NCBI RefSeq assembly: GCF_900188325.1
Contig: NZ_FZPD01000004.1
Span: 378,501 to 442,500 of the forward strand
Origin: Ekhidna lutea
GTDB lineage: Bacteria; Bacteroidota; Bacteroidia; Cytophagales; Cyclobacteriaceae
Direction of reading: 5' to 3'
DNA length: 64,000 nucleotides
A program made the position numbers and the translations under genes. The notes under the pieces are model-generated. The model searched no databases, was not told where the DNA came from, and saw only the letters and a list, made by a program, of their open reading frames with translations. Position 1 is the first letter of the stretch. Every line of letters begins with the position of its first letter. Shown here one piece after another: positions 1-64,000 of the stretch.

Positions 1-417
1 TAAATCTGTAAGTCCAGCCTGAATTGCCTTTGATGCACCTCCTGAACCAAGGATTAGTGCTTCACCTTTAAATTTTCCAATCCAGCCACGCAAAGACTCT
101 CTAAAGGCCATATAATCAGAATTATATCCTATTAATTTGCCACCATTTTTGTAAATCACATTGGCAGCTCCCACCTTAATTGCACTTGCATCCAGTTTAT
201 CAAGGTATTTCACCACCTTTTCCTTATGAGGCACGGTTACATTCACACCAACCAGGTCCTTATATTTCATCCACAGGGCAGGAAATTCATTTAGGAATTC
301 CATTTCAAAAAGATCATAAACATGATCCTTGAGCTTTAGTTTTTTAAACTTATCCTGAAAAAAACGCTGTGAAAAACTATGCCCTACCGGGTATCCTATC
401 AATCCAAATCTCTTCAT
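1..417 (-). CDS. aroE: Shikimate dehydrogenase, N-terminal part (cut by window edge)
   Basis: Reads leftward and runs off the window, leaving the first 139 residues. The enzyme reduces 3-dehydroshikimate to shikimate with NADPH in aromatic amino acid synthesis, in the cytosol. Visible family marks are the N-terminal GLIGYPVGHSFS substrate motif, NVTVPHKE with the catalytic lysine (about residues 61-68), a GYNSD motif in place of the usual GYNTD, and the nucleotide-binding start LGSGGASKA. The ATG at 417 begins MKRFGLIGYP, the expected start. Housekeeping gene; identification is firm although the C-terminal half is not seen. Confidence 0.93.
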   Translation of the reverse strand, partial: MKRFGLIGYPVGHSFSQRFFQDKFKKLKLKDHVYDLFEMEFLNEFPALWMKYKDLVGVNVTVPHKEKVVKYLDKLDASAIKVGAANVIYKNGGKLIGYNSDYMAFRESLRGWIGKFKGEALILGSGGASKAIQAGLTDL

Positions 418-466
418 GAAAAAATAAAGTTACCATGAAATAACTAGTATAACGGAAATACAAGAA

Positions 467-1345
467 CTACTCTGCCGCTCGACCATATCGCTCAAGCACA
501 AACACCACAAGCATACCAAAAACCCCAATACAAATAGATGGTAGTAAAAGGCTTGGCTCATTGGTAAGTTGCTCATATTTCAAAGGAGAAATATTCCGAA
601 ATGTTATATCATCCGATAATTTCCAAGGCCAAATTTTATTGAGAGATCCCAGCATAAACCCAGCCAGAAGAGCCATGACAGTTCCTTTGTGACGTTGCAA
701 AAGCCAATGGATTAACCTGGAAAATGAGAGCAGTCCCACAGCACACCCCAATCCAAAAACAAAAATCACTTTAAAATCAAAGACCTTTACTGCATTGAGT
801 ACATACTCATATTTAGCTAAGAGGATCAATATAAATGATCCGGAAATACCGGGCAGAATCATTGCACAAATGGCAATTGCTCCTGAAATAAACACAAACC
901 ACAGTTGATCAGGGCTTGATGCCGGAGTAAGCGAGGTAATCAGATATGCGACAATAGCTCCGATCAAAAATGACAGATAAGTAATGCCATTATTTTTTCT
1001 AGGCATCACATAGAATGATGAAATTAGAATCAACCCGAAAAAAAAGGACCATAGCAGGATAGGGTGATTATCCAGCAGGTAGCTAATTCCTCTGGAAAGA
1101 AGGAAAATACTCATAAATATCCCCGCAAATACTTGGACTAAAAACTGACCGTTTACATGATCCCATAGGTCTTTAAATTTTAATTTAAATGCCAATTGAG
1201 CAGCGGTTAGATCAAAAGATTTAATTGAATTAATCAGTTCTTCATAGATGCCGGTGATTAAAGCAATCGTACCTCCTGAAACACCTGGAATCAGATCAGC
1301 GCATCCCATTGCAGCACCTTTTAATACAAGTTTCGCATTTATCAT
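467..1345 (-). CDS. DUF368 family membrane protein, probable undecaprenyl-phosphate translocase (PopT-like)
   Basis: Polytopic inner-membrane protein of 292 residues with about eight hydrophobic segments. Two related motifs, PGVSGGT (about 20-26) and PGISGS (about 165-170), each followed by a similar hydrophobic helix, show the internal duplication typical of DUF368. Members of this family (PopT in Vibrio cholerae) have been reported to return undecaprenyl phosphate across the membrane for reuse in cell-wall and polysaccharide synthesis. That role is inferred here from family membership. A polysaccharide operon lies 3 kb away, but there is no direct operon link. It lies 50 bp downstream of aroE's start on the same strand. 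Confidence 0.85.
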   Translation of the reverse strand: MINAKLVLKGAAMGCADLIPGVSGGTIALITGIYEELINSIKSFDLTAAQLAFKLKFKDLWDHVNGQFLVQVFAGIFMSIFLLSRGISYLLDNHPILLWSFFFGLILISSFYVMPRKNNGITYLSFLIGAIVAYLITSLTPASSPDQLWFVFISGAIAICAMILPGISGSFILILLAKYEYVLNAVKVFDFKVIFVFGLGCAVGLLSFSRLIHWLLQRHKGTVMALLAGFMLGSLNKIWPWKLSDDITFRNISPLKYEQLTNEPSLLLPSICIGVFGMLVVFVLERYGRAAE

Positions 1346-1467
1346 TATGCGAACTTACTCAGTTCTATCCAAGTATTATAAATCAGGTTTGTTACATTTT
1401 TCACCTCACATTTTTAGGGGAGTCATTTCAGAATTATTACTAATAGAAAACTCACATCAAGAATATT

Positions 1468-2076
1468 ATGAAAATTATCACCACACTCCTGACTGTTCTT
1501 ATAGCCTTTTCTATATCGGCTCAAACGATTGACACTGACTATTCAAACCATAAGAAAAGGGCGATCAAGTTTGAATTCTTTTCACCACTAACAGGTAACT
1601 CAACTTTTGGATATGAGAACTACATCAAAGACTGGCTTTCATGGGAAGCAAAAGTTGGTTTCATTGGACTTGGTTTGGACAATAATGATATAAATCCATC
1701 TGGATTCTTGTTTAAGGGTGGTCCTAAATTCAAGCTCAATCCGGATTTCGTAACAGATGACTTAAAAGGATCGCATCTTCTCAGTGGAAAATATATCCGT
1801 CCGGAGCTAATATTTGCGCACTACACTCAAGATGAACCATATTATAATGGCACTTCTGAGTTTAATAGGGAAACATTTACCTCAGTTGGATTCCTAATTA
1901 CCTATGGAAGGCAATATATCCTTGCCAATATTATGACGCTAGACTATCATATTGGTCTTGGCTATGGATGGGACAATTCAAATGATGGTAGATACAACTA
2001 TGGCCACTCCAATGGAGACACCTCATTCCCTGTTGCTATTTCAGCAGGATTTACGATTGGTGTACTTATGAAGTAA
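1468..2076 (+). CDS. Secreted outer-membrane beta-barrel-like protein
   Basis: 202 residues with a clear signal peptide (MKIITTLLTVLIAFSISAQ). The rest alternates polar and aromatic residues in short strands, with many Gly/Tyr/Asn, and ends in a hydrophobic strand (AISAGFTIGVLMK), as in small Bacteroidota outer-membrane barrels. No catalytic motif is visible and the ligand is unknown. It is divergent from the DUF368 gene and stops directly beside the stop codon of the following minus-strand gene, so it is probably a single-gene transcript. Confidence 0.7.
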   Translation: MKIITTLLTVLIAFSISAQTIDTDYSNHKKRAIKFEFFSPLTGNSTFGYENYIKDWLSWEAKVGFIGLGLDNNDINPSGFLFKGGPKFKLNPDFVTDDLKGSHLLSGKYIRPELIFAHYTQDEPYYNGTSEFNRETFTSVGFLITYGRQYILANIMTLDYHIGLGYGWDNSNDGRYNYGHSNGDTSFPVAISAGFTIGVLMK

Positions 2077-2832
2077 TTATAAAAAATGACTAAAAGTATC
2101 GCCTCTTAATCCGATTCTTATCGTTTCGAGTGGAATCACCTCATTAGGGGCGATATTTCCAAGATTAACGTTTGTACCACACAATTTAATAAACCAAACC
2201 TGTTGTGCTTTTTGAGGCGCCTCCCATAGGATTTTTTCTTCGGGGATTTGTGTAAGAATTTCTTCCACCAAACCCTGACGTACCTCACCAGAGTCTCTAA
2301 ACAAACCAACGTTACCACTTTCTCGAGCTTCTCCGATTACTTTCCACGCTCCAGCTTCTAGCTCTGTTTCCATCTGCTGAATCCACTTATATGGAGGAAT
2401 GATCTTAGCCGCATCCTTGGACCCCACTTCGCTGAGAACGGTCACTTGCTTTGCCAGTGTGCTTATATACTCACACTTGATATCATGATCCATCTCTATA
2501 GATCCATCCGATACCTCAGCATACTCAAGTCCAAACTCATCAAGAATTTTTTGATAATCAGCAAATTGATCCCTAGCAATGAAGGCCTCAAACAAAGTGC
2601 CTCCAAAATAGCATGGAATACCCGCCGATTTATAGAGTGCTATTTTCTCTTTTAGTTTTGGATATACATAAGATGTAGCCCATCCAAACTTGACGATATC
2701 AATGTAGTTCCCACTTGTTTCGATCAAATCTTCAACCTCTCTTAGACTTAGGCCTTTGTCCATGACCATAGTGTAGCCTTCGGTTCTTGGTTTACTTGTT
2801 CGCTCGGGTAGATTGTTAAGGTTATAATTCAT
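2077..2832 (-). CDS. Phosphosulfolactate synthase-like protein (ComA family)
   Basis: 251 residues, the usual length of the ComA family. These enzymes add sulfite to phosphoenolpyruvate to give (R)-phosphosulfolactate, a step of coenzyme M synthesis in archaea. Bacterial homologues occur in organisms without coenzyme M. Motifs seen are DIVKFGWATSY, a GGTLFE loop, LGLEYAEVSDGS-like text, an SEVGSKD segment and ARESGNVGLF, all characteristic of this TIM-barrel family. In Bacteroidota a link to sulfonate or sulfonolipid metabolism is plausible but is inference. The ATG at 2832 gives MNYNLNNLPERTSKPR, a typical start. No obvious partner gene is adjacent. Confidence 0.85.
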   Translation of the reverse strand: MNYNLNNLPERTSKPRTEGYTMVMDKGLSLREVEDLIETSGNYIDIVKFGWATSYVYPKLKEKIALYKSAGIPCYFGGTLFEAFIARDQFADYQKILDEFGLEYAEVSDGSIEMDHDIKCEYISTLAKQVTVLSEVGSKDAAKIIPPYKWIQQMETELEAGAWKVIGEARESGNVGLFRDSGEVRQGLVEEILTQIPEEKILWEAPQKAQQVWFIKLCGTNVNLGNIAPNEVIPLETIRIGLRGDTFSHFL

Positions 2833-2898
2833 TTAGGATTTTTGGTGCTTTGTAAAAACAAGCCTCAAAAATCAGAAATATTCCTTAGACGGTCAAGA

Positions 2899-4302
2899 TT
2901 ATTTATTATCCTGTCTGAACTGATCAATAATTCGGTACAGTGCTTTTTGGGTGGGCAGATTGGGAAAGAAATCGAAAAGCACTTCATGCCCTTCAAAATC
3001 TAACATCAAAGCAGTCTCCAGTCTGTTTATTGCATTTTTATAACTTCCTGACCCGATAAGATACACAACTCCTCTGTAGTACATCTCAGCATTGTCAGGA
3101 CACTCATCAAGTCCCCTCTCTAATATCTCAATAGCTTGATCATAATCTCCCTGCTCATAATATACCATTGACCAGTCTAACCAAATTTTAGGATCTTCAG
3201 AATCCATTTCGCTGGCCTCTTTATAAGCATCAATGGAAGAAACAAGGTTTCCTGTTTTGTACTCCGCATCCGCTACAGCCTTCCAATAGTGAGCATTTTC
3301 AGAGTCAAGTTTTAGGGCTTTATTAAGAAAATGAATGGCCTCATACCATTTATCTTGAAGGGCCAAACAAACACCTACCCCATACCAAGCCTCATGATAC
3401 ATCTGGTCTAACTTAGTAGCCTTCTGATAATACTTTATTGCTAATTCAAGTTGTTGAAGTTTTTCATATGCCGCGCCAATATGGCAATAGGTTTCAGGTG
3501 AAGCCCCTTCCTGATCGTAGGTTTTTAGGTATGCCGCAAGGGCCTGATCATATTTACCCAGATTCATAAGGGCATTGCCCATGTTGAACCACGCACTGCT
3601 AAATTCATCATCTATGGCAGTGGCATATTCATATGCATCCACAGCCTCTTCAAATTTTGCTAATTTATTGTACACAATCCCAAGGTTGTACCAGGCATAT
3701 TCTGAGTAAGGGTCCTGATCAATGAATTTCTGATAATACGACAGACTGCTTTTGAGCTCTCCTGACACATCAAGACAATATGCTAACTCATACAGCGCAT
3801 TCTCATTAAGCATGTTAATTTCAATGGCCTGTTTATATTGCTCAGCTGCTTCTTTGTATTTTCCGAGTCCCTGATAGGCCATCCCGATGCTGAAGTAGAC
3901 CTCATCTCTTTCTTCAACATTCATTAGCGCACTTTCATATGCCTCAATAGCCTCTTCAAATTCTGATAGTAAACAGTGAATAGCACCCTTTTGAAGCAGC
4001 AACTCCGGATCATTTGGCTGAATGTTCAAGGTTTCGTTAAGGAGGTCAATTGCATCATCAGACCTTTCCATTTTAACCAGAACATCAGATTTCTCAATGG
4101 TTATATCTATTGAATAAGGAAATTGTTCAAGTCCTAGTGTCGCGGCTTTAAGCGCATGATTTAACTTATCGTGTGTACCGTAGTAACAAATAATTTGAAT
4201 CATAGCCTCCTCATCGAAAAAATGATTCTCCCTGTTTTTAAGGAATGCTTCAAACTTTCGAATCAACTCTCTCTCTTCCTTGCGTTTATGTTCCTCAGCC
4301 AT
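2899..4302 (-). CDS. Tetratricopeptide repeat protein
   Basis: 467 residues made almost entirely of about eleven to twelve TPR units with the usual W/G/A/P spacing (for example AWYNLGIVYNKLAKFEEAVDAYEYA and AWFNMGNALMNLGKYDQALAAY). There is no signal peptide and no membrane segment, so it is probably a cytoplasmic scaffold for protein-protein contacts. Similar stand-alone TPR proteins are common in this phylum and of unknown partner. It lies 66 bp downstream of the phosphosulfolactate synthase-like gene's start, on the same strand, and about 100 bp from the CpsB-like gene. Confidence 0.85.
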   Translation of the reverse strand: MAEEHKRKEERELIRKFEAFLKNRENHFFDEEAMIQIICYYGTHDKLNHALKAATLGLEQFPYSIDITIEKSDVLVKMERSDDAIDLLNETLNIQPNDPELLLQKGAIHCLLSEFEEAIEAYESALMNVEERDEVYFSIGMAYQGLGKYKEAAEQYKQAIEINMLNENALYELAYCLDVSGELKSSLSYYQKFIDQDPYSEYAWYNLGIVYNKLAKFEEAVDAYEYATAIDDEFSSAWFNMGNALMNLGKYDQALAAYLKTYDQEGASPETYCHIGAAYEKLQQLELAIKYYQKATKLDQMYHEAWYGVGVCLALQDKWYEAIHFLNKALKLDSENAHYWKAVADAEYKTGNLVSSIDAYKEASEMDSEDPKIWLDWSMVYYEQGDYDQAIEILERGLDECPDNAEMYYRGVVYLIGSGSYKNAINRLETALMLDFEGHEVLFDFFPNLPTQKALYRIIDQFRQDNK

Positions 4303-4399
4303 ATTAAAGCGTTAAAATTCGGTGGTTTTTATCAAAATGAATTTAGGGGAAAATGACATCAAAAACCTTAACCAAAGGCCTAAAAAGTTTTCCACACCC

Positions 4400-5119
4400 T
4401 CATAAAAGTTCCTGGTTTTTTAAACTTCCGTTCTTTATCAGTTTTTGGATTTCTGATGATTCCAGGCCCTTTTTCATAAATGGGATATGCGCTTGTCTAT
4501 GCAAATCTGAACCTAAAAAGTCGACCAATCCCAGTTTAATTAAATACTTTCCTAATTTCTGAGGTACTGCTCCATAATACCCACCAATTGAACCTAAAGT
4601 AATTTGAAACATCACCCCAATTTCTTTTAGTTCCTCAAGCCAATTGATACTTCCTTCTAAAAACTGATATCTCTCAGGGTGAGCTAACACAGGTTGTAAT
4701 CCAATTGCCATTAGGTCAAACATTGCTGACTCAAAATAGATGGGTTTATTTTGAAATGGAGCTTCCACCAAAATCATATTATCACCAAAAGAAAGTAAGG
4801 TATCTCTTGCTTTAACTTTCGCAATGAAGTTTTCATCTACATAATACTCTGCTGCTGCTTCTACTTCCATTTCAACATCACACCTTTTAAGCTCTTCCTG
4901 CAGCCTCTTAAGGCCAATCATTATTACCTCGGGGGTATTTGGATAGCGTGGATGTATATGAGGTGTGGTTACAACCTTATTTATTCCTAGCGCTGCTAAT
5001 TCCCGAATCATATTGATGCTTTGGTCCATCGATTGTGAGCCATCATCAATATTTGGGATTAAATGAGAGTGGATGTCAACACTTAATGGATGTATCTTTT
5101 TCTTCCCAAAAAGAGCCAT
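4400..5119 (-). CDS. CpsB/YwqE-like PHP-domain tyrosine-protein phosphatase
   Basis: Metal-dependent phosphatase of the PHP fold that dephosphorylates tyrosine autokinases controlling capsule/exopolysaccharide polymerisation. Metal-binding motifs are visible: DIHSHLIPNIDDGS near the N-terminus, TTPHIHP, VLAHPERY and GSDLH. At 239 residues it has the family length. The ATG at 5119 shares one base with the TGA of the upstream kinase gene (TGATG), so the pair is translationally coupled and the kinase is the likely substrate. Last gene of the polysaccharide operon. Confidence 0.9.
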   Translation of the reverse strand: MALFGKKKIHPLSVDIHSHLIPNIDDGSQSMDQSINMIRELAALGINKVVTTPHIHPRYPNTPEVIMIGLKRLQEELKRCDVEMEVEAAAEYYVDENFIAKVKARDTLLSFGDNMILVEAPFQNKPIYFESAMFDLMAIGLQPVLAHPERYQFLEGSINWLEELKEIGVMFQITLGSIGGYYGAVPQKLGKYLIKLGLVDFLGSDLHRQAHIPFMKKGLESSEIQKLIKNGSLKNQELL

Positions 5120-7497
5120 CAAAACAAATTTTTAATTCCATTGGCAACCTTCCTACGCTTCGATTCATCTTCTGTGTAATAACCATAACCGTAACCATAA
5201 CCGTAACCATAACCCGGAGTTGAGTCAATTGAATTTAGAATGGTCGTCATTTTGTTAAACTGACCTGTTGATTTAAGATCATTCAACACTTTAACAAAAC
5301 TTCTTTTAGAATAATCTGCCCTAACAATATAAAGTTGGATATCGCAAAGTTTCATTACCAGACGCCCATCTGTGACTAATCCTACTGGTGGAGTATCTAA
5401 AATGACAACATCATAAGATTTATTTAAATCCTTAACCATTTTTTCGAATGATGGCTGAAGAAGCAGCTCTGATGGATTGGGAGGTGTGGGTCCTGCTGAA
5501 ATAAAGTAAAGGCCCTCTATTGGTGTTTTTTGAATGCTTTCTTTGATTGTGCTTTTTTCTGAAAGTATTGTACTTACTCCACTGCTTCCGCTAACTCCGC
5601 CAAATGCAAGATGAACCTTGGGTTTACGCATGTCCAGATCAACAACACATACTTTCTGACCTGTCATCGCCATTATGGCTCCCAAATTAGATGCAACGAA
5701 CGTTTTTCCTTCGCCAGAAATTGTTGAGGTAACACTAATAGATTTAGAACCCTCATTTGGATGAATGAAATCCATATTCGTTCTAATTGTTCGTAGGGCT
5801 TCACTCAGTGAACTTTTTGAGTCCTTCTTTACTACTAGTGATGTTTGGTTTAATGCCTCCTTAGAATAATGTGGAATAGCACCCAGTACAGGCACATTTA
5901 CCAGTTTCTCAAGCTCACGAACTCCGGCTACTTTGTTATGAGCCAGGTATCTAATTAAAAGAAAAACAATACTTAGCATTGAGCCAATCATAAATCCAGC
6001 CCCGATTATAAGTCCTTTTTGCGGCTTGATCGGAGCGGATGGCAGAGATGCTGGCGAAAGGATAACATTCTTTGTTACTGTACCTGCTCTGGTTATTTCT
6101 AACTCCATTTTTGAAGTCTGCAGTTGTAGCATAAATTCTTCCTGAAGATCATAAACCCTTCTATTCTTTCCATATTCTGTACCCATTGAAGGTAGCTGTG
6201 ACAAGTTGCCTTCAAGAATATTCCGTCTGCGATCAATTTGTAATAACCGATCGCTTAAGGTGCCGTCATAAGAATCAAGTAAATCAGTTAGTAGTTTCTT
6301 TGATTTATCTAATTGAGTATCTAGTTGCTCAATTACAAATGAGGTTTCATTGTAGGAAGCTAGTTTTAGTTCGCGCTCTTGTTGAAGTTCAGAATATTCG
6401 TTAATTGATTCGGAAAGTGATTTTGGTAGTTGCTCTAAAAGTAGTGGATTAACCACAATAGCCCCCTTAGCACTTACTTGATTCTGAATGAGGTTCAAAT
6501 CATTGATATTTCTTCTTAAATCATAGCGTTGCGAGTCTAAAATCGCCAATTGCTCGATAGTCCTATTCAGATCTGCACTTAAATTGGTCGTTCTGTTTTC
6601 AATAGTGAATTGCTCAAAGTAGTCTTCATACTCTGACAATTTTTGCTCTGTACTCTCAATCTGGGAGTCAAGAAAAGATATTTTCTGTTCAATAGCTACA
6701 TTTTTGACCTCTCTCGTATAATCCAGATACAAAGAATCAATTAAATCGACCAGGTCTCTGGCTTTATATTTATTGAAATCTGAGTACGAGATTCGGATGG
6801 TCTTTGCGTTAAAGTTTTCAGGCAATACATCAAGATTGCTTTGAAGCTCATTAACTAAAGCATCCCGGCTGCTGATTATAAAAAAGTATTTGTTATCATC
6901 AGAAGGATCAAATGAGTCTGTTCGCTCAACTAGAAGGTTAAAATCCTTTGTTTTAATCTCTTCTCCAAATGAATAGGTTTCATTTACCTCTTGCCCGTTT
7001 TTTAAATAGGTAAGGATAAATGAATCTTCTGCACCAAATCGAATATCAAATGGAGTATCAAAATAAGATGTATTATGAATTTTATGAGATACTATGAATG
7101 GTGAATTTCGATATCTCTCATCAGTTAGGTAACGTCCGTAAACATGGTATGATACATCCATTTTAGCTGCCTCAGCTACTCGAGAAAGAAAAAGCTTTGA
7201 TTTAATAAGCTCAATCTCTCCGGATATTTCATTCCTTTCCTGTGTATTCACAACTTCGACCAGCCCAAGTACATTTGCTTCGCTTTCAAATTCCAGCTTA
7301 ACTATGGATGATGAACTATAAACAGGTTTTGTATAGCGTACGTAAACATATGCAAGAGAGGTCGTCAATAGTACAAATGCTATCATCCAGAATTTGCTAC
7401 GTTTAAGTACGTACCAAAATCTCTCCAGATCAAATGATTCAAAAAAGTCTTTTTCCGACTCGATGTGTTGGTTGTTTGGCGGTAAATTATTTTCCAT
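5119..7497 (-). CDS. Wzc-like polysaccharide co-polymerase and tyrosine autokinase
   Basis: 792-residue inner-membrane protein that combines a Wzz-type chain-length domain with a BY-kinase domain. There is a membrane segment near residues 37-57, a long periplasmic coiled-coil region, a second membrane segment near 500, and then Walker A (SGEGKTF), Walker A' (VDLDMRKP) and Walker B (VVILDTPP) motifs. The C-terminal tyrosine cluster is a repetitive YGYGYGYGYGYY stretch encoded by in-frame hexanucleotide repeats. The ATG at 7497 shares one base with the preceding TGA. It works with the Wza-like exporter upstream and the PHP phosphatase downstream. Confidence 0.93.
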   Translation of the reverse strand: MENNLPPNNQHIESEKDFFESFDLERFWYVLKRSKFWMIAFVLLTTSLAYVYVRYTKPVYSSSSIVKLEFESEANVLGLVEVVNTQERNEISGEIELIKSKLFLSRVAEAAKMDVSYHVYGRYLTDERYRNSPFIVSHKIHNTSYFDTPFDIRFGAEDSFILTYLKNGQEVNETYSFGEEIKTKDFNLLVERTDSFDPSDDNKYFFIISSRDALVNELQSNLDVLPENFNAKTIRISYSDFNKYKARDLVDLIDSLYLDYTREVKNVAIEQKISFLDSQIESTEQKLSEYEDYFEQFTIENRTTNLSADLNRTIEQLAILDSQRYDLRRNINDLNLIQNQVSAKGAIVVNPLLLEQLPKSLSESINEYSELQQERELKLASYNETSFVIEQLDTQLDKSKKLLTDLLDSYDGTLSDRLLQIDRRRNILEGNLSQLPSMGTEYGKNRRVYDLQEEFMLQLQTSKMELEITRAGTVTKNVILSPASLPSAPIKPQKGLIIGAGFMIGSMLSIVFLLIRYLAHNKVAGVRELEKLVNVPVLGAIPHYSKEALNQTSLVVKKDSKSSLSEALRTIRTNMDFIHPNEGSKSISVTSTISGEGKTFVASNLGAIMAMTGQKVCVVDLDMRKPKVHLAFGGVSGSSGVSTILSEKSTIKESIQKTPIEGLYFISAGPTPPNPSELLLQPSFEKMVKDLNKSYDVVILDTPPVGLVTDGRLVMKLCDIQLYIVRADYSKRSFVKVLNDLKSTGQFNKMTTILNSIDSTPGYGYGYGYGYGYYTEDESKRRKVANGIKNLF

Positions 7498-8249
7498 CAC
7501 AAATTCTGAACTACAACAATTAAAGTGAGTACGCTGGAAACAAGACTAAGTGCCGGAGAAACATCTCTCAGGGTTTCAAGCCAAGGTCGTCTCCACGGTT
7601 CAATGTAAATAATATCGCCAGGCTCGACGATCATATTAGTCTTCTTCATTCCACTAATAGTTGCCAGGTTAATCTGATACACATCATCACCTCTTACCAA
7701 TCTAATATTTTGTGCCTTTGAGCCCAAATCAAGACCCTCCGCAGAAGCCAAAACTTCCACAAGGTTGGTATTTTCATTTTGCAGTGGAATGACCTTTCCA
7801 CCCGGAGCTCCCAAAACAAAAACCCTCCTATTAGTGATTCTCAATTTGACAAAAGAGCCCTTATACACATCATCAAATTTTTCCGCCACCTTATTTTCGG
7901 CTGCAAACAAAGTCATACCAGCTAATTCAATATTTCCAATCATCGGAAATGTGACAATTCCATCTGACTGAATAACATACTGGAATCTATCTTTGAACTG
8001 TTGCTGCTGTTGTGCTGGACCGGATACTAGTTCGAGATTTGGATCAATTAAACGCTCTCCATTATGGGTGAATACATCAAGCAAAAGAATATCATTTCTC
8101 TTTAACTCATAATTCCCCTCAACTTCATCAGTAACCTTTGAAAGGTCCTCCTCCGTAAATTCGTCATCAAAACGAAACATGATGTCTTGTTTATAGGCCT
8201 TACAGCTACTTAAAACAGCGATTAAAATAATAAATACTAAACGGTTCAC
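7497..8249 (-). CDS. Wza-like polysaccharide export lipoprotein (SLBB domain)
   Basis: 250 residues with a lipoprotein signal (IAVLSSCK, lipobox LSSC) at the N-terminus. A polysaccharide export domain follows (RNDILLLDVF ... YVIQSDGIVTFPMIGNIELAGMT split over two strands), then an SLBB-like region (VFVLGAPGGKVIPLQNENTNLVEVLASA). The final hydrophobic stretch (ALSLVSSVLTLIVVVQNL) could be the outer-membrane helix. The start codon is GTG. It forms the outer-membrane pore for polysaccharide pushed out by the Wzc/Wzx/Wzy machinery. It is overlapped by the kinase gene and clearly belongs to the same operon. Confidence 0.9.
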   Translation of the reverse strand: MNRLVFIILIAVLSSCKAYKQDIMFRFDDEFTEEDLSKVTDEVEGNYELKRNDILLLDVFTHNGERLIDPNLELVSGPAQQQQQFKDRFQYVIQSDGIVTFPMIGNIELAGMTLFAAENKVAEKFDDVYKGSFVKLRITNRRVFVLGAPGGKVIPLQNENTNLVEVLASAEGLDLGSKAQNIRLVRGDDVYQINLATISGMKKTNMIVEPGDIIYIEPWRRPWLETLRDVSPALSLVSSVLTLIVVVQNL

Positions 8250-8288
8250 AGATAAGTGTTTATAAGTCGTAAAAATAGAAGAAATATT

Positions 8289-9398
8289 CTATGACAGCCC
8301 GATGATTCGACGTATTGTCTGATCATACATGTCAATAACAATATTTTCATCAAACCGCTCTTCCACTAACTTACGAGAGTTCTTGCCAAGTTGCCTTCTT
8401 TCTTCATCATTTAGTGAAAGTAATAGCTTGATTTTATCAACAAGGCTTTTAGCATTCTTGGCTTCAAATAGGAATCCATTATGGCCATCCTTCACAACTT
8501 CACGACACCCTGGCACATCTGTTGTTAAAATAGGTTTGGCTAAAGCTGCTCCCTCCAATAACGTGCGTGGAGTACCTTCCCGATATGAAGGCAAAACCAC
8601 AACATCATGCGCAGAAATTATTCGCTTTATTTCATCGGAATGTGAGTAATACTGAATCCAACCATTTCTTTGCCAACTATCCAACTCATTCTGAGTAATA
8701 GACCGGCTATGCTTTTGATCAAATTTGCCTATTAAGGTAAAGCTTACCCTGTCATCATCACTAAAGGTTGATGCCGCTTCTGCATATTCTCTTACTCCTT
8801 TTTCAATGATAACTCTCGATATCATTAAAAGCTTAAGAGGCTTAGCTTCTTTAAATTCTTCAGGTGCGAAATCATTTAAATCTATCCCAGATCCGGGCAA
8901 AACGCCTACCCTATCATCTTTAAGATGGATGATGCTTGTAAAGAAGTTCTTATCATCCTCATTTTGAAAAAAAACATAGCTGGAGTATCTGAACGCAAGC
9001 TTATAAAGTTTCACAGCCAGTTTGCCAATCAATCCTTCCACCAAAAAAACGGTTCCTAATCCGCTTACATTACAAATGACGGGAACTGATGTAAACTTAC
9101 CAGCAAGCGAACTATAGATATTTGACTTTATCGTGTATGACAATGCTATATCGGGCTTTTCCCTTCTAAAAATCTTATGAATTTTACCGAAATAGGAAAA
9201 ATCTTTAACAGGATTGGATCCGGTACTATCTAATGAAATGAGTATACACCTTACTCCCCAGTCTTCCAGATAAGCAGTGTATTCATCCTGAGGAGCTAAA
9301 ACAATCACTTCATCACCCTTAGAAAGAAAGTGATGAACCAGGCCTTTCCTAAAATTGTAGATATTCCAACAAGTATTGGCAATAAAAGCAATCTTCAC
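8289..9398 (-). CDS. Glycosyltransferase family 4
   Basis: Cytosolic GT-B enzyme that transfers a sugar from a nucleotide donor during surface polysaccharide synthesis. The N-terminal domain starts KIAFIANTCWNIYNFRKGL, and the C-terminal donor domain has LLMISRVIIEKGVREY, SYREGTPRTLLEGAALAKP and TTDVPGCREVV, classic GT4 signatures. I place the start at a GTG (9398) because the in-frame extension upstream is atypical, cysteine-rich and would overlap hflX on the other strand. The protein is then 369 residues, normal for the family. It is the first gene of the exopolysaccharide operon; the acceptor sugar cannot be told. Confidence 0.87.
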   Translation of the reverse strand: MKIAFIANTCWNIYNFRKGLVHHFLSKGDEVIVLAPQDEYTAYLEDWGVRCILISLDSTGSNPVKDFSYFGKIHKIFRREKPDIALSYTIKSNIYSSLAGKFTSVPVICNVSGLGTVFLVEGLIGKLAVKLYKLAFRYSSYVFFQNEDDKNFFTSIIHLKDDRVGVLPGSGIDLNDFAPEEFKEAKPLKLLMISRVIIEKGVREYAEAASTFSDDDRVSFTLIGKFDQKHSRSITQNELDSWQRNGWIQYYSHSDEIKRIISAHDVVVLPSYREGTPRTLLEGAALAKPILTTDVPGCREVVKDGHNGFLFEAKNAKSLVDKIKLLLSLNDEERRQLGKNSRKLVEERFDENIVIDMYDQTIRRIIGLS

Positions 9399-9423
9399 CT
9401 TGTAAACGCTTTGAATAGCAAAC

Positions 9424-9456
9424 TTTTGTAAGCTATGTTTTATTGAGCAAACTTTG
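9424..9456 (+). promoter_or_regulatory. Candidate Bacteroidota-type promoter of hflX
   Basis: TTTG (9425-9428), a 20-bp gap and AAACTTTG (9449-9456) match the -33/-7 pattern (TTTG, TAnnTTTG) with one mismatch. It would give a nearly leaderless message starting at the ATG at 9466. Confidence 0.3.
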
Positions 9457-9465
9457 CATAAGAAT

Positions 9466-10590
9466 ATGATCGAAACTGCAAAAAAGAATGAACGAGGCAT
9501 CCTCGTTGCTTTAGGTTCAAAATCTGAGTCTGATGAACGATTGGAAGAAATGATGGATGAGCTGGCTTTTCTATCCCAAACGCTTCAAATAGAGATTTTA
9601 GGGAAATTCACCCAAAAACTTGAACACCCTGACCCAAGAACTTTCGTGGGAAAAGGAAAGCTTGAAGAAATTAAAACGATGTGCACGGTTGACAAAGTCG
9701 ATGTTGTTGTTTTTGACGATGACCTATCTCCTTCGCAGCTCAGAAACCTAGAAAAAGAACTAAAGGTCAAGATTTATGATCGAAGCTTGCTCATTCTTGA
9801 CATATTTCTTAAAAGAGCGAAAACAGCACAAGCAAAAACTCAAGTAGAGTTAGCGAGGTATCAATACTTACTTCCTCGATTGACAAGAATGTGGACACAC
9901 TTAGAACGACAAAGAGGAGGAACAGGAACCCGTGGTGGTGCTGGTGAGAAAGAGATTGAAACGGATAGAAGGATCATTCGTGATCAAATCAATGTCTTAA
10001 AGAAGAAACTGGAAAAGATTGAGAAGCAGTCTAATACCCAGCGAAAATCACGGGATGGAATTGTAAGAGTCGCACTAGTGGGATATACAAACGCTGGAAA
10101 ATCCACACTTATGAAAATCCTAAGCAAGGAAAAGGTCTATGCTAAGGATGAGCTTTTCGCTACAGTTGATTCCACGGTAAGAAAAGTTGTTCTGAATAAT
10201 ATTCCTTTCCTTTTATCCGATACCGTCGGTTTCATCAGAAAATTACCACATTCACTCATCGAGTCTTTTAAGTCTACGCTTGCGGAGGTCATGGAAGCTG
10301 ATATTTTACTCCATGTGGTAGATGCTTCTAATCCTTCACATGAAGATCATATGAAAGTAGTGGATGAAACATTGGCTGAAATCGGTGCTGGAGAAATCAA
10401 TACTATCAAGGTTCTGAATAAAATTGATAAAACGGAAGAGCCAATTGCCAAAAATGGAAACGGCCTCTCCATCCAAATAAGTGCAAAAACTGGAAAAGGA
10501 ATCCCCGAACTTCGTGAATTACTCACACAAGAAGTGAAAAAGGTACATATGAAAATCTATCCTCATTTTATGCAACAAGAAATCTATTAA
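9466..10590 (+). CDS. hflX: HflX-type ribosome-associated GTPase
   Basis: 374 residues. HflX splits stalled or hibernating 70S ribosomes under stress using GTP. The N-terminal HflX domain (RTFVGKGKLEEI, VVVFDDDLSPSQLRNLE) is followed by the glycine-rich linker RGGTGTRGGAGEKE and the G domain with G1 GYTNAGKST (about 206-214), G3 DTVGF (about 252-256) and G4 NKID (about 318-321). The ATG at 9466 is preferred over an in-frame TTG four codons upstream. It is divergent from the polysaccharide operon and is not part of it. Confidence 0.95.
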   Translation: MIETAKKNERGILVALGSKSESDERLEEMMDELAFLSQTLQIEILGKFTQKLEHPDPRTFVGKGKLEEIKTMCTVDKVDVVVFDDDLSPSQLRNLEKELKVKIYDRSLLILDIFLKRAKTAQAKTQVELARYQYLLPRLTRMWTHLERQRGGTGTRGGAGEKEIETDRRIIRDQINVLKKKLEKIEKQSNTQRKSRDGIVRVALVGYTNAGKSTLMKILSKEKVYAKDELFATVDSTVRKVVLNNIPFLLSDTVGFIRKLPHSLIESFKSTLAEVMEADILLHVVDASNPSHEDHMKVVDETLAEIGAGEINTIKVLNKIDKTEEPIAKNGNGLSIQISAKTGKGIPELRELLTQEVKKVHMKIYPHFMQQEIY

Positions 10591-10693
10591 TTAGAGGCAT
10601 GACAAAATGACCTAAAGCTCTCATTTCGCTCTCAAAAAACAAGCCTTTGGAAGGAATTTTGATTGGTCGATTTTTTATAAAAAGGAGGTTAAA

Positions 10694-10876
10694 ATGGGAA
10701 AACTAGCTTTAGGATTAACATTAATAGTAATTGTTATTACGGTCTTCTTTATAGCGCTTATGACAATCTTGGGTATTGTTGAAGAGAAAGATCTGAAACA
10801 ACTTAAAAAGGTTATTGCACAGCCAAATCAAAGAAGAACAAGAAATGTGGATAAAAATAAGCTACCATTTCAATAG
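10694..10876 (+). CDS. Small single-pass membrane protein
   Basis: 60 residues with one strong hydrophobic helix (LALGLTLIVIVITVFFIALMTIL) and a short, charged, basic C-terminus rich in Lys/Arg/Asn. It has an unusually good ribosome binding site for this genome (AAAGGAGG, 8 bp before the ATG), which supports a real gene. No known family is recognised. It lies between hflX and tRNA-Arg with no evident operon partner. Confidence 0.6.
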   Translation: MGKLALGLTLIVIVITVFFIALMTILGIVEEKDLKQLKKVIAQPNQRRTRNVDKNKLPFQ

Positions 10877-10995
10877 ACTTTTCTTAGAGGTAAACTTTTA
10901 TATTTTTGTCATGCCTACTCATGGGATGATATAAGTCTTCTAGACTTTTGATTTAGACGGTTTTTTGCTCCAGTTAGGTCAATATCATCAAACAT

Positions 10996-11067
10996 GGCCT
11001 CTTAGTTCAAGGGATAGAATAGGCGTTTCCTAAACGCTTGATCCAGGTTCGAGTCCTGGAGAGGCTA
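10996..11067 (+). tRNA. tRNA-Arg (anticodon CCT)
   Basis: A full cloverleaf can be drawn. The acceptor is GGCCTCT/AGAGGCT, the D arm GTTC/GAAT, the anticodon stem GGCGT/ACGCT with loop TTCCTAA (anticodon CCT, reads AGG), and the T arm CCAGG-TTCGAGT-CCTGG. Discriminator base A; CCA is not encoded. 72 nt. Confidence 0.93.
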
Positions 11068-11102
11068 CTTTTTCTATCTAAACTTCTCAAAATAAAATTC
11101 AT

Positions 11103-11119
11103 TTTCTCATATTGAGAAA
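11103..11119. promoter_or_regulatory. Inverted repeat, candidate upstream activator site for the sigma-54 regulator
   Basis: TTTCTCA-TAT-TGAGAAA, a perfect 7-bp inverted repeat. The same 17-bp arrangement recurs at 16006-16022, on the other side of the kinase/activator genes. A sigma-54-like promoter lies 65 bp downstream. Binding by the activator encoded at 14640 is inferred. Confidence 0.55.
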
Positions 11120-11183
11120 CCCCGCAAATTACTCATCGAACAAATTCGCTCGTTCGTCAATGTATTAGGTGTTTTCATCCCAT

Positions 11184-11199
11184 TGGCACAGCCTTGGCA
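11184..11199 (+). promoter_or_regulatory. Candidate sigma-54 (-24/-12) promoter of the DUF4382 lipoprotein gene
   Basis: TGGCACAGCCTTGGCA: GG (11185-86), 10 bp, GC (11197-98), which fits the invariant GG/GC spacing of sigma-54 promoters. Transcription would start near 11210. This supports the ATG at 11254 as the gene start. Confidence 0.55.
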
Positions 11200-11253
11200 A
11201 CAATGGTGGTCACAGGAATAAAAAAATGTAGAACACTTAAAATCATTTATATC

Positions 11254-12177
11254 ATGAAAAAGTTAAGATTAACATCGAAATTATTAGGCATTGCGTTGCT
11301 TACCAGTTTATTCGCATGTGGCGATGGAAGTTCTGAAGTATCTTCCAACGGTAAAGCAAGTGTTGCAGTAACAGATGCAACAGTAGATGCAGAAAATGTA
11401 AATAGCGTGAATCTTTCCGTAAGCGAAGTTCGAGCAACTGCTGACGGAGAGTCTAGAACAATTGCTACGTTCAATTCTCCTAAAACGTTTAACCTGATGG
11501 CATATCAAAATGGCGAAACGTATTTCTTAGGTGAAGGAGACGTTGAAGCAGGTACTTATTCAGACGTTAGATTTATTCTTTCTGGCGCATCAGATTCTTA
11601 TGTAGAAATGAAAGATGGGTCGAGAAAAGATTTGATCATTGAAAATGCCACTACAACTGGATATCAAATCAATGGAACATTTGACGTTGCAGCGAATAGC
11701 ACAACCAATCTTGTTGCAGATATCGATTTGAGAAAAGCGCTTGTTACGCAAGCTCAAAACAGTTCTGAGACTTCATTTAAGCTAAGATCAACTGCGCGTG
11801 TAGTAGTTGAAGATGCTACAGGTGAAATCAAAGGATCAGTTGAAGGGCAAGCAAATTCGTCTGAAAGACTTGTAGTGTATGCCTATAAGAAAGGATCTTT
11901 CTCTGCTTCAGAAGAAGATGCTCCAGCAGAAGGTAGAACCAGATATGAAGGGTCTATTAACTCTGCGGTAGTTGCTGAAGATGGATCGTATACACTTGCC
12001 TTTATGGAAGAAGGAGATTATGAAATCATTGTTGCTTCATATTCAAATACAGACGATGATGAAGATCTTGAATTCCAGGGACGAGTTGAATCAGAACTTC
12101 TGATTGACGGTTCGCTTTTCAACACACTTAGTGTGACTTCAAATACAACAGTGAACGCTAACATCATGTTGAAATAA
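11254..12177 (+). CDS. DUF4382 lipoprotein
   Basis: 307 residues. The signal peptide ends in a lipobox (LLTSLFACG), so it is a surface or periplasmic lipoprotein. An N-terminal DUF4382-type beta domain (ASVAVTDATVDAENVNSVNLSVSEV, split here at VDAENV) is followed by a second carboxypeptidase-regulatory-like beta-sandwich (EIKGSVEGQAN ... GSYTLAFMEEGDYEIIVAS). The function is unknown; such proteins are often adhesins or accessory surface proteins. It is monocistronic between a sigma-54-like promoter and a strong terminator. An in-frame extension to 11194 would begin upstream of the predicted transcription start and is rejected. Confidence 0.82.
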   Translation: MKKLRLTSKLLGIALLTSLFACGDGSSEVSSNGKASVAVTDATVDAENVNSVNLSVSEVRATADGESRTIATFNSPKTFNLMAYQNGETYFLGEGDVEAGTYSDVRFILSGASDSYVEMKDGSRKDLIIENATTTGYQINGTFDVAANSTTNLVADIDLRKALVTQAQNSSETSFKLRSTARVVVEDATGEIKGSVEGQANSSERLVVYAYKKGSFSASEEDAPAEGRTRYEGSINSAVVAEDGSYTLAFMEEGDYEIIVASYSNTDDDEDLEFQGRVESELLIDGSLFNTLSVTSNTTVNANIMLK

Positions 12178-12190
12178 TATTCATACTATT

Positions 12191-12218
12191 AAAAAGGGGC
12201 CTTTGCCCCTTTTTTTTG
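12191..12218 (+). terminator. Rho-independent terminator
   Basis: AAAAAGGGGC-CTTT-GCCCCTTTTT hairpin running into eight T, 14 bp after the DUF4382 stop codon. Confidence 0.9.
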
Positions 12219-12239
12219 TTACCATAACTCTTTCCACCT

Positions 12240-14639
12240 TTGTCTAAAAAAACATCTTTGAAAAGAAGTCGATTCCCTTATATACTGGGCACGTCACTTT
12301 TGGTACTTACCATAGGTGCTTCGTTCCTGGGTTTTTTTGCTTATACGAATCTGAACCAGATTATTGGCACCCTGGAAGATGAAGCTAAGCCGCGAGTAAA
12401 CCTTCTATTACTGAACAATATCTCTATGGAACTTCAGAAAGTGGAGTACGCAATGGAGCGATATGTTTATACGAATGAAGAAAGACATATGATTGAGTTT
12501 CGTGAAAGCATTGCTTCATCAGTTCAAATTCTGGATACCCTTAAAAAACAAAACAACGAACCAATAATTCTAAATTCTCTCGATTCACTTCAGGATCTCA
12601 TATTAAATAAAGGCACTATTCTATCACAGGTCGCTGACCTTGATTATGAGTCAATGGAGGAAACCTTCGCCAATTTAAAATTGCAACTAAATGACATTCA
12701 GACTAAAACAATCTTAGAGGATACCTTACTGAGAAAGAAAAGAGGATTTTTACAAAATTTATTTGGTAAAAAAGAGGAAGTAATCTCTTCAGATACAATT
12801 GACATTTATGGATCCGATGAATATCAAAATATCATTAACTCACAGTTAGACTCTATAGCTAGTCGCTCACAAAGACAAGCTTACACGCAGAAACTAAAAG
12901 AGTTTACACTGCAACAAGATCACCAGGATATTCAAGCAAGGATTACAGCGCTACTAGCTACAATGGAAAAATGGGAGATTGACCGAATAAGAAGTCAAGC
13001 TACCAACGCCCAAGGTATTGCCCGACATACAAACAAATATGTGACAATGTTTAGTGTAGCTGTGCCGCTTCTCTTACTAATCACCTTTACAGTATTGATT
13101 ATTTATATCATGCGTACTAAAAAACATCAGGAGGCGCTTGATTCATCAAGAAAAAACGCATTAAAACTTGCAAAGGAAAAAGAGCAATTCCTGGCTAATA
13201 TGAGCCATGAAATTCGAACTCCAATGAATGCCATTAGTGGTTTTGCCAAAATTCTATTAAAAGGAAACCTTAATGAAGAACAGTATGACTATATCAGAAT
13301 CATTGATAAATCCACAAAGCATCTCACACATATCTTGAATGATGTACTTGATTTTTCAAAACTCCAAAGTGGTAAAATCAAGTTAGAATCAAAACCTTTC
13401 AATCCTACAGAGTTACTTGAGGATACGCTTCGATTAGTGGAGGATAAAGCCGAAGAAAAAAATCTTCGACTAGAATTTGAAACGCAAGACTTACCAGAAA
13501 TAGTAGTCGGTGACCCATACCGGCTCAGACAAATACTGCTAAATCTGGTGTATAATGGTATAAAGTTTACTGAAAAAGGAGGAGTCTATGTTTCAGCTCG
13601 AAAAGAAAAATCGTCTAAAGGTGGTGTTCGGTTAGCATTTGAAGTGATGGATACTGGTATAGGAATACCTTTAAACAGGCAAAAACATATTTTCAATGAA
13701 TTCGAGCAAGTAAACAGAGAGGACAAGCGAAAAGGAACAGGGCTTGGACTCTCCATCACCAAAAAACTTGTTTCAATACATCGTGGCAAAATCAAAGTAG
13801 ACAGTGAAGAAGGAAGGGGAACAACTTTTAAGGTAGAGCTTCCCTATAGATTATCTGACCAAGCACCAGCAGAAGACATTTCCAATAGCGAAGAACCTGT
13901 ACTGCAGAAAATGCATATTCTTATAGCAGACGATGAAGAATTTAACAGGAAGTTATTGATGGCCATTTTTAAGGAACATGACATCTCATATGATATTGCT
14001 GTAGATGGAGCAGAAGCCTATGAACTCATGAGTACAACTGATTACGATGTGATATTAATGGACTTTAGAATGCCAAAAATGACTGGTCCTCAAGTAGCAG
14101 AAAAAATCAGATCAGAACTAAACAAAAATCATACTACCCCGATTATTGGACTAACAGCTACTGTCTCTGATCATGATATGAAAATGGCAAAGGAATCCGG
14201 AATCAGTGAAGTACTCAGAAAACCATTTGATACGGATGAGCTACTAAATATTATTAAAAACAGCTATACATTGGATGAGCAAGCTAGTAATACACCTAGT
14301 CCTCAACCCTTTGATTTGAAATCACTTAAAAACATGGGGGATGATGAGTTTGTAAAGGATATGGTGGAGACTTTTATCTCAAGTACAAAGGAAAATTTAC
14401 GCGAGCTTGACAAATGCTACAATCAAAAAGATTGGCAGCAGACTGCAGAAGTACTTCATAAGATTATAGCCCCAGCAAGACACCTAAAGGCTGAAAGTCT
14501 TGTTAAAATACTAAAATCACATGAACTCGAAGCAAGAGATGGAAAGGCCATCTCTTCACTGGAATATGAAAAGATCAAGTCATCCATCCAGGCTTTGGTT
14601 GATTCCCTTCAATTACATTTACACCAAAAAAATCAATAA
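12240..14639 (+). CDS. Hybrid sensor histidine kinase with receiver and Hpt domains
   Basis: 799 residues. It has a membrane helix near 14-34, a periplasmic sensor region, and a second helix near 270-290. The phosphorelay chain follows: HisKA motif MSHEIRTPMN (H323), an HATPase domain (NLVYNGIKFTEKG, DTGIGIP, GTGLGLSI), a receiver domain with D608 in MDFRMPKM, and a C-terminal Hpt-like domain with H740 (VLHKIIAPARHLK). Phosphate would pass to the separate sigma-54 activator directly downstream (stop TAA abuts its ATG). No in-frame ATG exists near the start; the TTG at 12240 is the best choice. The Hpt core is divergent, so H740 is less certain. Confidence 0.9.
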   Translation: MSKKTSLKRSRFPYILGTSLLVLTIGASFLGFFAYTNLNQIIGTLEDEAKPRVNLLLLNNISMELQKVEYAMERYVYTNEERHMIEFRESIASSVQILDTLKKQNNEPIILNSLDSLQDLILNKGTILSQVADLDYESMEETFANLKLQLNDIQTKTILEDTLLRKKRGFLQNLFGKKEEVISSDTIDIYGSDEYQNIINSQLDSIASRSQRQAYTQKLKEFTLQQDHQDIQARITALLATMEKWEIDRIRSQATNAQGIARHTNKYVTMFSVAVPLLLLITFTVLIIYIMRTKKHQEALDSSRKNALKLAKEKEQFLANMSHEIRTPMNAISGFAKILLKGNLNEEQYDYIRIIDKSTKHLTHILNDVLDFSKLQSGKIKLESKPFNPTELLEDTLRLVEDKAEEKNLRLEFETQDLPEIVVGDPYRLRQILLNLVYNGIKFTEKGGVYVSARKEKSSKGGVRLAFEVMDTGIGIPLNRQKHIFNEFEQVNREDKRKGTGLGLSITKKLVSIHRGKIKVDSEEGRGTTFKVELPYRLSDQAPAEDISNSEEPVLQKMHILIADDEEFNRKLLMAIFKEHDISYDIAVDGAEAYELMSTTDYDVILMDFRMPKMTGPQVAEKIRSELNKNHTTPIIGLTATVSDHDMKMAKESGISEVLRKPFDTDELLNIIKNSYTLDEQASNTPSPQPFDLKSLKNMGDDEFVKDMVETFISSTKENLRELDKCYNQKDWQQTAEVLHKIIAPARHLKAESLVKILKSHELEARDGKAISSLEYEKIKSSIQALVDSLQLHLHQKNQ

Positions 14640-15998
14640 ATGAGTGAGCAGTCTTTTCAAATTTTTGTCGTCGAAGACGATGATTGGTACAGAAAACTAC
14701 TGGTCCACACACTTTCGCTCAACCCGGACCATTCTGTAAAAGCGTTTGCGGATGGTGAGTCCATGCTCAAGGAACTAAAAAACAAGCCTCAGCTAGTTAC
14801 ATTAGATTTCAGGCTACCGGACTACAGTGGGTCTGAGCTTTTTGATAAAATAAAATCTGTAGATCCCGAAATAGAGGTCATCATCATCTCTGAACAGCAA
14901 GATATTGAGACAGCAATCAATCTGCTGAAGAAAGGAGCTTATGATTACCTCACAAAGACCGACGACATCAGGGATAGACTAATCCACGTTCTCAATAAGC
15001 TGGGAAAAAATAAAAAGCTGGAGGCTAAAGTAGAGTCTTTGCAGCAGGAAGTTGAAAAAAAATATGAATTCCAATCCAACATTATTGGTCAAAGCGCCGG
15101 CATCAAAAAGGTATTCCGACTGATCGAAAAAGCAATCACCACTAATATTACTGTGATGATTACCGGAGAAACCGGCACAGGGAAGGAGGTAGTTGCAAAA
15201 TCCATACACTATAATGGAAAACAAAAGTCAAAACCATTTGTGCCTGTGAACATGAGTGCGATTCCAAAAGATCTGGTTGAAAGTGAATTATTCGGACATG
15301 AAAAAGGCTCATTTACCGGTGCTACAGGAAAGCACATAGGCAAATTTGAGCAAGCTCAAGGCGGTACCTTATTTCTAGATGAAATCGGTGAAATGGATAT
15401 TTCACTACAAGCCAAACTTCTGAGGGCACTTCAGGAAAAAGAAATTACGCGTGTTGGTGGCTCATCACCTATAAAGGTTGATTGCAGAGTTATAGTCGCG
15501 ACACACCGAAACCTCCAAAAAGAGGTAAAGGAAGGTAATTTCAGAGAAGACTTATATTATAGACTATTTGGACTGCCAATTGAACTACCTCCTTTGAGAG
15601 AACGCGATAAGGATGTGATAATTTTAGCCAAACACTTCGCTGAAGCATTCGCAAAAGAAAATGATCAGGAAATAAAGTCTTTTACAAAGGATACCCTTCA
15701 AAAACTTATGAATTACAGCTTCCCTGGAAATATCAGGGAGTTAAAGTCAATAGTTGAATTAGCGATGGTGATGGCTGATGGAAATGAAATAAGTCCTGAT
15801 GACATCACATTTGCTCAAAAAGATGTACTTGCTGATGTGCTAACGGAGGAAATGAGCATGAAGGAGTATCAGATGAGGATCATTCACTTATATCTAAAAA
15901 AGTATAGTGAAGACATTAAAATGGTGGCTGACAAATTAGATATCGGTCAATCCACCATTTACAGGCTACTCAAAGAAGAAAAAGAATCCTCCCAATAG
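14640..15998 (+). CDS. Sigma-54-dependent response regulator (NtrC family)
   Basis: 452 residues: receiver domain (D56 in LDFRLP), AAA+ domain with Walker A GETGTGKE (176-183), the sigma-54 contact loop GSFTGA (223-228, Ser instead of the usual Ala), GTLFLDEIGE (242-251), and a C-terminal Fis-type helix-turn-helix (KMVADKLDIGQSTIYRLL). It activates RpoN holoenzyme from upstream sites. The ATG directly follows the kinase stop codon. Matching inverted repeats with sigma-54-like promoters flank the pair at 11.1 and 16.0 kb and are its likely targets. The acidic-pocket residues of the receiver are intact (EDD 12-14). Confidence 0.95.
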   Translation: MSEQSFQIFVVEDDDWYRKLLVHTLSLNPDHSVKAFADGESMLKELKNKPQLVTLDFRLPDYSGSELFDKIKSVDPEIEVIIISEQQDIETAINLLKKGAYDYLTKTDDIRDRLIHVLNKLGKNKKLEAKVESLQQEVEKKYEFQSNIIGQSAGIKKVFRLIEKAITTNITVMITGETGTGKEVVAKSIHYNGKQKSKPFVPVNMSAIPKDLVESELFGHEKGSFTGATGKHIGKFEQAQGGTLFLDEIGEMDISLQAKLLRALQEKEITRVGGSSPIKVDCRVIVATHRNLQKEVKEGNFREDLYYRLFGLPIELPPLRERDKDVIILAKHFAEAFAKENDQEIKSFTKDTLQKLMNYSFPGNIRELKSIVELAMVMADGNEISPDDITFAQKDVLADVLTEEMSMKEYQMRIIHLYLKKYSEDIKMVADKLDIGQSTIYRLLKEEKESSQ

Positions 15999-16005
15999 GA
16001 GATAA

Positions 16006-16022
16006 TTTCTCAAATCGAGAAA
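16006..16022. promoter_or_regulatory. Inverted repeat, second candidate upstream activator site
   Basis: TTTCTC-AAATC-GAGAAA, 17 bp, the same arms and spacing as 11103-11119. It starts 8 bp after the activator stop codon and 54 bp before a sigma-54-like promoter. Confidence 0.55.
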
Positions 16023-16075
16023 AAATAAATTTTAAATAAATTCTTAACTATTTGATTATCTGATAGTTACAATAA

Positions 16076-16091
16076 AGGCACGTTGATTGAC
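16076..16091 (+). promoter_or_regulatory. Candidate sigma-54 promoter of the 16.1-17.7 kb envelope operon
   Basis: AGGCACGTTGATTGAC: GGCACG box, N4, TTGA. The -24 element is perfect; the -12 element has GA instead of GC. The start of transcription would be near 16101, shortly before the first ATG. Confidence 0.45.
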
Positions 16092-16114
16092 ATTTCATAG
16101 TCGGAATAAAACGA

Positions 16115-16624
16115 ATGACGACTATGAAACTTATAAAATCAATATCTATTCTAACATTGAGTTTACTGCTGATGCACCCATTAAGTGCGCAGCTAAAGAC
16201 CGGAACAACTTATAATACAGCAGTCGGTGTGAGAGGGCTTGGAACATCAGGCCTTACAATCAAACATTTTACAGGAGCGAATAAAGCACTGGAAGGCATT
16301 GTTGGATTCTATCCAAATGCATTTTCAGCTACGCTTTTAGTAGAAAGATATGCACCAGCATTTTCTGAACCTGGACTCAACTGGTATTATGGTATAGGAG
16401 GTCACATAGCTACTCAATCTGATGTGATTCGAAACGATGGACTATACCGAAGAGAAACGTCTGAAGTAGGTCTCGGAATTGACGGAATATTTGGTATTGA
16501 ATATAAAATTCAGGAAGTGCCTATAGCCATGAGCTTGGATTTCAAACCATTCTTTGAAGTGGCCACTGATGGCGATGCATTTATCGCTCTTGACCCTGGC
16601 TTAGGTATTAAGGTAACCTTTTAA
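16115..16624 (+). CDS. Small outer-membrane beta-barrel-like protein
   Basis: 169 residues with a signal peptide (SISILTLSLLLMHPLSAQ). The mature part is Gly/aromatic-rich with short strands (GLGTSGLTIKHF, LNWYYGIGGHIA, LGIDGIFGIEYKI) and ends LDPGLGIKVTF, a typical barrel end. The substrate is unknown. An alternative ATG three codons in (16124) gives the more usual MKLIKS start. First gene after the sigma-54 activator and its inverted repeat; probably co-transcribed with the next two genes. Confidence 0.72.
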   Translation: MTTMKLIKSISILTLSLLLMHPLSAQLKTGTTYNTAVGVRGLGTSGLTIKHFTGANKALEGIVGFYPNAFSATLLVERYAPAFSEPGLNWYYGIGGHIATQSDVIRNDGLYRRETSEVGLGIDGIFGIEYKIQEVPIAMSLDFKPFFEVATDGDAFIALDPGLGIKVTF

Positions 16625-16634
16625 TAAAAACATT

Positions 16635-16799
16635 ATGGAACTGATAGCTCTGGCGTATATCATTCTCGGAATTACGGTTTGCACCATTGCACATTTAAGT
16701 GCCTACGGAGAAACCTATGCAGAACGTGTACCGGTAATATTCAGACTAAACAGTTTAAAAAGGTGGCTGAAATCAATTTTAAACCTAGTGAAAATCTAA
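16635..16799 (+). CDS. Small membrane-anchored protein (54 aa)
   Basis: ATG at 16635 to TAA at 16797-16799, 54 residues. It has an N-terminal hydrophobic helix (LIALAYIILGITVCTIAHL) and a basic amphipathic C-terminus (RLNSLKRWLKSILNLVKI). It sits 10 bp after one gene and 12 bp before the next, and fills the space exactly, which supports it as part of the operon. No family is recognised. Confidence 0.5.
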   Translation: MELIALAYIILGITVCTIAHLSAYGETYAERVPVIFRLNSLKRWLKSILNLVKI

Positions 16800-16811
16800 A
16801 ATAACAATATT

Positions 16812-17717
16812 ATGAAAACGAAAACTAAAAACATATTGGCTGTGGTAATAGGCCTGGCCATTACTGCAGGACTTGCAGCAGTGTTTATATCCATGCAAGA
16901 AGAAAAAGAAGAACTGACCGTACAGTCAATCCAACTGGAAGAAGAGTTACAGGAGCGTGATTCCGCTTACAATGAAATCATTGACATCATGTACGGAGTA
17001 GAAAGTAAAATCGAAAAGATTAAGCAGAGAGAAAGTCTTCTTTCTGAAGTAAGTGCAAGTGATGATTTTACCAAAGCTGATAAAAAACAAATGGTAAAAG
17101 ACATGAGTATGATCGATAGCCTAATCATTGAAACCAATGAAACAGTTGCGCGGTTAGTCTCTAAGCTTGACAATGCTAATATCAATCTGAACTCATTTAA
17201 GAATCGTGTCAATAAGCTCTCTCGAGAGCTAGAGGATCGTAAAAAATCCATTGCTTCTCTAAGGGGTGAGCTAAAGGAGAAAGATGTACAGATTGCCAAT
17301 TTAAATACGGACATCAAATCCCTTGAATACAGAGTGGACACTCAGGACGAGACGATTGATACACAAATGAATAAGATCAATCTTCAACAAGAGAAATTGA
17401 ACAAGGCATTTTTTGCGATAGGAACCGAAAAGTCACTTGTTGAAGATGGGCTTGTCTCTAAAGAAGGTGGCTTCCTTTGGTTTGGTAAAACAAATGAACT
17501 AGACCCGGATGCTGCTAAAGAAAAATTTAGTGAGATCGACATCAGAACTACAAACCGACTGATTGTGGATGCTGAAAAAGTAGATCTGATTACTGAACAC
17601 CCATCTGACTCTTATGAGATTGTAAAAGATGGAGAAATAATAAAATACATAAACATTAAAAACCCGGACAAGTTCTGGGAAATATCAAAATACCTGGTTG
17701 TAGCCGTTAAAAGCTAG
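16812..17717 (+). CDS. Membrane-anchored coiled-coil protein
   Basis: 301 residues. One N-terminal membrane helix (NILAVVIGLAITAGLAAVFI) is followed by about 180 residues of heptad-rich coiled coil full of Glu/Lys/Leu/Asp (for example LSRELEDRKKSIASLRGELK). A small C-terminal globular domain contains GFLWFGKTNEL and HPSDSYEIV. It probably faces the periplasm as a structural or scaffolding protein; similar proteins of unknown function occur in Bacteroidota. Third gene of the putative sigma-54-controlled envelope operon, which ends at the terminator 29 bp downstream. Confidence 0.72.
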   Translation: MKTKTKNILAVVIGLAITAGLAAVFISMQEEKEELTVQSIQLEEELQERDSAYNEIIDIMYGVESKIEKIKQRESLLSEVSASDDFTKADKKQMVKDMSMIDSLIIETNETVARLVSKLDNANINLNSFKNRVNKLSRELEDRKKSIASLRGELKEKDVQIANLNTDIKSLEYRVDTQDETIDTQMNKINLQQEKLNKAFFAIGTEKSLVEDGLVSKEGGFLWFGKTNELDPDAAKEKFSEIDIRTTNRLIVDAEKVDLITEHPSDSYEIVKDGEIIKYINIKNPDKFWEISKYLVVAVKS

Positions 17718-17745
17718 GATCAGTTATGGGTTGTGGTGACTCAAC

Positions 17746-17773
17746 GGGTCCGCGAACAGCGGGCCCTATTTTT
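17746..17773 (+). terminator. Rho-independent terminator
   Basis: GGGTCCGC-GAACA-GCGGGCCC stem followed by TATTTTT, 29 bp after the coiled-coil gene. Confidence 0.85.
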
Positions 17774-17804
17774 CACAAATCAGATGGAATAAAACAATAC
17801 AATT

Positions 17805-18404
17805 ATGAAAACTAAAGCATTAATTCTAAGCATACTTTTAATCGCATCAGGAACAATCATGGCCCAAAGAAGTGGTCTTAAAGGCGGGGCAAACTTTGCC
17901 AACCTTTATGTAGATGATGTGAGTGATGAAAACATGAAAATAGGTTTGAATCTTGGTCTTTGGCATCAGGCTGCAAATGAATCATTTCAGGCTGAGCTAA
18001 ACTATTCAAACAAAGGAGCAGAAGTCATTTATGATGGTGCACTAGGTAGTGGTAAATACAGATACAATCTGAATTATCTTGAGATGCCTCTATTATTTGT
18101 TGGTCATGTTGGTGATTTCAATCTGCACGTTGGCCCATATTTAGGTTTTCTTGTTGGAGTAAACATTAAAGATGTAGACTCCAATGGTAATGTAAATGGA
18201 GTGGCTCAGCTAGACAGAGATGATTTCAACACATTTGACTATGGGTTGTCCGGGGGAGCTGCTATTGAATTTGACGCAAGTCAAATTGGCTTAAGATACA
18301 ACTATGGACTGAGGGAAATAGGCAAGTCTGGATCCTTTGCTGGTGAAGCCGCCAATAACGCAAAGAATTCGGTGTTTCAGCTTTATGTAGCACTTGACTT
18401 TTAA
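17805..18404 (+). CDS. PorT-like outer-membrane beta-barrel protein
   Basis: 199 residues with a signal peptide (ALILSILLIASGTIMAQ), then GLKGGANFANLYVDDV, the hallmark start of the PorT/outer-membrane barrel family, and alternating strands ending SVFQLYVALDF. The function is unknown. It lies between two strong terminators (17746 and 18432), so it is an independent transcript. Confidence 0.82.
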   Translation: MKTKALILSILLIASGTIMAQRSGLKGGANFANLYVDDVSDENMKIGLNLGLWHQAANESFQAELNYSNKGAEVIYDGALGSGKYRYNLNYLEMPLLFVGHVGDFNLHVGPYLGFLVGVNIKDVDSNGNVNGVAQLDRDDFNTFDYGLSGGAAIEFDASQIGLRYNYGLREIGKSGSFAGEAANNAKNSVFQLYVALDF

Positions 18405-18431
18405 GGCTTGTTTTATTCCTCACCTGAAAAG

Positions 18432-18459
18432 CCTTCCCGAGTTTCGGGAGGGTTTTTTT
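18432..18459 (+). terminator. Rho-independent terminator
   Basis: CCTTCCCGA-GTT-TCGGGAGGG hairpin followed by seven T, 28 bp after the barrel gene. Confidence 0.92.
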
Positions 18460-18522
18460 GTTTCATATCCGTTTGTTATACGATTAGGAAACTAATTATA
18501 AATCCTTTCGTATTACCATACC

Positions 18523-18855
18523 ATGAAGCACACACAGCTAGGTGAGTTCGAAGAGCTTGTACTACTCATTGTCGGATCACTGCATGACAATGCCTATAGC
18601 ATTTCTATAAAGAATGAACTTAAGGAAAAGACTAAACGCAACCCGAGTATAGGTGCCCTTCACTCTGCGCTTAATAGGCTGGAAAAGAAAGGTTTCATTT
18701 CCTCTCATGAAGGAGGGGCAACTGCCGAGCGAGGCGGAAGACGCAAGCGGTTCTATCAAATTACGGCCTTTGGCAGAAAAGCGCTTGATCAAGTGTACGA
18801 ATTAAGGTCTTCTTTATATCAAACATTACCCAACGTCAGCTATGCAGGGGAATGA
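18523..18855 (+). CDS. PadR family transcriptional regulator
   Basis: 110 residues: winged helix-turn-helix with the PadR signature (GEFEELVLLIVGSLHDNAYS, SIGALHSALNRLEKKGFI, GGRRKRFYQITAFGRKAL, given in separate pieces). It overlaps the ABC permease gene by 14 bp. This PadR plus prefix-domain permease pairing is common in Bacteroidota, where the regulator probably controls the permease in response to an exported compound. Confidence 0.9.
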   Translation: MKHTQLGEFEELVLLIVGSLHDNAYSISIKNELKEKTKRNPSIGALHSALNRLEKKGFISSHEGGATAERGGRRKRFYQITAFGRKALDQVYELRSSLYQTLPNVSYAGE

Positions 18856-21484
18856 TCACAGTAAACATCCTCCAAGGTGGCCTGATAAGTTCTTGGGATG
18901 GTTTTGCCATGAAGAACATCTCGAAATTTTGAGAGGTGATGTGTACGAACTCTATGCTGAACGGATCGCAGAACACAGAAAATGGAAAGCAAATCTTCTC
19001 TTCTATCTTGACATAATTGGCTTATGCCGGCCATTCGTATTTAAACAAAAATCTCAAACTCCAAACACCATTGCCATGTTCAAAAATTACCTGAAGGTTA
19101 CTTACAGAAACTTTGTTAATCAGAAAGTCTACTCCGGTCTCAATGCCATCGGTTTAGCAATCGGGCTGGCTTGCACTATTTTGATTTGTATTTATATCAA
19201 TGATGAGCTCAGTTTTGACAAGTTTCACTCCAAATCAGATCGTATTTATCGGGTAGTTGAAAAATTTGAAAGTGAAGGTGTAGGAGAACATTCTGCCAGC
19301 CTCCCCTTCCCGACCGGGCCAGCTTTAAAGAATGATTTTGAAAGGCAAGTTGAAGGGGTTGTTAGGTTTTTCAACTTCCAGTCTCCAACATTAGCCTTGG
19401 CTAATAAAGTAGCTGACAAAGGCTTCAATGAGCCAAACATATTTTTTGCTGACTCTACATTTTTTAATGTGTTCGATTTCGAGTTGATAGCCGGAGATAA
19501 GCAATCGGCACTTGCTGAACCAAATTCAGTTTTGATCACCCGATCAATGGCAAAAAAGTATTTCACAGATGAAGATCCAATGGGTAAGACACTGGAGTTT
19601 CAGGGAAATCATCATTTATTAGTGACGGGAGTACTCGAAGACACTCCTAAAAATGCCCATTTCAAGTTTGATTTCATTGTTTCCTTTTCTAGTTTGAAAA
19701 AAAATTACGGAGGAGGGTACCCAACTACCTGGTATTGGAATCCCTGCTGGACCTATATCGTACTTGAGGAAAACACGGGCAAAGAAGAGTTTGAAGCTCA
19801 ACTGGAACCTTTTGTTCTTAAATACTTCCCCGATTTTATTAAAGAAGACATTGAACTTCAGTTACAACCAATTGAGGACATACATCTCCATAGCAAACTG
19901 GACTATGAAATTACTGGCAATAGTGACATCAAAAACGTTTACATCTTTGGGCTAGTGGCAATATTTGTTCTCATTATTGCATCCATAAATTTCATAAACC
20001 TGAGTACCGCCAGAGCCAACAAGCGAGCCAAAGAGGTTGGTGTTCGCAAATCGCTTGGCAGTGCGAAATCGCAGCTTATCAGTCAGTTTATTTTTGAATC
20101 GATTGTGCTGACATTCGTGTCCCTTATTTTAGCCATTGCGATTGTTGCCCTGGTGCTTCCGGCATTTAACCAGTTGACTGAAAAAGCGGTACCACTTTCC
20201 ATCCTATTAGAACCTGCTTTCTTCTTTGGCCTTATTGGTGCCGGACTTGGAATTGGACTCTTGGCTGGCTTCTACCCAGCCTTCGTACTTTCCTCATTCA
20301 AAACAATACTTGTATTAAAAAACAGTCACTTAAAAACAAGTGGCCTCAACTTTCGAAGGGTTCTAGTGACCAGTCAGTTCGCAATCTCAATTATGCTAAT
20401 CATTGGAACGTTCATTGTACTCAACCAGCTCAACTACTTACAAAATAAGGATGCAGGATTTAGTGATGAGGATGTGGTAATGATACCGGTGCTTCAATCA
20501 CCAATGGGCCAGCATTATGAAAATTTTAAGAATACAGCACTGCAAAGCACACACATCCACTCCTTAACTGCCGTAGAAGAAATAGTAGGTGCAAAATCAC
20601 AGGTTGGCAACTACAAGTTTGAAGGAATGGAACAGTCCAAGCCTTTTCCAAGGTTTAACGTTCGTCATGATTTTACGTCTACAATGAATATCCCGCTGGT
20701 GGCCGGCAGGGCGTACGACCAATCCATTCAGACAGATGACTCTCTTGCACTGATCGTAAACGAAACGTTGGTGAAAAGCATGAACTGGTCAATCGATGAG
20801 GCGGTTGGGAAACGATTTGAATATCGAGGAGAAATGAAAGGTCAAATTGTGGGGGTTGTGAAGGACTACAACTTTGCTTCAAAGCATCATCCAATAGCTC
20901 CACTTGTATTGACTCTTAACACTCGTCCTGGAGCTTTCAATCTATTTATTAAATATGTGGCTGTAAAAATTGATGGAACGCAGGTGCAAAATGCGCTTTC
21001 AGATTTAGAACAAGCATGGGTGTCCGTTTTACCACAACGTCCATTTGATTTTTTCTTTTTAGATGATCGTTTAAACGATTCATACAAGTCTGAACAAAAA
21101 CTAAGTAGTGTGACGCTTATATTTTCAATATTGGCAATTTTAGTGGCCTGCCTAGGCTTATTTGGACTGGCTACATTTAGCCTGGAGCAACGAACAAAGG
21201 AGATTGGGGTTCGAAAAGTACTGGGAATAAGTACCGCGCAAATCATGGTACTGTTATCTAAAGAATTTATGTTTCTGATAGCTGTGGCATTTATTATATC
21301 GATTCCACTAGCATATTATTCACTTAATGAATGGCTTAATGGGTTTGCGTTTAGAATTGGCATTGAAGTATGGCCCTTTATTGTAGCAGGACTAATCACT
21401 TTCATTATTTCCATGCTTACAGTTTCCTATCATGCATACAGAGCATCATCTATAAACCCCGCTAATACACTAAAATATGAGTGA
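18842..21484 (+). CDS. FtsX/MacB-type ABC transporter permease with N-terminal prefix domain
   Basis: 880 residues. A cytosolic prefix domain (about 1-75; PPRWPDKFLGWFCHEEHLE, LRGDVYELY) precedes a duplicated permease: two MacB periplasmic core domains, each followed by an FtsX block, giving about eight membrane helices. EVGVRKSLGS and EIGVRKVLG are the two cytoplasmic coupling motifs that touch the ATPase. No ATPase gene is adjacent, so it must be supplied from elsewhere. The substrate is unknown; MacB-like systems export peptides, lipids or toxins. It is translationally coupled to PadR. Confidence 0.9.
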   Translation: MQGNDHSKHPPRWPDKFLGWFCHEEHLEILRGDVYELYAERIAEHRKWKANLLFYLDIIGLCRPFVFKQKSQTPNTIAMFKNYLKVTYRNFVNQKVYSGLNAIGLAIGLACTILICIYINDELSFDKFHSKSDRIYRVVEKFESEGVGEHSASLPFPTGPALKNDFERQVEGVVRFFNFQSPTLALANKVADKGFNEPNIFFADSTFFNVFDFELIAGDKQSALAEPNSVLITRSMAKKYFTDEDPMGKTLEFQGNHHLLVTGVLEDTPKNAHFKFDFIVSFSSLKKNYGGGYPTTWYWNPCWTYIVLEENTGKEEFEAQLEPFVLKYFPDFIKEDIELQLQPIEDIHLHSKLDYEITGNSDIKNVYIFGLVAIFVLIIASINFINLSTARANKRAKEVGVRKSLGSAKSQLISQFIFESIVLTFVSLILAIAIVALVLPAFNQLTEKAVPLSILLEPAFFFGLIGAGLGIGLLAGFYPAFVLSSFKTILVLKNSHLKTSGLNFRRVLVTSQFAISIMLIIGTFIVLNQLNYLQNKDAGFSDEDVVMIPVLQSPMGQHYENFKNTALQSTHIHSLTAVEEIVGAKSQVGNYKFEGMEQSKPFPRFNVRHDFTSTMNIPLVAGRAYDQSIQTDDSLALIVNETLVKSMNWSIDEAVGKRFEYRGEMKGQIVGVVKDYNFASKHHPIAPLVLTLNTRPGAFNLFIKYVAVKIDGTQVQNALSDLEQAWVSVLPQRPFDFFFLDDRLNDSYKSEQKLSSVTLIFSILAILVACLGLFGLATFSLEQRTKEIGVRKVLGISTAQIMVLLSKEFMFLIAVAFIISIPLAYYSLNEWLNGFAFRIGIEVWPFIVAGLITFIISMLTVSYHAYRASSINPANTLKYE

Positions 21485-21520
21485 TGGTAATTGAGTCAAT
21501 TCATCTATTTTAATGGTGTA

Positions 21521-21931
21521 TTATCTCTCCTCATATCTCCAGTTTTCAATTTGAATACCTTGAATTCTTTCAAATTCTCTTTCATTCGAAGTTACCAGTA
21601 TCAAGTTATTCGCAATTGCAGTGGAGGCAATAAGTATATCATATGCTCCAATTGGAGTTCCAGCTTTTTCAAGTGATGCTCTAATATTTGAAGCAGCAAT
21701 AGATTCTTTTGACCCAAAAGGCAGAATAACTACATCATTTAGAAATCCCAAAACAGCATCCTTAATAGCTCTTTTTAGATTAGAATTCTTTTCCAGACCA
21801 TAGCGCAACTCATATTCTGTAATTGCAGAAGTCCCAATTTGAAGTGGGGAGGTAGATTTTATTTTCTCAATTGTATTTAGATCTCCCTTTACAAAATCAC
21901 TTATTACACATGTATCAAAGAGATACTTCAT
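21521..21931 (-). CDS. PIN-domain toxin (VapC family)
   Basis: 136 residues, a PIN-fold metal-dependent ribonuclease. The acidic residues expected for metal binding are visible: D6 in YLFDTCVISDF, E39 in TEYELRYG, D98 in GAYDILIAS and a final D/E cluster near NEREFERI. It lies directly downstream of a ribbon-helix-helix antitoxin gene, the stop TAG abutting this ATG. Together they form a type II toxin-antitoxin module; toxicity is inferred from family. Confidence 0.9.
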   Translation of the reverse strand: MKYLFDTCVISDFVKGDLNTIEKIKSTSPLQIGTSAITEYELRYGLEKNSNLKRAIKDAVLGFLNDVVILPFGSKESIAASNIRASLEKAGTPIGAYDILIASTAIANNLILVTSNEREFERIQGIQIENWRYEER

Positions 21932-22165
21932 CTAAAAAATATCCTGATTTGGAGGTTTTAATTCATCCCTGAATTTCTCAAAGGGTTCAATCGATTGATC
22001 ACTTTCGAATTTATCAATCCACGTACCCCATGAAGTGTTTTTATCCTGCTTTAATAAAAGCTCTATCGCGTTTCGAAAAGCTGCACTTCGTGATATTCCT
22101 TTACTTTTAACGTAAGCCTCAAATTGCTCTTTTAGCCCATTAGGTAAATAAATTGAAAGATTCAT
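21932..22165 (-). CDS. Ribbon-helix-helix antitoxin
   Basis: 77 residues. The N-terminal MNLSIYLPNGLKEQFEAYV with KGISRSAAFRNAIELLL is a ribbon-helix-helix DNA-binding domain. The acidic/proline-rich C-terminus (PFEKFRDELKPPNQDIF) would wrap the PIN toxin. It probably represses its own operon by binding the AT-rich palindrome 17 bp upstream of its start. Confidence 0.88.
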   Translation of the reverse strand: MNLSIYLPNGLKEQFEAYVKSKGISRSAAFRNAIELLLKQDKNTSWGTWIDKFESDQSIEPFEKFRDELKPPNQDIF

Positions 22166-22182
22166 GGTGGTAAATATATTTA

Positions 22183-22202
22183 TATTATAATATATTATAA
22201 TA
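22183..22202. promoter_or_regulatory. Perfect palindrome, likely toxin-antitoxin operator
   Basis: TATTATAATATATTATAATA is a perfect 20-bp palindrome 17 bp before the antitoxin ATG. Autoregulation by the ribbon-helix-helix protein is inferred from position and from the habit of the family. Confidence 0.7.
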
Positions 22203-22227
22203 CATTCCGCCTCTATCTAAAGTTCCA

Positions 22228-23046
22228 CTAATAATCAGTCTTGATACTTTTGTTCAATGGTAGGCCTAGTTGATAGCCAACATTTTCATCTTTCGTTTCA
22301 TCAACCACATCCAGTCCGTATTTAATTTTTCGGGGATCATCATAGACGAACGTGCCAAAAATTCGATCCCAAAGTGAAAAAATATTTCCAAAGTTCGTAT
22401 CAGTCCATGGTCGTTCAAAGTGATGATGGAACTTGTGAACATTTGGGGTGATAAACAGATAACTTAATGGTTTATCCAGCCATACCGGCAAGGAAATATT
22501 CGCATGTGAAACGTAGGTGAAGAAAATCGTGCAAATCCGGTAGAAAACATAAAATGAAACCGGAATTCCAAATACAATCACTGTGGCTATCGCAAAACAT
22601 TCCCGAAGCAAATAATCGCCAGGATGATGCCTTGTACCGGTTGTTGCGTCCACTTTGGTATCACTGTGATGCACCATATGAAATTTCCACATCCACTTGA
22701 CTCGATGAAGCATATAATGCACTACATATTGAGCGATAAAGTCCAGAGCCATCACAGCAATTAGCAATTCAACCAATAAAGGAAGTTCCACCATTTGAAG
22801 TAGCCCAATGTTAGATTCGCTCACCCAGAAGAAGACTCCAACAGTGGCTATTCCAACTAATACATTTATTACGAGCGAAAAGGATAGAAATATCAGATTA
22901 ACGCCATCATGCTTCCACTTTTTATAGTTGTGCTGAACCAAAGGGATTATTGCTTCCAAAATCCAAACAAACAACAGGCAGGCAATCACCCATAGCAATT
23001 TTTGGATGGCAGGCATATTTTCAAAAAGGACCAGAAAGTCTTCCAT
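22228..23046 (-). CDS. Sterol desaturase/fatty acid hydroxylase family protein
   Basis: 272 residues, an integral membrane di-iron enzyme with about four to five hydrophobic segments. The histidine clusters that bind iron are present: HYMLHR, HMVHHS, TRHHPGD and HKFHHHFERPW. Such enzymes hydroxylate or desaturate lipids, carotenoids or sphingoid bases with O2; the substrate here cannot be told. The gene stands alone between the toxin-antitoxin module and a divergent hydrolase gene. Confidence 0.87.
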   Translation of the reverse strand: MEDFLVLFENMPAIQKLLWVIACLLFVWILEAIIPLVQHNYKKWKHDGVNLIFLSFSLVINVLVGIATVGVFFWVSESNIGLLQMVELPLLVELLIAVMALDFIAQYVVHYMLHRVKWMWKFHMVHHSDTKVDATTGTRHHPGDYLLRECFAIATVIVFGIPVSFYVFYRICTIFFTYVSHANISLPVWLDKPLSYLFITPNVHKFHHHFERPWTDTNFGNIFSLWDRIFGTFVYDDPRKIKYGLDVVDETKDENVGYQLGLPLNKSIKTDY

Positions 23047-23118
23047 AATAGTAAAAATACGTTAAGTGAATTGTGATCCAAAATTCAGGGTTCCTTCCTC
23101 CGTTCATGTTTTTTAGCC

Positions 23119-24435
23119 ATGAGGATCCTGTATTTCATATCGATAATTCTGCTCTCCTTCAATCTGATGGCTCAAAAGCCTGGCATTGTGACTGATTCGA
23201 TTATCTGCAAGCATGATAAGTCTCAGACATATGCTGTTTATCTCCCGTCAAACTATACAGAAGATAAAAAATGGCCAATTGTTTATTTTTTTGAACCCGC
23301 AGCGAGAGGTAAGGTTCCGGTTCAGTTGTATGCGGAAGTTGCAGAAGAATTAGGATACATTCTTGCGTGTACTAACAACTCCAGAAATGGCAGCTATGAT
23401 AACAGCTTCAAAGCTGCAGATGCAATATTTGTTGACACTGAAAGTCGGTTTTCAATAGACAACAGCAGGATAATACTGAGTGGCTTTTCAGGGGGTTCCA
23501 GACTGGCACTTTCAATAGCAGTGATTACAAAGGCTGCTTACGGAGTGATTGGTGTTGGCGCTGCACAGCCCACCGTGCCACACTACATGGTTTTGGACAG
23601 AAAAAACTTCAAATATGCAGGACTTGTTGGAGCCAGGGATATGAACTACCTGGAGCATAAAACATTCCAATCACTTCTGAATGCTCTTTCAATGGACAAC
23701 CTCCTACTGGTCAGTAACCTCAAACACAACTGGGCAACCCCAAGTGACTTTCGGATCGCATTATTGTGGATGCAAATGGTTGAAAGACCTAATGATCCCG
23801 GTAAATTTTATGAAGCATTGTACTCAAAAATCACAGTAGAAAAAGATTCTATTCCACTTTCTGATTTGATCTACATGGATGAGTTGACAATGGAAAAACC
23901 GTTGATCAATGAAAAGGACAAAAACACGAAAAAATTACTGCGAGAAGAATCTAAAATCATTAATAAAGAGCAAGGGATGGTGAAGGCTATCCAAGACTCA
24001 ATTGCATCTGCTTTTAACCTGAACAGCTCAAATAACAGAAGTTTAAACTGGCTTTTGAAAAAAGTTGGTCAGATTAAAAATCTCAAGGAAAAATCTTCCA
24101 GCCTTTATGAAATAATGATGTATGACAGAGTACTCAATTATATGAGCGCTGCATGCTATGAGACAGGATTAAGCATGAAAGCTCGTGGGCTTATAAAACA
24201 AGCGCTCATTGGAATAGCCATTTGGGAGGCTGTTACTGAAAATCGTGTTTATGCAAACTGGTTGAAAGCAAGAGTTTACGCTCAAGATAAGAACACAACC
24301 CTCGCTATCCAGCACTTAGAAGCTGCCCTTCAATCCGGTAAAATTCAAAAAACGACCATATTCCGTGAGTCAGATTTCATTCACCTTCATGAACAGCAGC
24401 TTTTTAAAGATTTAATCGAGAGTTACTACAATTAA
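23119..24435 (+). CDS. Secreted alpha/beta hydrolase-like protein with C-terminal helical repeats
   Basis: 438 residues with a signal peptide ([14 protein letters not shown]). The N-terminal 230 residues resemble PHB-depolymerase/esterase-like alpha/beta hydrolases ([19 protein letters not shown], nucleophile elbow GFSGGS with S124). The second half is helical, TPR-like ([26 protein letters not shown]). The substrate is unknown. Its stop overlaps the convergent asnS stop by 4 bp. Confidence 0.72.
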
Positions 24436-25886
24436 AACTCGCAGTTTCCCGGGGTTCGAGGAAATGGAATGACATCACGGATGTTACCCATTCCGGTTAC
24501 AAACTGAATCATTCGCTCAAAGCCAAGACCATACCCGCTATGAGGAACCGTACCAAACTTTCTTGTATCCAGGTACCATTCCAGCTCATCTTTCGGAATA
24601 TTCATTTCCTCCATTCGCTTTTCAAGATTACTCAGTCTTTCCTCTCTTTGTGAGCCTCCTACAATCTCACCGATACCAGGGAATAAAACATCCATTGCGG
24701 CTACTGTCTTCCCATCATCATTTTGTCGCATGTAGAATGCCTTGATGTCTTTAGGGTAATTAAAAAGGATAACAGGCTTTTTAAAGTGTTTCTCCACAAG
24801 AAAACGCTCATGTTCGGATTGTAGATCAGCACCCCATTCCTCAATTAGGTATTGAAATTTTTTCTTTTGATTCGGTTTAGATCGCTTTAAAATTTCAATG
24901 GCATCTGTATAGGAGATTCTTTCAAAATCATTTTCAGCCACAAACTGAAGTCTTTCCAAAAGAGACATTTCACTTCGCTGATTCTGAGGTTTGTGTTTCT
25001 CTTCCTCCAGTAATCGCTTATTCAAAAACTCCAGATCATCCTTGCAGTTTTCAAGGGCATGACACACCATGTATTTCAGCATCTCTTCAGCTAGATCCAT
25101 GTTGTCATCCAGGTCATAGAAAGCCATCTCAGGCTCTACCATCCAGAACTCTGCCAGGTGCCTGGTTGTATTGCTATTCTCGGCACGAAAAGTCGGACCA
25201 AAAGTATAAATCTCAGAAACCGCTAGTGCCGCCAGCTCTCCCTCCAGCTGACCTGATACAGTCAGGTTTGTCTCTTTTTCAAAAAAGTCTTGTTTATAAT
25301 CGACATGTCCCTCATCATTCTTTGGAACATTATTTAAATCAAGCGTAGTAACACGGAAGGTTTCTCCTGCCCCTTCTGCATCAGATGCAGTAAGAATTGG
25401 CGAGTGGAGATTTACAAAGCCTTTCTTGTGGAAGAAGGTATGCAAGGCATAAGCCATTTCATGTCGAACCCTCAGTATAGCCCCGAACGTGTTTGTTCTT
25501 GGGCGAAGGTGTGCTATCTCTCGCAGAAACTCCATTGAGTGACGCTTCGGTTGCAATGGGTATTCTTCTGGGTCAGCTTCTCCAAGCACTTTTATTTCTT
25601 TAACTAAAAGCTCCACACTTTGTCCAGCCCCCTGTGATTCCTCCAAAACTCCAATCGCTGAAATACTAGCACCTGTAGAGATTTTACGAAGCGTTTGCTC
25701 ATCAATTTTTGGAGCGTCAAGTACGAGCTGTAAATTATTTATGGTAGAACCATCATTTAACGCAACAAACGCAACATTTTTGCTTGCACGCTTCGTTCGC
25801 ACCCAACCTTTTACACATAATTCTGCTCCTGATTTTCCATCATTCAGAATTTGCCTGATTTTTGTTCTTCTAATTTTGTCTACCAT
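24432..25886 (-). CDS. asnS: Asparaginyl-tRNA synthetase
   Basis: 484 residues. It charges tRNA-Asn. The N-terminal OB-fold anticodon domain ([19 protein letters not shown]) is followed by a class II catalytic core with motif 2 [19 protein letters not shown] and motif 3 [17 protein letters not shown] and SNTTRH favour AsnRS over AspRS. The ATG at 25886 ([10 protein letters not shown]) is the start; the upstream in-frame TTG would add an unlikely MRRKYLT. Single gene, convergent with the hydrolase gene. Confidence 0.96.
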
Positions 25887-26039
25887 CGTTAAATATTTGC
25901 GCCGCAAAAGTAACGAATGTGATATTTTTGACTCACATTGTGAGGTCTTATGCTTTTAGGCTTGCCTCTTAGAAAAGACTTTATTAATTATAATGCCTCA
26001 GAGCATAGCTCAGAGGTAGTACTGATTAGGACTTAAATA

Positions 26040-27476
26040 ATGCAGAAACTCACACTTTCACAATCTCTACAGCAAAAACTGTCTCCACAGCAGATACAGT
26101 TTATTAAGCTTTTGCAGGTTCCCACTGCAGAATTGGAAGCACGCATAGAAGAAGAGCTGGAAGTGAATCCTGCGTTGGAAGAAGGAAAAGAAGAAAAAGA
26201 GTCTGACGAACAAACAGACGAATATGAGGAGGAATACGATACCACCAACGAGGGTATAGAGGATTATCTTCAGGACGACTATGCAGGGTACAAAATGCAA
26301 GGAGATGGAAGAAACCCAGATGAGGAAGAGAAAGAGTCTCCTATTTCCATGGGTAAGACGCTCCATGAGCACCTCATTTCTCAATTGGGCTACCTTAAGT
26401 TAGATGAACGGCAGGAAATACTGGGACGTCAGTTGATTGGAAGTATTGACTCGGATGGATATATCCGAAGAGAGATTGAAGCAATTGTAAATGATCTGGC
26501 ATTTTCACAGGGCGTAGAAACAGATGAAGAAGAGCTTGAGAATCTGCTGTATAAAATTCAAAATTTTGATCCAGCAGGGATTGGAGCAAGAAACCTTCAG
26601 GAATGCCTATCGCTACAACTAGAGAGGAAAGACGATGACAATGAAGTGGTACAGGTAGCTCAACGCATCATCGACTCTTGTTTCAACGAATTCTCTAAGA
26701 AACACTATGACAAAATTTCCAGAAAGCTTGGGTTAGAGGACGAAAACCTGCTAAGGGAGGCTATTTATCTGATCACCAAACTAAACCCTAAACCGGGCGG
26801 CACAGGAGATGATGTGGCCAAAACTCAATATATCATCCCTGATTTCATTTTGGTAAACAACGATGAAAAGCTGGAATTGTCTCTCAACTCGAGAAATGCT
26901 CCGCAATTGAAAGTGAGTCGGTCGTATTCAGAAATGCTACAGGCATACGATAAAAGCAATAAAAAAGATAAAAAGCTCAAAGAGACTGTTTCCTTCATTA
27001 AACAAAAATTAGACTCTGCTAAATGGTTTATTGATGCGATTCGTCAAAGACAGCAGACATTGCTAAACACTATGCAGGCAATTATTGATTTTCAGTATGA
27101 ATACTTCCTGGAAGGTGATGAAAGCAAGCTTAGACCTATGATCCTAAAAGATATAGCCGAACGAATTAATATGGATATTTCCACCGTTTCAAGGGTAGCT
27201 AGCAGTAAATCTGTTCAAACAGAGTTTGGAGTCTTCCCACTTAAATATTTCTTTTCTGAAGGCATTTCTACTGAATCTGGTGAAGATGTGAGCAGCAGGG
27301 AGGTGAAAAACAAACTCAAATCTTTTATCGAGGCAGAGGATAAGTCAAAACCATTGTCTGATGAGAAGCTGGAAAAGGCACTAAAGGAGTGTGGCTACAA
27401 CATTGCCAGACGGACCGTAGCAAAGTATAGGGAACAGCTAAACATACCTGTGGCACGCCTCAGAAAAGAGCTTTGA
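26040..27476 (+). CDS. rpoN: RNA polymerase sigma-54 factor
   Basis: 478 residues. Region I is glutamine-rich (LSQSLQQKLSPQQIQFIKLLQ), followed by an acidic region II, the core-binding domain, the helix-turn-helix (MDISTVSRVASSKSV) and the C-terminal RpoN box ARRTVAKYRE that reads the -24 element. It serves the sigma-54 activators at 14.6 and 52.4 kb. The next gene starts within 10 bp. Its presence is required for the -24/-12 promoters proposed here. Confidence 0.97.
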   Translation: MQKLTLSQSLQQKLSPQQIQFIKLLQVPTAELEARIEEELEVNPALEEGKEEKESDEQTDEYEEEYDTTNEGIEDYLQDDYAGYKMQGDGRNPDEEEKESPISMGKTLHEHLISQLGYLKLDERQEILGRQLIGSIDSDGYIRREIEAIVNDLAFSQGVETDEEELENLLYKIQNFDPAGIGARNLQECLSLQLERKDDDNEVVQVAQRIIDSCFNEFSKKHYDKISRKLGLEDENLLREAIYLITKLNPKPGGTGDDVAKTQYIIPDFILVNNDEKLELSLNSRNAPQLKVSRSYSEMLQAYDKSNKKDKKLKETVSFIKQKLDSAKWFIDAIRQRQQTLLNTMQAIIDFQYEYFLEGDESKLRPMILKDIAERINMDISTVSRVASSKSVQTEFGVFPLKYFFSEGISTESGEDVSSREVKNKLKSFIEAEDKSKPLSDEKLEKALKECGYNIARRTVAKYREQLNIPVARLRKEL

Positions 27477-27484
27477 AAATATTC

Positions 27485-28087
27485 ATGAAGATAATTTCAG
27501 TGGCATTTCACCCACTGTTGATGGCAACCTATTTGAGTGCTTTGCTTTTCACTAAGGCTCCTGAATTATTTCCCCGGGTGATGCCTGAGATAATCCCGCA
27601 GTTTGTATTGGTTGTATTTATTACGACTGGTTTAATGCCCGCACTGAGCATTTTGCTCCTACGGACTTTCTCTTTTATATCAAACCTTGAGCTAACTAAG
27701 CGAAGCGAAAGAATTCGCCCCTTTATTTTCATTGCATTTTATTATGCAGCTTCTTCCTATCTTTTTGATGAGAAGCTTGGAATGGGTCCGATTTTTATGA
27801 CCGTCATGATTAGCGTTTCCATTATGATCTCTTTATTGCTGGTCATCACAGTAAAATTTAAAATCAGCATACACTCAGCTGCCATTTGGTGTGGTGTTGG
27901 TTTCGTTAGTGCACTGGTAGTGACTTTAGGATTAAACCTTGGATGGTATTTTTATGGGCTTATTCTGGCTGCAGGACTTACAAGCACTAGCCGCTTATAT
28001 CTGGGATACCACAGACCTAAAGAAGTATGGATAGGAGCTATACTTGGTTTTGTGTATAGCTTCCTTACCATCATTTTCTTTCTTTAG
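27485..28087 (+). CDS. PAP2-like integral membrane protein
   Basis: 200 residues, about five to six membrane helices. The C-terminal SRLYLGYHRPKEVWIG resembles the SR-x5-H motif of the PAP2 phosphatase superfamily, but the PSGH motif is degenerate (KISIHSAAIW), so activity is uncertain. The ATG at 27485 is preferred to an overlapping TTG at 27473. It is directly downstream of rpoN and probably co-transcribed; its 3' end overlaps the convergent gene by 4 bp. Confidence 0.7.
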   Translation: MKIISVAFHPLLMATYLSALLFTKAPELFPRVMPEIIPQFVLVVFITTGLMPALSILLLRTFSFISNLELTKRSERIRPFIFIAFYYAASSYLFDEKLGMGPIFMTVMISVSIMISLLLVITVKFKISIHSAAIWCGVGFVSALVVTLGLNLGWYFYGLILAAGLTSTSRLYLGYHRPKEVWIGAILGFVYSFLTIIFFL

Positions 28088-28776
28088 AATCCTGTTACAT
28101 TGATTCCAATGGTTGTCATTACCGGGTTGCTTCCGTCTTGAAAAGAATCCTGAAACACATTAGAGGTGTATCGTTTATAGAAAAAATGAACGCCTTTGAA
28201 TCCTGCTCTTACCTGATAGCCATATCTCAGTGAGTTAAGGTTAAACTCTCCTGAAGTTTTCTCTATTACAGTCTCACCATTGTTTTCATACTTCCATTTA
28301 GTGTGAGCGTTTAGTCTTAGCCCAATGATTGCACCAGCTCCGATGAAAAGTCCTTCTCCCTCTTCAGTTCCTTTAGGGTGAAACCTCAACTCCAATGGAA
28401 TATCAAGATAAGTGACAGCTAGTCTGTTTTTATCAAAATTATGTGGGTTAGGGTTTATAACCACCGACCTCAAAGTATCATCAACAATCGTATTACTAAA
28501 AAGCGTAGAGGAATCTCCCAGACTTATCTTTTCCATACCCAAACCCAGGCCGTAGTTAAAAGACAATTTATTATTCAATACTTTTCGTTTTGAATAGTAT
28601 ACGCCAATAGATTTCGAAGCGAATACTTTCTTTTTCAAAGGTCCAGGCATTGATGACCACACATTGAATCCAACATCCACCATAAGATCGCCAGGGATAT
28701 CAGGTCGCTTCATGCCATCTTGCGCGCTAGCGGATAGTAAAGTAAGAGAAAAAAATACTCCAATTAGATACTTCAT
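28084..28776 (-). CDS. PorT-like outer-membrane beta-barrel protein
   Basis: 230 residues with a signal peptide (LIGVFFSLTLLSASAQ). The mature part has barrel-like strands (LAVTYLDIPLELRFHP, GLFIGAGAIIGLRLNAH) and a C-terminal strand MTTIGINVTGF. YLDIPLELRFHPKG is a common phrase of the PorT/outer-membrane barrel family. The function is unknown. Convergent with the PAP2-like gene. Confidence 0.78.
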   Translation of the reverse strand: MKYLIGVFFSLTLLSASAQDGMKRPDIPGDLMVDVGFNVWSSMPGPLKKKVFASKSIGVYYSKRKVLNNKLSFNYGLGLGMEKISLGDSSTLFSNTIVDDTLRSVVINPNPHNFDKNRLAVTYLDIPLELRFHPKGTEEGEGLFIGAGAIIGLRLNAHTKWKYENNGETVIEKTSGEFNLNSLRYGYQVRAGFKGVHFFYKRYTSNVFQDSFQDGSNPVMTTIGINVTGF

Positions 28777-28937
28777 GTGTTTGGTTTTATTTCCTGCAAA
28801 GAAGAGGCATTTTCGTTGTTTTTCTTCTTAATGAATGTTAAATGATGAATCTGCCTCCTGAAAAATTTCGGCAAAGATAGAATCATGGAGCAGTAACGAA
28901 AATTTTAAACCATAATTGTTACTTTTGCGCTCCTGTT

Positions 28938-29011
28938 GGACTCGTAGCACAACTGGATAATGCACCTGGTTACGGCCCAGGAGATTGGGGGTTCGAATCC
29001 CTCCGAGTTCA
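28938..29011 (+). tRNA. tRNA-Arg (anticodon ACG)
   Basis: Acceptor GGACTCG/CGAGTTC, anticodon stem CCTGG/CCAGG with loop TTACGGC (anticodon ACG, wobble-read CGN), T arm GGGGG-TTCGAAT-CCCTC, discriminator A, no encoded CCA. An integrase cassette follows, so this tRNA is the likely insertion target. Confidence 0.93.
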
Positions 29012-29038
29012 CTTTTAGACTATCAAACCGTACCAAAA

Positions 29039-29069
29039 CCCTCCATACACTATGTATGGAGGGTTTTTT
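29039..29069 (+). terminator. Rho-independent terminator after tRNA-Arg
   Basis: CCCTCCATACA-CTA-TGTATGGAGGG perfect 11-bp stem followed by TTTTTTA, 28 bp after the tRNA. Confidence 0.93.
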
Positions 29070-29208
29070 ATTTCCTACCCTACCCATAATATTCATTAGT
29101 TTTCATAATATTGGTTAACAGATCGGTTAACAAAGAAAGTGTTAACCGAATGATCTTTTTTAGCTCAAAAAGAGACATTTTGATGCATTTTGAGTATATT
29201 TATATAGG

Positions 29209-29230
29209 GATTGGGAGTTCTGATCCCTCC
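29209..29230 (+). repeat. Partial copy of the tRNA-Arg T arm, candidate attachment-site remnant
   Basis: 22 bp that match the tRNA-Arg(ACG) T arm (28983-29004) at 19 positions, including GATTGGG and ATCCCTCC. It lies 38 bp before the integrase start. Duplicated tRNA 3' segments beside a tyrosine integrase are the usual trace of att sites. It could instead be the tail of a different decayed tRNA. Confidence 0.45.
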
Positions 29231-29267
29231 TGCAAAACCTAAAGAATCATGTTTTAAACCATTTGTT

Positions 29268-30512
29268 ATGAATAACACATTTAGCATTCTCTTTTGGCTT
29301 TTGAATAGTCGTATAAGTAAAAAAACAGGTGAAGCTCCTATAATGGCAAGGATTACTGTCAATGGTAAAAGGGCCGAACTCGCCACTGGCAAAAAAGTGA
29401 TGCCCGAGAAATGGAATGTTAATGCTGGTAAGGTTCGTGGGAATTCAGAAGAAGCGCGGGTAATTAATTATCACCTTTCTAAAATGGAAGTAAAGCTTCA
29501 AAAAATCTATGATAAACTGGTTGAGGACGATCAGTATATTTCCTCCTCAACTCTAAAAAATTTATTCCTTGGTAAGACCAATAAGCAACACTCCTTGCTG
29601 AAGCTTTTTAGATATCACAATGATTCGATTGAAAAGCAGGTGGGTAAAGAGTATTCATCAGGGACATTGGAAAGATACAAGACCGCCTATCGACATGTTG
29701 AATCGTTTGTGAAAGATCACTATGGCCGAGAGGATTTTGCTCTGAAGGATCTTAACTACACGTTTGTGAATGACTATGAACTATACCTAAAATCAACTAA
29801 GGGTATCGGACATAATACGACAATGAAATACATCCGGCAAATGAAGAAAATCATCATCTTGGCCATAAAAAATGAATGGCTTGATCGCGATCCGTTTGCC
29901 CGGTTTGAGATTACCACCAAAGAAGTCAAGAAAGGATATCTAAACAAAGAGGAATTATCAGAACTATACTCTAAAGAATTTGGAGCTGAGAGACTTGAAC
30001 ATGTTAGGGATGCTTTTCTGTTTTGCTGCTATACTGGTTTGTCATACTCAGATGTTAAGAAGCTAACACCAGACAATATTTCAAAAGGTATGGATGGTGA
30101 ATGTTGGATTTTTGTAGATAGAACCAAAACTGGATCTTCATCAAATGTTCCACTTCTTCCTATTCCAGCGGAAATCATTAAGAAATACGAAACCCATCCC
30201 ATTGTATTGAACACAGGTTGTCTCTTACCTATCATTTCAAACCAACGGGTAAATGCTTACCTAAAAGAGATTGCGACAATCTGCGGCATTAAAAAGAATG
30301 TTACTTTTCACATGGCCAGACACACATTCGCTACCACGGTTACCTTATCCAACGGAGTAGCGATCGAATCCGTAGGAAGTATGCTCGGTCATAAGAATCT
30401 CAAGACCACCCAGATTTATGCTAAAGTGGTCCAAGAAAAAGTGAGCGAAGACATGAAAGCTTTGAAGAATAAACTTGGCGCAAGTGGATTCGGAAAAGCG
30501 GTCAATCAATAA
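29268..30512 (+). CDS. Tyrosine-type site-specific integrase (IntDOT-like)
   Basis: 414 residues from the ATG at 29268. There is an N-terminal Arm-type DNA-binding domain (FSILFWLLNSRISKKTGEAP), an SAM-like core-binding domain (ERYKTAYRHVESFV) and a catalytic domain with HMARHTF (H-x-x-R), LGHKNLKTTQIYAKV (His/Lys and nucleophile Tyr). The first catalytic Arg is replaced by Ser (CCYTGLSYSDVKKL), as reported for IntDOT of CTnDOT. It would insert a mobile element at the tRNA-Arg(ACG) 0.26 kb upstream. An in-frame extension to a TTG at 29211 runs through the att-like repeat and is rejected. Confidence 0.92.
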   Translation: MNNTFSILFWLLNSRISKKTGEAPIMARITVNGKRAELATGKKVMPEKWNVNAGKVRGNSEEARVINYHLSKMEVKLQKIYDKLVEDDQYISSSTLKNLFLGKTNKQHSLLKLFRYHNDSIEKQVGKEYSSGTLERYKTAYRHVESFVKDHYGREDFALKDLNYTFVNDYELYLKSTKGIGHNTTMKYIRQMKKIIILAIKNEWLDRDPFARFEITTKEVKKGYLNKEELSELYSKEFGAERLEHVRDAFLFCCYTGLSYSDVKKLTPDNISKGMDGECWIFVDRTKTGSSSNVPLLPIPAEIIKKYETHPIVLNTGCLLPIISNQRVNAYLKEIATICGIKKNVTFHMARHTFATTVTLSNGVAIESVGSMLGHKNLKTTQIYAKVVQEKVSEDMKALKNKLGASGFGKAVNQ

Positions 30513-30696
30513 ACTCCTCAATGAGGTTCTGGTCTATTCCGGTATAATGTGAAAACTCATGGATGGTCACCAGCTGGTGATCATCTTTTTTTAGCTCCTC
30601 TTTGATTCGCTTGATCATAAGCCTACCGTAGCGCTCACTTTTACCAGTAATGCGCTGAATATCCTTCGGGTAGATTATGATTCGTTTTAGCTTCAT
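30502..30696 (-). CDS. Small conserved-looking protein next to the integrase
   Basis: 64 residues, no membrane helix, rich in Lys/Arg/Ile (IIIYPKDIQRITGKSERYGR, LVTIHEFSHYTGIDQNLIEEF). The pattern suggests a small helical, possibly DNA-binding protein (winged-helix or excisionase-like size). It overlaps the integrase stop by 11 bp on the opposite strand. No family is recognised with confidence. Confidence 0.6.
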   Translation of the reverse strand: MKLKRIIIYPKDIQRITGKSERYGRLMIKRIKEELKKDDHQLVTIHEFSHYTGIDQNLIEEFID

Positions 30697-30842
30697 TTAG
30701 TTTCCTTCATACGCCATCTATGCTTAATCCATGAGGCATCTTCGGCAATAAGTGTCAGATGGTATCAAAGCCGGAATACGGTAATTGTCAAGCACTTCTA
30801 AATATGCGTTTTTTCAGCCATAAACCAAATTTTTATAAAGTT

Positions 30843-31616
30843 ATGGCTCGACAAAAGGGTATCATTAAACTGAAAGGAACCATCGGGGATGTGTCCTTTT
30901 ACAAATCAAAAGATGGCTATTTAGCCAGGGAAAAAGGTGGCGTGGACGGTGATCGAATCCGCAACGATCCGGCCTTCCAAAGGACCCGTGAAAACGGATC
31001 TGAATTTGGACGTGCCGGCAAGGCCGGGAAGATCCTGAGAAATGCTTTGCGACTGCTTTTGCAGAATGCATCAGACTCAAAAGTCACAAGCAGGCTGACC
31101 AAGGAGATGTTGCGAATCATCAAAACTGACACGAACAGTGCCAGGGGACAAAGGTCAATCGCTCAGGGTGATTTGAACCTCCTCGGTGGATTTGATTTCA
31201 ACATCAATGGGAAGCTGGGCGCTACTATGTATGCTCCTTACCAATCACAAGTTGATAGAGCTTCCGGAGCATGTGGTGTGACCATCCCAGATTTCATTCC
31301 GGGTAACACCATTGCCTTTCCTTCAGGTGCTACGCACATGAAGTTTTTGGTAGGTGCTGCAGGTGTTGATTTTGAAACAGAGGCGTTTGAATTTCAGCAA
31401 GTGGATAGCGGTGAATTGGTCATTGGACCGGATGTGGTTAACCAACTGGATTTGGCAGTGAACCTGACTGCAGACAATGAGCTGGATATCTTCCTGGTAT
31501 TGGGAATTGACTTCTTGCAGGAGGTGAATGGAGCGATGTATCCATTGAAAAATGGATCATACAATCCGTTGGCCATTGTAGGACTTGACCAATTCGTGGA
31601 AGCCCCAGCTGAGTAA
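30843..31616 (+). CDS. Conserved Bacteroidota protein of unknown function in integrase cassette
   Basis: 257 residues from the ATG at 30843. It starts MARQKGIIKLKGTIGDVSF and has a basic N-terminal half (YKSKDGYLAREKGGVDGDR, NDPAFQRTRENGSEFGRAGK, SRLTKEMLRIIK) and a beta-rich C-terminal half ending EVNGAMYPLKNGSYNPLAI. I recall similar proteins beside DUF5675 genes in other Bacteroidota, but know no function. The two-part design could be a nucleic-acid-binding or structural (virion-like) protein; that is speculation. DUF5675 follows after 7 bp, so they are one operon. Confidence 0.75.
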   Translation: MARQKGIIKLKGTIGDVSFYKSKDGYLAREKGGVDGDRIRNDPAFQRTRENGSEFGRAGKAGKILRNALRLLLQNASDSKVTSRLTKEMLRIIKTDTNSARGQRSIAQGDLNLLGGFDFNINGKLGATMYAPYQSQVDRASGACGVTIPDFIPGNTIAFPSGATHMKFLVGAAGVDFETEAFEFQQVDSGELVIGPDVVNQLDLAVNLTADNELDIFLVLGIDFLQEVNGAMYPLKNGSYNPLAIVGLDQFVEAPAE

Positions 31617-31623
31617 TTGCCAC

Positions 31624-32247
31624 ATGGAAGTAATTCTGAAAAGAACCTACCATGAGAACGGAACCAATGGGAAGCTCTACCATGGAAAGCAGCTGGTTTG
31701 CTTTACCATAGAGCTTCCCTGGCTCCAAAACCGAAGGAATGTTTCCTGCATTCCGGAAGGATCTTATGAGATAAGAAAACGCTACACCAAGACTAGGGGA
31801 AGTCATTTGATCCTGGAGAAAGTGCCTGACAGATCGGGCATTCTATTGCACCCGGCTAACAATGCATTGAAGGAACTGAAAGGATGCATTGCGCCAGTAA
31901 GCAAATTAGATGCTCCGGGAATCGGGTCTTTATCTCAGAAGGCTACAGAGAAACTTCAAAACCTCCTCTTTGAAGTTTTGGATCGAGATGAGGAGGTATT
32001 TCTAACTATTCAAAAGCAAATCGATATGAACGTTGTTGATAGAGTGAAGGCACCCACTCCTAAATTCTTTAAGGTGCTTAGAACTATTGGGCTAGGCCTG
32101 GCCGCAGCTGGTGGTGCAATCTTGGCATCTCCAATTGCCCTACCTGCTGGAATCGTCACCGTTGGTGGCTACCTGGTTGCCGGTGGAACAGTACTCGGCG
32201 CTGTAAGTCAAACAGCCGTCGATGATAAATGTGAGGAGGATGAGTGA
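31624..32247 (+). CDS. DUF5675 family protein with hydrophobic C-terminal tail
   Basis: 207 residues. The N-terminal 120 residues match DUF5675: EVILKRTYHENGTNGKLYH, CFTIELPWLQNRRNVSCIP, EGSYEIRKRYTKTRGSHL and GILLHPANNALKELKGCIAP. The His/Cys pattern (HPAN ... GCIAP) resembles L,D-transpeptidase-like catalytic folds and suggests cell-wall activity; this is inference. The C-terminal 60 residues are Gly/Ala-rich and hydrophobic (GLGLAAAGGAILASPIAL), a probable membrane tail, ending in an acidic DDKCEEDE. It overlaps the next gene by 8 bp. Confidence 0.82.
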   Translation: MEVILKRTYHENGTNGKLYHGKQLVCFTIELPWLQNRRNVSCIPEGSYEIRKRYTKTRGSHLILEKVPDRSGILLHPANNALKELKGCIAPVSKLDAPGIGSLSQKATEKLQNLLFEVLDRDEEVFLTIQKQIDMNVVDRVKAPTPKFFKVLRTIGLGLAAAGGAILASPIALPAGIVTVGGYLVAGGTVLGAVSQTAVDDKCEEDE

Positions 32248-32443
32248 TCATCAAATCGCATCAGGAACAAAAGCTGGTACCGTAGGTGGAACACTGTTGA
32301 GTGTTGTCATGAACATTGATGCCGGGGACATTCTCCGGACAGTGATATTGGCAACTGTTGGAGCAATAGTGAGTTTCAGCATCTCGGTACTTCTGAAGTG
32401 GCTGGTCAGATCCTCGAGGAGGAAAAGAGATTCAGTTAAATAA
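32240..32443 (+). CDS. Small holin-like membrane protein
   Basis: 67 residues from the ATG at 32240, with a GAGGAGG ribosome binding site inside the end of the DUF5675 gene. There are two hydrophobic segments (GTVGGTLLSVVMNI; ILRTVILATVGAIVSFSISVLL) and a very basic end (KWLVRSSRRKRDSVK), a holin-like layout. Its overlap with a DUF5675 gene that may act on the wall suggests an endolysin/holin-like pair; this is inferred from layout alone. Confidence 0.6.
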   Translation: MSDHQIASGTKAGTVGGTLLSVVMNIDAGDILRTVILATVGAIVSFSISVLLKWLVRSSRRKRDSVK

Positions 32444-32450
32444 TCATTCA

Positions 32451-32480
32451 GCCCTCAAAACAATGAGGGCTTTTTTTTTG
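32451..32480 (+). terminator. Rho-independent terminator of the cassette operon
   Basis: GCCCTCA-AAACAA-TGAGGGC stem followed by nine T, 7 bp after the holin-like gene. Confidence 0.93.
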
Positions 32481-32670
32481 GGAAATTGATTGATTGATGT
32501 GCCTGGCACCAAGCGAACAACCTGACGTACATCCTCCTCTTATTTCCATCAGGCAGGTTTAATGCTTTGCCTTTGATAAACTCCATGCATTCCTCAAACT
32601 CCTGCTGATTCATTCTACCAAGGACATTCGTAATAACTGATGGATTCATGTGATTGAAAAAGCCTTCCAT
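32455..32670 (-). CDS. Small hypothetical protein
   Basis: 71 residues, soluble, with a plausible amino acid mix (NHMNPSVITNVLGRMNQQEF, CMEFIKGKALNLPDGNKRR, WCQAHQSINFPKKK). Its last codons run through the convergent terminator stem. No family is recognised. The strong poly-A/AG tract upstream (32680-32710) may carry its ribosome binding region (AGAAAGAAAAAAAGAAA-like). Moderately likely to be real. Confidence 0.45.
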   Translation of the reverse strand: MEGFFNHMNPSVITNVLGRMNQQEFEECMEFIKGKALNLPDGNKRRMYVRLFAWCQAHQSINFPKKKPSLF

Positions 32671-32717
32671 ATAATTGATTTCTAAAAGAAAAAAAGAAAA
32701 AAAAGAAAGCTCTCTTC

Positions 32718-32819
32718 AGAAGTGGCGTGGGTAAAATGCAAGGCTTTGGTTCAGCGTGGGATGTGCTGGCATTGCAATTTTAATTGGAGCGGTCGGACGT
32801 GTGGAGCCGCTTATTTTTG
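32718..32819 (+). other. Short GC-rich, foldable intergenic element at the cassette border
   Basis: About 100 bp clearly richer in G than its surroundings, on the + strand. Possible pairings are TGCAA (32737-41) with TTGCA (32772-76), CAGC with GCTG inside it, and AGCGG (32788-92) with CCGCT (32807-11) followed by TATTTTT like a terminator. It is not coding in any frame. It could be a small RNA or the end structure of the inserted element. Confidence 0.4.
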
Positions 32820-32833
32820 TTTGGTTTTTTTGA

Positions 32834-32986
32834 GGAGGCGCACATGCTACTCATATCTCTCGATTAGAGAATGGACATAAGCAACCTACTCTTACTACGC
32901 TTTTTAAAATAGCTGATAAACTAGAGGTTAGTGTTGAATTATTGATTTCTAAAATCAAAATTATGCACCAAGATCATGAAAAATAG
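32834..32986 (+). pseudogene. Truncated XRE-family HTH regulator (C-terminal half only)
   Basis: 51 codons read GGAHATHISRLENGHKQPT followed by a typical TLFKIADKLEVSVELL end, the second half of an XRE/Cro helix-turn-helix domain. A TGA lies directly upstream in frame and there is no start codon, so the first half (about 20-30 residues with helices 1-2) is missing. The break is next to the cassette's GC-rich end, so the insertion or a later deletion probably destroyed it. Confidence 0.75.
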
Positions 32987-33051
32987 AGGAACCTGATTCC
33001 ATTAATTAAGCATCATGAATTTCACGTCTATGCGATTGCGTATCTCAAAGA

Positions 33052-33112
33052 AATAAGGGAAAACAGATAGGTGAATCCTTTCTTCACACCCATCATAATT
33101 CCCTTATTTTCA
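33052..33112. terminator. Long stem-loop, probable bidirectional terminator
   Basis: AATAAGGGAA (33052-61) pairs with TTCCCTTATT (33099-33108), with inner pairing GGTGAA/TTCACACC. It is flanked by A-rich and T-rich ends and sits 20 bp from the DoxX stop codon. Confidence 0.6.
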
Positions 33113-33128
33113 TTAAGAATTTAAAATA

Positions 33129-33500
33129 TCAATTACTATTTGGTTCGGATAATTTTGCCAAAGAAAACGCCCCAATTGCCATAACCAAATCTCTTACGGC
33201 AACATCCACATAGCTCCAGCTAAAAATTAATGTTAAAGCGATAGCAACCAGCCAAGCCGAAACAACATACGCCCCAATTTTTGTTTTGGTCAGCACCAAA
33301 ACACCTGCAACGATCTCCACAACACCTACAATCATCATAAACGTTGCAGCTTCAAAGGGTAACATGCTGGCAAATCCATCCGAAAGATATTGGCTCCAAT
33401 TGGTTAAAAGATTGGTGAATTTATCCAGACCAGCTACGATCGGGACAAGCCCAAAAGTATATTTTAGGAGGTCTCTCACAAATTGTACGTTAGCGTTCAT
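33129..33500 (-). CDS. DoxX-like small membrane protein
   Basis: 123 residues with four hydrophobic helices (YTFGLVPIVAGLDKF, ATFMMIVGVVEIVAGVLVL, AYVVSAWLVAIALTLIF, LVMAIGAFSLAKL), the DoxX/DUF417 layout. Family members are linked to thiosulfate or redox stress, but this one's role is unknown. It is divergent from the ECF sigma gene over a shared inverted repeat. Confidence 0.75.
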   Translation of the reverse strand: MNANVQFVRDLLKYTFGLVPIVAGLDKFTNLLTNWSQYLSDGFASMLPFEAATFMMIVGVVEIVAGVLVLTKTKIGAYVVSAWLVAIALTLIFSWSYVDVAVRDLVMAIGAFSLAKLSEPNSN

Positions 33501-33561
33501 GATTTCAAAATTTTAATTGTTCAAAACTTGTTACCTCCATTAGAGGATTCAATTCCAAAAA

Positions 33562-33581
33562 GGATACAAATTTTTGTACCC
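33562..33581. promoter_or_regulatory. Inverted repeat between divergent DoxX and sigma-factor genes
   Basis: GGATACAAATTTTTGTACCC: TACAAA-TT-TTTGTA core with GG/CC edges, midway between the two starts. TTTG occurs on both strands, so it may be an operator over two divergent promoters. Confidence 0.45.
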
Positions 33582-33625
33582 TTTTAGAGGTTTCGGCATC
33601 TAAAATGAAAAACAGATTGTGAACT

Positions 33626-34297
33626 ATGGAAGCAGTAGATATCAATGATTTTAACAATCACAGAATAAAAGAGGAAACAGTTATTAAGCGCATTTTAGGT
33701 GGCGAAAAAGAGCTTTACGAAATATTGGTAAGACGTAACAATCAAAAACTATATCGTATAATCAGAGGCTATCTAAAGGATGAATCTGAAATTGAGGATG
33801 TGATGCAGAATAGCTATTTGAAGGCATACACCAAGCTGTACCAATTTAATTTGAAATCTCAATTTTCCACTTGGCTCATTCGGATAGCTATTAACGAGTC
33901 ACTTGCAGAAATAAAAAAGAAAGGCAAAATGGTACATCTAGGTGGCAATAGCCAAGATACGGATGATCGATTTGTTTTAGAACTCCCCGACAACCGACAA
34001 TTAAATCCGCTAGAAAAAATGACACGAAAGGAAACCAAGCATCTATTGGAAAATGCTATTGACCAATTAGAAGAAAAATACCGTACAGTTTACATAATGA
34101 GAGAGGTTGAAGAAATGAGTTTGAAGGATGTTGCAGCAGCTTTAGATATCAGCATTTCAAATGTTAAAATAAGACTGCATCGCTCGAAAGGAATGATAAA
34201 AGAAACCTTGTACGAGATGTCAAATGACACTGAGATTTTTGAATTTGGTTTTAGTCGATGCGACAGAGTTACAGAGCAGGTAATGAAAAGAATTTAG
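33626..34297 (+). CDS. ECF-type RNA polymerase sigma factor
   Basis: 223 residues with sigma-70 region 2 (GEKELYEILVRRNNQKLYR, DESEIEDVMQNSYLKAY, FSTWLIRIAINE) and region 4 (LEEKYRTVYIMREVEEMSL, KDVAAALDISISNVKIRLH). No anti-sigma gene is adjacent; the next gene is a flavin reductase whose ATG follows the stop by 2 bp. The C-terminal 25 residues (EIFEFGFSRCDRVTEQVM) extend beyond region 4 and include one Cys. Likely stress-responsive. Confidence 0.92.
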   Translation: MEAVDINDFNNHRIKEETVIKRILGGEKELYEILVRRNNQKLYRIIRGYLKDESEIEDVMQNSYLKAYTKLYQFNLKSQFSTWLIRIAINESLAEIKKKGKMVHLGGNSQDTDDRFVLELPDNRQLNPLEKMTRKETKHLLENAIDQLEEKYRTVYIMREVEEMSLKDVAAALDISISNVKIRLHRSKGMIKETLYEMSNDTEIFEFGFSRCDRVTEQVMKRI

Positions 34298-34299
34298 TC

Positions 34300-34965
34300 A
34301 TGGAAACGGTAAAAATATTATCAATAGAAAACGCTACACATGATGTAGTTCACTTAAAAACCGAAAAACCGGCTGACATTGAATACGCTCCGGGACAAGC
34401 TGTTGATGTTGCACTGAACTCCGCCGGGATGGAAAATGAGCTTAGAGCATTTACAATCACCTCATTACCTACCGAGCCATTTCTGGAGTTTTATATAAAA
34501 ATATACTCGGAACATGATGGAGTGACTAAACAAATCGCCAAACTAAAAAAGAATGATACCTTACTAATAGGTGATGTTTTTGGTGACATCCAATACAAAG
34601 GTGTTGGAGTTTTTATTGCAGGTGGTGCAGGTATCACACCCTTCATTGCCATTTTCAAAGATTTAGTGTCGCAAAATAAAGTTGGAAACAATAAACTGAT
34701 TTTTGCAAACAAAACCAGTCAAGACATTATTGAAGGCGATTACTTTCACCAACACCTTGGAAAAAATTTTATTAATGTTTTGTCCATGGAAAGAAAAGAT
34801 GGGTTCATGAATGGGCACGTAAGTGAATCGCTTATAAAATCGCAAATGACAAGCAAGGGACTGTATTACTATTTATGCGGCCCACCTCCAATGATGGATG
34901 AAGTTTTGAACCACTTGGAAGTTTTAGGGATTAAAAAATCTAAAATTATTATAGAACAGTTTTGA
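34300..34965 (+). CDS. Ferredoxin-NADP reductase-like flavoprotein
   Basis: 221 residues. FAD-binding beta-barrel (LRAFTITSLP, the RxYS/T-like FAD site; FYIKIYSEHDGVTKQI) and NAD(P)-binding half (GVFIAGGAGITPFIAIF, YYYLCGPPPMMDEVL). There is no 2Fe-2S domain, so it must pass electrons to a separate partner. The ATG at 34300 is two bases after the sigma factor stop, so the genes are coupled. Compare flavohaemoglobin reductase modules; partner unknown. Confidence 0.85.
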   Translation: METVKILSIENATHDVVHLKTEKPADIEYAPGQAVDVALNSAGMENELRAFTITSLPTEPFLEFYIKIYSEHDGVTKQIAKLKKNDTLLIGDVFGDIQYKGVGVFIAGGAGITPFIAIFKDLVSQNKVGNNKLIFANKTSQDIIEGDYFHQHLGKNFINVLSMERKDGFMNGHVSESLIKSQMTSKGLYYYLCGPPPMMDEVLNHLEVLGIKKSKIIIEQF

Positions 34966-35089
34966 TGTGTTTTTGTACACGTATTGACAGCTTATTTAGA
35001 AAAAAACGCCGTTTTTAACAGATCATTCTTCTGAAAGGGTGACTGAGGACTGCTAACTTAAATCTCTAAAAAATGTGCGGTGCTTTTGG

Positions 35090-35389
35090 TTAACCTTGCA
35101 TTAGCAAAATCATACTATCCTCTCGTGCTTCCACTGTATGAGGCATAGATATCGGGATTTTATATTGATCTAGCTGATCCAATTGTAAAGTTTTGGCTTT
35201 TTCAGAATAAATGATTGAACCGTATAATACCAGCAGCGTCGTAGGTTTGTGGGTTACGTGCTCATTTAACTTCATCTCTCGATTGAATCCAATACACATA
35301 GTGCTCCCACAATCTGTTTTGTGAATTGCTTTTGCTATCGGTCTATTTGAATCAATAAGTTCACTTTTTATACTTCTAATAACTTCCAT
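35090..35389 (-). CDS. Cupin-like protein
   Basis: 99 residues from the ATG at 35389 (MEVIRSIKSELIDSNRPIA). Beta-rich, with the pattern FNREMKLNEHVTHKPTTLLVLYGSI and PISMPHTVEAREDSMILL expected of a single cupin fold, but with few metal-binding histidines. An in-frame GTG at 35446 would add 19 residues. No partner is obvious; it follows the 4-helix sensor genes on the same strand by 75 bp. Confidence 0.65.
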   Translation of the reverse strand: MEVIRSIKSELIDSNRPIAKAIHKTDCGSTMCIGFNREMKLNEHVTHKPTTLLVLYGSIIYSEKAKTLQLDQLDQYKIPISMPHTVEAREDSMILLMQG

Positions 35390-35464
35390 CTCATTTATTG
35401 TTCCAGTAGTTATTGGCAGCCGCTGCTTGTTTATGTCATAGATCACATTTGGGCCTATATGTTC

Positions 35465-36082
35465 CTACTTTATTGGTCTCAAAAAAATCAATAACTGTAT
35501 CAAGAGGCCAATTACAATTAGTACACCTATTTCTATTCTTGATATCCGATTGCTTGTATCAATGGTTCGATTCGAATTGCTTATGACTCTATCACTCTCC
35601 TCGAGTTGAATTTTGAAAAGCGAGTCTAAATCACCGTAAATAGCTGAAAAATATCTTTCACTTCCAGCTATGTTTAACTCGGTGTTAATGGATTCATTTC
35701 TTAGAAGATTAGACTCATATTCATTCAATGAACGAATATGAGTTTGCAGAGACTCAAAAGCCAATGATTCATTTTCTGTAAGCTCTGTCGATGCAAAACG
35801 ATGTATCAATACTTGAATAGAATCATTGAGCATTTCATTAAGGTCAGTCAATTCTTCAATATCAGAGCTTTGAATAATCACCTTCTTTTTCTGTACCTGA
35901 CGTGAGATTTTATACAAATAATCTTTAGCAAGTAATCGATCTTCAAATACTGTGGTAAGACCTTTCTGAACAACTTTAAAGTGATTGCTGTCCATCAGGT
36001 TGGTAGCTAATACCAAAAGAAATACAACCACTAAAGCCGCCCCCATTCTTAATCGCTGCGACAAAGTCATTTTTGAATCCAT
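35465..36082 (-). CDS. Membrane protein with 4-helix-bundle sensor domain (chemoreceptor-like, no output domain)
   Basis: 205 residues: one N-terminal membrane helix (MGAALVVVFLLVLATNLM), about 140 periplasmic residues of helical bundle (DRLLAKDYLYKISRQVQKKK; LESLQTHIRSLNEYESNLL-like), and a second membrane helix (IEIGVLIVIGLLIQLLIFL) followed by only five residues. This is the ligand-binding module of MCP_4HB receptors without HAMP or signalling domains. It is a paralogue of the gene just upstream. Confidence 0.7.
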   Translation of the reverse strand: MDSKMTLSQRLRMGAALVVVFLLVLATNLMDSNHFKVVQKGLTTVFEDRLLAKDYLYKISRQVQKKKVIIQSSDIEELTDLNEMLNDSIQVLIHRFASTELTENESLAFESLQTHIRSLNEYESNLLRNESINTELNIAGSERYFSAIYGDLDSLFKIQLEESDRVISNSNRTIDTSNRISRIEIGVLIVIGLLIQLLIFLRPIK

Positions 36083-36132
36083 GTCTTTTTTATATCTGGA
36101 AAGTTTTAAAGCTTGATTTAATAAGCTAGGTA

Positions 36133-36771
36133 CTAACTATGCCAAAAGTCTTTTTGTATCAATACTTTAGGGGAAGAAGTAGCCATTAAAAAAACCAGAA
36201 CCACAACAATCAGCAATGCAATTTCTAATCGACTGGTTATTCGATTTGATGCCATTACTTTATTTGAGGATTCCAACAGTCTTTTCCCTTCGTATAACTG
36301 AATTTCTGACAAGTCTTCTAAATCAGCCAAAATCAAATCATATTGATTATTCAGTTGCTGAATAACCATATCTCTTTGGGTCAACATTGGGTTATGTATA
36401 ATTTGACTTTCAAATTCAAATGAAAGATCAATTTCATCTTTGAGCTTTAGAAACAGAGCGCTTTCTTCGCTGGTCAATTTTGTATTTTCAAAACTTACCA
36501 ATAATTGATCTATTGTATGATTCGCTATCACTACCTCTTCAACCAACTCATCACTTGAGTTTAAAGCCAGCTTCTTGGTATTAATCGTTTTGGATAATCC
36601 AAATACATAATCTTTTGCTACCAATCTATCCTCATAAATAGAGGTGACTGCATCTTCCATATCAGATAGATGCGTTTTGTGCATATATCCAATCATTGCG
36701 ATCATTAAGAGGATCGAGAACAATATCAATGCCTCGTTTCTTTTCTTTGTTAAAATTTCTTTCCATTTCAT
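36133..36771 (-). CDS. Paralogous membrane 4-helix-bundle sensor-like protein
   Basis: 212 residues from the ATG at 36771; the in-frame extension to 36822 would overlap the upstream small gene. It has the same plan as the next gene downstream: membrane helix (ALILFSILLMIAMIGYM), a periplasmic bundle with EDRLVAKDYVFGLSKTINTKK, nearly the same motif as its neighbour, and a second helix (LEIALLIVVVLVFLMATS). There is no cytoplasmic output domain. The tandem pair may act as a heteromeric sensor or adaptor; partner unknown. Confidence 0.7.
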   Translation of the reverse strand: MKWKEILTKKRNEALILFSILLMIAMIGYMHKTHLSDMEDAVTSIYEDRLVAKDYVFGLSKTINTKKLALNSSDELVEEVVIANHTIDQLLVSFENTKLTSEESALFLKLKDEIDLSFEFESQIIHNPMLTQRDMVIQQLNNQYDLILADLEDLSEIQLYEGKRLLESSNKVMASNRITSRLEIALLIVVVLVFLMATSSPKVLIQKDFWHS

Positions 36772-36782
36772 AACTGTAGTAT

Positions 36783-36977
36783 TTAACTTAATTCCAATTC
36801 CAATCTTTTTTCTTTTATCCATTGCTTAAGCTCTACCTGATCGGCAGGACTTAAATATTTCAATCCTTTTCGGTACTCTTTTTCCAGGAGTTCCGGGTCA
36901 AAACTGAGTTTGTCAAGGAGATACTTACAGTACTCCAACATCGTCATTGTCCTTCCTATTCTGCTCGTTCTTTTCAT
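36783..36977 (-). CDS. Small soluble hypothetical protein
   Basis: 64 residues, helical and charged (MTMLEYCKYLLDKLSFDPE, LEKEYRKGLKYLSPADQVEL, KQWIKEKRLELEL). It lies 11 bp upstream of the sensor gene on the same strand. The internal ATGs at codons 11 and 13 are alternative starts. I do not recognise a named family, although similar small proteins accompany stress genes in this phylum. Confidence 0.6.
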   Translation of the reverse strand: MKRTSRIGRTMTMLEYCKYLLDKLSFDPELLEKEYRKGLKYLSPADQVELKQWIKEKRLELELS

Positions 36978-37016
36978 TGTTTTATTGTTTTTAATGTTTT
37001 TAAATTTTTCTTTTTC

Positions 37017-37418
37017 CTAAGCAAGCTCCATTGCCGCATTATTGACTTTCAAAATCTGGATGGTTCCAGTACCCTTGGGGAACATCCATTTTACTTTGTC
37101 ACCTTTTGCATATCCAATCAACCCTGATCCCAGAGGAGACAAAATGGAGATTTTATTCCTGCTAATATCCCGATGGACTGGAAGAACAATCTGCAAGTTG
37201 TGCTTTGGTCCAAATGGAGTTTGAACATCAACAATGCTATTCAGCCTCACAATGTCATCTGGCATTTCTTTATTGGATTTCACAATGGCATTCTCCATCT
37301 CATCCGATAATGACTTCATGCATTTTTGCGTAATTAGATCAGGATAATTGCCATTTTTAATCAGATTTAGAAGTAGCTGATATTCATTTTGTTCCAATAT
37401 TATTTGTTGCTTTTTCAT
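37017..37418 (-). CDS. Rnk/GreA-C-like transcription factor
   Basis: 133 residues: an N-terminal short coiled region (EQNEYQLLLNLIKNGNYPD) and a C-terminal GreA/GreB-type FKBP-like domain (VRLNSIVDVQTPFGPKHNL; ILSPLGSGLIGYAKGDKVK). Such proteins bind RNA polymerase like GreA or act as Rnk regulators. Same strand as gdhA, 20 bp downstream of its stop, so probably co-transcribed. Confidence 0.85.
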   Translation of the reverse strand: MKKQQIILEQNEYQLLLNLIKNGNYPDLITQKCMKSLSDEMENAIVKSNKEMPDDIVRLNSIVDVQTPFGPKHNLQIVLPVHRDISRNKISILSPLGSGLIGYAKGDKVKWMFPKGTGTIQILKVNNAAMELA

Positions 37419-37438
37419 ATTCTATACTGATTAATTAA

Positions 37439-38734
37439 TTATGGGAAAATGCCCATTTGTTTATAGGCAACTTCTATCCTTGCAATTGCCTCGATATAAG
37501 CAGCTGACCTTGCATCTGTTTTATATTCTTCAGCTCTGGTCATAACTCGCCGATATGAATCAATAATGTAATTTTCGAGTTTATTCAAGACCATATCCAC
37601 ACCCCACAATTCTCCGTTTCGGTTTTGTAACCATTCGAAGTAACTGCCAATGACGCCTCCTGAATTGCACAGAATATCAGGAATAATGGTAATGCCGCGC
37701 TCAATCAAAATCTCGTCTGCTTCCGGATCTACAGGACCATTGGCTCCCTCAGCAATCAGACTTGCTTTAATCAAATGTGCATTTTCAATGGTAATTTGAT
37801 TTCCAAGTGCCGCTGGGATACATATATCACAGTTCAAAGCGAAAAAATCCTCATCAGCGATGTGCATAGCTCCACTGAATCCGGCAATGGAGAAATTATT
37901 GGCTCTTGAATAGTTGAAGAGTGTTTCAACATCTATTCCATCCTCAGTGTATAAAGAAGCTGATTCGTCTTGAACTCCAACCATAATCGCACCTTCTTTA
38001 GATAAATAGTGAGCTGCCCAATAGCCAACTTTTCCAAAACCCTGAACTATAAATCGCTTACCTACTAAAGATTGACCAGTATAGTTTGCCCATTCTTTGA
38101 TGTTTACTACCACTCCAAAACCAGTTGCCCTATCCCTTCCTTCAAGACCACCAGCACCTACAGGCTTTCCTGTGACAATGTGCTGTGATTTTGCTCTCTC
38201 GTCTGGCCCTTTTGTAGACATATATGTATCCGCGATCCAAGCCATAGTTTGTGGTGTGGTATTAACATCAGGAGCTGGAATATCATACTCCGGACCTATA
38301 TTATCTCCCATGGCATACGTAAATCGACGAGTAACTCTTTCTACCTCTGCTTGAGAATATAAAGCTGGGTTGAATTGAACTCCTCCCTTCGCTCCCCCGA
38401 ATGGCAATCTGGCCAATGACGTCTTCCACGTCATCCATGATGCTAAAGCACTGGAAGCATCCATGTCAATAGTTTCGTGATACCTAAGTCCTCCTTTGTA
38501 TGGCCCTAGCGCATTATTGTGTTGCACACGAAAACCTTTAAAGATTTCAATCTCACCATTATCCATTCTCACAGGAAAATGAACCACAATTTCATTGTTG
38601 TTAATCTGAAGTATTTTCCTAACTCCCTGATCAAGGTTCATCAGATCTGCTGCTTTGTTAAACTGTTGCTTAACGTTCTTTAGTAACCCTCCTTTTGACT
38701 GTGCTTTTGACAAAATCATTGTGCTATTATTCAT
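37439..38734 (-). CDS. gdhA: Glu/Leu/Phe/Val dehydrogenase (glutamate dehydrogenase)
   Basis: 431 residues from the ATG at 38734. It converts glutamate and 2-oxoglutarate with NAD(P). Motifs: GPYKGGLRYH, LPFGGAKGGVQFNP with the catalytic Lys, PAPDVNT, and the Rossmann IVQGFGKVGYWAAHYL. Cofactor preference cannot be read with certainty. It is in a probable operon with the small Cys-rich gene upstream and the Rnk-like gene downstream, under a sigma-54-like promoter near 38985. Confidence 0.93.
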   Translation of the reverse strand: MNNSTMILSKAQSKGGLLKNVKQQFNKAADLMNLDQGVRKILQINNNEIVVHFPVRMDNGEIEIFKGFRVQHNNALGPYKGGLRYHETIDMDASSALASWMTWKTSLARLPFGGAKGGVQFNPALYSQAEVERVTRRFTYAMGDNIGPEYDIPAPDVNTTPQTMAWIADTYMSTKGPDERAKSQHIVTGKPVGAGGLEGRDRATGFGVVVNIKEWANYTGQSLVGKRFIVQGFGKVGYWAAHYLSKEGAIMVGVQDESASLYTEDGIDVETLFNYSRANNFSIAGFSGAMHIADEDFFALNCDICIPAALGNQITIENAHLIKASLIAEGANGPVDPEADEILIERGITIIPDILCNSGGVIGSYFEWLQNRNGELWGVDMVLNKLENYIIDSYRRVMTRAEEYKTDARSAAYIEAIARIEVAYKQMGIFP

Positions 38735-38771
38735 GATTATTTTAATTAAACTATTGATTTGATTTCTGTAA

Positions 38772-38948
38772 TTAGATAGCCAACCTCGCTCTTGCTTCAA
38801 TTGATTCTAAAAGCAGTATTCCAGGCATTAAATGAGAACTTTCATTGTTGTCAAACTCAGAGCAATCCCAAATAATCTTATCGCTTCTTAGAATACAATT
38901 TTCAAAGTGGTTGCAGGTGGAGCAAATACTTTCATTCGATGTAGCCAT
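38772..38948 (-). CDS. Small cysteine-rich protein
   Basis: 58 residues from the ATG at 38948. Four Cys (ICSTCNHFENC ... WDCSEFD) suggest a small zinc or Fe-S site. An earlier ATG (38978) overlaps the -12 element of the proposed sigma-54 promoter and would lie upstream of the transcription start, so I choose 38948. First gene of the gdhA operon, 37 bp upstream of gdhA. The function is unknown. Confidence 0.6.
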   Translation of the reverse strand: MATSNESICSTCNHFENCILRSDKIIWDCSEFDNNESSHLMPGILLLESIEARARLAI

Positions 38949-38979
38949 ATCTTGAACTATTAATTTTGGTTGGCTCATT

Positions 38980-38995
38980 ACAATATGCATACCAA
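38980..38995 (-). promoter_or_regulatory. Candidate sigma-54 promoter of the gdhA operon
   Basis: Minus strand TTGGTATGCATATTGT: GG (38993-92), 10 bp, GT (38981-80). Nearly identical to the box before dps (52284-52299), with the same distance to a 16-bp palindrome. Confidence 0.6.
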
Positions 38996-39000
38996 TAAAA

Positions 39001-39032
39001 AAAACGCCTTTTAATCGCATAAAAGGCGTTTT
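39001..39032 (-). terminator. Perfect 12-bp hairpin with T tract, terminator or insulator upstream of the gdhA promoter
   Basis: AAAACGCCTTTT pairs with AAAAGGCGTTTT over an 8-nt loop; on the minus strand it runs into eight T just before the -24 box. It would stop minus-strand transcripts arriving from upstream. Confidence 0.55.
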
Positions 39033-39066
39033 AGTATAATAGAGGACGATTATAAGTGGTTATTTT

Positions 39067-39082
39067 TTACCCGGCCGGGTAA
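39067..39082. promoter_or_regulatory. 16-bp palindrome, candidate enhancer site for a sigma-54 activator
   Basis: TTACCCGGCCGGGTAA, a perfect palindrome, 73 bp from the -24 box of the gdhA operon. The dps copy (52371-52386) has the same gap and also shares the flanking TTTTGTA. Confidence 0.65.
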
Positions 39083-39296
39083 TTTTGTACCGCTACTTTT
39101 CGTGATTTTTAGGGTGAATTCATGAAGAATTAAGGCAATATTCAATCAGAATCATATTGACTCAAAGTGATTGAAAGTTTCATCAATTAAGATTTGCTTT
39201 CATTAAGCACACTGCGACAACATCCAAATACACTTTAGAAGAACAAAAATGAACAAATTAGTAACTATGTTTAAGGTGTAACGCCTTAGACGAACA

Positions 39297-40124
39297 TTGG
39301 ATCAACTAATTCACATATTTAAAGTTGACCTCAAAGAGGCCAACCGTATCGCTTCTATGCCGGATGGGATTCACCAACACGATTTTGAAGAATTGCTAAT
39401 TGGTGTGGAAGGTTCACTTGAGCATTTTATTGATTTTGAGTCTGAAAAGTTCAATTCCCCATATATTAGCTTCGTTACAAAAGGGAAAGCCCACAGACTG
39501 ATTCCACGAGTGGAGCAGGGGAAGTGTTTGATTTGGGGGATTCGCTTTAAAAGTGAATTTATTGCTGAACTAACCTTTCACTTATATACTCTATTTCATA
39601 ATAGTGCGAATATAGAATTAGCAAAAGGCAGGTGTTTTGACAGGCTATTGGCGTTATGTGAGCTAATGAATGATGAACTAAAACAGGCGAAACCTGACTT
39701 TAGCATAATTAGGCATTTATTGAGCGCTCTTTTTGTAATGATAGAGGGAGAAATGGAAAAGCATGTCCCAGACATTAAAGGAATTGAATCTCAAAGCACA
39801 ACATTCACTAATTTTTTACGAGTACTCGAAGAGAATTTTCATAGACCCGAAGGAGTTGAGTTCTATGCTGAAAAGCTATTTATGACCTCAAGAAATCTTA
39901 ACCTTATTTGCCAGAAAATATTGCAACAGAGTGTTTCTGAAATAATAGAGACCCGGAAACTCATTGAAGCTAAAAACCTACTGGCCAGCTCAGATAAAAC
40001 AATATCCGAAATTGCTTATAAACTTGGCTACAATGAGAAATCTTATTTTTCAAATGTCTTCAAAAAGAAAGCCGGCCAAACACCTTCTGATTTTAGAAAG
40101 GAAATGAAAACCCTGGTTGGCTGA
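39297..40124 (+). CDS. AraC family transcriptional regulator
   Basis: 275 residues: an N-terminal cupin-like ligand domain (HQHDFEELLIGVEGSLEHF, YISFVTKGKAHRLIPRVEQ) and a C-terminal double helix-turn-helix (SVSEIIETRKLIEAKNLLA; TISEIAYKLGYNEKSYFSN; FKKKAGQTPSDFRKE). The start is TTG at 39297; no ATG is available upstream because of an in-frame stop. It stands in front of the stress genes and is one candidate reader of the repeated promoter module that first appears just downstream. Confidence 0.92.
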   Translation: MDQLIHIFKVDLKEANRIASMPDGIHQHDFEELLIGVEGSLEHFIDFESEKFNSPYISFVTKGKAHRLIPRVEQGKCLIWGIRFKSEFIAELTFHLYTLFHNSANIELAKGRCFDRLLALCELMNDELKQAKPDFSIIRHLLSALFVMIEGEMEKHVPDIKGIESQSTTFTNFLRVLEENFHRPEGVEFYAEKLFMTSRNLNLICQKILQQSVSEIIETRKLIEAKNLLASSDKTISEIAYKLGYNEKSYFSNVFKKKAGQTPSDFRKEMKTLVG

Positions 40125-40171
40125 GTCATATCTTTGAGAAAAACCTCTAAAGTGGATAGGGAATAATCTTT

Positions 40172-40237
40172 TTCCGAATCTTACAACATCTCTTCTGATA
40201 AGTGTTACCTCCTGCGTATACCTATGCAGGACATTTG
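40172..40237 (+). promoter_or_regulatory. Repeated 66-bp promoter module, copy 1 (YceI operon)
   Basis: TTCCGAATCTTACAACA, then the dyad-like TGATAAGTGTTACC (40196-40209), a 20-bp gap and the -7 box GACATTTG (40230-40237). It aligns without gaps to copies at 44467, 45406 and 46350. The YceI ATG is 37 bp on. Confidence 0.75.
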
Positions 40238-40274
40238 CATTATAAATTATTTGAAACCTAAAAATAAAAATGCA

Positions 40275-40823
40275 ATGGAAAACACAACAGTAAAAACTCA
40301 AACTAAATGGGTAATGGATCCTACTCACAGTGAGTTAGGATTTAAAGTAAAGCACCTCATGATCAGCAGTGTGAAGGGTGAGTTTAAGGACTTCAGTATT
40401 GAAGTAGATGGAGATGATCTTTTAAAATCAGCCATCAAGGTAGCAATTGATGCATCTTCCATTACTACCAAAAATGATGATCGTGACAATCACCTAAGAA
40501 GTGCTGACTTCTTTGATGTGGATGCGTACGATCAAATCACTTTCGAGAGCTCTACTTTCAAGCAAATTGATGATGATGAATACCAGCTATCTGGTGTGTT
40601 AACTATGAAGGGTGTTTCGAAAGAGATCGCTCTTCAGGTTGAGTATGGAGGAATGGTGAAGGATCCTTATGGCAATGAAAAAGTTGGTTTCAGCCTAAGT
40701 GGTAAAATCAGCCGAAAGGATTGGGGACTAAACTGGAATGCTGCTCTTGAAGCTGGAGGAGTAATGGTCAGTGATGAAGTTAAGCTCATAGCTGATGTTC
40801 AGTTTGTAAAACAAGCACAGTAA
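40275..40823 (+). CDS. YceI family periplasmic-type lipid-binding protein (no signal peptide seen)
   Basis: 182 residues from the ATG at 40275 (MENTTVKTQTKWVMDPTHS). Lipocalin-like YceI barrel: DPTHSELGFKVKHLMIS, DDRDNHLRSADFFDV, YQLSGVLTMKGVSKEIAL, FSLSGKISRKDWGLNWN. The family binds polyisoprenoids or amides and is often induced by stress. An earlier in-frame ATG (40224) overlaps the -7 box and is rejected. Because no export signal is visible, it may be cytosolic. Co-transcribed with the next gene. Confidence 0.92.
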   Translation: MENTTVKTQTKWVMDPTHSELGFKVKHLMISSVKGEFKDFSIEVDGDDLLKSAIKVAIDASSITTKNDDRDNHLRSADFFDVDAYDQITFESSTFKQIDDDEYQLSGVLTMKGVSKEIALQVEYGGMVKDPYGNEKVGFSLSGKISRKDWGLNWNAALEAGGVMVSDEVKLIADVQFVKQAQ

Positions 40824-40914
40824 AATGAAGCTCAAATAAGAGGCCTGGTTGTTTGACCAGGCCGCTAAAGAGCTGATAGTATTTAAGGGAAACAAACTAA
40901 AAAAGGGAAATATC

Positions 40915-41433
40915 ATGACAACAATATTAGAAGAAAAAAAGGTGGATACTTCCTATAAGGCACCAGCGAAAACTCAAATAGGACATGTTCACTTAAAAGT
41001 ATCTGATCTGGAACGATCACTAAGCTTTTACAAGGATCTTCTTGGCTTTGAGGTAACCACTAAATATGGAGATCAAGCTGTATTTTTATCAGCTGGGGGA
41101 TATCACCATCATATTGGGTTAAATACGTGGCACAGTAAAGATGCACCCCCTGCTCCCAAGCATGGCAATGGTCTTTACCATGCTGCCATTCTCTATCCTG
41201 AACGAAAAGATCTTGCTATCATTTTACAAAGATTGAATGATGCGAAATACCCGGTAAATGGGGCCTCAGATCATGGTGTTTCAGAAGCAATTTACCTAAG
41301 GGATCCTGACAATAATGGAATTGAATTGTATTGGGACAAACCAATAGACGCATGGCCAAAGGATGAAAATGGTGAGTTGGATATGCATACTAAACCGCTC
41401 AATATTCAGTCGCTAATGAGTGTGCTGAATTAG
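40915..41433 (+). CDS. VOC (glyoxalase/extradiol dioxygenase fold) protein
   Basis: 172 residues from the ATG at 40915 (MTTILEEKKVDTSYKAPAK). Metal-binding marks: IGHVHLKVSDLERSLSFYK, GYHHHIGLNTWHS, GLYHAAILYPERKDL, GVSEAIYLRDPDNNGIELY. Such proteins include CatE-like ring dioxygenases and glyoxalases; the reaction is unknown. It is separated by 91 bp from the YceI gene with no terminator between, and ends at a hairpin with a T tract. Confidence 0.85.
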   Translation: MTTILEEKKVDTSYKAPAKTQIGHVHLKVSDLERSLSFYKDLLGFEVTTKYGDQAVFLSAGGYHHHIGLNTWHSKDAPPAPKHGNGLYHAAILYPERKDLAIILQRLNDAKYPVNGASDHGVSEAIYLRDPDNNGIELYWDKPIDAWPKDENGELDMHTKPLNIQSLMSVLN

Positions 41434-41458
41434 CTCTTGTATAGTTGAGAATATTGAT

Positions 41459-41501
41459 ATGTCATCCCTGAGAACACCAGTTTTAATGGATGACATTTTT
41501 T
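41459..41501 (+). terminator. Rho-independent terminator
   Basis: ATGTCATCC (41459-67) pairs with GGATGACAT (41488-96) and is followed by six T, 25 bp after the VOC gene. Confidence 0.75.
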
Positions 41502-41532
41502 ATATATTGCTCAGACTAACCCTCATAAAAAT

Positions 41533-43512
41533 ATGCACTTGCCATTACTCCAGGACTTACTCATACTCATTGGGTTCTCCACATTGATTGTTCTACTACT
41601 GAGTAAAATCAGACTACCATCTATTCTTGGTTTTCTTTTAACTGGTATCATCATTGGCCCTTATAGCTTAAGCTTGGTGAGTGACCCACATGATGTGGAA
41701 ATTATTTCTGAAATAGGTGTCATCCTGCTCATGTTTGTGATCGGGATGGAGCTGTCCATAAAGCAGCTGGCATCCATCAAGAAAATGGTTTTTGTTGGCG
41801 GTCTTTTACAAGTGTTTGTCTCTATTGGAATCACCGCAGTGATTTACTCATTCACGGGCGCCAGCTGGGCAGAATCTGTTTTCATGGGCTTTTTGATCTC
41901 ATTATCAAGTACTGCTATCGTTTTGAGAATGTTTCAGGATAGAAATGAAATGTCTTCAGCTCAAGGTAAAAACTCTCTTGCGATTCTGATTTTCCAAGAC
42001 CTGATTGTAGTGTCTATGATGCTCATAGTACCCATAATATCTGGGCATTCAGAAAGTGTTATTATTAGTATTCTTTCACTATTGATTAAATCAGCTGTTG
42101 TGATTGTGATCACCATAATAAGTGCCAGGTATTTAGTCCCTAAGCTCATGTATGAGGTGGCTAAAACTCGAAGTAAAGAGCTTTTCCTATTAACCACTTT
42201 TACGATTTGTTTTGCAGTTGCTTTTCTGACCTCAGAGGCAGGACTATCGCTCGCTCTTGGAGCCTTTCTTGCAGGATTAATTATTTCAGAGTCAGAATAC
42301 AGTCATCAAGCCACCAGTTTTATACTGCCGTTTAGAGCCATGTTCACGAGCTTTTTCTTTATATCAGTAGGTATGCTTTTGGATATTAATTTCTTCATTT
42401 CAAATATCCCTTTGATCCTTGGAATCACCCTTGGGGTTTTTGTAGTAAAAGGATCAATTGCGGCATTTGCTGTATTACTTTTAAAGTATCCTGCTCGCGT
42501 TGCAATTCTCACAGGGTTGGCGCTCTTTCAGGTAGGTGAATTTGCGTTTATTCTTTCCAGGGTAGGTATCGAATATGGCCTACTTACAGAATCTACAAAT
42601 CAGTATTTTCTTGCAGTATCGATTGTTTCGATGCTATTGACGCCATTTGTTTTTATTTATTCGGAACAAATTGCCTCAATTTTTTTAAAGTCCAAACTTG
42701 GTTATGTATTGAATAAAAATGCAGCTAAGGATCTGCCCGATGATATCAATGTGGATGAACTTAATGATCATTTGGTGATCATTGGTTTCGGATTAAATGG
42801 ATCTCATTTGGCAAAGGCCGCAGAAGCAAATGATATTGCTTTTATTGTGCTTGAGATGGATGCAGATATTGTGAAAAAGGAAAGAAAAAAGGGTACCCCT
42901 ATTCTTTTTGGAGATGCAAGCCGTTTACATATTTTGGAAAAGGTTCACGTTAGAAATTCAAGAGCTATAGTTATTGCCATTTCAGATTACGAACAATCCA
43001 AGAATGTAGTAAGGGCTGTGAGATCCATTTGCCAGACCGCATATATTATTGTAAGGAGTAAGTATGTCCAGGAGTCAACTGAGTTGCTCACGCTTGGTGC
43101 GGATGATGTGATTCCAGAAGAATTTGAAACTTCAATCGAGATTTCATCCCGAGTGCTCAGCCGATTCTTAATTCCCACCGAGAATATAGAAAGCTTTTCA
43201 TCGCTGGTTCGGGCAGACCAATATCATCTTCTGGAAAGCAATAAAAAGCTGCCAAAAACTCACAAATCCACCAACATGCCCGGACTGAACATTACTACAA
43301 TAAAAGTTGGTCGGGATAGTGGTTCAGTAGTTGGGAAATCAATTGCAGATTCGAATATCAGAAATGAATTTGGAGTGAATATCATTGGGATTTGTAGAGA
43401 CAACCAAATGCACTTCCATTTCGATTCTTCAGAAAAGATTATTCAAAACGATCTCTTATTTGTGTATGGTGAACCTGAGTCAATTCACAAATTTTATGAG
43501 AAGGTAAGCTGA
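41533..43512 (+). CDS. KefB-like monovalent cation:proton antiporter
   Basis: 659 residues. A CPA2 antiporter domain of about 12 helices (GFLLTGIIIGPYSL, SSTAIVLRMFQDR, ISVGMLLDINFF) covers residues 1-380, followed by a TrkA-N Rossmann domain (HLVIIGFGLNGSHLAKAAE) and a TrkA-C domain at the end. It exchanges K+ or Na+ for H+ under control of nucleotide ligands; electrophile detoxification is the known role of E. coli KefB/C. Pirin follows after 33 bp. No upstream copy of the 66-bp module is found. Confidence 0.93.
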   Translation: MHLPLLQDLLILIGFSTLIVLLLSKIRLPSILGFLLTGIIIGPYSLSLVSDPHDVEIISEIGVILLMFVIGMELSIKQLASIKKMVFVGGLLQVFVSIGITAVIYSFTGASWAESVFMGFLISLSSTAIVLRMFQDRNEMSSAQGKNSLAILIFQDLIVVSMMLIVPIISGHSESVIISILSLLIKSAVVIVITIISARYLVPKLMYEVAKTRSKELFLLTTFTICFAVAFLTSEAGLSLALGAFLAGLIISESEYSHQATSFILPFRAMFTSFFFISVGMLLDINFFISNIPLILGITLGVFVVKGSIAAFAVLLLKYPARVAILTGLALFQVGEFAFILSRVGIEYGLLTESTNQYFLAVSIVSMLLTPFVFIYSEQIASIFLKSKLGYVLNKNAAKDLPDDINVDELNDHLVIIGFGLNGSHLAKAAEANDIAFIVLEMDADIVKKERKKGTPILFGDASRLHILEKVHVRNSRAIVIAISDYEQSKNVVRAVRSICQTAYIIVRSKYVQESTELLTLGADDVIPEEFETSIEISSRVLSRFLIPTENIESFSSLVRADQYHLLESNKKLPKTHKSTNMPGLNITTIKVGRDSGSVVGKSIADSNIRNEFGVNIIGICRDNQMHFHFDSSEKIIQNDLLFVYGEPESIHKFYEKVS

Positions 43513-43545
43513 TACAATATGAAATAGTAACTAAGCAAAAGACAC

Positions 43546-44451
43546 ATGCAATCAAACGTTGGATTAATTATAGAAGAAAAGGCGGCCGATATTGGCAACT
43601 TCATTGTTGGAAGGCTTTTGCCGTTTCGGCAAAAGCGAGCGGTCGGTCCATTTGTGTTCATTGACCATATGGGACCTACGTGTTTGGCAGAATATGAAAA
43701 TGTAGATGTGCTCCCACATCCTCACATAGGATTATCTACATTGACATATCTGCTGGATGGAGCGATTTTTCATCGTGATAATTTGGGCAATGCCATTGAA
43801 ATAAAGCCAGGAGAAGTGAATTGGATGACAGCTGGCAATGGAATCGTTCACTCCGAAAGAACACCTGAGTATTTAAGGAGAGAAGACAAATACCTTCATG
43901 GTTTTCAGATTTGGGTAGGTCTTCCCAAAGAACTGGAACAATCTGAGCCAAGCTTCCATCATATCAATAAAGAAGATATTCCAACCTGGGAAGAGAATAA
44001 CATAAAGTTTAAGCTAATTGCAGGATCAATCGATGGAAGAAAGTCTTCAGTCCCCGTTCATTGTCCCTTGTATTTTTTAGAAATTCGAACAGAAGCTAAA
44101 CAGACAATTGGTATTGGAGATAAGCTATTCGGAGAAGTCGGAATGTACGTTTTGAAGGGGACTATATCTATTGATGGAAAGGAATATGGCAGTCATCAAC
44201 TTCTGGTAGCTAAAGAGGCCAGGCTTTGCGAATTTGAAACCAATGGTGAAACTACTGTTTTCCTTTTTGGCGGAGAGCCATTCCCTGAAGAGCGATTTAT
44301 GTTTTGGAACTTTGTCAATTCCGATAAGGAGCTCATAGAGCGGGCAAAGAGCGACTGGAAAGATCAGAATTTGGAATCCTTTCCTAAGATTCCTGGTGAT
44401 GATAAGGAATTTGTACCACTACCTGATCTACCAAATTTTAAAGCAAAATGA
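43546..44451 (+). CDS. Pirin family protein
   Basis: 301 residues, bicupin pirin. The metal-binding histidines and Glu are in the first cupin: PHPHIGLSTLTYLLDGAIF, HRDNLGN, GNGIVHSERTPEY. Pirins act as quercetinase-like redox enzymes or metabolic regulators. It is 33 bp after the antiporter gene and probably in the same operon. Normal length for the family. Confidence 0.93.
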   Translation: MQSNVGLIIEEKAADIGNFIVGRLLPFRQKRAVGPFVFIDHMGPTCLAEYENVDVLPHPHIGLSTLTYLLDGAIFHRDNLGNAIEIKPGEVNWMTAGNGIVHSERTPEYLRREDKYLHGFQIWVGLPKELEQSEPSFHHINKEDIPTWEENNIKFKLIAGSIDGRKSSVPVHCPLYFLEIRTEAKQTIGIGDKLFGEVGMYVLKGTISIDGKEYGSHQLLVAKEARLCEFETNGETTVFLFGGEPFPEERFMFWNFVNSDKELIERAKSDWKDQNLESFPKIPGDDKEFVPLPDLPNFKAK

Positions 44452-44466
44452 GCCAGGGTTGATAAT

Positions 44467-44532
44467 TTCCGAATCTTACAACACCTCTTCTGAATAGTGT
44501 TACCCTTTGCCTTGATAAAGGATAGACCTTTG
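44467..44532 (+). promoter_or_regulatory. Repeated 66-bp promoter module, copy 2 (SDR gene)
   Basis: Same layout as copy 1: TGAATAGTGTTACC (44491-44504), 20 bp, GACCTTTG (44525-44532). The first 37 bp (44467-44503) are identical to those of copy 3. The ATG is 34 bp on. Confidence 0.78.
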
Positions 44533-44566
44533 TTCATGAATTTTTAGAAACATAAAATTTAGAACG

Positions 44567-45325
44567 ATGAAAAGGTTAGATAATAAAGTAGCCATTATTA
44601 CCGGTGCAGCCGGTGGAATGGGTGAAGCTGAGGCAAGGCTTTTTGCAAAAGAGGGGGCTAAGATCCTTATTACTGACGTTCAGGAAGACAAAATCAGCAA
44701 AGTAGCTGCTGACATTGAACGTGAAGGAGGTATTGTGAAATACATAGTACATGACGTCTCCTCTGAGGAAGGGTGGAAACATATAGCGAAAAGAGCAATC
44801 GAAGAGTTCGGTAAAATTGACATTTTGGTCAACAATGCAGGAATTCTCGGTAATGTTATGGTTCCTTTGGAAGAAAGGACAAGTGAGGAATTCAAGAAAG
44901 TTCTCGATGTGAATCTTCTTGGTCAGTTTTTAGGTGTCAAAACAGTAGTACCATGGATGAGAAAAATTGGTGGTGGATCAATCATTAATATTTCATCGGT
45001 CGGTGGCATTACCGGATCTTCAAATGGTACAGCATATACTGCATCTAAAGGCGGATCCAGAATCTACACCAAGGGTGCGGCCGTAGAGCTTGCTAAAGAC
45101 AACATACGAGTCAACTCTGTACACCCTGGATATGTAGCTACTCCTATGACTAAGAATATGGAGGGCGCTGATGATTTTGAGAAAGGCGCACTGAGCATTA
45201 CTCCAATGGGGAGAGGTGCAGAATACAATGAAATAGCCTACGGTGTGCTATATCTGGCATCTGATGAATCTTCATTTATGACAGGTTCAGAGCTAGTGAT
45301 AGATGGCGGTCTTACCGCACTCTGA
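44567..45325 (+). CDS. Short-chain dehydrogenase/reductase
   Basis: 252 residues, classical SDR: cofactor motif TGAAGGMGEAEARLF, NNAG (about 89-92), catalytic Ser in INISSVGG and YTASKGG (YxxxK). Asp after beta-2 (ITDVQEDK) suggests NAD(H) preference. The family includes glucose 1-dehydrogenase and hydroxysteroid dehydrogenases; the substrate is unknown. Driven by copy 2 of the repeated module. Confidence 0.93.
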   Translation: MKRLDNKVAIITGAAGGMGEAEARLFAKEGAKILITDVQEDKISKVAADIEREGGIVKYIVHDVSSEEGWKHIAKRAIEEFGKIDILVNNAGILGNVMVPLEERTSEEFKKVLDVNLLGQFLGVKTVVPWMRKIGGGSIINISSVGGITGSSNGTAYTASKGGSRIYTKGAAVELAKDNIRVNSVHPGYVATPMTKNMEGADDFEKGALSITPMGRGAEYNEIAYGVLYLASDESSFMTGSELVIDGGLTAL

Positions 45326-45344
45326 TTACTCTCTAAAATTGGTT

Positions 45345-45380
45345 AATAAACCTTGTGGAATCTTTCCTACAGGGTTTATT
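45345..45380 (+). terminator. Long imperfect stem-loop after SDR gene
   Basis: AATAAACC pairs with GGTTTATT, with an inner TTGTGGAA/TTCCTACA stem; no clear T tract, so termination is uncertain. Confidence 0.4.
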
Positions 45381-45405
45381 GATCAATAAAATCCTTCCAT
45401 AATAT

Positions 45406-45471
45406 TTTCGTATCTTACTACTACACTTGTGATAAATATCACCTCTGGGATTACGAAACACATGCCCATTG
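45406..45471 (+). promoter_or_regulatory. Repeated 66-bp promoter module, copy 4 (most diverged)
   Basis: TTTCGTATCTTACTACTACA, then TGATAAATATCACC (45430-45443), a perfect GTGAT-N4-ATCAC dyad, 20 bp and GCCCATTG (45464-45471). The spacing equals that of the other copies; the -7 box matches at only five of eight positions. The DUF308 ATG is 79 bp on. Confidence 0.6.
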
Positions 45472-45550
45472 TACATAGAGTTCACGAAGGGTATGGCAGA
45501 CGAATGAAGTTTTTTTAAAAAAAAAGATTAGAAAATAAAAAATTATTGCC

Positions 45551-46072
45551 ATGACAATCAATCAAACTTCATCGATCAATGGCTTTTTTGCTATACTATC
45601 AGGATTATTTATTGTAGTGTTTTCAATGGATCCGATTCCAGCTATTAAATATGTGCTTATAATATCCCTTTTTGGATCTTGCATTTTTTCACTGCTTACT
45701 ACCTATAAGGTCCAAGGGAATAGAATTGGATTTATGGATTATTGGATGACTGCTGCAGTTTCTGTAGTGTACGCATTGGCACTAGTTTTTCATGTAAGAA
45801 GTTTGCAAGAATTTATTACAACATCAGCAGGCTTTATATTCCTATATGGTTTAACTCAAATTATTTTCGCTATTCAGGCATTGAAACTCAAGGAACGAGC
45901 ATACCTCAATATCATGGCCATAAAAGGTATTGGCGGATTATTATGTTTAATTACTTCAGCATTAATTTTCGGTACATCTATTCTGGGTTCCGAATACTCC
46001 CTTTTATTCATTGGTATCCTACAAATTATCATAGGGAATAGCTTTATAGATATATCAAAATATTACGAATAA
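45551..46072 (+). CDS. HdeD/DUF308-like membrane protein
   Basis: 173 residues with six hydrophobic segments in three pairs (SINGFFAILSGLFIVVFSM; ITTSAGFIFLYGLTQIIFA-like; YSLLFIGILQIIIGN), as in the DUF308/HdeD acid-resistance membrane family. The function is unknown here. Membrane stress protein candidate, under copy 4 of the module. Confidence 0.75.
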   Translation: MTINQTSSINGFFAILSGLFIVVFSMDPIPAIKYVLIISLFGSCIFSLLTTYKVQGNRIGFMDYWMTAAVSVVYALALVFHVRSLQEFITTSAGFIFLYGLTQIIFAIQALKLKERAYLNIMAIKGIGGLLCLITSALIFGTSILGSEYSLLFIGILQIIIGNSFIDISKYYE

Positions 46073-46345
46073 ACTTCACAAGGAAGTTCACTCCTCGTAA
46101 AATTGCACTCAGTACTTTCTAATAGAGGTAGGCCTTAGAAGTATAACATCGAAGCTATGCAGAGGGAGCGGCACCAATCACTATAGTTTGTACGACCGGT
46201 ACATAACAAAGGGTGTCAGCCACCTATGTAGCATTCTATCTTTTTTTAATCTCCGTATGTGTGAAGACAGTTCCGCAATAGCTAAAGCCTGATTGGAATC
46301 CTGTTGAATTAGCTGCTAAAGATAGCTGACCAATATCGTCATGCA
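46073..46345. other. Intergenic stretch without recognised genes
   Basis: About 270 bp between the DUF308 gene and the next promoter module. I see no open frame with coding character, no strong hairpin and no RNA gene. It may be a decayed remnant. Confidence 0.5.
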
Positions 46346-46349
46346 AATT

Positions 46350-46415
46350 TTCCGAATCTTACAACACCTCTTCTGAATAGTGTTACCTGTTGAGCTAAAT
46401 AAATTTTGACATTTG
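46350..46415 (+). promoter_or_regulatory. Repeated 66-bp promoter module, copy 3 (second SDR operon)
   Basis: TGAATAGTGTTACC (46374-46387), 20 bp, GACATTTG (46408-46415), preceded by the same TTCCGAATCTTACAACACC as copy 2. The ATG is 17 bp on, giving a very short leader. Confidence 0.78.
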
Positions 46416-46432
46416 TATAAAAAAATGAGATC

Positions 46433-47215
46433 ATGAAAAATAGAACAATTATCATAACAGGAGCCGGAATGGGTCTTGGTTATGCAGCAGCTAAAGAATT
46501 AGCGTCAAAAGGAGCCAATCTGGCATTGGTTGATTACAATGAGGAAAGCCTGAGCAAAGTAAAGGCAGAGCTTAATGAATCTTTCCCGGAAAGTAAGATT
46601 ATCACTGTAGTTGCAGATGTTTCGAACGAAGAGGCAGTTAAGAATTATGTTAATCAAACAGTCAAAGCTTTTGGTAAAATTGACGGCCTTTATAACAATG
46701 CAGGAATTGAAGGAAAACAGGCGAGTATCATAGATTATGATATCAATGTCTTCAAAAAGGTAATAGACATCAATCTAATGGGTGTTTATTATGGATTGCG
46801 CTATGTTATTCCGGTGATGCAAGAGCATGGATTTGGTCGTATTGTAAACGTAGCATCCGTTGGCGGAATTCGCGGTGTACTAAACCAAATGCCATATGTG
46901 GCAAGTAAGCATGCGGTATCTGGCATGACAAAAAATGCCGCCCTCGAATACGGAAAGGATGGAATTCTCACTAATGCAATAGCTCCAGGGGCAATCCTTA
47001 CCCCAATGGTGGCTGAAGCATTCAAGCAGGTTAACCCTGATGACCCTAAGGCCGCTGAAACCGAGTATGCTCAAAGAAATCCAACAAGACGACTAGGACA
47101 GCCGCAAGAAGTAGCCAAGTTGGTTTCATTTCTTTTAAGCGAAGATAACGGATACGTTAGCGGTCAAACCATTGCAATCGATGGGGGTGAATCAAATATT
47201 TACGGAAATTCATAA
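46433..47215 (+). CDS. Short-chain dehydrogenase/reductase (second)
   Basis: 260 residues: TGAGMGLGYAAAKEL, LVDYNEES (Asp favours NAD), NNAGIEG, NVASVGGIRG and YVASKHAVSG (YxxxK). About 30-35% like the SDR at 44.6 kb by eye, so not a recent duplicate. It heads an operon with the dioxygenase-like and TetR genes and is under copy 3 of the repeated module. Confidence 0.92.
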   Translation: MKNRTIIITGAGMGLGYAAAKELASKGANLALVDYNEESLSKVKAELNESFPESKIITVVADVSNEEAVKNYVNQTVKAFGKIDGLYNNAGIEGKQASIIDYDINVFKKVIDINLMGVYYGLRYVIPVMQEHGFGRIVNVASVGGIRGVLNQMPYVASKHAVSGMTKNAALEYGKDGILTNAIAPGAILTPMVAEAFKQVNPDDPKAAETEYAQRNPTRRLGQPQEVAKLVSFLLSEDNGYVSGQTIAIDGGESNIYGNS

Positions 47216-47273
47216 CTAATTTGATGGTTGGTCAATTAAGACATGAATCTATCTACCATTTTAAAAAATTTTA

Positions 47274-48155
47274 ATGGACAGAAGTAAATTTCTTAAGTTA
47301 TTAGCATTAACACCATTAACCGGATTTGCGATGAAGTTGAAAGAATTGGAAAAGATTACAGAATCACTTGCTACAAGTTCAAAGATGCCTGTATTGTTCT
47401 TGGGGCATGGCAGCCCCATGAATGCAATTGAGGAAAATGAGTTTGTACAAGGATTTCGAATGGTCTCCGGAGAAATTGAACCTCCGAAGGCCATTCTGTG
47501 CATTTCAGCACATTGGGAGACGCAAGGGACGATGGTTACTGCCATGGAGCATCCACCGACGATTCATGATTTTGGTGGATTTCCACAAGAACTGTTTGAA
47601 GTTCAATATCCAGCCCCCGGTAGCCCCGAATTGGCAAAGCACACCAAAGATTTGATTACCTCAACTGATGTACAAGAAGATCATAAGTGGGGGCTGGATC
47701 ACGGGGCTTGGTCCGTAATCAAGCATATGTATCCTAAGGCAAATATTCCGATAGTTCAGATGAGTCTGGATTATACGAAAAATGCACAGTACCACTATGA
47801 TCTGGCTAAAGAAATTGGTAAGCTAAGAGAACGAGGCATTCTCATTGTCGGCAGTGGTAACATGGTTCATAACCTCCGTCAAATAGACTGGAGGCGGTTA
47901 AACGAAAAATATGGACATGATTGGGCGATCGAAGCGAATGACAAAATGAAAAAACTCATTTTGGATGGCAATCACAAAGAGCTCATTGACTATGGCAAGC
48001 AGGGTCGGGAGTTTAATCTTTCAATACCTACGCCTGAGCACTATCTTCCTTTATTATATGTGATGGCACTACAGGAAAACAATGAGAATCTCAATATTTT
48101 CAATGATGAATCTGTTGCGGGATCTATTTCCATGACTTCAGTGAAAATCGGTTAA
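47274..48155 (+). CDS. ygiD: 4,5-DOPA dioxygenase-like extradiol dioxygenase (YgiD/LigB family)
   Basis: 293 residues. Metal-binding and catalytic histidines of the LigB fold are visible: VLFLGHGSPMNAI, LCISAHWETQG, WGLDHGAWSV and GSGNMVHNLRQ. Most homologues begin near the SPMNAI motif; here there is an N-terminal extension with a hydrophobic segment (RSKFLKLLALTPLTGFAM) resembling a weak export signal, so it may be periplasmic. It opens catechol-type rings. 58 bp after the SDR gene. Confidence 0.88.
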   Translation: MDRSKFLKLLALTPLTGFAMKLKELEKITESLATSSKMPVLFLGHGSPMNAIEENEFVQGFRMVSGEIEPPKAILCISAHWETQGTMVTAMEHPPTIHDFGGFPQELFEVQYPAPGSPELAKHTKDLITSTDVQEDHKWGLDHGAWSVIKHMYPKANIPIVQMSLDYTKNAQYHYDLAKEIGKLRERGILIVGSGNMVHNLRQIDWRRLNEKYGHDWAIEANDKMKKLILDGNHKELIDYGKQGREFNLSIPTPEHYLPLLYVMALQENNENLNIFNDESVAGSISMTSVKIG

Positions 48156-48164
48156 CAGCATATC

Positions 48165-48788
48165 ATGACAAACCCACCAGATCTATACAATCAAATATTG
48201 AAGAAGTCTTTCGACCTTTTTAAAGTGTATGGCCATAAAAGTGTAAGCATGGATGATGTAGCCAGCACACTACATATTAGCAAAAAAACCCTTTATCAAT
48301 ACTTTCAGAGTAAGGATGAACTATTGGCAGCAGGTGTAATGCAATTGATCAAGACCCTAATGGATGACTTTGATCGTATCATGAATTCTGCCGAAAAGCC
48401 ACTTATAAAACTCTCAAAAATTTATTGGCTTATCCTGGATGAGTTTTATAATATGGAACTGGTGCACATCTACAGCATTAATAAATTCAATTCCAAAGCA
48501 TTAGAGGAAATAGTCACTTTTCGTAACAAGCTTTATTCTCAATTTACTGCTCCCTTATTATCAGAAGCAATGAATCAGGGTGGTCTGAGAAAGGATTTAA
48601 ATATTGCACTGTTTGTCAAGACACGTCTGACTAACATAGATCAACACTACCTGAATCTTGCCGGTCAGTCACCCAATTTAAGTTTCAACGAAATTTTCAA
48701 ACACCTAGTAGTGTATCAGATGTTAGGGGTTATCTCAGAAAAATACAGGAAGGAATACGAGGAAAAGATGGATTCTTGGATAGCTTGA
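48165..48788 (+). CDS. TetR family transcriptional regulator
   Basis: 207 residues. The N-terminal helix-turn-helix is clear: GHKSVSMDDVASTLHISKK, TLYQYFQSKDELLAAGV. The C-terminal ligand domain has a C-terminal TetR-like helical pattern with no known ligand. The ATG is 9 bp after the dioxygenase stop, so it likely regulates its own operon (SDR, dioxygenase). Confidence 0.92.
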   Translation: MTNPPDLYNQILKKSFDLFKVYGHKSVSMDDVASTLHISKKTLYQYFQSKDELLAAGVMQLIKTLMDDFDRIMNSAEKPLIKLSKIYWLILDEFYNMELVHIYSINKFNSKALEEIVTFRNKLYSQFTAPLLSEAMNQGGLRKDLNIALFVKTRLTNIDQHYLNLAGQSPNLSFNEIFKHLVVYQMLGVISEKYRKEYEEKMDSWIA

Positions 48789-48966
48789 AAAGCAATTAGA
48801 TTATCGTTGATTGATAATTTCATATTTCAATACGGCACTTTACATTCCAGTGATAGGCTTTTCAAGAATGAGGCAGGGTTTATTGGAATATCATTCTCGT
48901 TTCTTGGGGTGGACTATTTAGGCTGCTGGATTGGTCACATTTTCTTGATCTTGGATATGATTCCAT

Positions 48967-49593
48967 TTAAAGGAAATACGCACCAAATTCTAATTTCACA
49001 CCTCTCATAATCATTCCAATACCCATGATGGCCAGTATCAATCCCATCATTTTTCCAACAACTGTTATCAGATTATTTCCAATTCTTTTTATAATCAAGT
49101 CACTCAATGAAAAAGCCACAAAATTCATGTAAGCAATCAAAGCGAAAATTAAAATAACAATGGCTATGTGTATATAGTCACTATCTGTAACGAAGTTCAT
49201 CCCTGTAACAATTGTACCCGGTCCTGCGAGTAGTGGAATAGCCAATGGAGTAATAGCGATGCTGGTATCAGGTTCAAGGTCTTTCTGATGTTGAATTGAA
49301 GACTGCTTTGATTGCAGCATTTCAAATCCTACATAAAACAACAGAATCCCGCCTGTAATTTTAAATGCTGGAATTGTCAAGCCGAAAATCTCAAACACAT
49401 ATTTACCCAACAATACAAAAAATACCACAATCAGAAATGCAGCTCGTGTTGCAATTTTGGCTATTTCTTTTTTCTGTTCCTTATTTCTTCCTTTGACCAA
49501 TCCTAAAAATGCAGGTACTCCTGAAATTGGATTCATTACTGCAAAAAACCCTGTAAATACAGAAAGAGAAAATGTCAATAGGTTTCCAGACAT
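48967..49593 (-). CDS. MarC family integral membrane protein
   Basis: 208 residues, six helices; FFAVMNPISGVPAFLGL, GGILLFYVGFEML and ITPLAIPLLAGPGTI are the usual MarC phrases. Once thought to be a drug resistance protein; function unknown. It stands alone and faces the TetR gene. Confidence 0.92.
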   Translation of the reverse strand: MSGNLLTFSLSVFTGFFAVMNPISGVPAFLGLVKGRNKEQKKEIAKIATRAAFLIVVFFVLLGKYVFEIFGLTIPAFKITGGILLFYVGFEMLQSKQSSIQHQKDLEPDTSIAITPLAIPLLAGPGTIVTGMNFVTDSDYIHIAIVILIFALIAYMNFVAFSLSDLIIKRIGNNLITVVGKMMGLILAIMGIGMIMRGVKLEFGAYFL

Positions 49594-49694
49594 AACTACT
49601 TATTTCTTTGTTCATGAGCCTTTATCATATGAATCCTAATTCTGATAAGATTATGCTTTCATTAGCTCGCCGTAACTGCTCACATTCAATTTAT

Positions 49695-51662
49695 TCAGCT
49701 AATCCTGCTTTTAAATTCATTGATAATCCCACCTTTCAAAAGAACGTCTATCTGACGATCACTTAAGGAATGCTTGGTATCGAATGTTAGTTTTTTACCG
49801 GATGCTTTGCTGACATTAACTGATATGGGATTTCCATTTCTAATGTCTTCAATGAGGTTATCAAAACTTACAATATCTCCTTGCTCAATCTCTTTGTAAT
49901 CTTCAAGGTCAATGAACTCAAGGGGTATTATTCCAAAATTCACGAGATTCTGCCAGGCAATCCGGGCGTAAGATCCAGCAATAACTGCAACCTGCCCTAA
50001 GTACTTGGGGGCCAGGGCTGCATGTTCTCGACTTGAACCTTGTGCATAGTTTTGACCTGCTACTACTACATGCCCTCCGTATTTTGATTTAGCCTCCATC
50101 GCCCTGTCATAAAAGCTATCATCGATTACCGTGTATGAGTACTTACTGATTTCTGGTAGATTACTTCTCAACGGCAATACATCTGCCCCAGCTTTCAAAA
50201 TTTCGTCAGTCGATATATTGTCACCCATCTTTAGCAAAACAGGCACCTTGTAGCTGTCAGATAATGGTTCAATGATCGGCAAGGTTTTGATATTAGGTCC
50301 CTTCACTATTTCAATTTTAGACCCGTCTTCAGGGGGTGCTACTAACATGTCTGTATTAATTATCTCCATGTCTGGATTTTCATATTTTGGATAACTCATG
50401 GTGAACAATGATTCTAGATCCCTGGGATCAGTAATTTTTCCAGTCAATGCAGATGCTGCAGCTGTCTCAGGACTACATAAATAAACTTGATCATCTTCCG
50501 TCCCCGATCTACTTGGGAAGTTTCTAGGCATTGTTCTTAAGCTTATGGTGTTCGTAGCTGGAGCTTGTCCCATGCCGATACATCCCATACAGCCGGACTG
50601 GTGAAACCTTCCTCCCGCCTTGATCAAGTCAGCAAAAGCCCGATTATTTATCATATTCTGAATGATTTGTCTAGAGGTAGGGTTGATGTCAAAAGACACA
50701 CCACTATTAATGGATCTACCCCTTACAATGGCGGCTGCAATCCAAAAATCACGCAATCCAGGATTTGCAGATGATCCGATGACAACTTGACCAATAGCCC
50801 TTCCTGCCACCTCTGTGACTGGAACGACATTGCCTGGACTGGTAGGCAAAGCGATAAGAGGTACAAGTTCATCCAAGATAATCTCTTCATGGAAGTCGTA
50901 CTCGCAACCTTCATCCGCCACTAATTCCACCCAGTCTTTCTCACGGTCTTGTGACTTCAGAAAACGTTTGGTTTCATCATCACTTGGGAAAACGGTTGTA
51001 GTCGCACCCAACTCAGCACCCATGTTGGCAATGACGTGTCGATCCATTGCGCTCAAATGCTTTAAGCCATCTCCATAGTATTCAATAATTTTCCCAACGC
51101 CTCCCTTGACATCATGTCTCCTTAACATTTCAAGAATGACATCTTTAGCACTTACCCAGTCAGGTAGCTTTCCAATGAGCTTGACACCCATAACCTTTGG
51201 CATCTTTACAAAATAAGGCTGACCGGCTATGGCAGCAGCTACATCCAAACCTCCTGTTCCAATCGCAAGCATCCCTAAAGAGCCTGCAGCACAAGTATGG
51301 CTATCTGATCCAACCAACGTTTTCCCGGGTTTCCCAAATCGCTCCATGTGAACCGGATGACTGACACCATTCCCAGGTCTGCTATACCACAACCCAAAAC
51401 GCTGAGAAGCAGAAAGTAAGAATGAGTGGTCATCCGCATTTTTGTTGTCTGTCTGTAGCAAATTATGGTCTACATATTGGACAGCAACTTCTGTTTTTGC
51501 TTTTTTCAAACCCATTGCCTCTAATTCGAGCTGGACTAATGTTCCTGTAGCATCTTGTAGCAATGCCTGATCTATTCTAATTCCTATTTCCTTTCCAGGC
51601 ACCATTTCTCCATGAAGAAGGTGTTCCCCGATCAATTTTTGGGTGACATTTAATTTGGACAT
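49695..51662 (-). CDS. Aconitate hydratase (short bacterial/archaeal-type)
   Basis: 655 residues, shorter than the 750-900 residue AcnA/AcnB and mitochondrial types. The three [4Fe-4S] ligands are C124 (SDSHTCAAGS), C358 and C361 (HQSGCMGCIG). The swivel domain is at the end (YAQGSSREHAALAP). It interconverts citrate and isocitrate in the TCA cycle. Located among redox-stress genes; the Fe-S cluster makes it oxidant-sensitive. A second, housekeeping aconitase elsewhere in the genome is possible. The function of the family's 3-isopropylmalate dehydratase relatives cannot be fully excluded. Confidence 0.87.
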   Translation of the reverse strand: MSKLNVTQKLIGEHLLHGEMVPGKEIGIRIDQALLQDATGTLVQLELEAMGLKKAKTEVAVQYVDHNLLQTDNKNADDHSFLLSASQRFGLWYSRPGNGVSHPVHMERFGKPGKTLVGSDSHTCAAGSLGMLAIGTGGLDVAAAIAGQPYFVKMPKVMGVKLIGKLPDWVSAKDVILEMLRRHDVKGGVGKIIEYYGDGLKHLSAMDRHVIANMGAELGATTTVFPSDDETKRFLKSQDREKDWVELVADEGCEYDFHEEIILDELVPLIALPTSPGNVVPVTEVAGRAIGQVVIGSSANPGLRDFWIAAAIVRGRSINSGVSFDINPTSRQIIQNMINNRAFADLIKAGGRFHQSGCMGCIGMGQAPATNTISLRTMPRNFPSRSGTEDDQVYLCSPETAAASALTGKITDPRDLESLFTMSYPKYENPDMEIINTDMLVAPPEDGSKIEIVKGPNIKTLPIIEPLSDSYKVPVLLKMGDNISTDEILKAGADVLPLRSNLPEISKYSYTVIDDSFYDRAMEAKSKYGGHVVVAGQNYAQGSSREHAALAPKYLGQVAVIAGSYARIAWQNLVNFGIIPLEFIDLEDYKEIEQGDIVSFDNLIEDIRNGNPISVNVSKASGKKLTFDTKHSLSDRQIDVLLKGGIINEFKSRIS

Positions 51663-51751
51663 AATGATCTTATTTAAATTCTTTTAATAGTAAGTTAAGT
51701 ATTTGATTTTCAACAAATTTGGTCTGCGTTTTCAATCCTTTTTGAGAAAAA

Positions 51752-52219
51752 TTATCTCAAATAAGAATTGAGCATCCAAAGGGTTTTTTCAGTTTCAGAA
51801 ATGTAGTCACTCATTAAGGCTACTGTTCCTTCGTCGTTTGCATTTGAGGCTATTGTAAGTATTTGGCGCTCTTTGTCAATCAAAGTCCCAAAGTTTCTTA
51901 TGACAATTTCAATACCTTCTTTTCCGTCTACTATGTTTGTTTCTTCTTGAATCTGGGCGTTTTTCAAGTAGTCAGAATAGGCATGAAGTGGCTCACCCTC
52001 AAGTGTCAAAATCCGCTCAGCTATTTCATCAATTTTGATAAAGGCATCTTTGTAAAGCTCTTCGAATTTCTGGTGTAACTCGAAGAACTCTTTACCTACA
52101 ATATTCCAGTGTAGTCCCCTCAAATTCTGATAGAACAATTCATAATCTGCCAACAGAATATTGAGTTCGTTTACCAATTTGTCAGCCTTTACCTTTTCAA
52201 TTCCAATTAAGTTTTTCAT
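51752..52219 (-). CDS. dps: Dps family ferritin-like DNA protection protein
   Basis: 155 residues, four-helix bundle. Ferroxidase-site residues are visible: LRGLHWNIVGKEFFELHQK, FEELYKDAFIKIDEIAERI. It stores iron and protects DNA from Fenton damage in starvation or oxidative stress. Preceded by a sigma-54-like promoter at 52284-52299 and a palindrome at 52371-52386. Confidence 0.94.
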   Translation of the reverse strand: MKNLIGIEKVKADKLVNELNILLADYELFYQNLRGLHWNIVGKEFFELHQKFEELYKDAFIKIDEIAERILTLEGEPLHAYSDYLKNAQIQEETNIVDGKEGIEIVIRNFGTLIDKERQILTIASNANDEGTVALMSDYISETEKTLWMLNSYLR

Positions 52220-52283
52220 ATTTTGGTATTATAATATTGTGTCGAATTTCTTTTGCTAAATCAATTATTAGACTGGGCTCGAT

Positions 52284-52299
52284 ACAATAGGCATGCCAA
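52284..52299 (-). promoter_or_regulatory. Candidate sigma-54 promoter of dps
   Basis: Minus strand TTGGCATGCCTATTGT: GG (52297-96), 10 bp, GT (52285-84). 13 of 16 positions match the gdhA-operon box. Transcription would start about 50 bp before the dps ATG. Confidence 0.62.
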
Positions 52300-52370
52300 C
52301 AAAAAAACACTATCTATGTTGCTTAAATGAGGTTATTGAGGTGAGATGAGATGTTTAGACTGGTACTTAA

Positions 52371-52386
52371 TTACCCGGTTGGGTCA
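52371..52386. promoter_or_regulatory. Palindrome, candidate enhancer site upstream of dps
   Basis: TTACCCGGTTGGGTCA, 13 of 16 like the perfect palindrome before gdhA; the gap to the -24 GG is also 73 bp. It overlaps the stop codon of the sigma-54 activator gene. Confidence 0.62.
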
Positions 52387-53736
52387 TTTTGTATCGTCTT
52401 TTTGGAGTAACTTTTGACGAAGGGTTTTTCGATTGATTCCTAATATTCTGGCTGCTTCCGTTTTATTATTATTAACAAATTCCAGAACTTTTAAAATATG
52501 CTGGTACTCTACTTCCTCTAAAGTTCTAAGTGGGCTTTCTACCTTGGCTTTTCGGGAGGAATTTCGGATGTATTCAGGTAGATGAGATTCTTTAATGATC
52601 GCATCTGATAAGACCAATGCTCGTTGTATAATATTCTCCAATTCCCTAATATTTCCAGGCCAGCTATGATTTTCAAGAAGCACACGGACCTTTTCTCCAA
52701 GAGGCTCATTCGATTTCCCAAATTCATGTGCGTATTTATCTAAAAAGTGGTTAGCTATCAATCCAATATCATCCTTTCTATCACGGAGAGGTGGAACGTT
52801 TATTGAAATTACATTCAACCTATAGTATAGATCTTCCCTGAACGTACCCCCTTGCTGACTCATTTGAAAAAGATCACTATTTGTTGCTGCTATTACCCTT
52901 ACATCAATTTTTTTCGGATTGTTTTCTCCAACCATCAAAACCTCCTTTTCCTGAATAACTCTTAGCAACTTGGTTTGTACAGATGCAGATGCATTTCCTA
53001 TTTCGTCTAAAAAAATAGTACCACCATCTGCTGCTTGAAAAAACCCAGTACGTGTCTCATGAGCACCGGTAAATGCTCCTTTTGTATGGCCGAAGAGTTC
53101 ACTTTCAAGCAAATTTTCAGGGATTGCTCCGCAGTTAACGGCAATAAACGGAGATTTACTGTGACTCCCACTATAGTGAATGGCTCGAGCTACCAACTCT
53201 TTACCTGTGCCACTTTCTCCTGTTATTAGTGTGGTTACCCGGCTATTCTTTACTCTTTCAATGAGGTCTATGAGCTCTTGATATGCTGGAGATTGACCAA
53301 TAATTCCAAAATAGTTTGCCGGCGCTTTGGACTCATCAGTTTTCGAATCTGCTTCCTTTTCACTTCCATATCTGTGCATCAGCACTTTTTCTACTGCTAC
53401 TTTTAGCTCTTTTGAGGTGAAAGGCTTTACCAGGTATTCCAATGCGCCTGATCGCATAGCTTCTACTGCACCATCCACAGATGGAAATCCTGTGATTACA
53501 AGAATGGGTATTGATGGAAATTTTTGTGCGCTATATTTTACCAGTTCCATACCGCCAATACCAGGCATTTGAAGATCGGTGATCAAAAGGTCTACAGCAG
53601 AGCTCTCTAAAATATCAATAGCATCAGGCACTGCTGAAGCTTGAAATGTTGGGTAATTCAAAGAAGATAATTGTCTTTGAAGTACTTCTAGCATATCAAA
53701 AGAATCATCGACTATCAGTATTCTCTTCCTATTCAT
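52384..53736 (-). CDS. Sigma-54-dependent response regulator (AtoC/NtrC family)
   Basis: 450 residues: receiver (D54 in LLITDLQMPG, given D-E-like pocket DDS 10-12), AAA+ domain with GESGTGKE (173-180), GAFTGA (220-225) and IFLDEIGN, and a Fis-type helix-turn-helix (NKTEAARILGINRKTLRQK). It overlaps the kinase gene upstream by 4 bp. Its likely sites are the ACCCGG-CCGGGT palindromes before dps (adjacent) and gdhA. Confidence 0.95.
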   Translation of the reverse strand: MNRKRILIVDDSFDMLEVLQRQLSSLNYPTFQASAVPDAIDILESSAVDLLITDLQMPGIGGMELVKYSAQKFPSIPILVITGFPSVDGAVEAMRSGALEYLVKPFTSKELKVAVEKVLMHRYGSEKEADSKTDESKAPANYFGIIGQSPAYQELIDLIERVKNSRVTTLITGESGTGKELVARAIHYSGSHSKSPFIAVNCGAIPENLLESELFGHTKGAFTGAHETRTGFFQAADGGTIFLDEIGNASASVQTKLLRVIQEKEVLMVGENNPKKIDVRVIAATNSDLFQMSQQGGTFREDLYYRLNVISINVPPLRDRKDDIGLIANHFLDKYAHEFGKSNEPLGEKVRVLLENHSWPGNIRELENIIQRALVLSDAIIKESHLPEYIRNSSRKAKVESPLRTLEEVEYQHILKVLEFVNNNKTEAARILGINRKTLRQKLLQKDDTK

Positions 53737-54833
53737 TGTTCTTGTCTCAATGGTATATCAACGATAAATGTAGTGCCTTCATTCACCCGGGAATTGACTT
53801 GAATTGATCCCTTATGGCTTTTTACGATACCATGAACTACGCTTAATCCAAGTCCCGAACCTTCACCTTTAGGCTTTGTTGAAAAAAATGGTTCAAATAT
53901 TTTATCTCTGATGGCATCTTCTATTCCATGACCTTGATCAGTGATTGACAGTCTGCATGAGTTCGAATCAGCTTCCAGCTTTATCAGTATTACTTTCTCA
54001 GGATTTGATGCGTGAATTGCGTTGATCAGAAGGTTAAAGACTACCTGGGTGTATTGTACAGGATCTACATGTGCATCAATATTATCCTGTGTGGAAGAAA
54101 AATCGACCGAAATGTTGGCGTTTCTCAAAGTAATTTTCAGCAAATTCAGTGCTTCTTCTACCAGTTTATTAATAGATACAATGCTCATCTGCTGAGGCAT
54201 CTCACAAGAAAAGAACATTAGCTTTTTTACGATCTCACGAGAGTGCATAACGGAACTTATAATCTTCTCAACATCCTGATCAATTTGATTGTCTTTGTTC
54301 CGTTCCTGAATCAATTGAGAAAAACCTAGAATATTTCCTAAGGGTGTGTTGAGTTCATGTGCAATCCCAGCTGTTATTTCTCCCAAAATGGCTAACCTAT
54401 CACTATGTTGTAGCCTACTATTCAAAAGCAGCTCACGTTCCTTTTGTTCATTGCGTTGCACAATTCCAGCCACCTCTTGAGCAAGTGTCTTTAAAAGCTT
54501 TTGTTCTTCAGATAGAAATGAAGATTGATCGTGATTAGCAGCATCATAATGCATAGCTAAATACCCACGTTTTTTATCCTCTACAACAAGAGGACTATGC
54601 TGTGATATACTTTCATTTTGAAGTTGACCAGATGTGTATTGCTTATCGTCAAGGGTGATCTCCGCAATTCCTTCGTCTTGATGTTTCCATGCCCTGGGCA
54701 AATAGTTGACGATTGACTGCAACTGATCTTCCAAACTTAAAGAACCATCTACAGCTATATTGGAGATTTCGTATAGGCAGGTAAGCTCTTTTATTCGTTC
54801 CTGAAGTGCTTCTATAGGGTTATCACTTGCCAT
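53733..54833 (-). CDS. Soluble sensor histidine kinase
   Basis: 366 residues from the ATG at 54833. It has no membrane segment. An N-terminal GAF-like region (LTCLYEISNIAVDGSLSLE) is followed by HisKA with H159 (ITAGIAHELNTPLGNIL) and HATPase_c (NLLINAIHASNP, DQGHGIED, GSGLGLSVVHG). NtrB-like in its output. It phosphorylates the overlapping sigma-54 activator; the signal is unknown, but the location suggests a redox or energy cue. Confidence 0.93.
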   Translation of the reverse strand: MASDNPIEALQERIKELTCLYEISNIAVDGSLSLEDQLQSIVNYLPRAWKHQDEGIAEITLDDKQYTSGQLQNESISQHSPLVVEDKKRGYLAMHYDAANHDQSSFLSEEQKLLKTLAQEVAGIVQRNEQKERELLLNSRLQHSDRLAILGEITAGIAHELNTPLGNILGFSQLIQERNKDNQIDQDVEKIISSVMHSREIVKKLMFFSCEMPQQMSIVSINKLVEEALNLLKITLRNANISVDFSSTQDNIDAHVDPVQYTQVVFNLLINAIHASNPEKVILIKLEADSNSCRLSITDQGHGIEDAIRDKIFEPFFSTKPKGEGSGLGLSVVHGIVKSHKGSIQVNSRVNEGTTFIVDIPLRQEQ

Positions 54834-54957
54834 CAATGTGTTTTGTCTAGAAGAATAGTGAATCTAGCCAATTTTCCAATACGACAGTGTGTTTAGCCAT
54901 TGGGGTCGTTAGATAGAATACGAATCATCTAATTTTAATCAGGAAAATAGAAGAGTT

Positions 54958-55548
54958 ATGATACCGGCAGAGGTTATAGAAAAATACAATCCAACTAAGC
55001 TCAAGCTACCAGCAGATACATTCCTTTTTATGGAAGGTGATTTGCCAAGGTTTTATTATCAAATCATCTCCGGTCAAATCAAAATGATAAATATCAATAC
55101 TGATGGAAAGGAGTTTATGCAAGGACAATTTGGAGGGGGGCAGAGCTTTGGTGAACCTCCGATATTTCATAACGCACCATATCCTGCTTCCGCAAAAACA
55201 GTTGGTCCGACTGTTTTATACAAGCTTCATAGAGACAAGTTTTTTCAACTCCTAAAAGAGCACCCTGATTTACACTTGGAATTGACTTCTATTCTTACAA
55301 AACGAATGATGTATAAAGCCATGATTATGAAAGAAATGTCTAATCATGATGCCCAGCACCGTATTCTCACATTTATTGATTACCTAAAGAAGGAGTATGG
55401 CACTAATAATGAGCCTTTTCTTGTAAACCTCACTCGTCAGCAACTATCCAATCTTCTTGGAATACGGGTAGAAACCGTAATTCGAACCGTAAAGCAACTG
55501 GCGGAAAACGGTGAAGTTGAACTAAGGGGCAGAAAAATATTCCGCTAA
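54958..55548 (+). CDS. Crp/Fnr family transcriptional regulator
   Basis: 196 residues. Cyclic-nucleotide-binding-like beta-roll (LFMEGDLPRFYYQIISGQI, FGGGQSFGEPPIF), dimer helix, and C-terminal helix-turn-helix (TRQQLSNLLGIRVETVIRT). The recognition helix has the E-x-x-x-R pattern (VETVIRT) used by the family to read TGA half-sites. There are no cysteines, so no FNR Fe-S cluster. The next gene is a truncated haemoglobin. It is the best candidate for reading the TGAnnA-TTACC dyads of the 66-bp modules. Confidence 0.93.
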   Translation: MIPAEVIEKYNPTKLKLPADTFLFMEGDLPRFYYQIISGQIKMININTDGKEFMQGQFGGGQSFGEPPIFHNAPYPASAKTVGPTVLYKLHRDKFFQLLKEHPDLHLELTSILTKRMMYKAMIMKEMSNHDAQHRILTFIDYLKKEYGTNNEPFLVNLTRQQLSNLLGIRVETVIRTVKQLAENGEVELRGRKIFR

Positions 55549-55561
55549 TTATTTCTTAATA

Positions 55562-55604
55562 TGATCCATGTCATAAACTGATGATGGTCCTTGTGATATC
55601 CTTG
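55562..55604 (+). promoter_or_regulatory. Possible diverged promoter module of the globin gene
   Basis: TGATCCATGTCATA (55562-55575), 21 bp, TATCCTTG (55597-55604), which matches TAnnTTTG at seven of eight positions. The layout resembles the 66-bp modules, but the dyad is weaker and the spacing one base longer. Confidence 0.35.
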
Positions 55605-55608
55605 TCAT

Positions 55609-56013
55609 GTGAAAAGAGACATTGAATCGAGAGAAGATGTGGCCAAACTGGTTGAAGCTTTTTATACTAAAGTTCGGCAGCATCAGGACATTGGTCCATT
55701 CTTTAATGAGACTATCATTGATTGGCCGGCTCACTTGCAAAAGCTAACAGATTTTTGGGAAACCAACCTTTTCTTCGTCAACGCATATAAAGGCAATCCA
55801 CTGAAAGCTCACATTGATGTTGACCAAGAATTCAATCACAGCATAGAACAAGCTCATTTTGGAAACTGGCTGGAGCTATGGTTTAGTACAATAGACAACA
55901 TGTATGAAGGGGAAAATGCCCATCTAGCTAAAGAACGGGCAAGAAACATGTCCCACATCATGTACATCCGAATTTTTCAGGCCAGACAAAATAAAAATAT
56001 TGCTCTTAACTAA
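55609..56013 (+). CDS. Group III truncated haemoglobin
   Basis: 134 residues, start GTG at 55609 (no ATG available). Family marks: EDVAKLVEAFYTKVRQHQD, IGPFFNETI, WPAHLQKLTDFWETNLFFV and the proximal-histidine helix (HFGNWLELWFSTID). Group III trHbs bind O2 or NO and may detoxify NO. It is adjacent to the Crp/Fnr gene. Confidence 0.93.
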   Translation: MKRDIESREDVAKLVEAFYTKVRQHQDIGPFFNETIIDWPAHLQKLTDFWETNLFFVNAYKGNPLKAHIDVDQEFNHSIEQAHFGNWLELWFSTIDNMYEGENAHLAKERARNMSHIMYIRIFQARQNKNIALN

Positions 56014-56025
56014 AATTAAAAGGTT

Positions 56026-56379
56026 ATGGAAACTCATATGCATTCATTTTCAGTTCGAAAATCAATTTCAAGGTCTACCTCTAAGTCACCCTTCTCAAAG
56101 TTTATTGCGTGGGCTGACCGAATGGATCATGACCGGCTAATCATATTAGTAGCCACTATTCTTATTCAAGGTTGTGTGACAGTTCCTTTTGCCATGTGGT
56201 CAATGAATGCTGTTTGGGTATACAATGAATTACAAATGACGATTATTACAATTGGAGCCTTTTCCGTTTTGGTAACGAATCTTGCAGTTATGCCGATGCG
56301 TTTTACTATTCCGACTTTCATCATTTGTACAATGGCTCAAATAGGAATTATCGTATTAAATATTATTTATTTGATTTAA
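56026..56379 (+). CDS. Small membrane protein after the globin gene
   Basis: 117 residues with three hydrophobic helices (LIILVATILIQGCVTVPFA, MTIITIGAFSVLVTNLAVM, PTFIICTMAQIGIIVLNII). The ATG is 12 bp after the globin stop, so they are probably one operon. The N-terminus is Ser/Lys-rich. No family recognised; a role with the globin is inferred only from context. Confidence 0.72.
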   Translation: METHMHSFSVRKSISRSTSKSPFSKFIAWADRMDHDRLIILVATILIQGCVTVPFAMWSMNAVWVYNELQMTIITIGAFSVLVTNLAVMPMRFTIPTFIICTMAQIGIIVLNIIYLI

Positions 56380-56403
56380 AGCAGCATTGGTCTAAGAATC
56401 TTG

Positions 56404-56943
56404 TTACGGAATGTCCGTGACCAAATTATGTCCGTGAGTAGAAAATGAGAAGCTACGATTACCGATTGAAGACAGCATTAAGCATTCAAAAATCGGATCG
56501 AATATCTGCTTTTCTTTCCTCCAATCAAACAAGAAATTAGCTCCAGAACCACCTTCTTTATCTAATCTCTCAATTACAATTTCAATCGTTTCCATAGGAG
56601 CAACATAAATTGGTGATTTAACATAATTCCGAACCAACTTCCCACTTGTTTCGAAATATTCGGCACTTGTAAGGAAAATTGTATCGTTCCGGTTTGGGTT
56701 TTTTATACTTATCGTAGCTCCTAGTGGAATTCTCTCTTTTTCTGTGTTTATATAGATTTCCGAATACACCGAAAGATAGGTTTGTCCGGATGATAAAGAA
56801 TCAAGATTTGATTGTGTAACCAGCCTGTTTTCCCAATCACTAACACCCAATGGTGGTATTATATCCTTATTCGTTACCTTTTCATTGCATGATCCTAGTA
56901 CTAGAATTAAATAAATGAGAAAAAATCGCATTCTTAAGGTCAT
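56404..56943 (-). CDS. DUF3124 lipoprotein
   Basis: 179 residues with a lipobox (LVLGSCNE). The C-terminal part has the DUF3124 pattern: YSEIYINTEKERIPLGATI, VERLDKEGGSGANFLFDW-like end (ERLDKEGGSGANFLFDW). Same domain as the gene at 57011 on the other strand, 67 bp away. The function is unknown. A later ATG at codon 5 is an alternative start. Confidence 0.8.
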   Translation of the reverse strand: MTLRMRFFLIYLILVLGSCNEKVTNKDIIPPLGVSDWENRLVTQSNLDSLSSGQTYLSVYSEIYINTEKERIPLGATISIKNPNRNDTIFLTSAEYFETSGKLVRNYVKSPIYVAPMETIEIVIERLDKEGGSGANFLFDWRKEKQIFDPIFECLMLSSIGNRSFSFSTHGHNLVTDIP

Positions 56944-57010
56944 GTGTTTATTAGTTATTGAATCAATTTAATCAAATTGGAATTAGTATCTTAAACTATA
57001 AAGTTTGGAC

Positions 57011-57589
57011 ATGATGCAAAAATTGTTTCTCTATATTCAGATTATAGGCGCATTCCTGCTGGTTGCCATTCCTCTAATATTCATCTTTAGATTTGGAAAC
57101 CAGATTTCTAACATATCATCCAGCATCAAGGGCATCCAAAGTAGTCATGAACAGGTAATTGAAACAATTAAATCAGACGCTCTAAATGATATACAAATCA
57201 TGGCTGGCCAGGAAATCTATGTCCCAGCCTATGCGAGCCTTAAATCTTATGAAGGTGAAAAGGAATTCAATTTTTCCGTAACGCTTAGTATACGAAATAC
57301 CGATCCAGGTCATTCAATAATTATTTCATCTATAGATTTTTATAATAGTGAGGGTGCTAAGTTTCAGCCATTCATTCAGGAACCATTGATAATAAAACCT
57401 ATGGCAACCAACGATTTCTACTTGTCAAAATCAGAAAGCTTTGGTGGTAGTGGAGCAAATTTCTATGTAGAATGGGTGGCCGATACATTGGTGAATGAAC
57501 CGGTAATAGAAGCTATCATGTTAGGGGCTGCACCTCATGGCTACTCTATCGTGAGTCCCGGAAGAGTTGTTAAAAACATATTGCCATAA
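57011..57589 (+). CDS. DUF3124 membrane-anchored protein
   Basis: 193 residues from the ATG at 57011. One N-terminal membrane helix (IIGAFLLVAIPLIFIFRFG), a short coiled region, then DUF3124 (IYVPAYASLKSYEGEKEFN, LSIRNTDPGHSIII, GGSGANFYVEW). It is divergent from the lipoprotein paralogue; one is a lipoprotein, the other an inner-membrane form. The function is unknown. It is followed by a bidirectional terminator. Confidence 0.82.
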   Translation: MMQKLFLYIQIIGAFLLVAIPLIFIFRFGNQISNISSSIKGIQSSHEQVIETIKSDALNDIQIMAGQEIYVPAYASLKSYEGEKEFNFSVTLSIRNTDPGHSIIISSIDFYNSEGAKFQPFIQEPLIIKPMATNDFYLSKSESFGGSGANFYVEWVADTLVNEPVIEAIMLGAAPHGYSIVSPGRVVKNILP

Positions 57590-57616
57590 GAAGTAGTAGG
57601 TCTTAAAATATCAATA

Positions 57617-57655
57617 AAAAAGCGGCTGTTCCAATTGAAACAGCCGCTTTTTAAT
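57617..57655. terminator. Bidirectional rho-independent terminator
   Basis: AAAAAGCGGCTGTT pairs with AACAGCCGCTTTTT over an 8-nt loop, between convergent genes. Confidence 0.92.
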
Positions 57656-57663
57656 AAATTTTA

Positions 57664-57780
57664 TCACAATTTAGATTTACGTTTCTTATTTTTCTTCTCT
57701 TCCAATTTACGAAGAATCTTTTCTTGTTTAAGTGCTTTAATATCCCTCGTTGGAGATTTTAAACTTTTCTCTCTGGCCAT
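57664..57780 (-). CDS. Very small basic protein (38 aa)
   Basis: Start ATG at 57780, stop TGA at 57664-57666. 38 residues, 15 of them Lys or Arg (MAREKSLKSPTRDIKAL, KNKKRKSKL), one helix. It faces the bidirectional terminator, which suits a transcribed minus-strand gene. It resembles tiny basic ribosome- or nucleic-acid-binding proteins, but no family is recognised. Confidence 0.45.
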   Translation of the reverse strand: MAREKSLKSPTRDIKALKQEKILRKLEEKKNKKRKSKL

Positions 57781-57782
57781 AA

Positions 57783-58246
57783 TCATAAATTTTTAGGTAA
57801 CAGCCGATATGCCTCATGGACTAACATGCGAAATTCCATACAACGAGTAATGTCGCGTATGCCAACCGGTAATCAGCTTTAAATTAAATATGAAATCAGG
57901 ATGTAATGAAGCACACTCGTGGGTGCTTCATAGAGAGAGGAAGATGATTTTATCTTTACTGAAATCAGTGTACATTTTATTCAATTTAGAGGTTGAAACA
58001 AATTGCTGCTTTCATGATCAATTTAACGTCGTTTAAGTAAATAGGTAAATAGTGATTATTCCTGATTTTATCTGCGATAAATACGGAGATTCATAGAGGA
58101 TTGTCCTTTTTAGATTACCTCATACTAATTATTTGATTGTTGTAATAGTCGTTACGATCTAGTTTACAATGCTCGAGATATAAATCAAGGGTATCTGAAA
58201 TTCTCATTATTTTGTTGATAGTTTAATTCAAAAACGTGAACCTAAT
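57783..58246. other. Intergenic stretch without recognised genes
   Basis: AT-rich, about 460 bp. The only visible structure is an inverted repeat, ATGAAGCAC ... GTGCTTCAT (57906-57931). I see no coding frame. It may contain the promoter of the structured RNA that follows. Confidence 0.5.
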
Positions 58247-58821
58247 GCAGGTAAAACAGCCTTGAGCTAGCGGCTGGTAAGCGGCTGCAATGAACGGAAC
58301 GCAGTGGAGTGGTTTGCGGTCCGTCTGTGCGGCGAGCCCCCGCGAGTGCGAGGGAAGCCTGACAGGTAAAGGCCGATCCCGATAGCTATCGGGAGAGGAC
58401 GACTGGCAGTGTGGATCAGCTTTGGTTCCCGCAAGGGTCTGCGGGACAGGTGCGGGTTGGTTGTGCGGCTGATCCAGTCTGACCGAGCTTAGCGGGCGAG
58501 CATAAACACTGGGCAGTGATGGGCTGGCATGTGGCTGGGCGTTGAAGGGCATAGCTGATTTATGAATTTGGATGGGTAACTAGGAGGCATTCATAAATGG
58601 CTATGCAAGGGATGGCCGGAAAGCCTGATGCCAGCACAGAAAAACTGCCCGTGAGGAAGAGGACAGCCAAAACAGGAGGCATGACAGACTACCGCACTAG
58701 CGGTACTGTAAGCGACAGGTCTTTACTGCAATCCGTAGGATGATAACAACTCTGCAGTAATGACCTGGAGGTCTGGCGTGACTGCTGAAAGGCAACCGAT
58801 GACGAACGCCGCTTTACCTGC
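58247..58821 (+). ncRNA. Large structured non-coding RNA candidate (about 575 nt)
   Basis: A sharply GC-richer block, not coding. Many perfectly complementary segments nest consistently on the + strand: end helix GCAGGTAAA (58247-55) with TTTACCTGC (58813-21); GGATCAGC (58413) with GCTGATCC (58468); GGGCAGT (58511) with ACTGCCC (58644); GCTGGCAT (58523) with ATGCCAGC (58628); GCATAGC (58549) with GCTATGC (58600); TTTATGAAT (58559) with ATTCATAAA (58589); CAGAC (58685) with GTCTG (58771); CAGGTC plus TTACTGCA (58716-30) with TGCAGTAA plus GACCTG (58753-67); hairpins at 58427-58446 and 58690-58705. An alternative partner for the 3' end is CAGGTAAAG at 58363. Loops are A-rich on the + strand, which favours this sense. 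Family unknown; no group II intron domain V, tmRNA or RNase P motif was found by eye. Confidence 0.65.
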
Positions 58822-61800
58822 TTATTTTTTCTTTTTGTAGCTACCTTTTGAATCTGCAGCGATTGCTAACTTCTCACCCTTTACTTTTCCTTGCAAATAG
58901 GATTTTATTACCTCCTCTTTCCTTTTGTCAACTCCATCAATGACCTTCTTAGCAGCTTCAATTTTGGCTTCTAATTTTGAAAATTTGGTAACATATTTCT
59001 TTTGCTCAGTTAGACTATCTGGGATTGGAATCTCAATAGCCTTCATCTTCGTGGCGTTAATATTTGATTGATTGATTGATTTAGATGCTTGAGATTTAGC
59101 ATAAGTCTGAAATTGATCCGAATTCATCAAATGATTGACATATTCAGGAATTGCCTTTTTTCTATCAACCTCAATTCGTATTAAGTATGATGCATAACAA
59201 TAATTGCCATCCAAATTGAACAAGCCAGTCTTTCCTACATGTTCTATCGAGTTGGTACGATTAAAAAGTATATTGCCCTTTGACAATTTGTATTTCTCAA
59301 ACTCTTCTTTCGGGATATCCACATGTTTCATATTTCCGTTATCGAACATGTATCCCTGGATGATCTCATTCATCCTGAAAATTTTATACCCTTTACCGTG
59401 AGTATTCATGCTGTCATTTATCCCATATTGAATTTTTTCACTCAGACTATCTATCGATTTCAAAGGAAAACCTGATGAATATATTGTCAAGTAAATTCCC
59501 TCCATTTTTTTAATTGAAGAGGCAATTTCCTTTTCAGCTTGATCCTTCTCAGAATCAATTGACGAGCACGACTTTATAAGCTCCCTCTGAGTTTCTAATG
59601 GAGGTAAGGGGATTTTAAAATTCCTGATGTCAGTGGTATTTATTTCTTTGTATTTGGTTCCCGAAGGCACTATTGACAAGATTTCTGACTTCAAGTAGTT
59701 TAGGACATAATAAAGATATTCATAATCAATTTTTTGTGGATTGCAGATGAAATTCTTATAACCTTGATTGGTCGCTAATGGAATCTTGTTAATGGAAATT
59801 TCACCTATTGTTGCTCGACTTGAAAAAATCACCGAATTAATCGGAAGGAGTTTAGCACTACTATTCTCAAGTCCTTCTTGAGTGATTTTCTTAGTCGTTT
59901 CATGTATATACTTCTGCTTGGTATCAACAAGAGTTGCCCAATTAATAGACCCATTATTCCAATAAGATGAAATCTTAGTGTTTGGTGTTCCTCCGCTTTC
60001 AACATCAGCCACACTTTCCAATTTAACGAGAGGCCAAACAGTATCTATGTTAACTGAGATACTCGGAATCAATGCAATCGATTTGTTAAAATCAGCTCTT
60101 CTAAAATCAATAAGATCAATAAGTGATGAATGAAAAACACTCTCTGAAAGATCTCCCGGTATTAGAGGGTTCAATAAGTTGTAATTGTTAATTATCAACT
60201 GATTTATCTTTTCTGGATTGTACTTATCATTCGGGTCATAGAGTGGAGTTGTGATATTATTAAGATTGAAGATATTGCTCAGCACTCGCTTATCCTCATC
60301 ATCCAAAACCACATTTCCCTCATCCTCGTCATCGCCTTCCAATTTATCCAAAGTGACTCCACCGAGATACTTTATGCCTTCATTTCCCTTCGCCGCGCTC
60401 CATTCATAGCCCAAAAATTCTTTCATTTGAGAGGTTGTGTTAGGGCTTTTTACAATGAGAACTTTCTGTGGGTTGGTGTTTGCAAGAACGAAATAGTATA
60501 CCTTGTCTTTTTCGTTTTCGGTGACGTAACCAAGGAAGCGCTTTTGTAACTCAGCTTCCTTCTCTTCTTTGGACAAATCTTTGAATGACTTCCTTTTCTT
60601 TAGGTTTTTGATTTCAGCCCACTTCTCAAATTCTTTTCGGTATTCTATAAATATTTCAGAATTCAATAGAGAGTCATCTGGCTCTCCCTTTAGTAAGGTT
60701 TGGTAGTCTTTAAAATCAAACTCCAGGTGTTCACAATATTTTTTGAGCAGGTTCTCATCTTCGAATAGTCCATCCTTGGATTTATCGTAATTGAACCATG
60801 CGTTAACCCTATTCATGTAATGATCGGCTGGTGCAGGATTTTCCTTTTTCCTTCTTAAAAAAAGCGTGACTGTATTAGTCCCTGTCTTGCCAAATGTTCC
60901 ACTTCCAAACTCTGAGATAGCTACGATATCAAAATATTTCAAAAGAATCTCCCGAGTAGCAACATAAATGTTGGTCGATTTGGATGTGCTCTTAGCTTTA
61001 CCTTTTGAAAGGATGGAAGATGGAACGATAATACTCGCAACACCTCCTGGTTTAAGTAATTGTTTCGCTCTTTCCAGGAAGAAAGTCTCAATACTGTTGT
61101 TATTAGGATAGCTCTTCTCTCCAACAGTTTCTATCAAATCGAATTTCTTTCTTTCTACATCAGACAGAGTTTCCAAATAACCCTTTACGCTATAAGGAGG
61201 ATTAGCCACCAAAACTGAAAAACTCCCGTCCTTAATATTTCGATCATTCATCTCCTTACCAGAGGAAAGTGCATCAGCATATACAATATTGATGTTATCC
61301 TGCCCATACATAAAGGCCGATACCTTAGCCACTTTAGATAGCCGGTATTCCTTCTCCACTCCATAAACGTTTTCATAGAAGTCACTTAGCTTGGCTTCCT
61401 TTTCTTTCTCGACGATAGGCTTGATTTCTTTTGCATACTCGTTCAAAAAATGACCTGCTCCACAGGCAAAATCAATTACTTTAGGAATTTCATCTCCTTT
61501 GGTTATTATTGATTCAAGTGGCAAAGACTTCAGGATAAACTTCACGATAGGCATTGGTGTGAAAAACTGACCCTCCGACTGTTTTACACCCTGATCCAAA
61601 AAACCCTCGAACATATCTCCCAAGAACTGATTCTCTTCACTGGCTGATTCACTGTCTGTCTTCAATCTTATGTCTTGAAGCATCTGAACTATCTTCAAAA
61701 GGATTGAGGTATTTTGAAAGAACAACTTTTCGTTGTGGACGTCTATGAAACCAAAATCATTGTTATTGAAAAACTTGAGCTCCTTGAAATATTTTTTAAT

Positions 61801-62859
61801 TGTGTCTTTAGTCGCATCAGGATCATTCTTGAAGAAATCAAAAGCCTTGTCTATCTGATCCGTACTTATATAAACTACATCCTCGCCCAGGAATCTTTGC
61901 ATACCTATTTGATACAATCGTTGGAGCCTGTCAATGAGACTGAATTGATCATCATATGCAATTCCTTTCCAATAGAATTTGAGCTCTTCAGGAAATTCGG
62001 TCTCATCCACAATTTTGCATAGAAACAGATTTACTAGCTTATCAAATGCATTTTCCCTCCCTGACACATTATGCTGTCTAAGTATAGTTGCAAACTCATG
62101 ATACTTGCCCTGGATATCAGTACTCGAAATCGTATTTAGATCTTTGATTGTATACTTTGTTTTTCCAACCTCATACGCCGGGATGTCTTCTTCGAAAATT
62201 CCCTTTGTCGCATAGTCTTGACTGTAAGTTTCTTTCCAGGCTTTGAAAATATCTTCAGCATCAAGTCCTTTGGCCTTTTCGTAAGAAAGCGGTGACTTAC
62301 TGGAAAGCTCATCAAGTAATTTGATGTTGTCTTTGAGTGTGATGAGATAGTAGTAAGGAGCCACTTTTCCATCTATAAAATCAGATGCATACAAACAAAT
62401 AAACTGTGTGCTTCCAGCTTGCTTTGCATAAGTGACAAGTTGACCTCCATTGGTCAGAGTCTTTTTCCAGGCAGTATCAAACTCCTTACCAGCTGTCTTG
62501 CATTCAATAATTAGCAACGACTTTCCAGTATTGTCTTTGATCATTATATCAGCTCGCCCACCACTAGCTCCATGTCCTACTTTCCACCTAGGTTCGAGCT
62601 CAATGTGTTCTGGCTTATAACCCTTCTCCAATAACCTGTGAACACATTCAAAAACGACAAAATTTTCATCATCGGAGAAATTGCAAGTTTGGCGTTCGTT
62701 GACTTTTAGTCCTTTGTCTTCAGGGTAGATGATTTTTTCATTCTTAAAATCGACCTTTAGAATTACATCTAGTTCCTTAAATTCTTTGATTAGTAAATCG
62801 TCAGATTCAGTAAATCCAAGAATCAATAGCGTGTCCTTAAAGTTGTTCTTTGTAATCAT
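58822..62859 (-). CDS. Single-chain restriction-modification-specificity enzyme (Type IIB/IIG, AloI-like)
   Basis: 1345 residues. The N-terminal nuclease is PD-(D/E)XK-like (GGRADIMI with D104; LLIIECK with E119 and K121). A gamma-class N6-adenine methylase follows: SEGQFFTP (about 428-435), motif I DFACGAGHF (463-471), motif IV NPPY (553-556). Two target-recognition domains at the C-terminus (WPLVKLESVADVESGGTPN; FPLKSIDSLSEKIQYGIND) resemble HsdS halves. There is no helicase, which excludes Type I HsdR. This RMS fusion resembles AloI/CjeI-type enzymes that cut on both sides of a bipartite site. It starts 1 bp after the AbiEii stop codon. Confidence 0.88.
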   Translation of the reverse strand: MITKNNFKDTLLILGFTESDDLLIKEFKELDVILKVDFKNEKIIYPEDKGLKVNERQTCNFSDDENFVVFECVHRLLEKGYKPEHIELEPRWKVGHGASGGRADIMIKDNTGKSLLIIECKTAGKEFDTAWKKTLTNGGQLVTYAKQAGSTQFICLYASDFIDGKVAPYYYLITLKDNIKLLDELSSKSPLSYEKAKGLDAEDIFKAWKETYSQDYATKGIFEEDIPAYEVGKTKYTIKDLNTISSTDIQGKYHEFATILRQHNVSGRENAFDKLVNLFLCKIVDETEFPEELKFYWKGIAYDDQFSLIDRLQRLYQIGMQRFLGEDVVYISTDQIDKAFDFFKNDPDATKDTIKKYFKELKFFNNNDFGFIDVHNEKLFFQNTSILLKIVQMLQDIRLKTDSESASEENQFLGDMFEGFLDQGVKQSEGQFFTPMPIVKFILKSLPLESIITKGDEIPKVIDFACGAGHFLNEYAKEIKPIVEKEKEAKLSDFYENVYGVEKEYRLSKVAKVSAFMYGQDNINIVYADALSSGKEMNDRNIKDGSFSVLVANPPYSVKGYLETLSDVERKKFDLIETVGEKSYPNNNSIETFFLERAKQLLKPGGVASIIVPSSILSKGKAKSTSKSTNIYVATREILLKYFDIVAISEFGSGTFGKTGTNTVTLFLRRKKENPAPADHYMNRVNAWFNYDKSKDGLFEDENLLKKYCEHLEFDFKDYQTLLKGEPDDSLLNSEIFIEYRKEFEKWAEIKNLKKRKSFKDLSKEEKEAELQKRFLGYVTENEKDKVYYFVLANTNPQKVLIVKSPNTTSQMKEFLGYEWSAAKGNEGIKYLGGVTLDKLEGDDEDEGNVVLDDEDKRVLSNIFNLNNITTPLYDPNDKYNPEKINQLIINNYNLLNPLIPGDLSESVFHSSLIDLIDFRRADFNKSIALIPSISVNIDTVWPLVKLESVADVESGGTPNTKISSYWNNGSINWATLVDTKQKYIHETTKKITQEGLENSSAKLLPINSVIFSSRATIGEISINKIPLATNQGYKNFICNPQKIDYEYLYYVLNYLKSEILSIVPSGTKYKEINTTDIRNFKIPLPPLETQRELIKSCSSIDSEKDQAEKEIASSIKKMEGIYLTIYSSGFPLKSIDSLSEKIQYGINDSMNTHGKGYKIFRMNEIIQGYMFDNGNMKHVDIPKEEFEKYKLSKGNILFNRTNSIEHVGKTGLFNLDGNYCYASYLIRIEVDRKKAIPEYVNHLMNSDQFQTYAKSQASKSINQSNINATKMKAIEIPIPDSLTEQKKYVTKFSKLEAKIEAAKKVIDGVDKRKEEVIKSYLQGKVKGEKLAIAADSKGSYKKKK

Positions 62860-63648
62860 CTAGAGTTTTGAAATAATTTCTTCTTTTAACCAATTAAAAG
62901 CAGCGTCCTGGTCATATTCAACCCCTGGTCTTATCAATCCTTCCATGTCACCCAGGAAATCTTTATCCTCTTGCTTTTGCTCTATATTTTGAAGGAATTG
63001 CTTAGCTGAAGGTGGGTGATCTACTGAAAATTCCATGTACTTGTGATAGCACACAATTAGTTTATCAAGATCCAACTCTGTGTTTTGAGATGCATAATAC
63101 AAGTCAAATAAATCCCTCCCCTTACGCCGCTGGTACAGTGCCCTAAGTTTGGTTCCAAGTAATTCGTTGATGTCATAGGTTGTGATTTCTGCATTGCCTG
63201 AAAACCATGGATTCTCTAACTCAAACGGATATTTTTTCCATCCAACCACAGTAAAATGCTCCCTACAGTTGATCTCAACTTTTAGACGCAACCTAATCTC
63301 CGAATACTCGGCATTGAACCGATATAGGATTGTGTTATTATTGGCTTTCTGCTTTACAACTCTGTCCTCGTCAAAAAAAGTTATAGACTCAGCAAGTGCA
63401 TCAAGAATGGGTTTGATTGGTCCTGGGTTTATCTGAACCAAATCAATATCTTCTGAATAACGAGGAGCCGGATCCAGGTAGAGTTTATGCAATGCTGTAC
63501 CTCCTCGAAATGCCAGATTCTCTTTGAGGAAATCATTATTGAAAATGTCAACCAATGCCCTACAAATGATCAGGTCTTGTTCAACATCATCCATTGATGT
63601 CCACGGAGCATAATCCTTCCATTCTGCAATATGAGATTTAGGTATCAT
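62860..63648 (-). CDS. AbiEii-type nucleotidyltransferase toxin
   Basis: 262 residues of the AbiEii/AbiGii family: FRGGTALHKLYLDPAPRYSEDIDL holds the GG-hinge and D-x-D of the nucleotidyltransferase site (FRGGTALHK; RYSEDIDLV), followed by a helical half (GTKLRALYQRRKGRDLFDLY). AbiEii toxins act on tRNA acceptor ends or nucleotides and stop growth on phage infection. It overlaps the antitoxin gene by 4 bp and abuts the restriction gene, so all three are one operon. Confidence 0.92.
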   Translation of the reverse strand: MIPKSHIAEWKDYAPWTSMDDVEQDLIICRALVDIFNNDFLKENLAFRGGTALHKLYLDPAPRYSEDIDLVQINPGPIKPILDALAESITFFDEDRVVKQKANNNTILYRFNAEYSEIRLRLKVEINCREHFTVVGWKKYPFELENPWFSGNAEITTYDINELLGTKLRALYQRRKGRDLFDLYYASQNTELDLDKLIVCYHKYMEFSVDHPPSAKQFLQNIEQKQEDKDFLGDMEGLIRPGVEYDQDAAFNWLKEEIISKL

Positions 63649-64000
63649 AGGTCGCTTTCGAGTTCAATGTTTGCATCCACCTTCCATCGATTTCCAGTGC
63701 TGCCTGCTTTTATCCCTTTCCTTGCGCTAAGCAAGACAGGATAAAAATCTTCATTCTGTAAACGAGTATAGATTGATTCAGCTAGCTGTCCATTCCATCC
63801 TTCAGTTTCAAATAAATAGCCCATGCGTTGTAAGACGCTTTTATTGGAGTACCAACTCAGCAGATTATTAAGATCTGATAATTCGATGGATTCCGATAAC
63901 TCCTCAAGGATTGCCAACATTCTGTTCATTCCACCCAAGTTGTGTTGGTTTTCAATTAAGTCGACCATGGTCAATGCCGGTGATGAAACCATGAAAAATC
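63645..64000 (-). CDS. AbiEi family antitoxin, C-terminal part (cut by window edge)
   Basis: The frame is open to the window end; 118 residues are seen. VSSPALTMVDLIENQHNLGG and NRMLAILEELSESI match the C-terminal domain of AbiEi-type antitoxins, whose N-terminal winged helix would lie beyond 64000. It neutralises AbiEii and represses the operon. Stop overlaps the AbiEii ATG by 4 bp. Confidence 0.82.
   Translation of the reverse strand, partial: FFMVSSPALTMVDLIENQHNLGGMNRMLAILEELSESIELSDLNNLLSWYSNKSVLQRMGYLFETEGWNGQLAESIYTRLQNEDFYPVLLSARKGIKAGSTGNRWKVDANIELESDL

What the first reader, a model, noticed from the sequence alone, without database searches (positions are those of the whole stretch)
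58247..58821. Large, ornate structured RNA candidate beside a defence operon
About 575 nt of GC-rich non-coding DNA contains at least nine long-range or local perfect complementarities of 5-14 bp that nest without conflict and close with an end helix. Unpaired parts are A-rich on the + strand, as in folded RNAs. It does not resemble any common bacterial RNA I can recognise. Its 3' end directly abuts the stop codon of the restriction-modification gene. Large ornate RNAs (ROOL, GOLLD, OLE-like) are rare, so a new class or an orphan intron are both possible. Basis: the pairings are seen; the RNA nature is inferred.
Basis: partly seen in the sequence, partly recalled or inferred. Interest (0 to 1): 0.85.

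Follow-up and report, generated by a model that had tools for sequence, protein, structure and literature searches.

The report
New large RNA in mobile islands
A stretch of 575 bases next to phage-defence genes belongs to a family of large folded RNAs that is missing from the standard RNA catalogue and travels with mobile DNA in one family of bacteria and a few relatives; its job is still unknown.

Summary
Window 58247-58821 (+) is a GC-rich, non-coding block that folds far better than shuffled sequence (z -6.1). It matches no Rfam family. A model of its 3' domain matches 97 of 390 genomes of the same family at E<=0.01, its own included. The copies show changes on both sides in 12 of 14 pairs of the 3' domain and 29 of 50 pairs of the full-length consensus. 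G-U pairs outnumber A-C mismatches 107 to 10, so the + strand folds.

The copies sit mostly in mobile DNA. Of 80 distinct copies, 17 lie beside an operon of two tyrosine recombinases and a primase, and 31 downstream of a small protein ("MARQ") of tRNA-integrating islands. The window copy lies in such an island: tRNA, integrase and MARQ at 28.9-31.6 kb; about 65 kb inserted relative to three relatives.

Best reading: a new class of large structured RNA, a core part of these mobile elements, probably serving their mobilisation or replication. The RNA class is well supported; the function is inferred. Transcription was not shown, and no promoter motif is enriched.

The parts
58247..58821 (+). structured RNA element (575 nt), window copy of the family
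   Evidence: fold z-score, relatives whose matches start at base 1 or end at base 575, covariation
58247..58255 (+). P1 closing helix, 5' strand (GCAGGUAAA)
   Evidence: the sixth base pair is UA in 12 and AU in 7 of 20 copies; copies were chosen for P1 pairing
58813..58821 (+). P1 closing helix, 3' strand (UUUACCUGC)
58332..58344 (+). conserved block GCGAGCC..GCG, 5' strand of a nearly invariant helix
   Evidence: covariation weak here (40 of 500 shuffles as high)
58490..58501 (+). 3' strand of that helix (UAGCGGGCGAGC)
58511..58517 (+). helix, 5' strand, pairs with 58644-58650
   Evidence: window fold; in relatives one pair is CG in 9 and UA in 7 of 20 (the window row is one base out of register there)
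58644..58650 (+). helix, 3' strand, pairs with 58511-58517
58674..58689 (+). 3' domain helix, 5' strand, with conserved CAUGACAG
   Evidence: 12 of 14 pairs with a change on both sides in 82 distinct rows
58771..58786 (+). 3' domain helix, 3' strand, with conserved CUGGCGUG
58378..58393 (+). perfect palindrome CCCGATAGCTATCGGG in a variable part; also at three other places of the genome in full and one in part
28938..29011 (+). tRNA-Arg, integration site of the island
   Evidence: tRNA; same letters as the tRNA-Arg (acg) of L126; synteny
29268..30512 (+). tyrosine integrase, 414 aa, first gene of the island
   Evidence: ORF; the similar L124 protein carries Phage_integrase, SAM_5 and Arm domains; the window protein itself was not scanned
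30843..31616 (+). 'MARQ' protein (my name), 257 aa, no family known
   Evidence: (E 4e-129), alignment; its relatives match nothing in Pfam, PHROGs or NCBIfam
58822..62859 (-). fused restriction-modification protein (N6_Mtase, two Methylase_S stretches, weak HSDR_N), cargo
62860..63648 (-). AbiEii, cargo
63645..63992 (-). AbiEi, the part inside the window, cargo

Best explanation
The block encodes a new class of large structured RNA (430-700 nt in the full-length copies, closed by a terminal helix) that is a core component of tyrosine-recombinase mobile elements, mainly in the window's own family (Cyclobacteriaceae). Shown: homology, covariation, + strand folding, location in mobile elements for most copies, co-inheritance with the island protein MARQ. 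Inferred: that it is transcribed, and that it acts in the element's own cycle (excision, replication or re-integration) rather than in the neighbouring defence genes. My working mechanism: the RNA is made when the element is active, folds into a compact particle (alone or with element or host proteins) and supports replication or recombination of the excised element; the genes beside it are exchangeable cargo. I put about 0.9 on the RNA class and about 0.4 on this function.
For: Relatives with exact ends. 3' domain, 88 matches, 82 distinct: 94.1% of cells paired against 76.7% in shuffles, 12 of 14 pairs with a change on both sides, covariation score 0.525 against 0.197, 0 of 500 shuffles. Full length, 20 copies: 29 of 50 pairs compensated, 0 of 500 shuffles for the whole. 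G-U 107 against A-C 10 (66 of the 107 from one pair), and 56 against 11 on the full length. Of 80 distinct copies, 17 lie beside two tyrosine recombinases with a primase or related protein, 31 downstream of MARQ on the same strand, 2 (the window copy and one in G423) have only the replication/excision genes of the island end within 8 kb. The RNA-recombinases-primase-XRE order recurs in G562, another family, and an RNA match lies beside the recombinase in G935, a third. RNA and MARQ distances correlate (r 0.74, 0 of 2000 permutations, 30 loci). Genes 3' of the RNA vary. Window island: tRNA-Arg, integrase, MARQ, about 65 kb absent from three of four relatives queried.
Against: No transcript data. 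The Bacteroidetes promoter motif TAnnTTTG (recalled) is not enriched in 250 bases upstream of 21 full-length copies: 4 found, 3.55 in shuffles. 21 of 80 copies have no recombinase operon, MARQ, island-end gene or Rhs motif within 8 kb, and 9 have only the Rhs motif. MARQ occurs without the RNA: 0 of 19 further MARQ loci had a strong match, two of them with close MARQ relatives. 11 of 13 class-level genomes with a relative of the second recombinase, and 4 of 9 in the family, show no convincing RNA match near it. Comparative data cannot tell RNA from folded single-stranded DNA. In the window the RNA is about 27 kb from MARQ, unlike most islands.
Confidence: 0.6

Rival explanations
1. The block works as folded single-stranded DNA: a recombination, replication or transfer site (attC-, oriT- or origin-like) read by the tyrosine recombinases or by primase and helicase loader. 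The covariation then reflects DNA folding.
For: Recombinase or replication genes near many copies; no promoter motif enriched; strand-specific pairing does not exclude ssDNA; homology between copies ends within 10 nt of the 3' end in 162 of 293 pairs, which are not independent, with a clear break between L140 and L141.
Against: A multi-branched fold of 430-700 nt, A-rich unpaired parts and many G-U pairs are more usual for RNA (general knowledge). The block is not confined to one recombinase type.
Confidence: 0.2
2. The block is a small non-autonomous transposon of its own (inverted ends GCAGGTAAA/TTTACCTGC) that inserts into mobile islands.
For: Inverted ends; matches that start at base 1 or end at base 575 in several relatives; several copies per genome.
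Against: No empty site: 0 of 21 joined-flank queries spanned the junction, but only fetched loci were searched. Related islands keep the RNA together with both flanks. RNA distances follow MARQ distances. Internal helices covary. By eye I saw no target duplication.
Confidence: 0.1
3. It regulates or is part of the neighbouring restriction-modification or AbiE system, for example as an antitoxin-like RNA.
For: It abuts the stop codon of the restriction-modification gene, and some other copies lie beside defence genes.
Against: The neighbours differ from island to island, and the RNA also occurs directly beside recombinase operons.
Confidence: 0.04
4. A known large RNA or intron remnant (group II intron, ROOL, GOLLD, OLE, HEARO).
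For: Size, closing helix, carriage by mobile elements.
Against: No Rfam match at the gathering score, and only chance-level hits up to E 10; loci of relatives give none.
Confidence: 0.03

Closest known systems
ROOL and GOLLD RNAs
   Different: No Rfam match. No match in phage records by blastn or in viral contigs by three exact patterns. Carried by integrative islands and recombinase modules. Oligomer formation untested.
IS110 bridge RNA
   Same: A non-coding RNA encoded by a recombinase element (start of the abstract of PMC11208158, seen in the listing).
   Different: The bridge RNA is much smaller (recalled); the type A recombinases here are tyrosine recombinases; guide-target matching was not tested.
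Integron attC sites
   Same: Single-strand folding next to a tyrosine recombinase and exchangeable cargo (recalled).
   Different: The block is far larger and multi-branched (size and layout of attC recalled).
tRNA-integrated genomic islands with defence cargo
   Same: tRNA site, tyrosine integrase, excisionase-like HTH, variable genes that include defence genes.
   Different: These carry the RNA and the MARQ protein as recurring parts.

Membership tests
group II intron | match to Rfam intron models (that the library holds them is recalled) | tested here: not met
   no intron family at the gathering score or among the four hits up to E 10
ROOL / GOLLD / OLE | match to the Rfam covariance model (presence in the library recalled) | tested here: not met
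ROOL / GOLLD / OLE | homo-oligomeric RNA complex | not testable with these tools
   needs native gel or cryo-EM
HEARO / omega RNA | match to the Rfam model | tested here: not met
HEARO / omega RNA | adjacent IscB-type nuclease | not tested
   no profile for it was run
IS110 bridge RNA | adjacent IS110 recombinase | tested here: inconclusive
   type A recombinases are tyrosine recombinases; other neighbours were not searched for IS110, and one 3' neighbour of L138 looks IS110-like from memory
structured non-coding RNA | compensatory base changes in relatives | tested here: met
structured non-coding RNA | transcription | not testable with these tools
   no RNA data at hand; promoter motif not enriched
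tRNA-integrated genomic island | insert with integrase after a tRNA gene, absent in relatives | tested here: met
   (three of four relatives queried)
tRNA-integrated genomic island | direct repeat of the tRNA end at the far side | tested here: inconclusive
   only 11-bp matches found
DNA transposon with inverted repeats | empty site and target duplication | tested here: inconclusive
   no empty site for 21 queries in the fetched loci; target duplication looked for by eye only

The most novel reading that the evidence does not exclude
The RNA is a working part of tyrosine-recombinase mobility: it assembles with the paired recombinases (or with the island integrase and replication proteins), and its 3' end marks the place where cargo, such as defence genes and Rhs tips, is joined. 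This would be an RNA-assisted tyrosine recombination system.
Probability: 0.12. Interest if true: 0.93.

Novelty: new variant of a known kind. Interest (0 to 1): 0.79.

Why it matters
Few classes of large structured bacterial RNA are known and their roles are mostly open. This one is tied to defined mobile elements with identifiable recombinases, replication genes and exchangeable cargo. That makes the open question of what such RNAs do directly testable: delete it and watch the island.

Tried and rejected
Rfam at the gathering score and up to E 10: nothing. Phage and plasmid records by blastn: no match or four chance hits of E 7. Viral contigs by three exact patterns: none; by MARQ: 17 stretches matched a pattern, none confirmed. 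Direct repeats around the window RNA and of the tRNA end: only 11-bp matches. Syntenic site by the DUF3124 gene: distant relatives only, not followed. MARQ structure: mean pLDDT 49 with three sequences, no fold match at E<=0.001, discarded. Promoter motif: not enriched. A spaced pattern in the own genome gave nothing. Eight literature searches: 53, 55 and 106 returned no paper; in the listings of the others (titles, starts of abstracts) I saw no description of this RNA. One paper was opened, for passages only.

Selection and dropped rows: the 88 copies are 88 of the 148 matches listed, mainly the stronger ones; weak ones were not fetched. Full-length copies were chosen for at least 8 of 10 P1 pairs (27, of which 26 distinct), so P1's pairing rate is partly by selection; 5 of the 26 were dropped for a doubtful 5' end (21), and L188, a near-duplicate, was left out of the 20. 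L186 is partly misaligned there. In the neighbour scan 82 of 115 listed proteins were given; the window's own neighbours and proteins over 1200 aa were not in the list of 115. The Rhs motif and the names of the XRE, HISLY and MARQ labels are mine or recalled.

Full report
OBSERVATION. The block at 58247-58821 is real and exactly placed. It is 56% GC in a region of about 35%, has no + strand ORF of 80 aa or more, and folds to -246.2 kcal/mol with z -6.1 against shuffles. The complement also folds well (z -8.8). The fold is closed by a 9-bp helix joining its first and last bases, and holds 17 nested perfect helices of 5 bp or more. The 3' end touches the stop codon of a fused restriction-modification gene, followed by AbiEii and AbiEi.

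NOT A KNOWN RNA. Rfam gives only two tRNAs in the window. A permissive scan of the block gives four chance-level hits, best E 2.3. Seven loci with relatives give only a tRNA, and eight loci, some with the same copies, give nothing at E<=0.5.

RELATIVES. The block is single-copy in its genome. By blastn 16 of 195 related genomes have a match at E<=0.001, the own genome and short palindrome matches included. Three matches start at base 1 and six end at base 575, besides the block itself. A 23-base pattern of the 3' end found 15 stretches in genome contigs, 12 of them from Belliella, Cyclobacterium, Lunatimonas, Nitritalea or genomes named Cyclobacteriaceae; by eye the Marinilabilia and Burkholderia stretches show only the bare motif. 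A covariance model of the 3' domain gives 148 matches in 97 of 390 genomes of the family at E<=0.01; part of these are short and weak. In a phylum sample it matches 6 of 395 genomes including its own, only one of the other five strongly.

COVARIATION AND STRAND. On 88 matches (82 distinct) the 3' domain has 94.1% paired cells, 12 of 14 pairs with a change on both sides, and a covariation score of 0.525 against 0.197 in shuffles; no shuffle reaches these values, and sliding the partners by 1-3 columns lowers the score to 0.02-0.12. That alignment was fitted to the model, which favours it. On an alignment of 20 full-length copies made without the model, RNAalifold predicts 50 pairs, 29 with compensatory changes. 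My shuffles give 0 of 500 for the whole structure; the helix at columns 172-186/477-488 is nearly invariant and weakly supported (40 of 500), and the number of pair types alone is not above shuffles for P1 (489 of 500) and for columns 499-504/718-723 (278 of 500). P1 was a selection criterion, so its pairing rate counts for little. G-U pairs exceed A-C mismatches 107 to 10; 66 of the 107 come from one pair, which leaves 41. On the full length the count is 56 to 11. So the + strand is the folding one. Unpaired bases are richer in A than U in 21 of 21 copies.

WHERE IT LIVES. Neighbours of 88 copies were labelled with profiles; 80 are distinct. Type A (17 of 80): the RNA lies beside an operon of two tyrosine recombinases and a CHC2/Toprim primase or a related protein, mostly with an XRE regulator at the far end; the first 3' gene runs towards the RNA in 14 of 16. 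Seven of the 17 have an Rhs-like motif within 8 kb, and G226, G019 and G079 hold copies about 8 kb apart. The same order occurs in G562, and an RNA match lies beside the recombinase in G935, both of other families. But 11 of 13 class-level genomes with such a recombinase have no convincing match within about 1.5 kb; in the family 5 of 9 do have the RNA. Type B (31 of 80): the RNA follows, on the same strand, a 255-aa protein of no known family that I call MARQ. Four have a 413-417-aa integrase directly after a tRNA gene (tRNA-Ser, -Pro, -Arg, -Pro). Some islands end with an excisionase-like HTH, a small protein with a weak replication-initiator match (E 0.067) and, in a few, a DnaC-like loader. 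Two copies have only this end; 9 have only the Rhs motif; 21 have none of these within 8 kb.

THE WINDOW ISLAND. The window copy was first filed as 'end only', but the window itself holds a tRNA at 28938-29011, identical to the tRNA-Arg of L126, an integrase at 29268-30512 and MARQ at 30843-31616. In three same-genus genomes (G005, G007, G003) the genes after this tRNA are those found at 94.6-106.6 kb in window-extended coordinates; a fourth, G009, does not show this order. So about 65 kb is inserted, and the RNA, restriction-modification, AbiE and island-end genes (64.5-65.9 kb) are inside. G006 has an integrase, MARQ and RNA after the same tRNA. No clear repeat of the tRNA end was found, and the insert may be a composite of several elements.

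MOBILE BY ITSELF? No empty site for the RNA alone was found in the fetched loci (0 of 21). Related islands keep the RNA with its flanks while genes change on either side. RNA and MARQ distances correlate (r 0.74, 30 loci), with some mismatched nearest neighbours and with close relatives among the loci. So the RNA looks like a core island part rather than a hitchhiker. 0 of 19 further MARQ loci had a strong RNA match, so MARQ does not need it. Homology between copies often stops at the RNA's 3' end (162 of 293 pairs within 10 nt; 54 of 124 at 85% identity or more), which any conserved unit between exchanged genes would show; L140 against L141 is one clear break close to the 3' end, after more than 1 kb of shared upstream sequence.

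CARGO. Of the first two genes 3' of the RNA, 82 proteins scanned, CapP and RmrA models match 3 each, SoFic 2, JetC 1, and a STING domain 1; many others are not defence genes. No control set was run, so enrichment for defence is an impression.

MECHANISM. Two element types with different recombinases share the RNA, and both can carry replication genes. I therefore place the RNA in the element's own cycle, most likely excision-coupled replication or recombination. This is inference. A DNA-level site is the main rival, since no promoter was recognised and comparison cannot separate RNA from ssDNA.

COMPARISON. It works most like ROOL and GOLLD in being a large structured RNA of mobile DNA with no known task (PMC12286853, passages), but it is not a member by Rfam. 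The bridge RNA of IS110 (PMC11208158, start of the abstract in a listing) is the nearest precedent for an RNA of a recombinase element. Eight literature searches showed no description of this RNA in their listings; the search words were narrow, and the library lacks most subscription journals.

Noticed in passing
window 29.0 kb to about 94.5 kb (extended): A roughly 65-kb insert at tRNA-Arg with integrase, MARQ, many further genes, restriction-modification and AbiE; possibly several elements in a row.
   Followed up: partly
L104, L105, L106: Two-recombinase, primase and XRE modules with the RNA in copies about 8 kb apart, among Rhs-like genes; a possible tool of Rhs tip exchange.
   Followed up: partly
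window 30843-31616; L255-L272: MARQ family: about 255 aa, no Pfam, PHROG or NCBIfam match, up to 8 matches per genome (G086), often followed by a small second gene.
   Followed up: partly
window 58378-58393: Palindrome CCCGATAGCTATCGGG inside a variable part of the RNA, at three other places of the genome in full and one in part; matches in related genomes.
   Followed up: no
window 56404-56943 and 57005-57589: Two neighbouring DUF3124 genes on opposite strands just before the RNA.
   Followed up: no
L115-L118, L132: Genes between related islands change in blocks, with a shared stretch of RNA plus about 155 bp in some pairs.
   Followed up: partly
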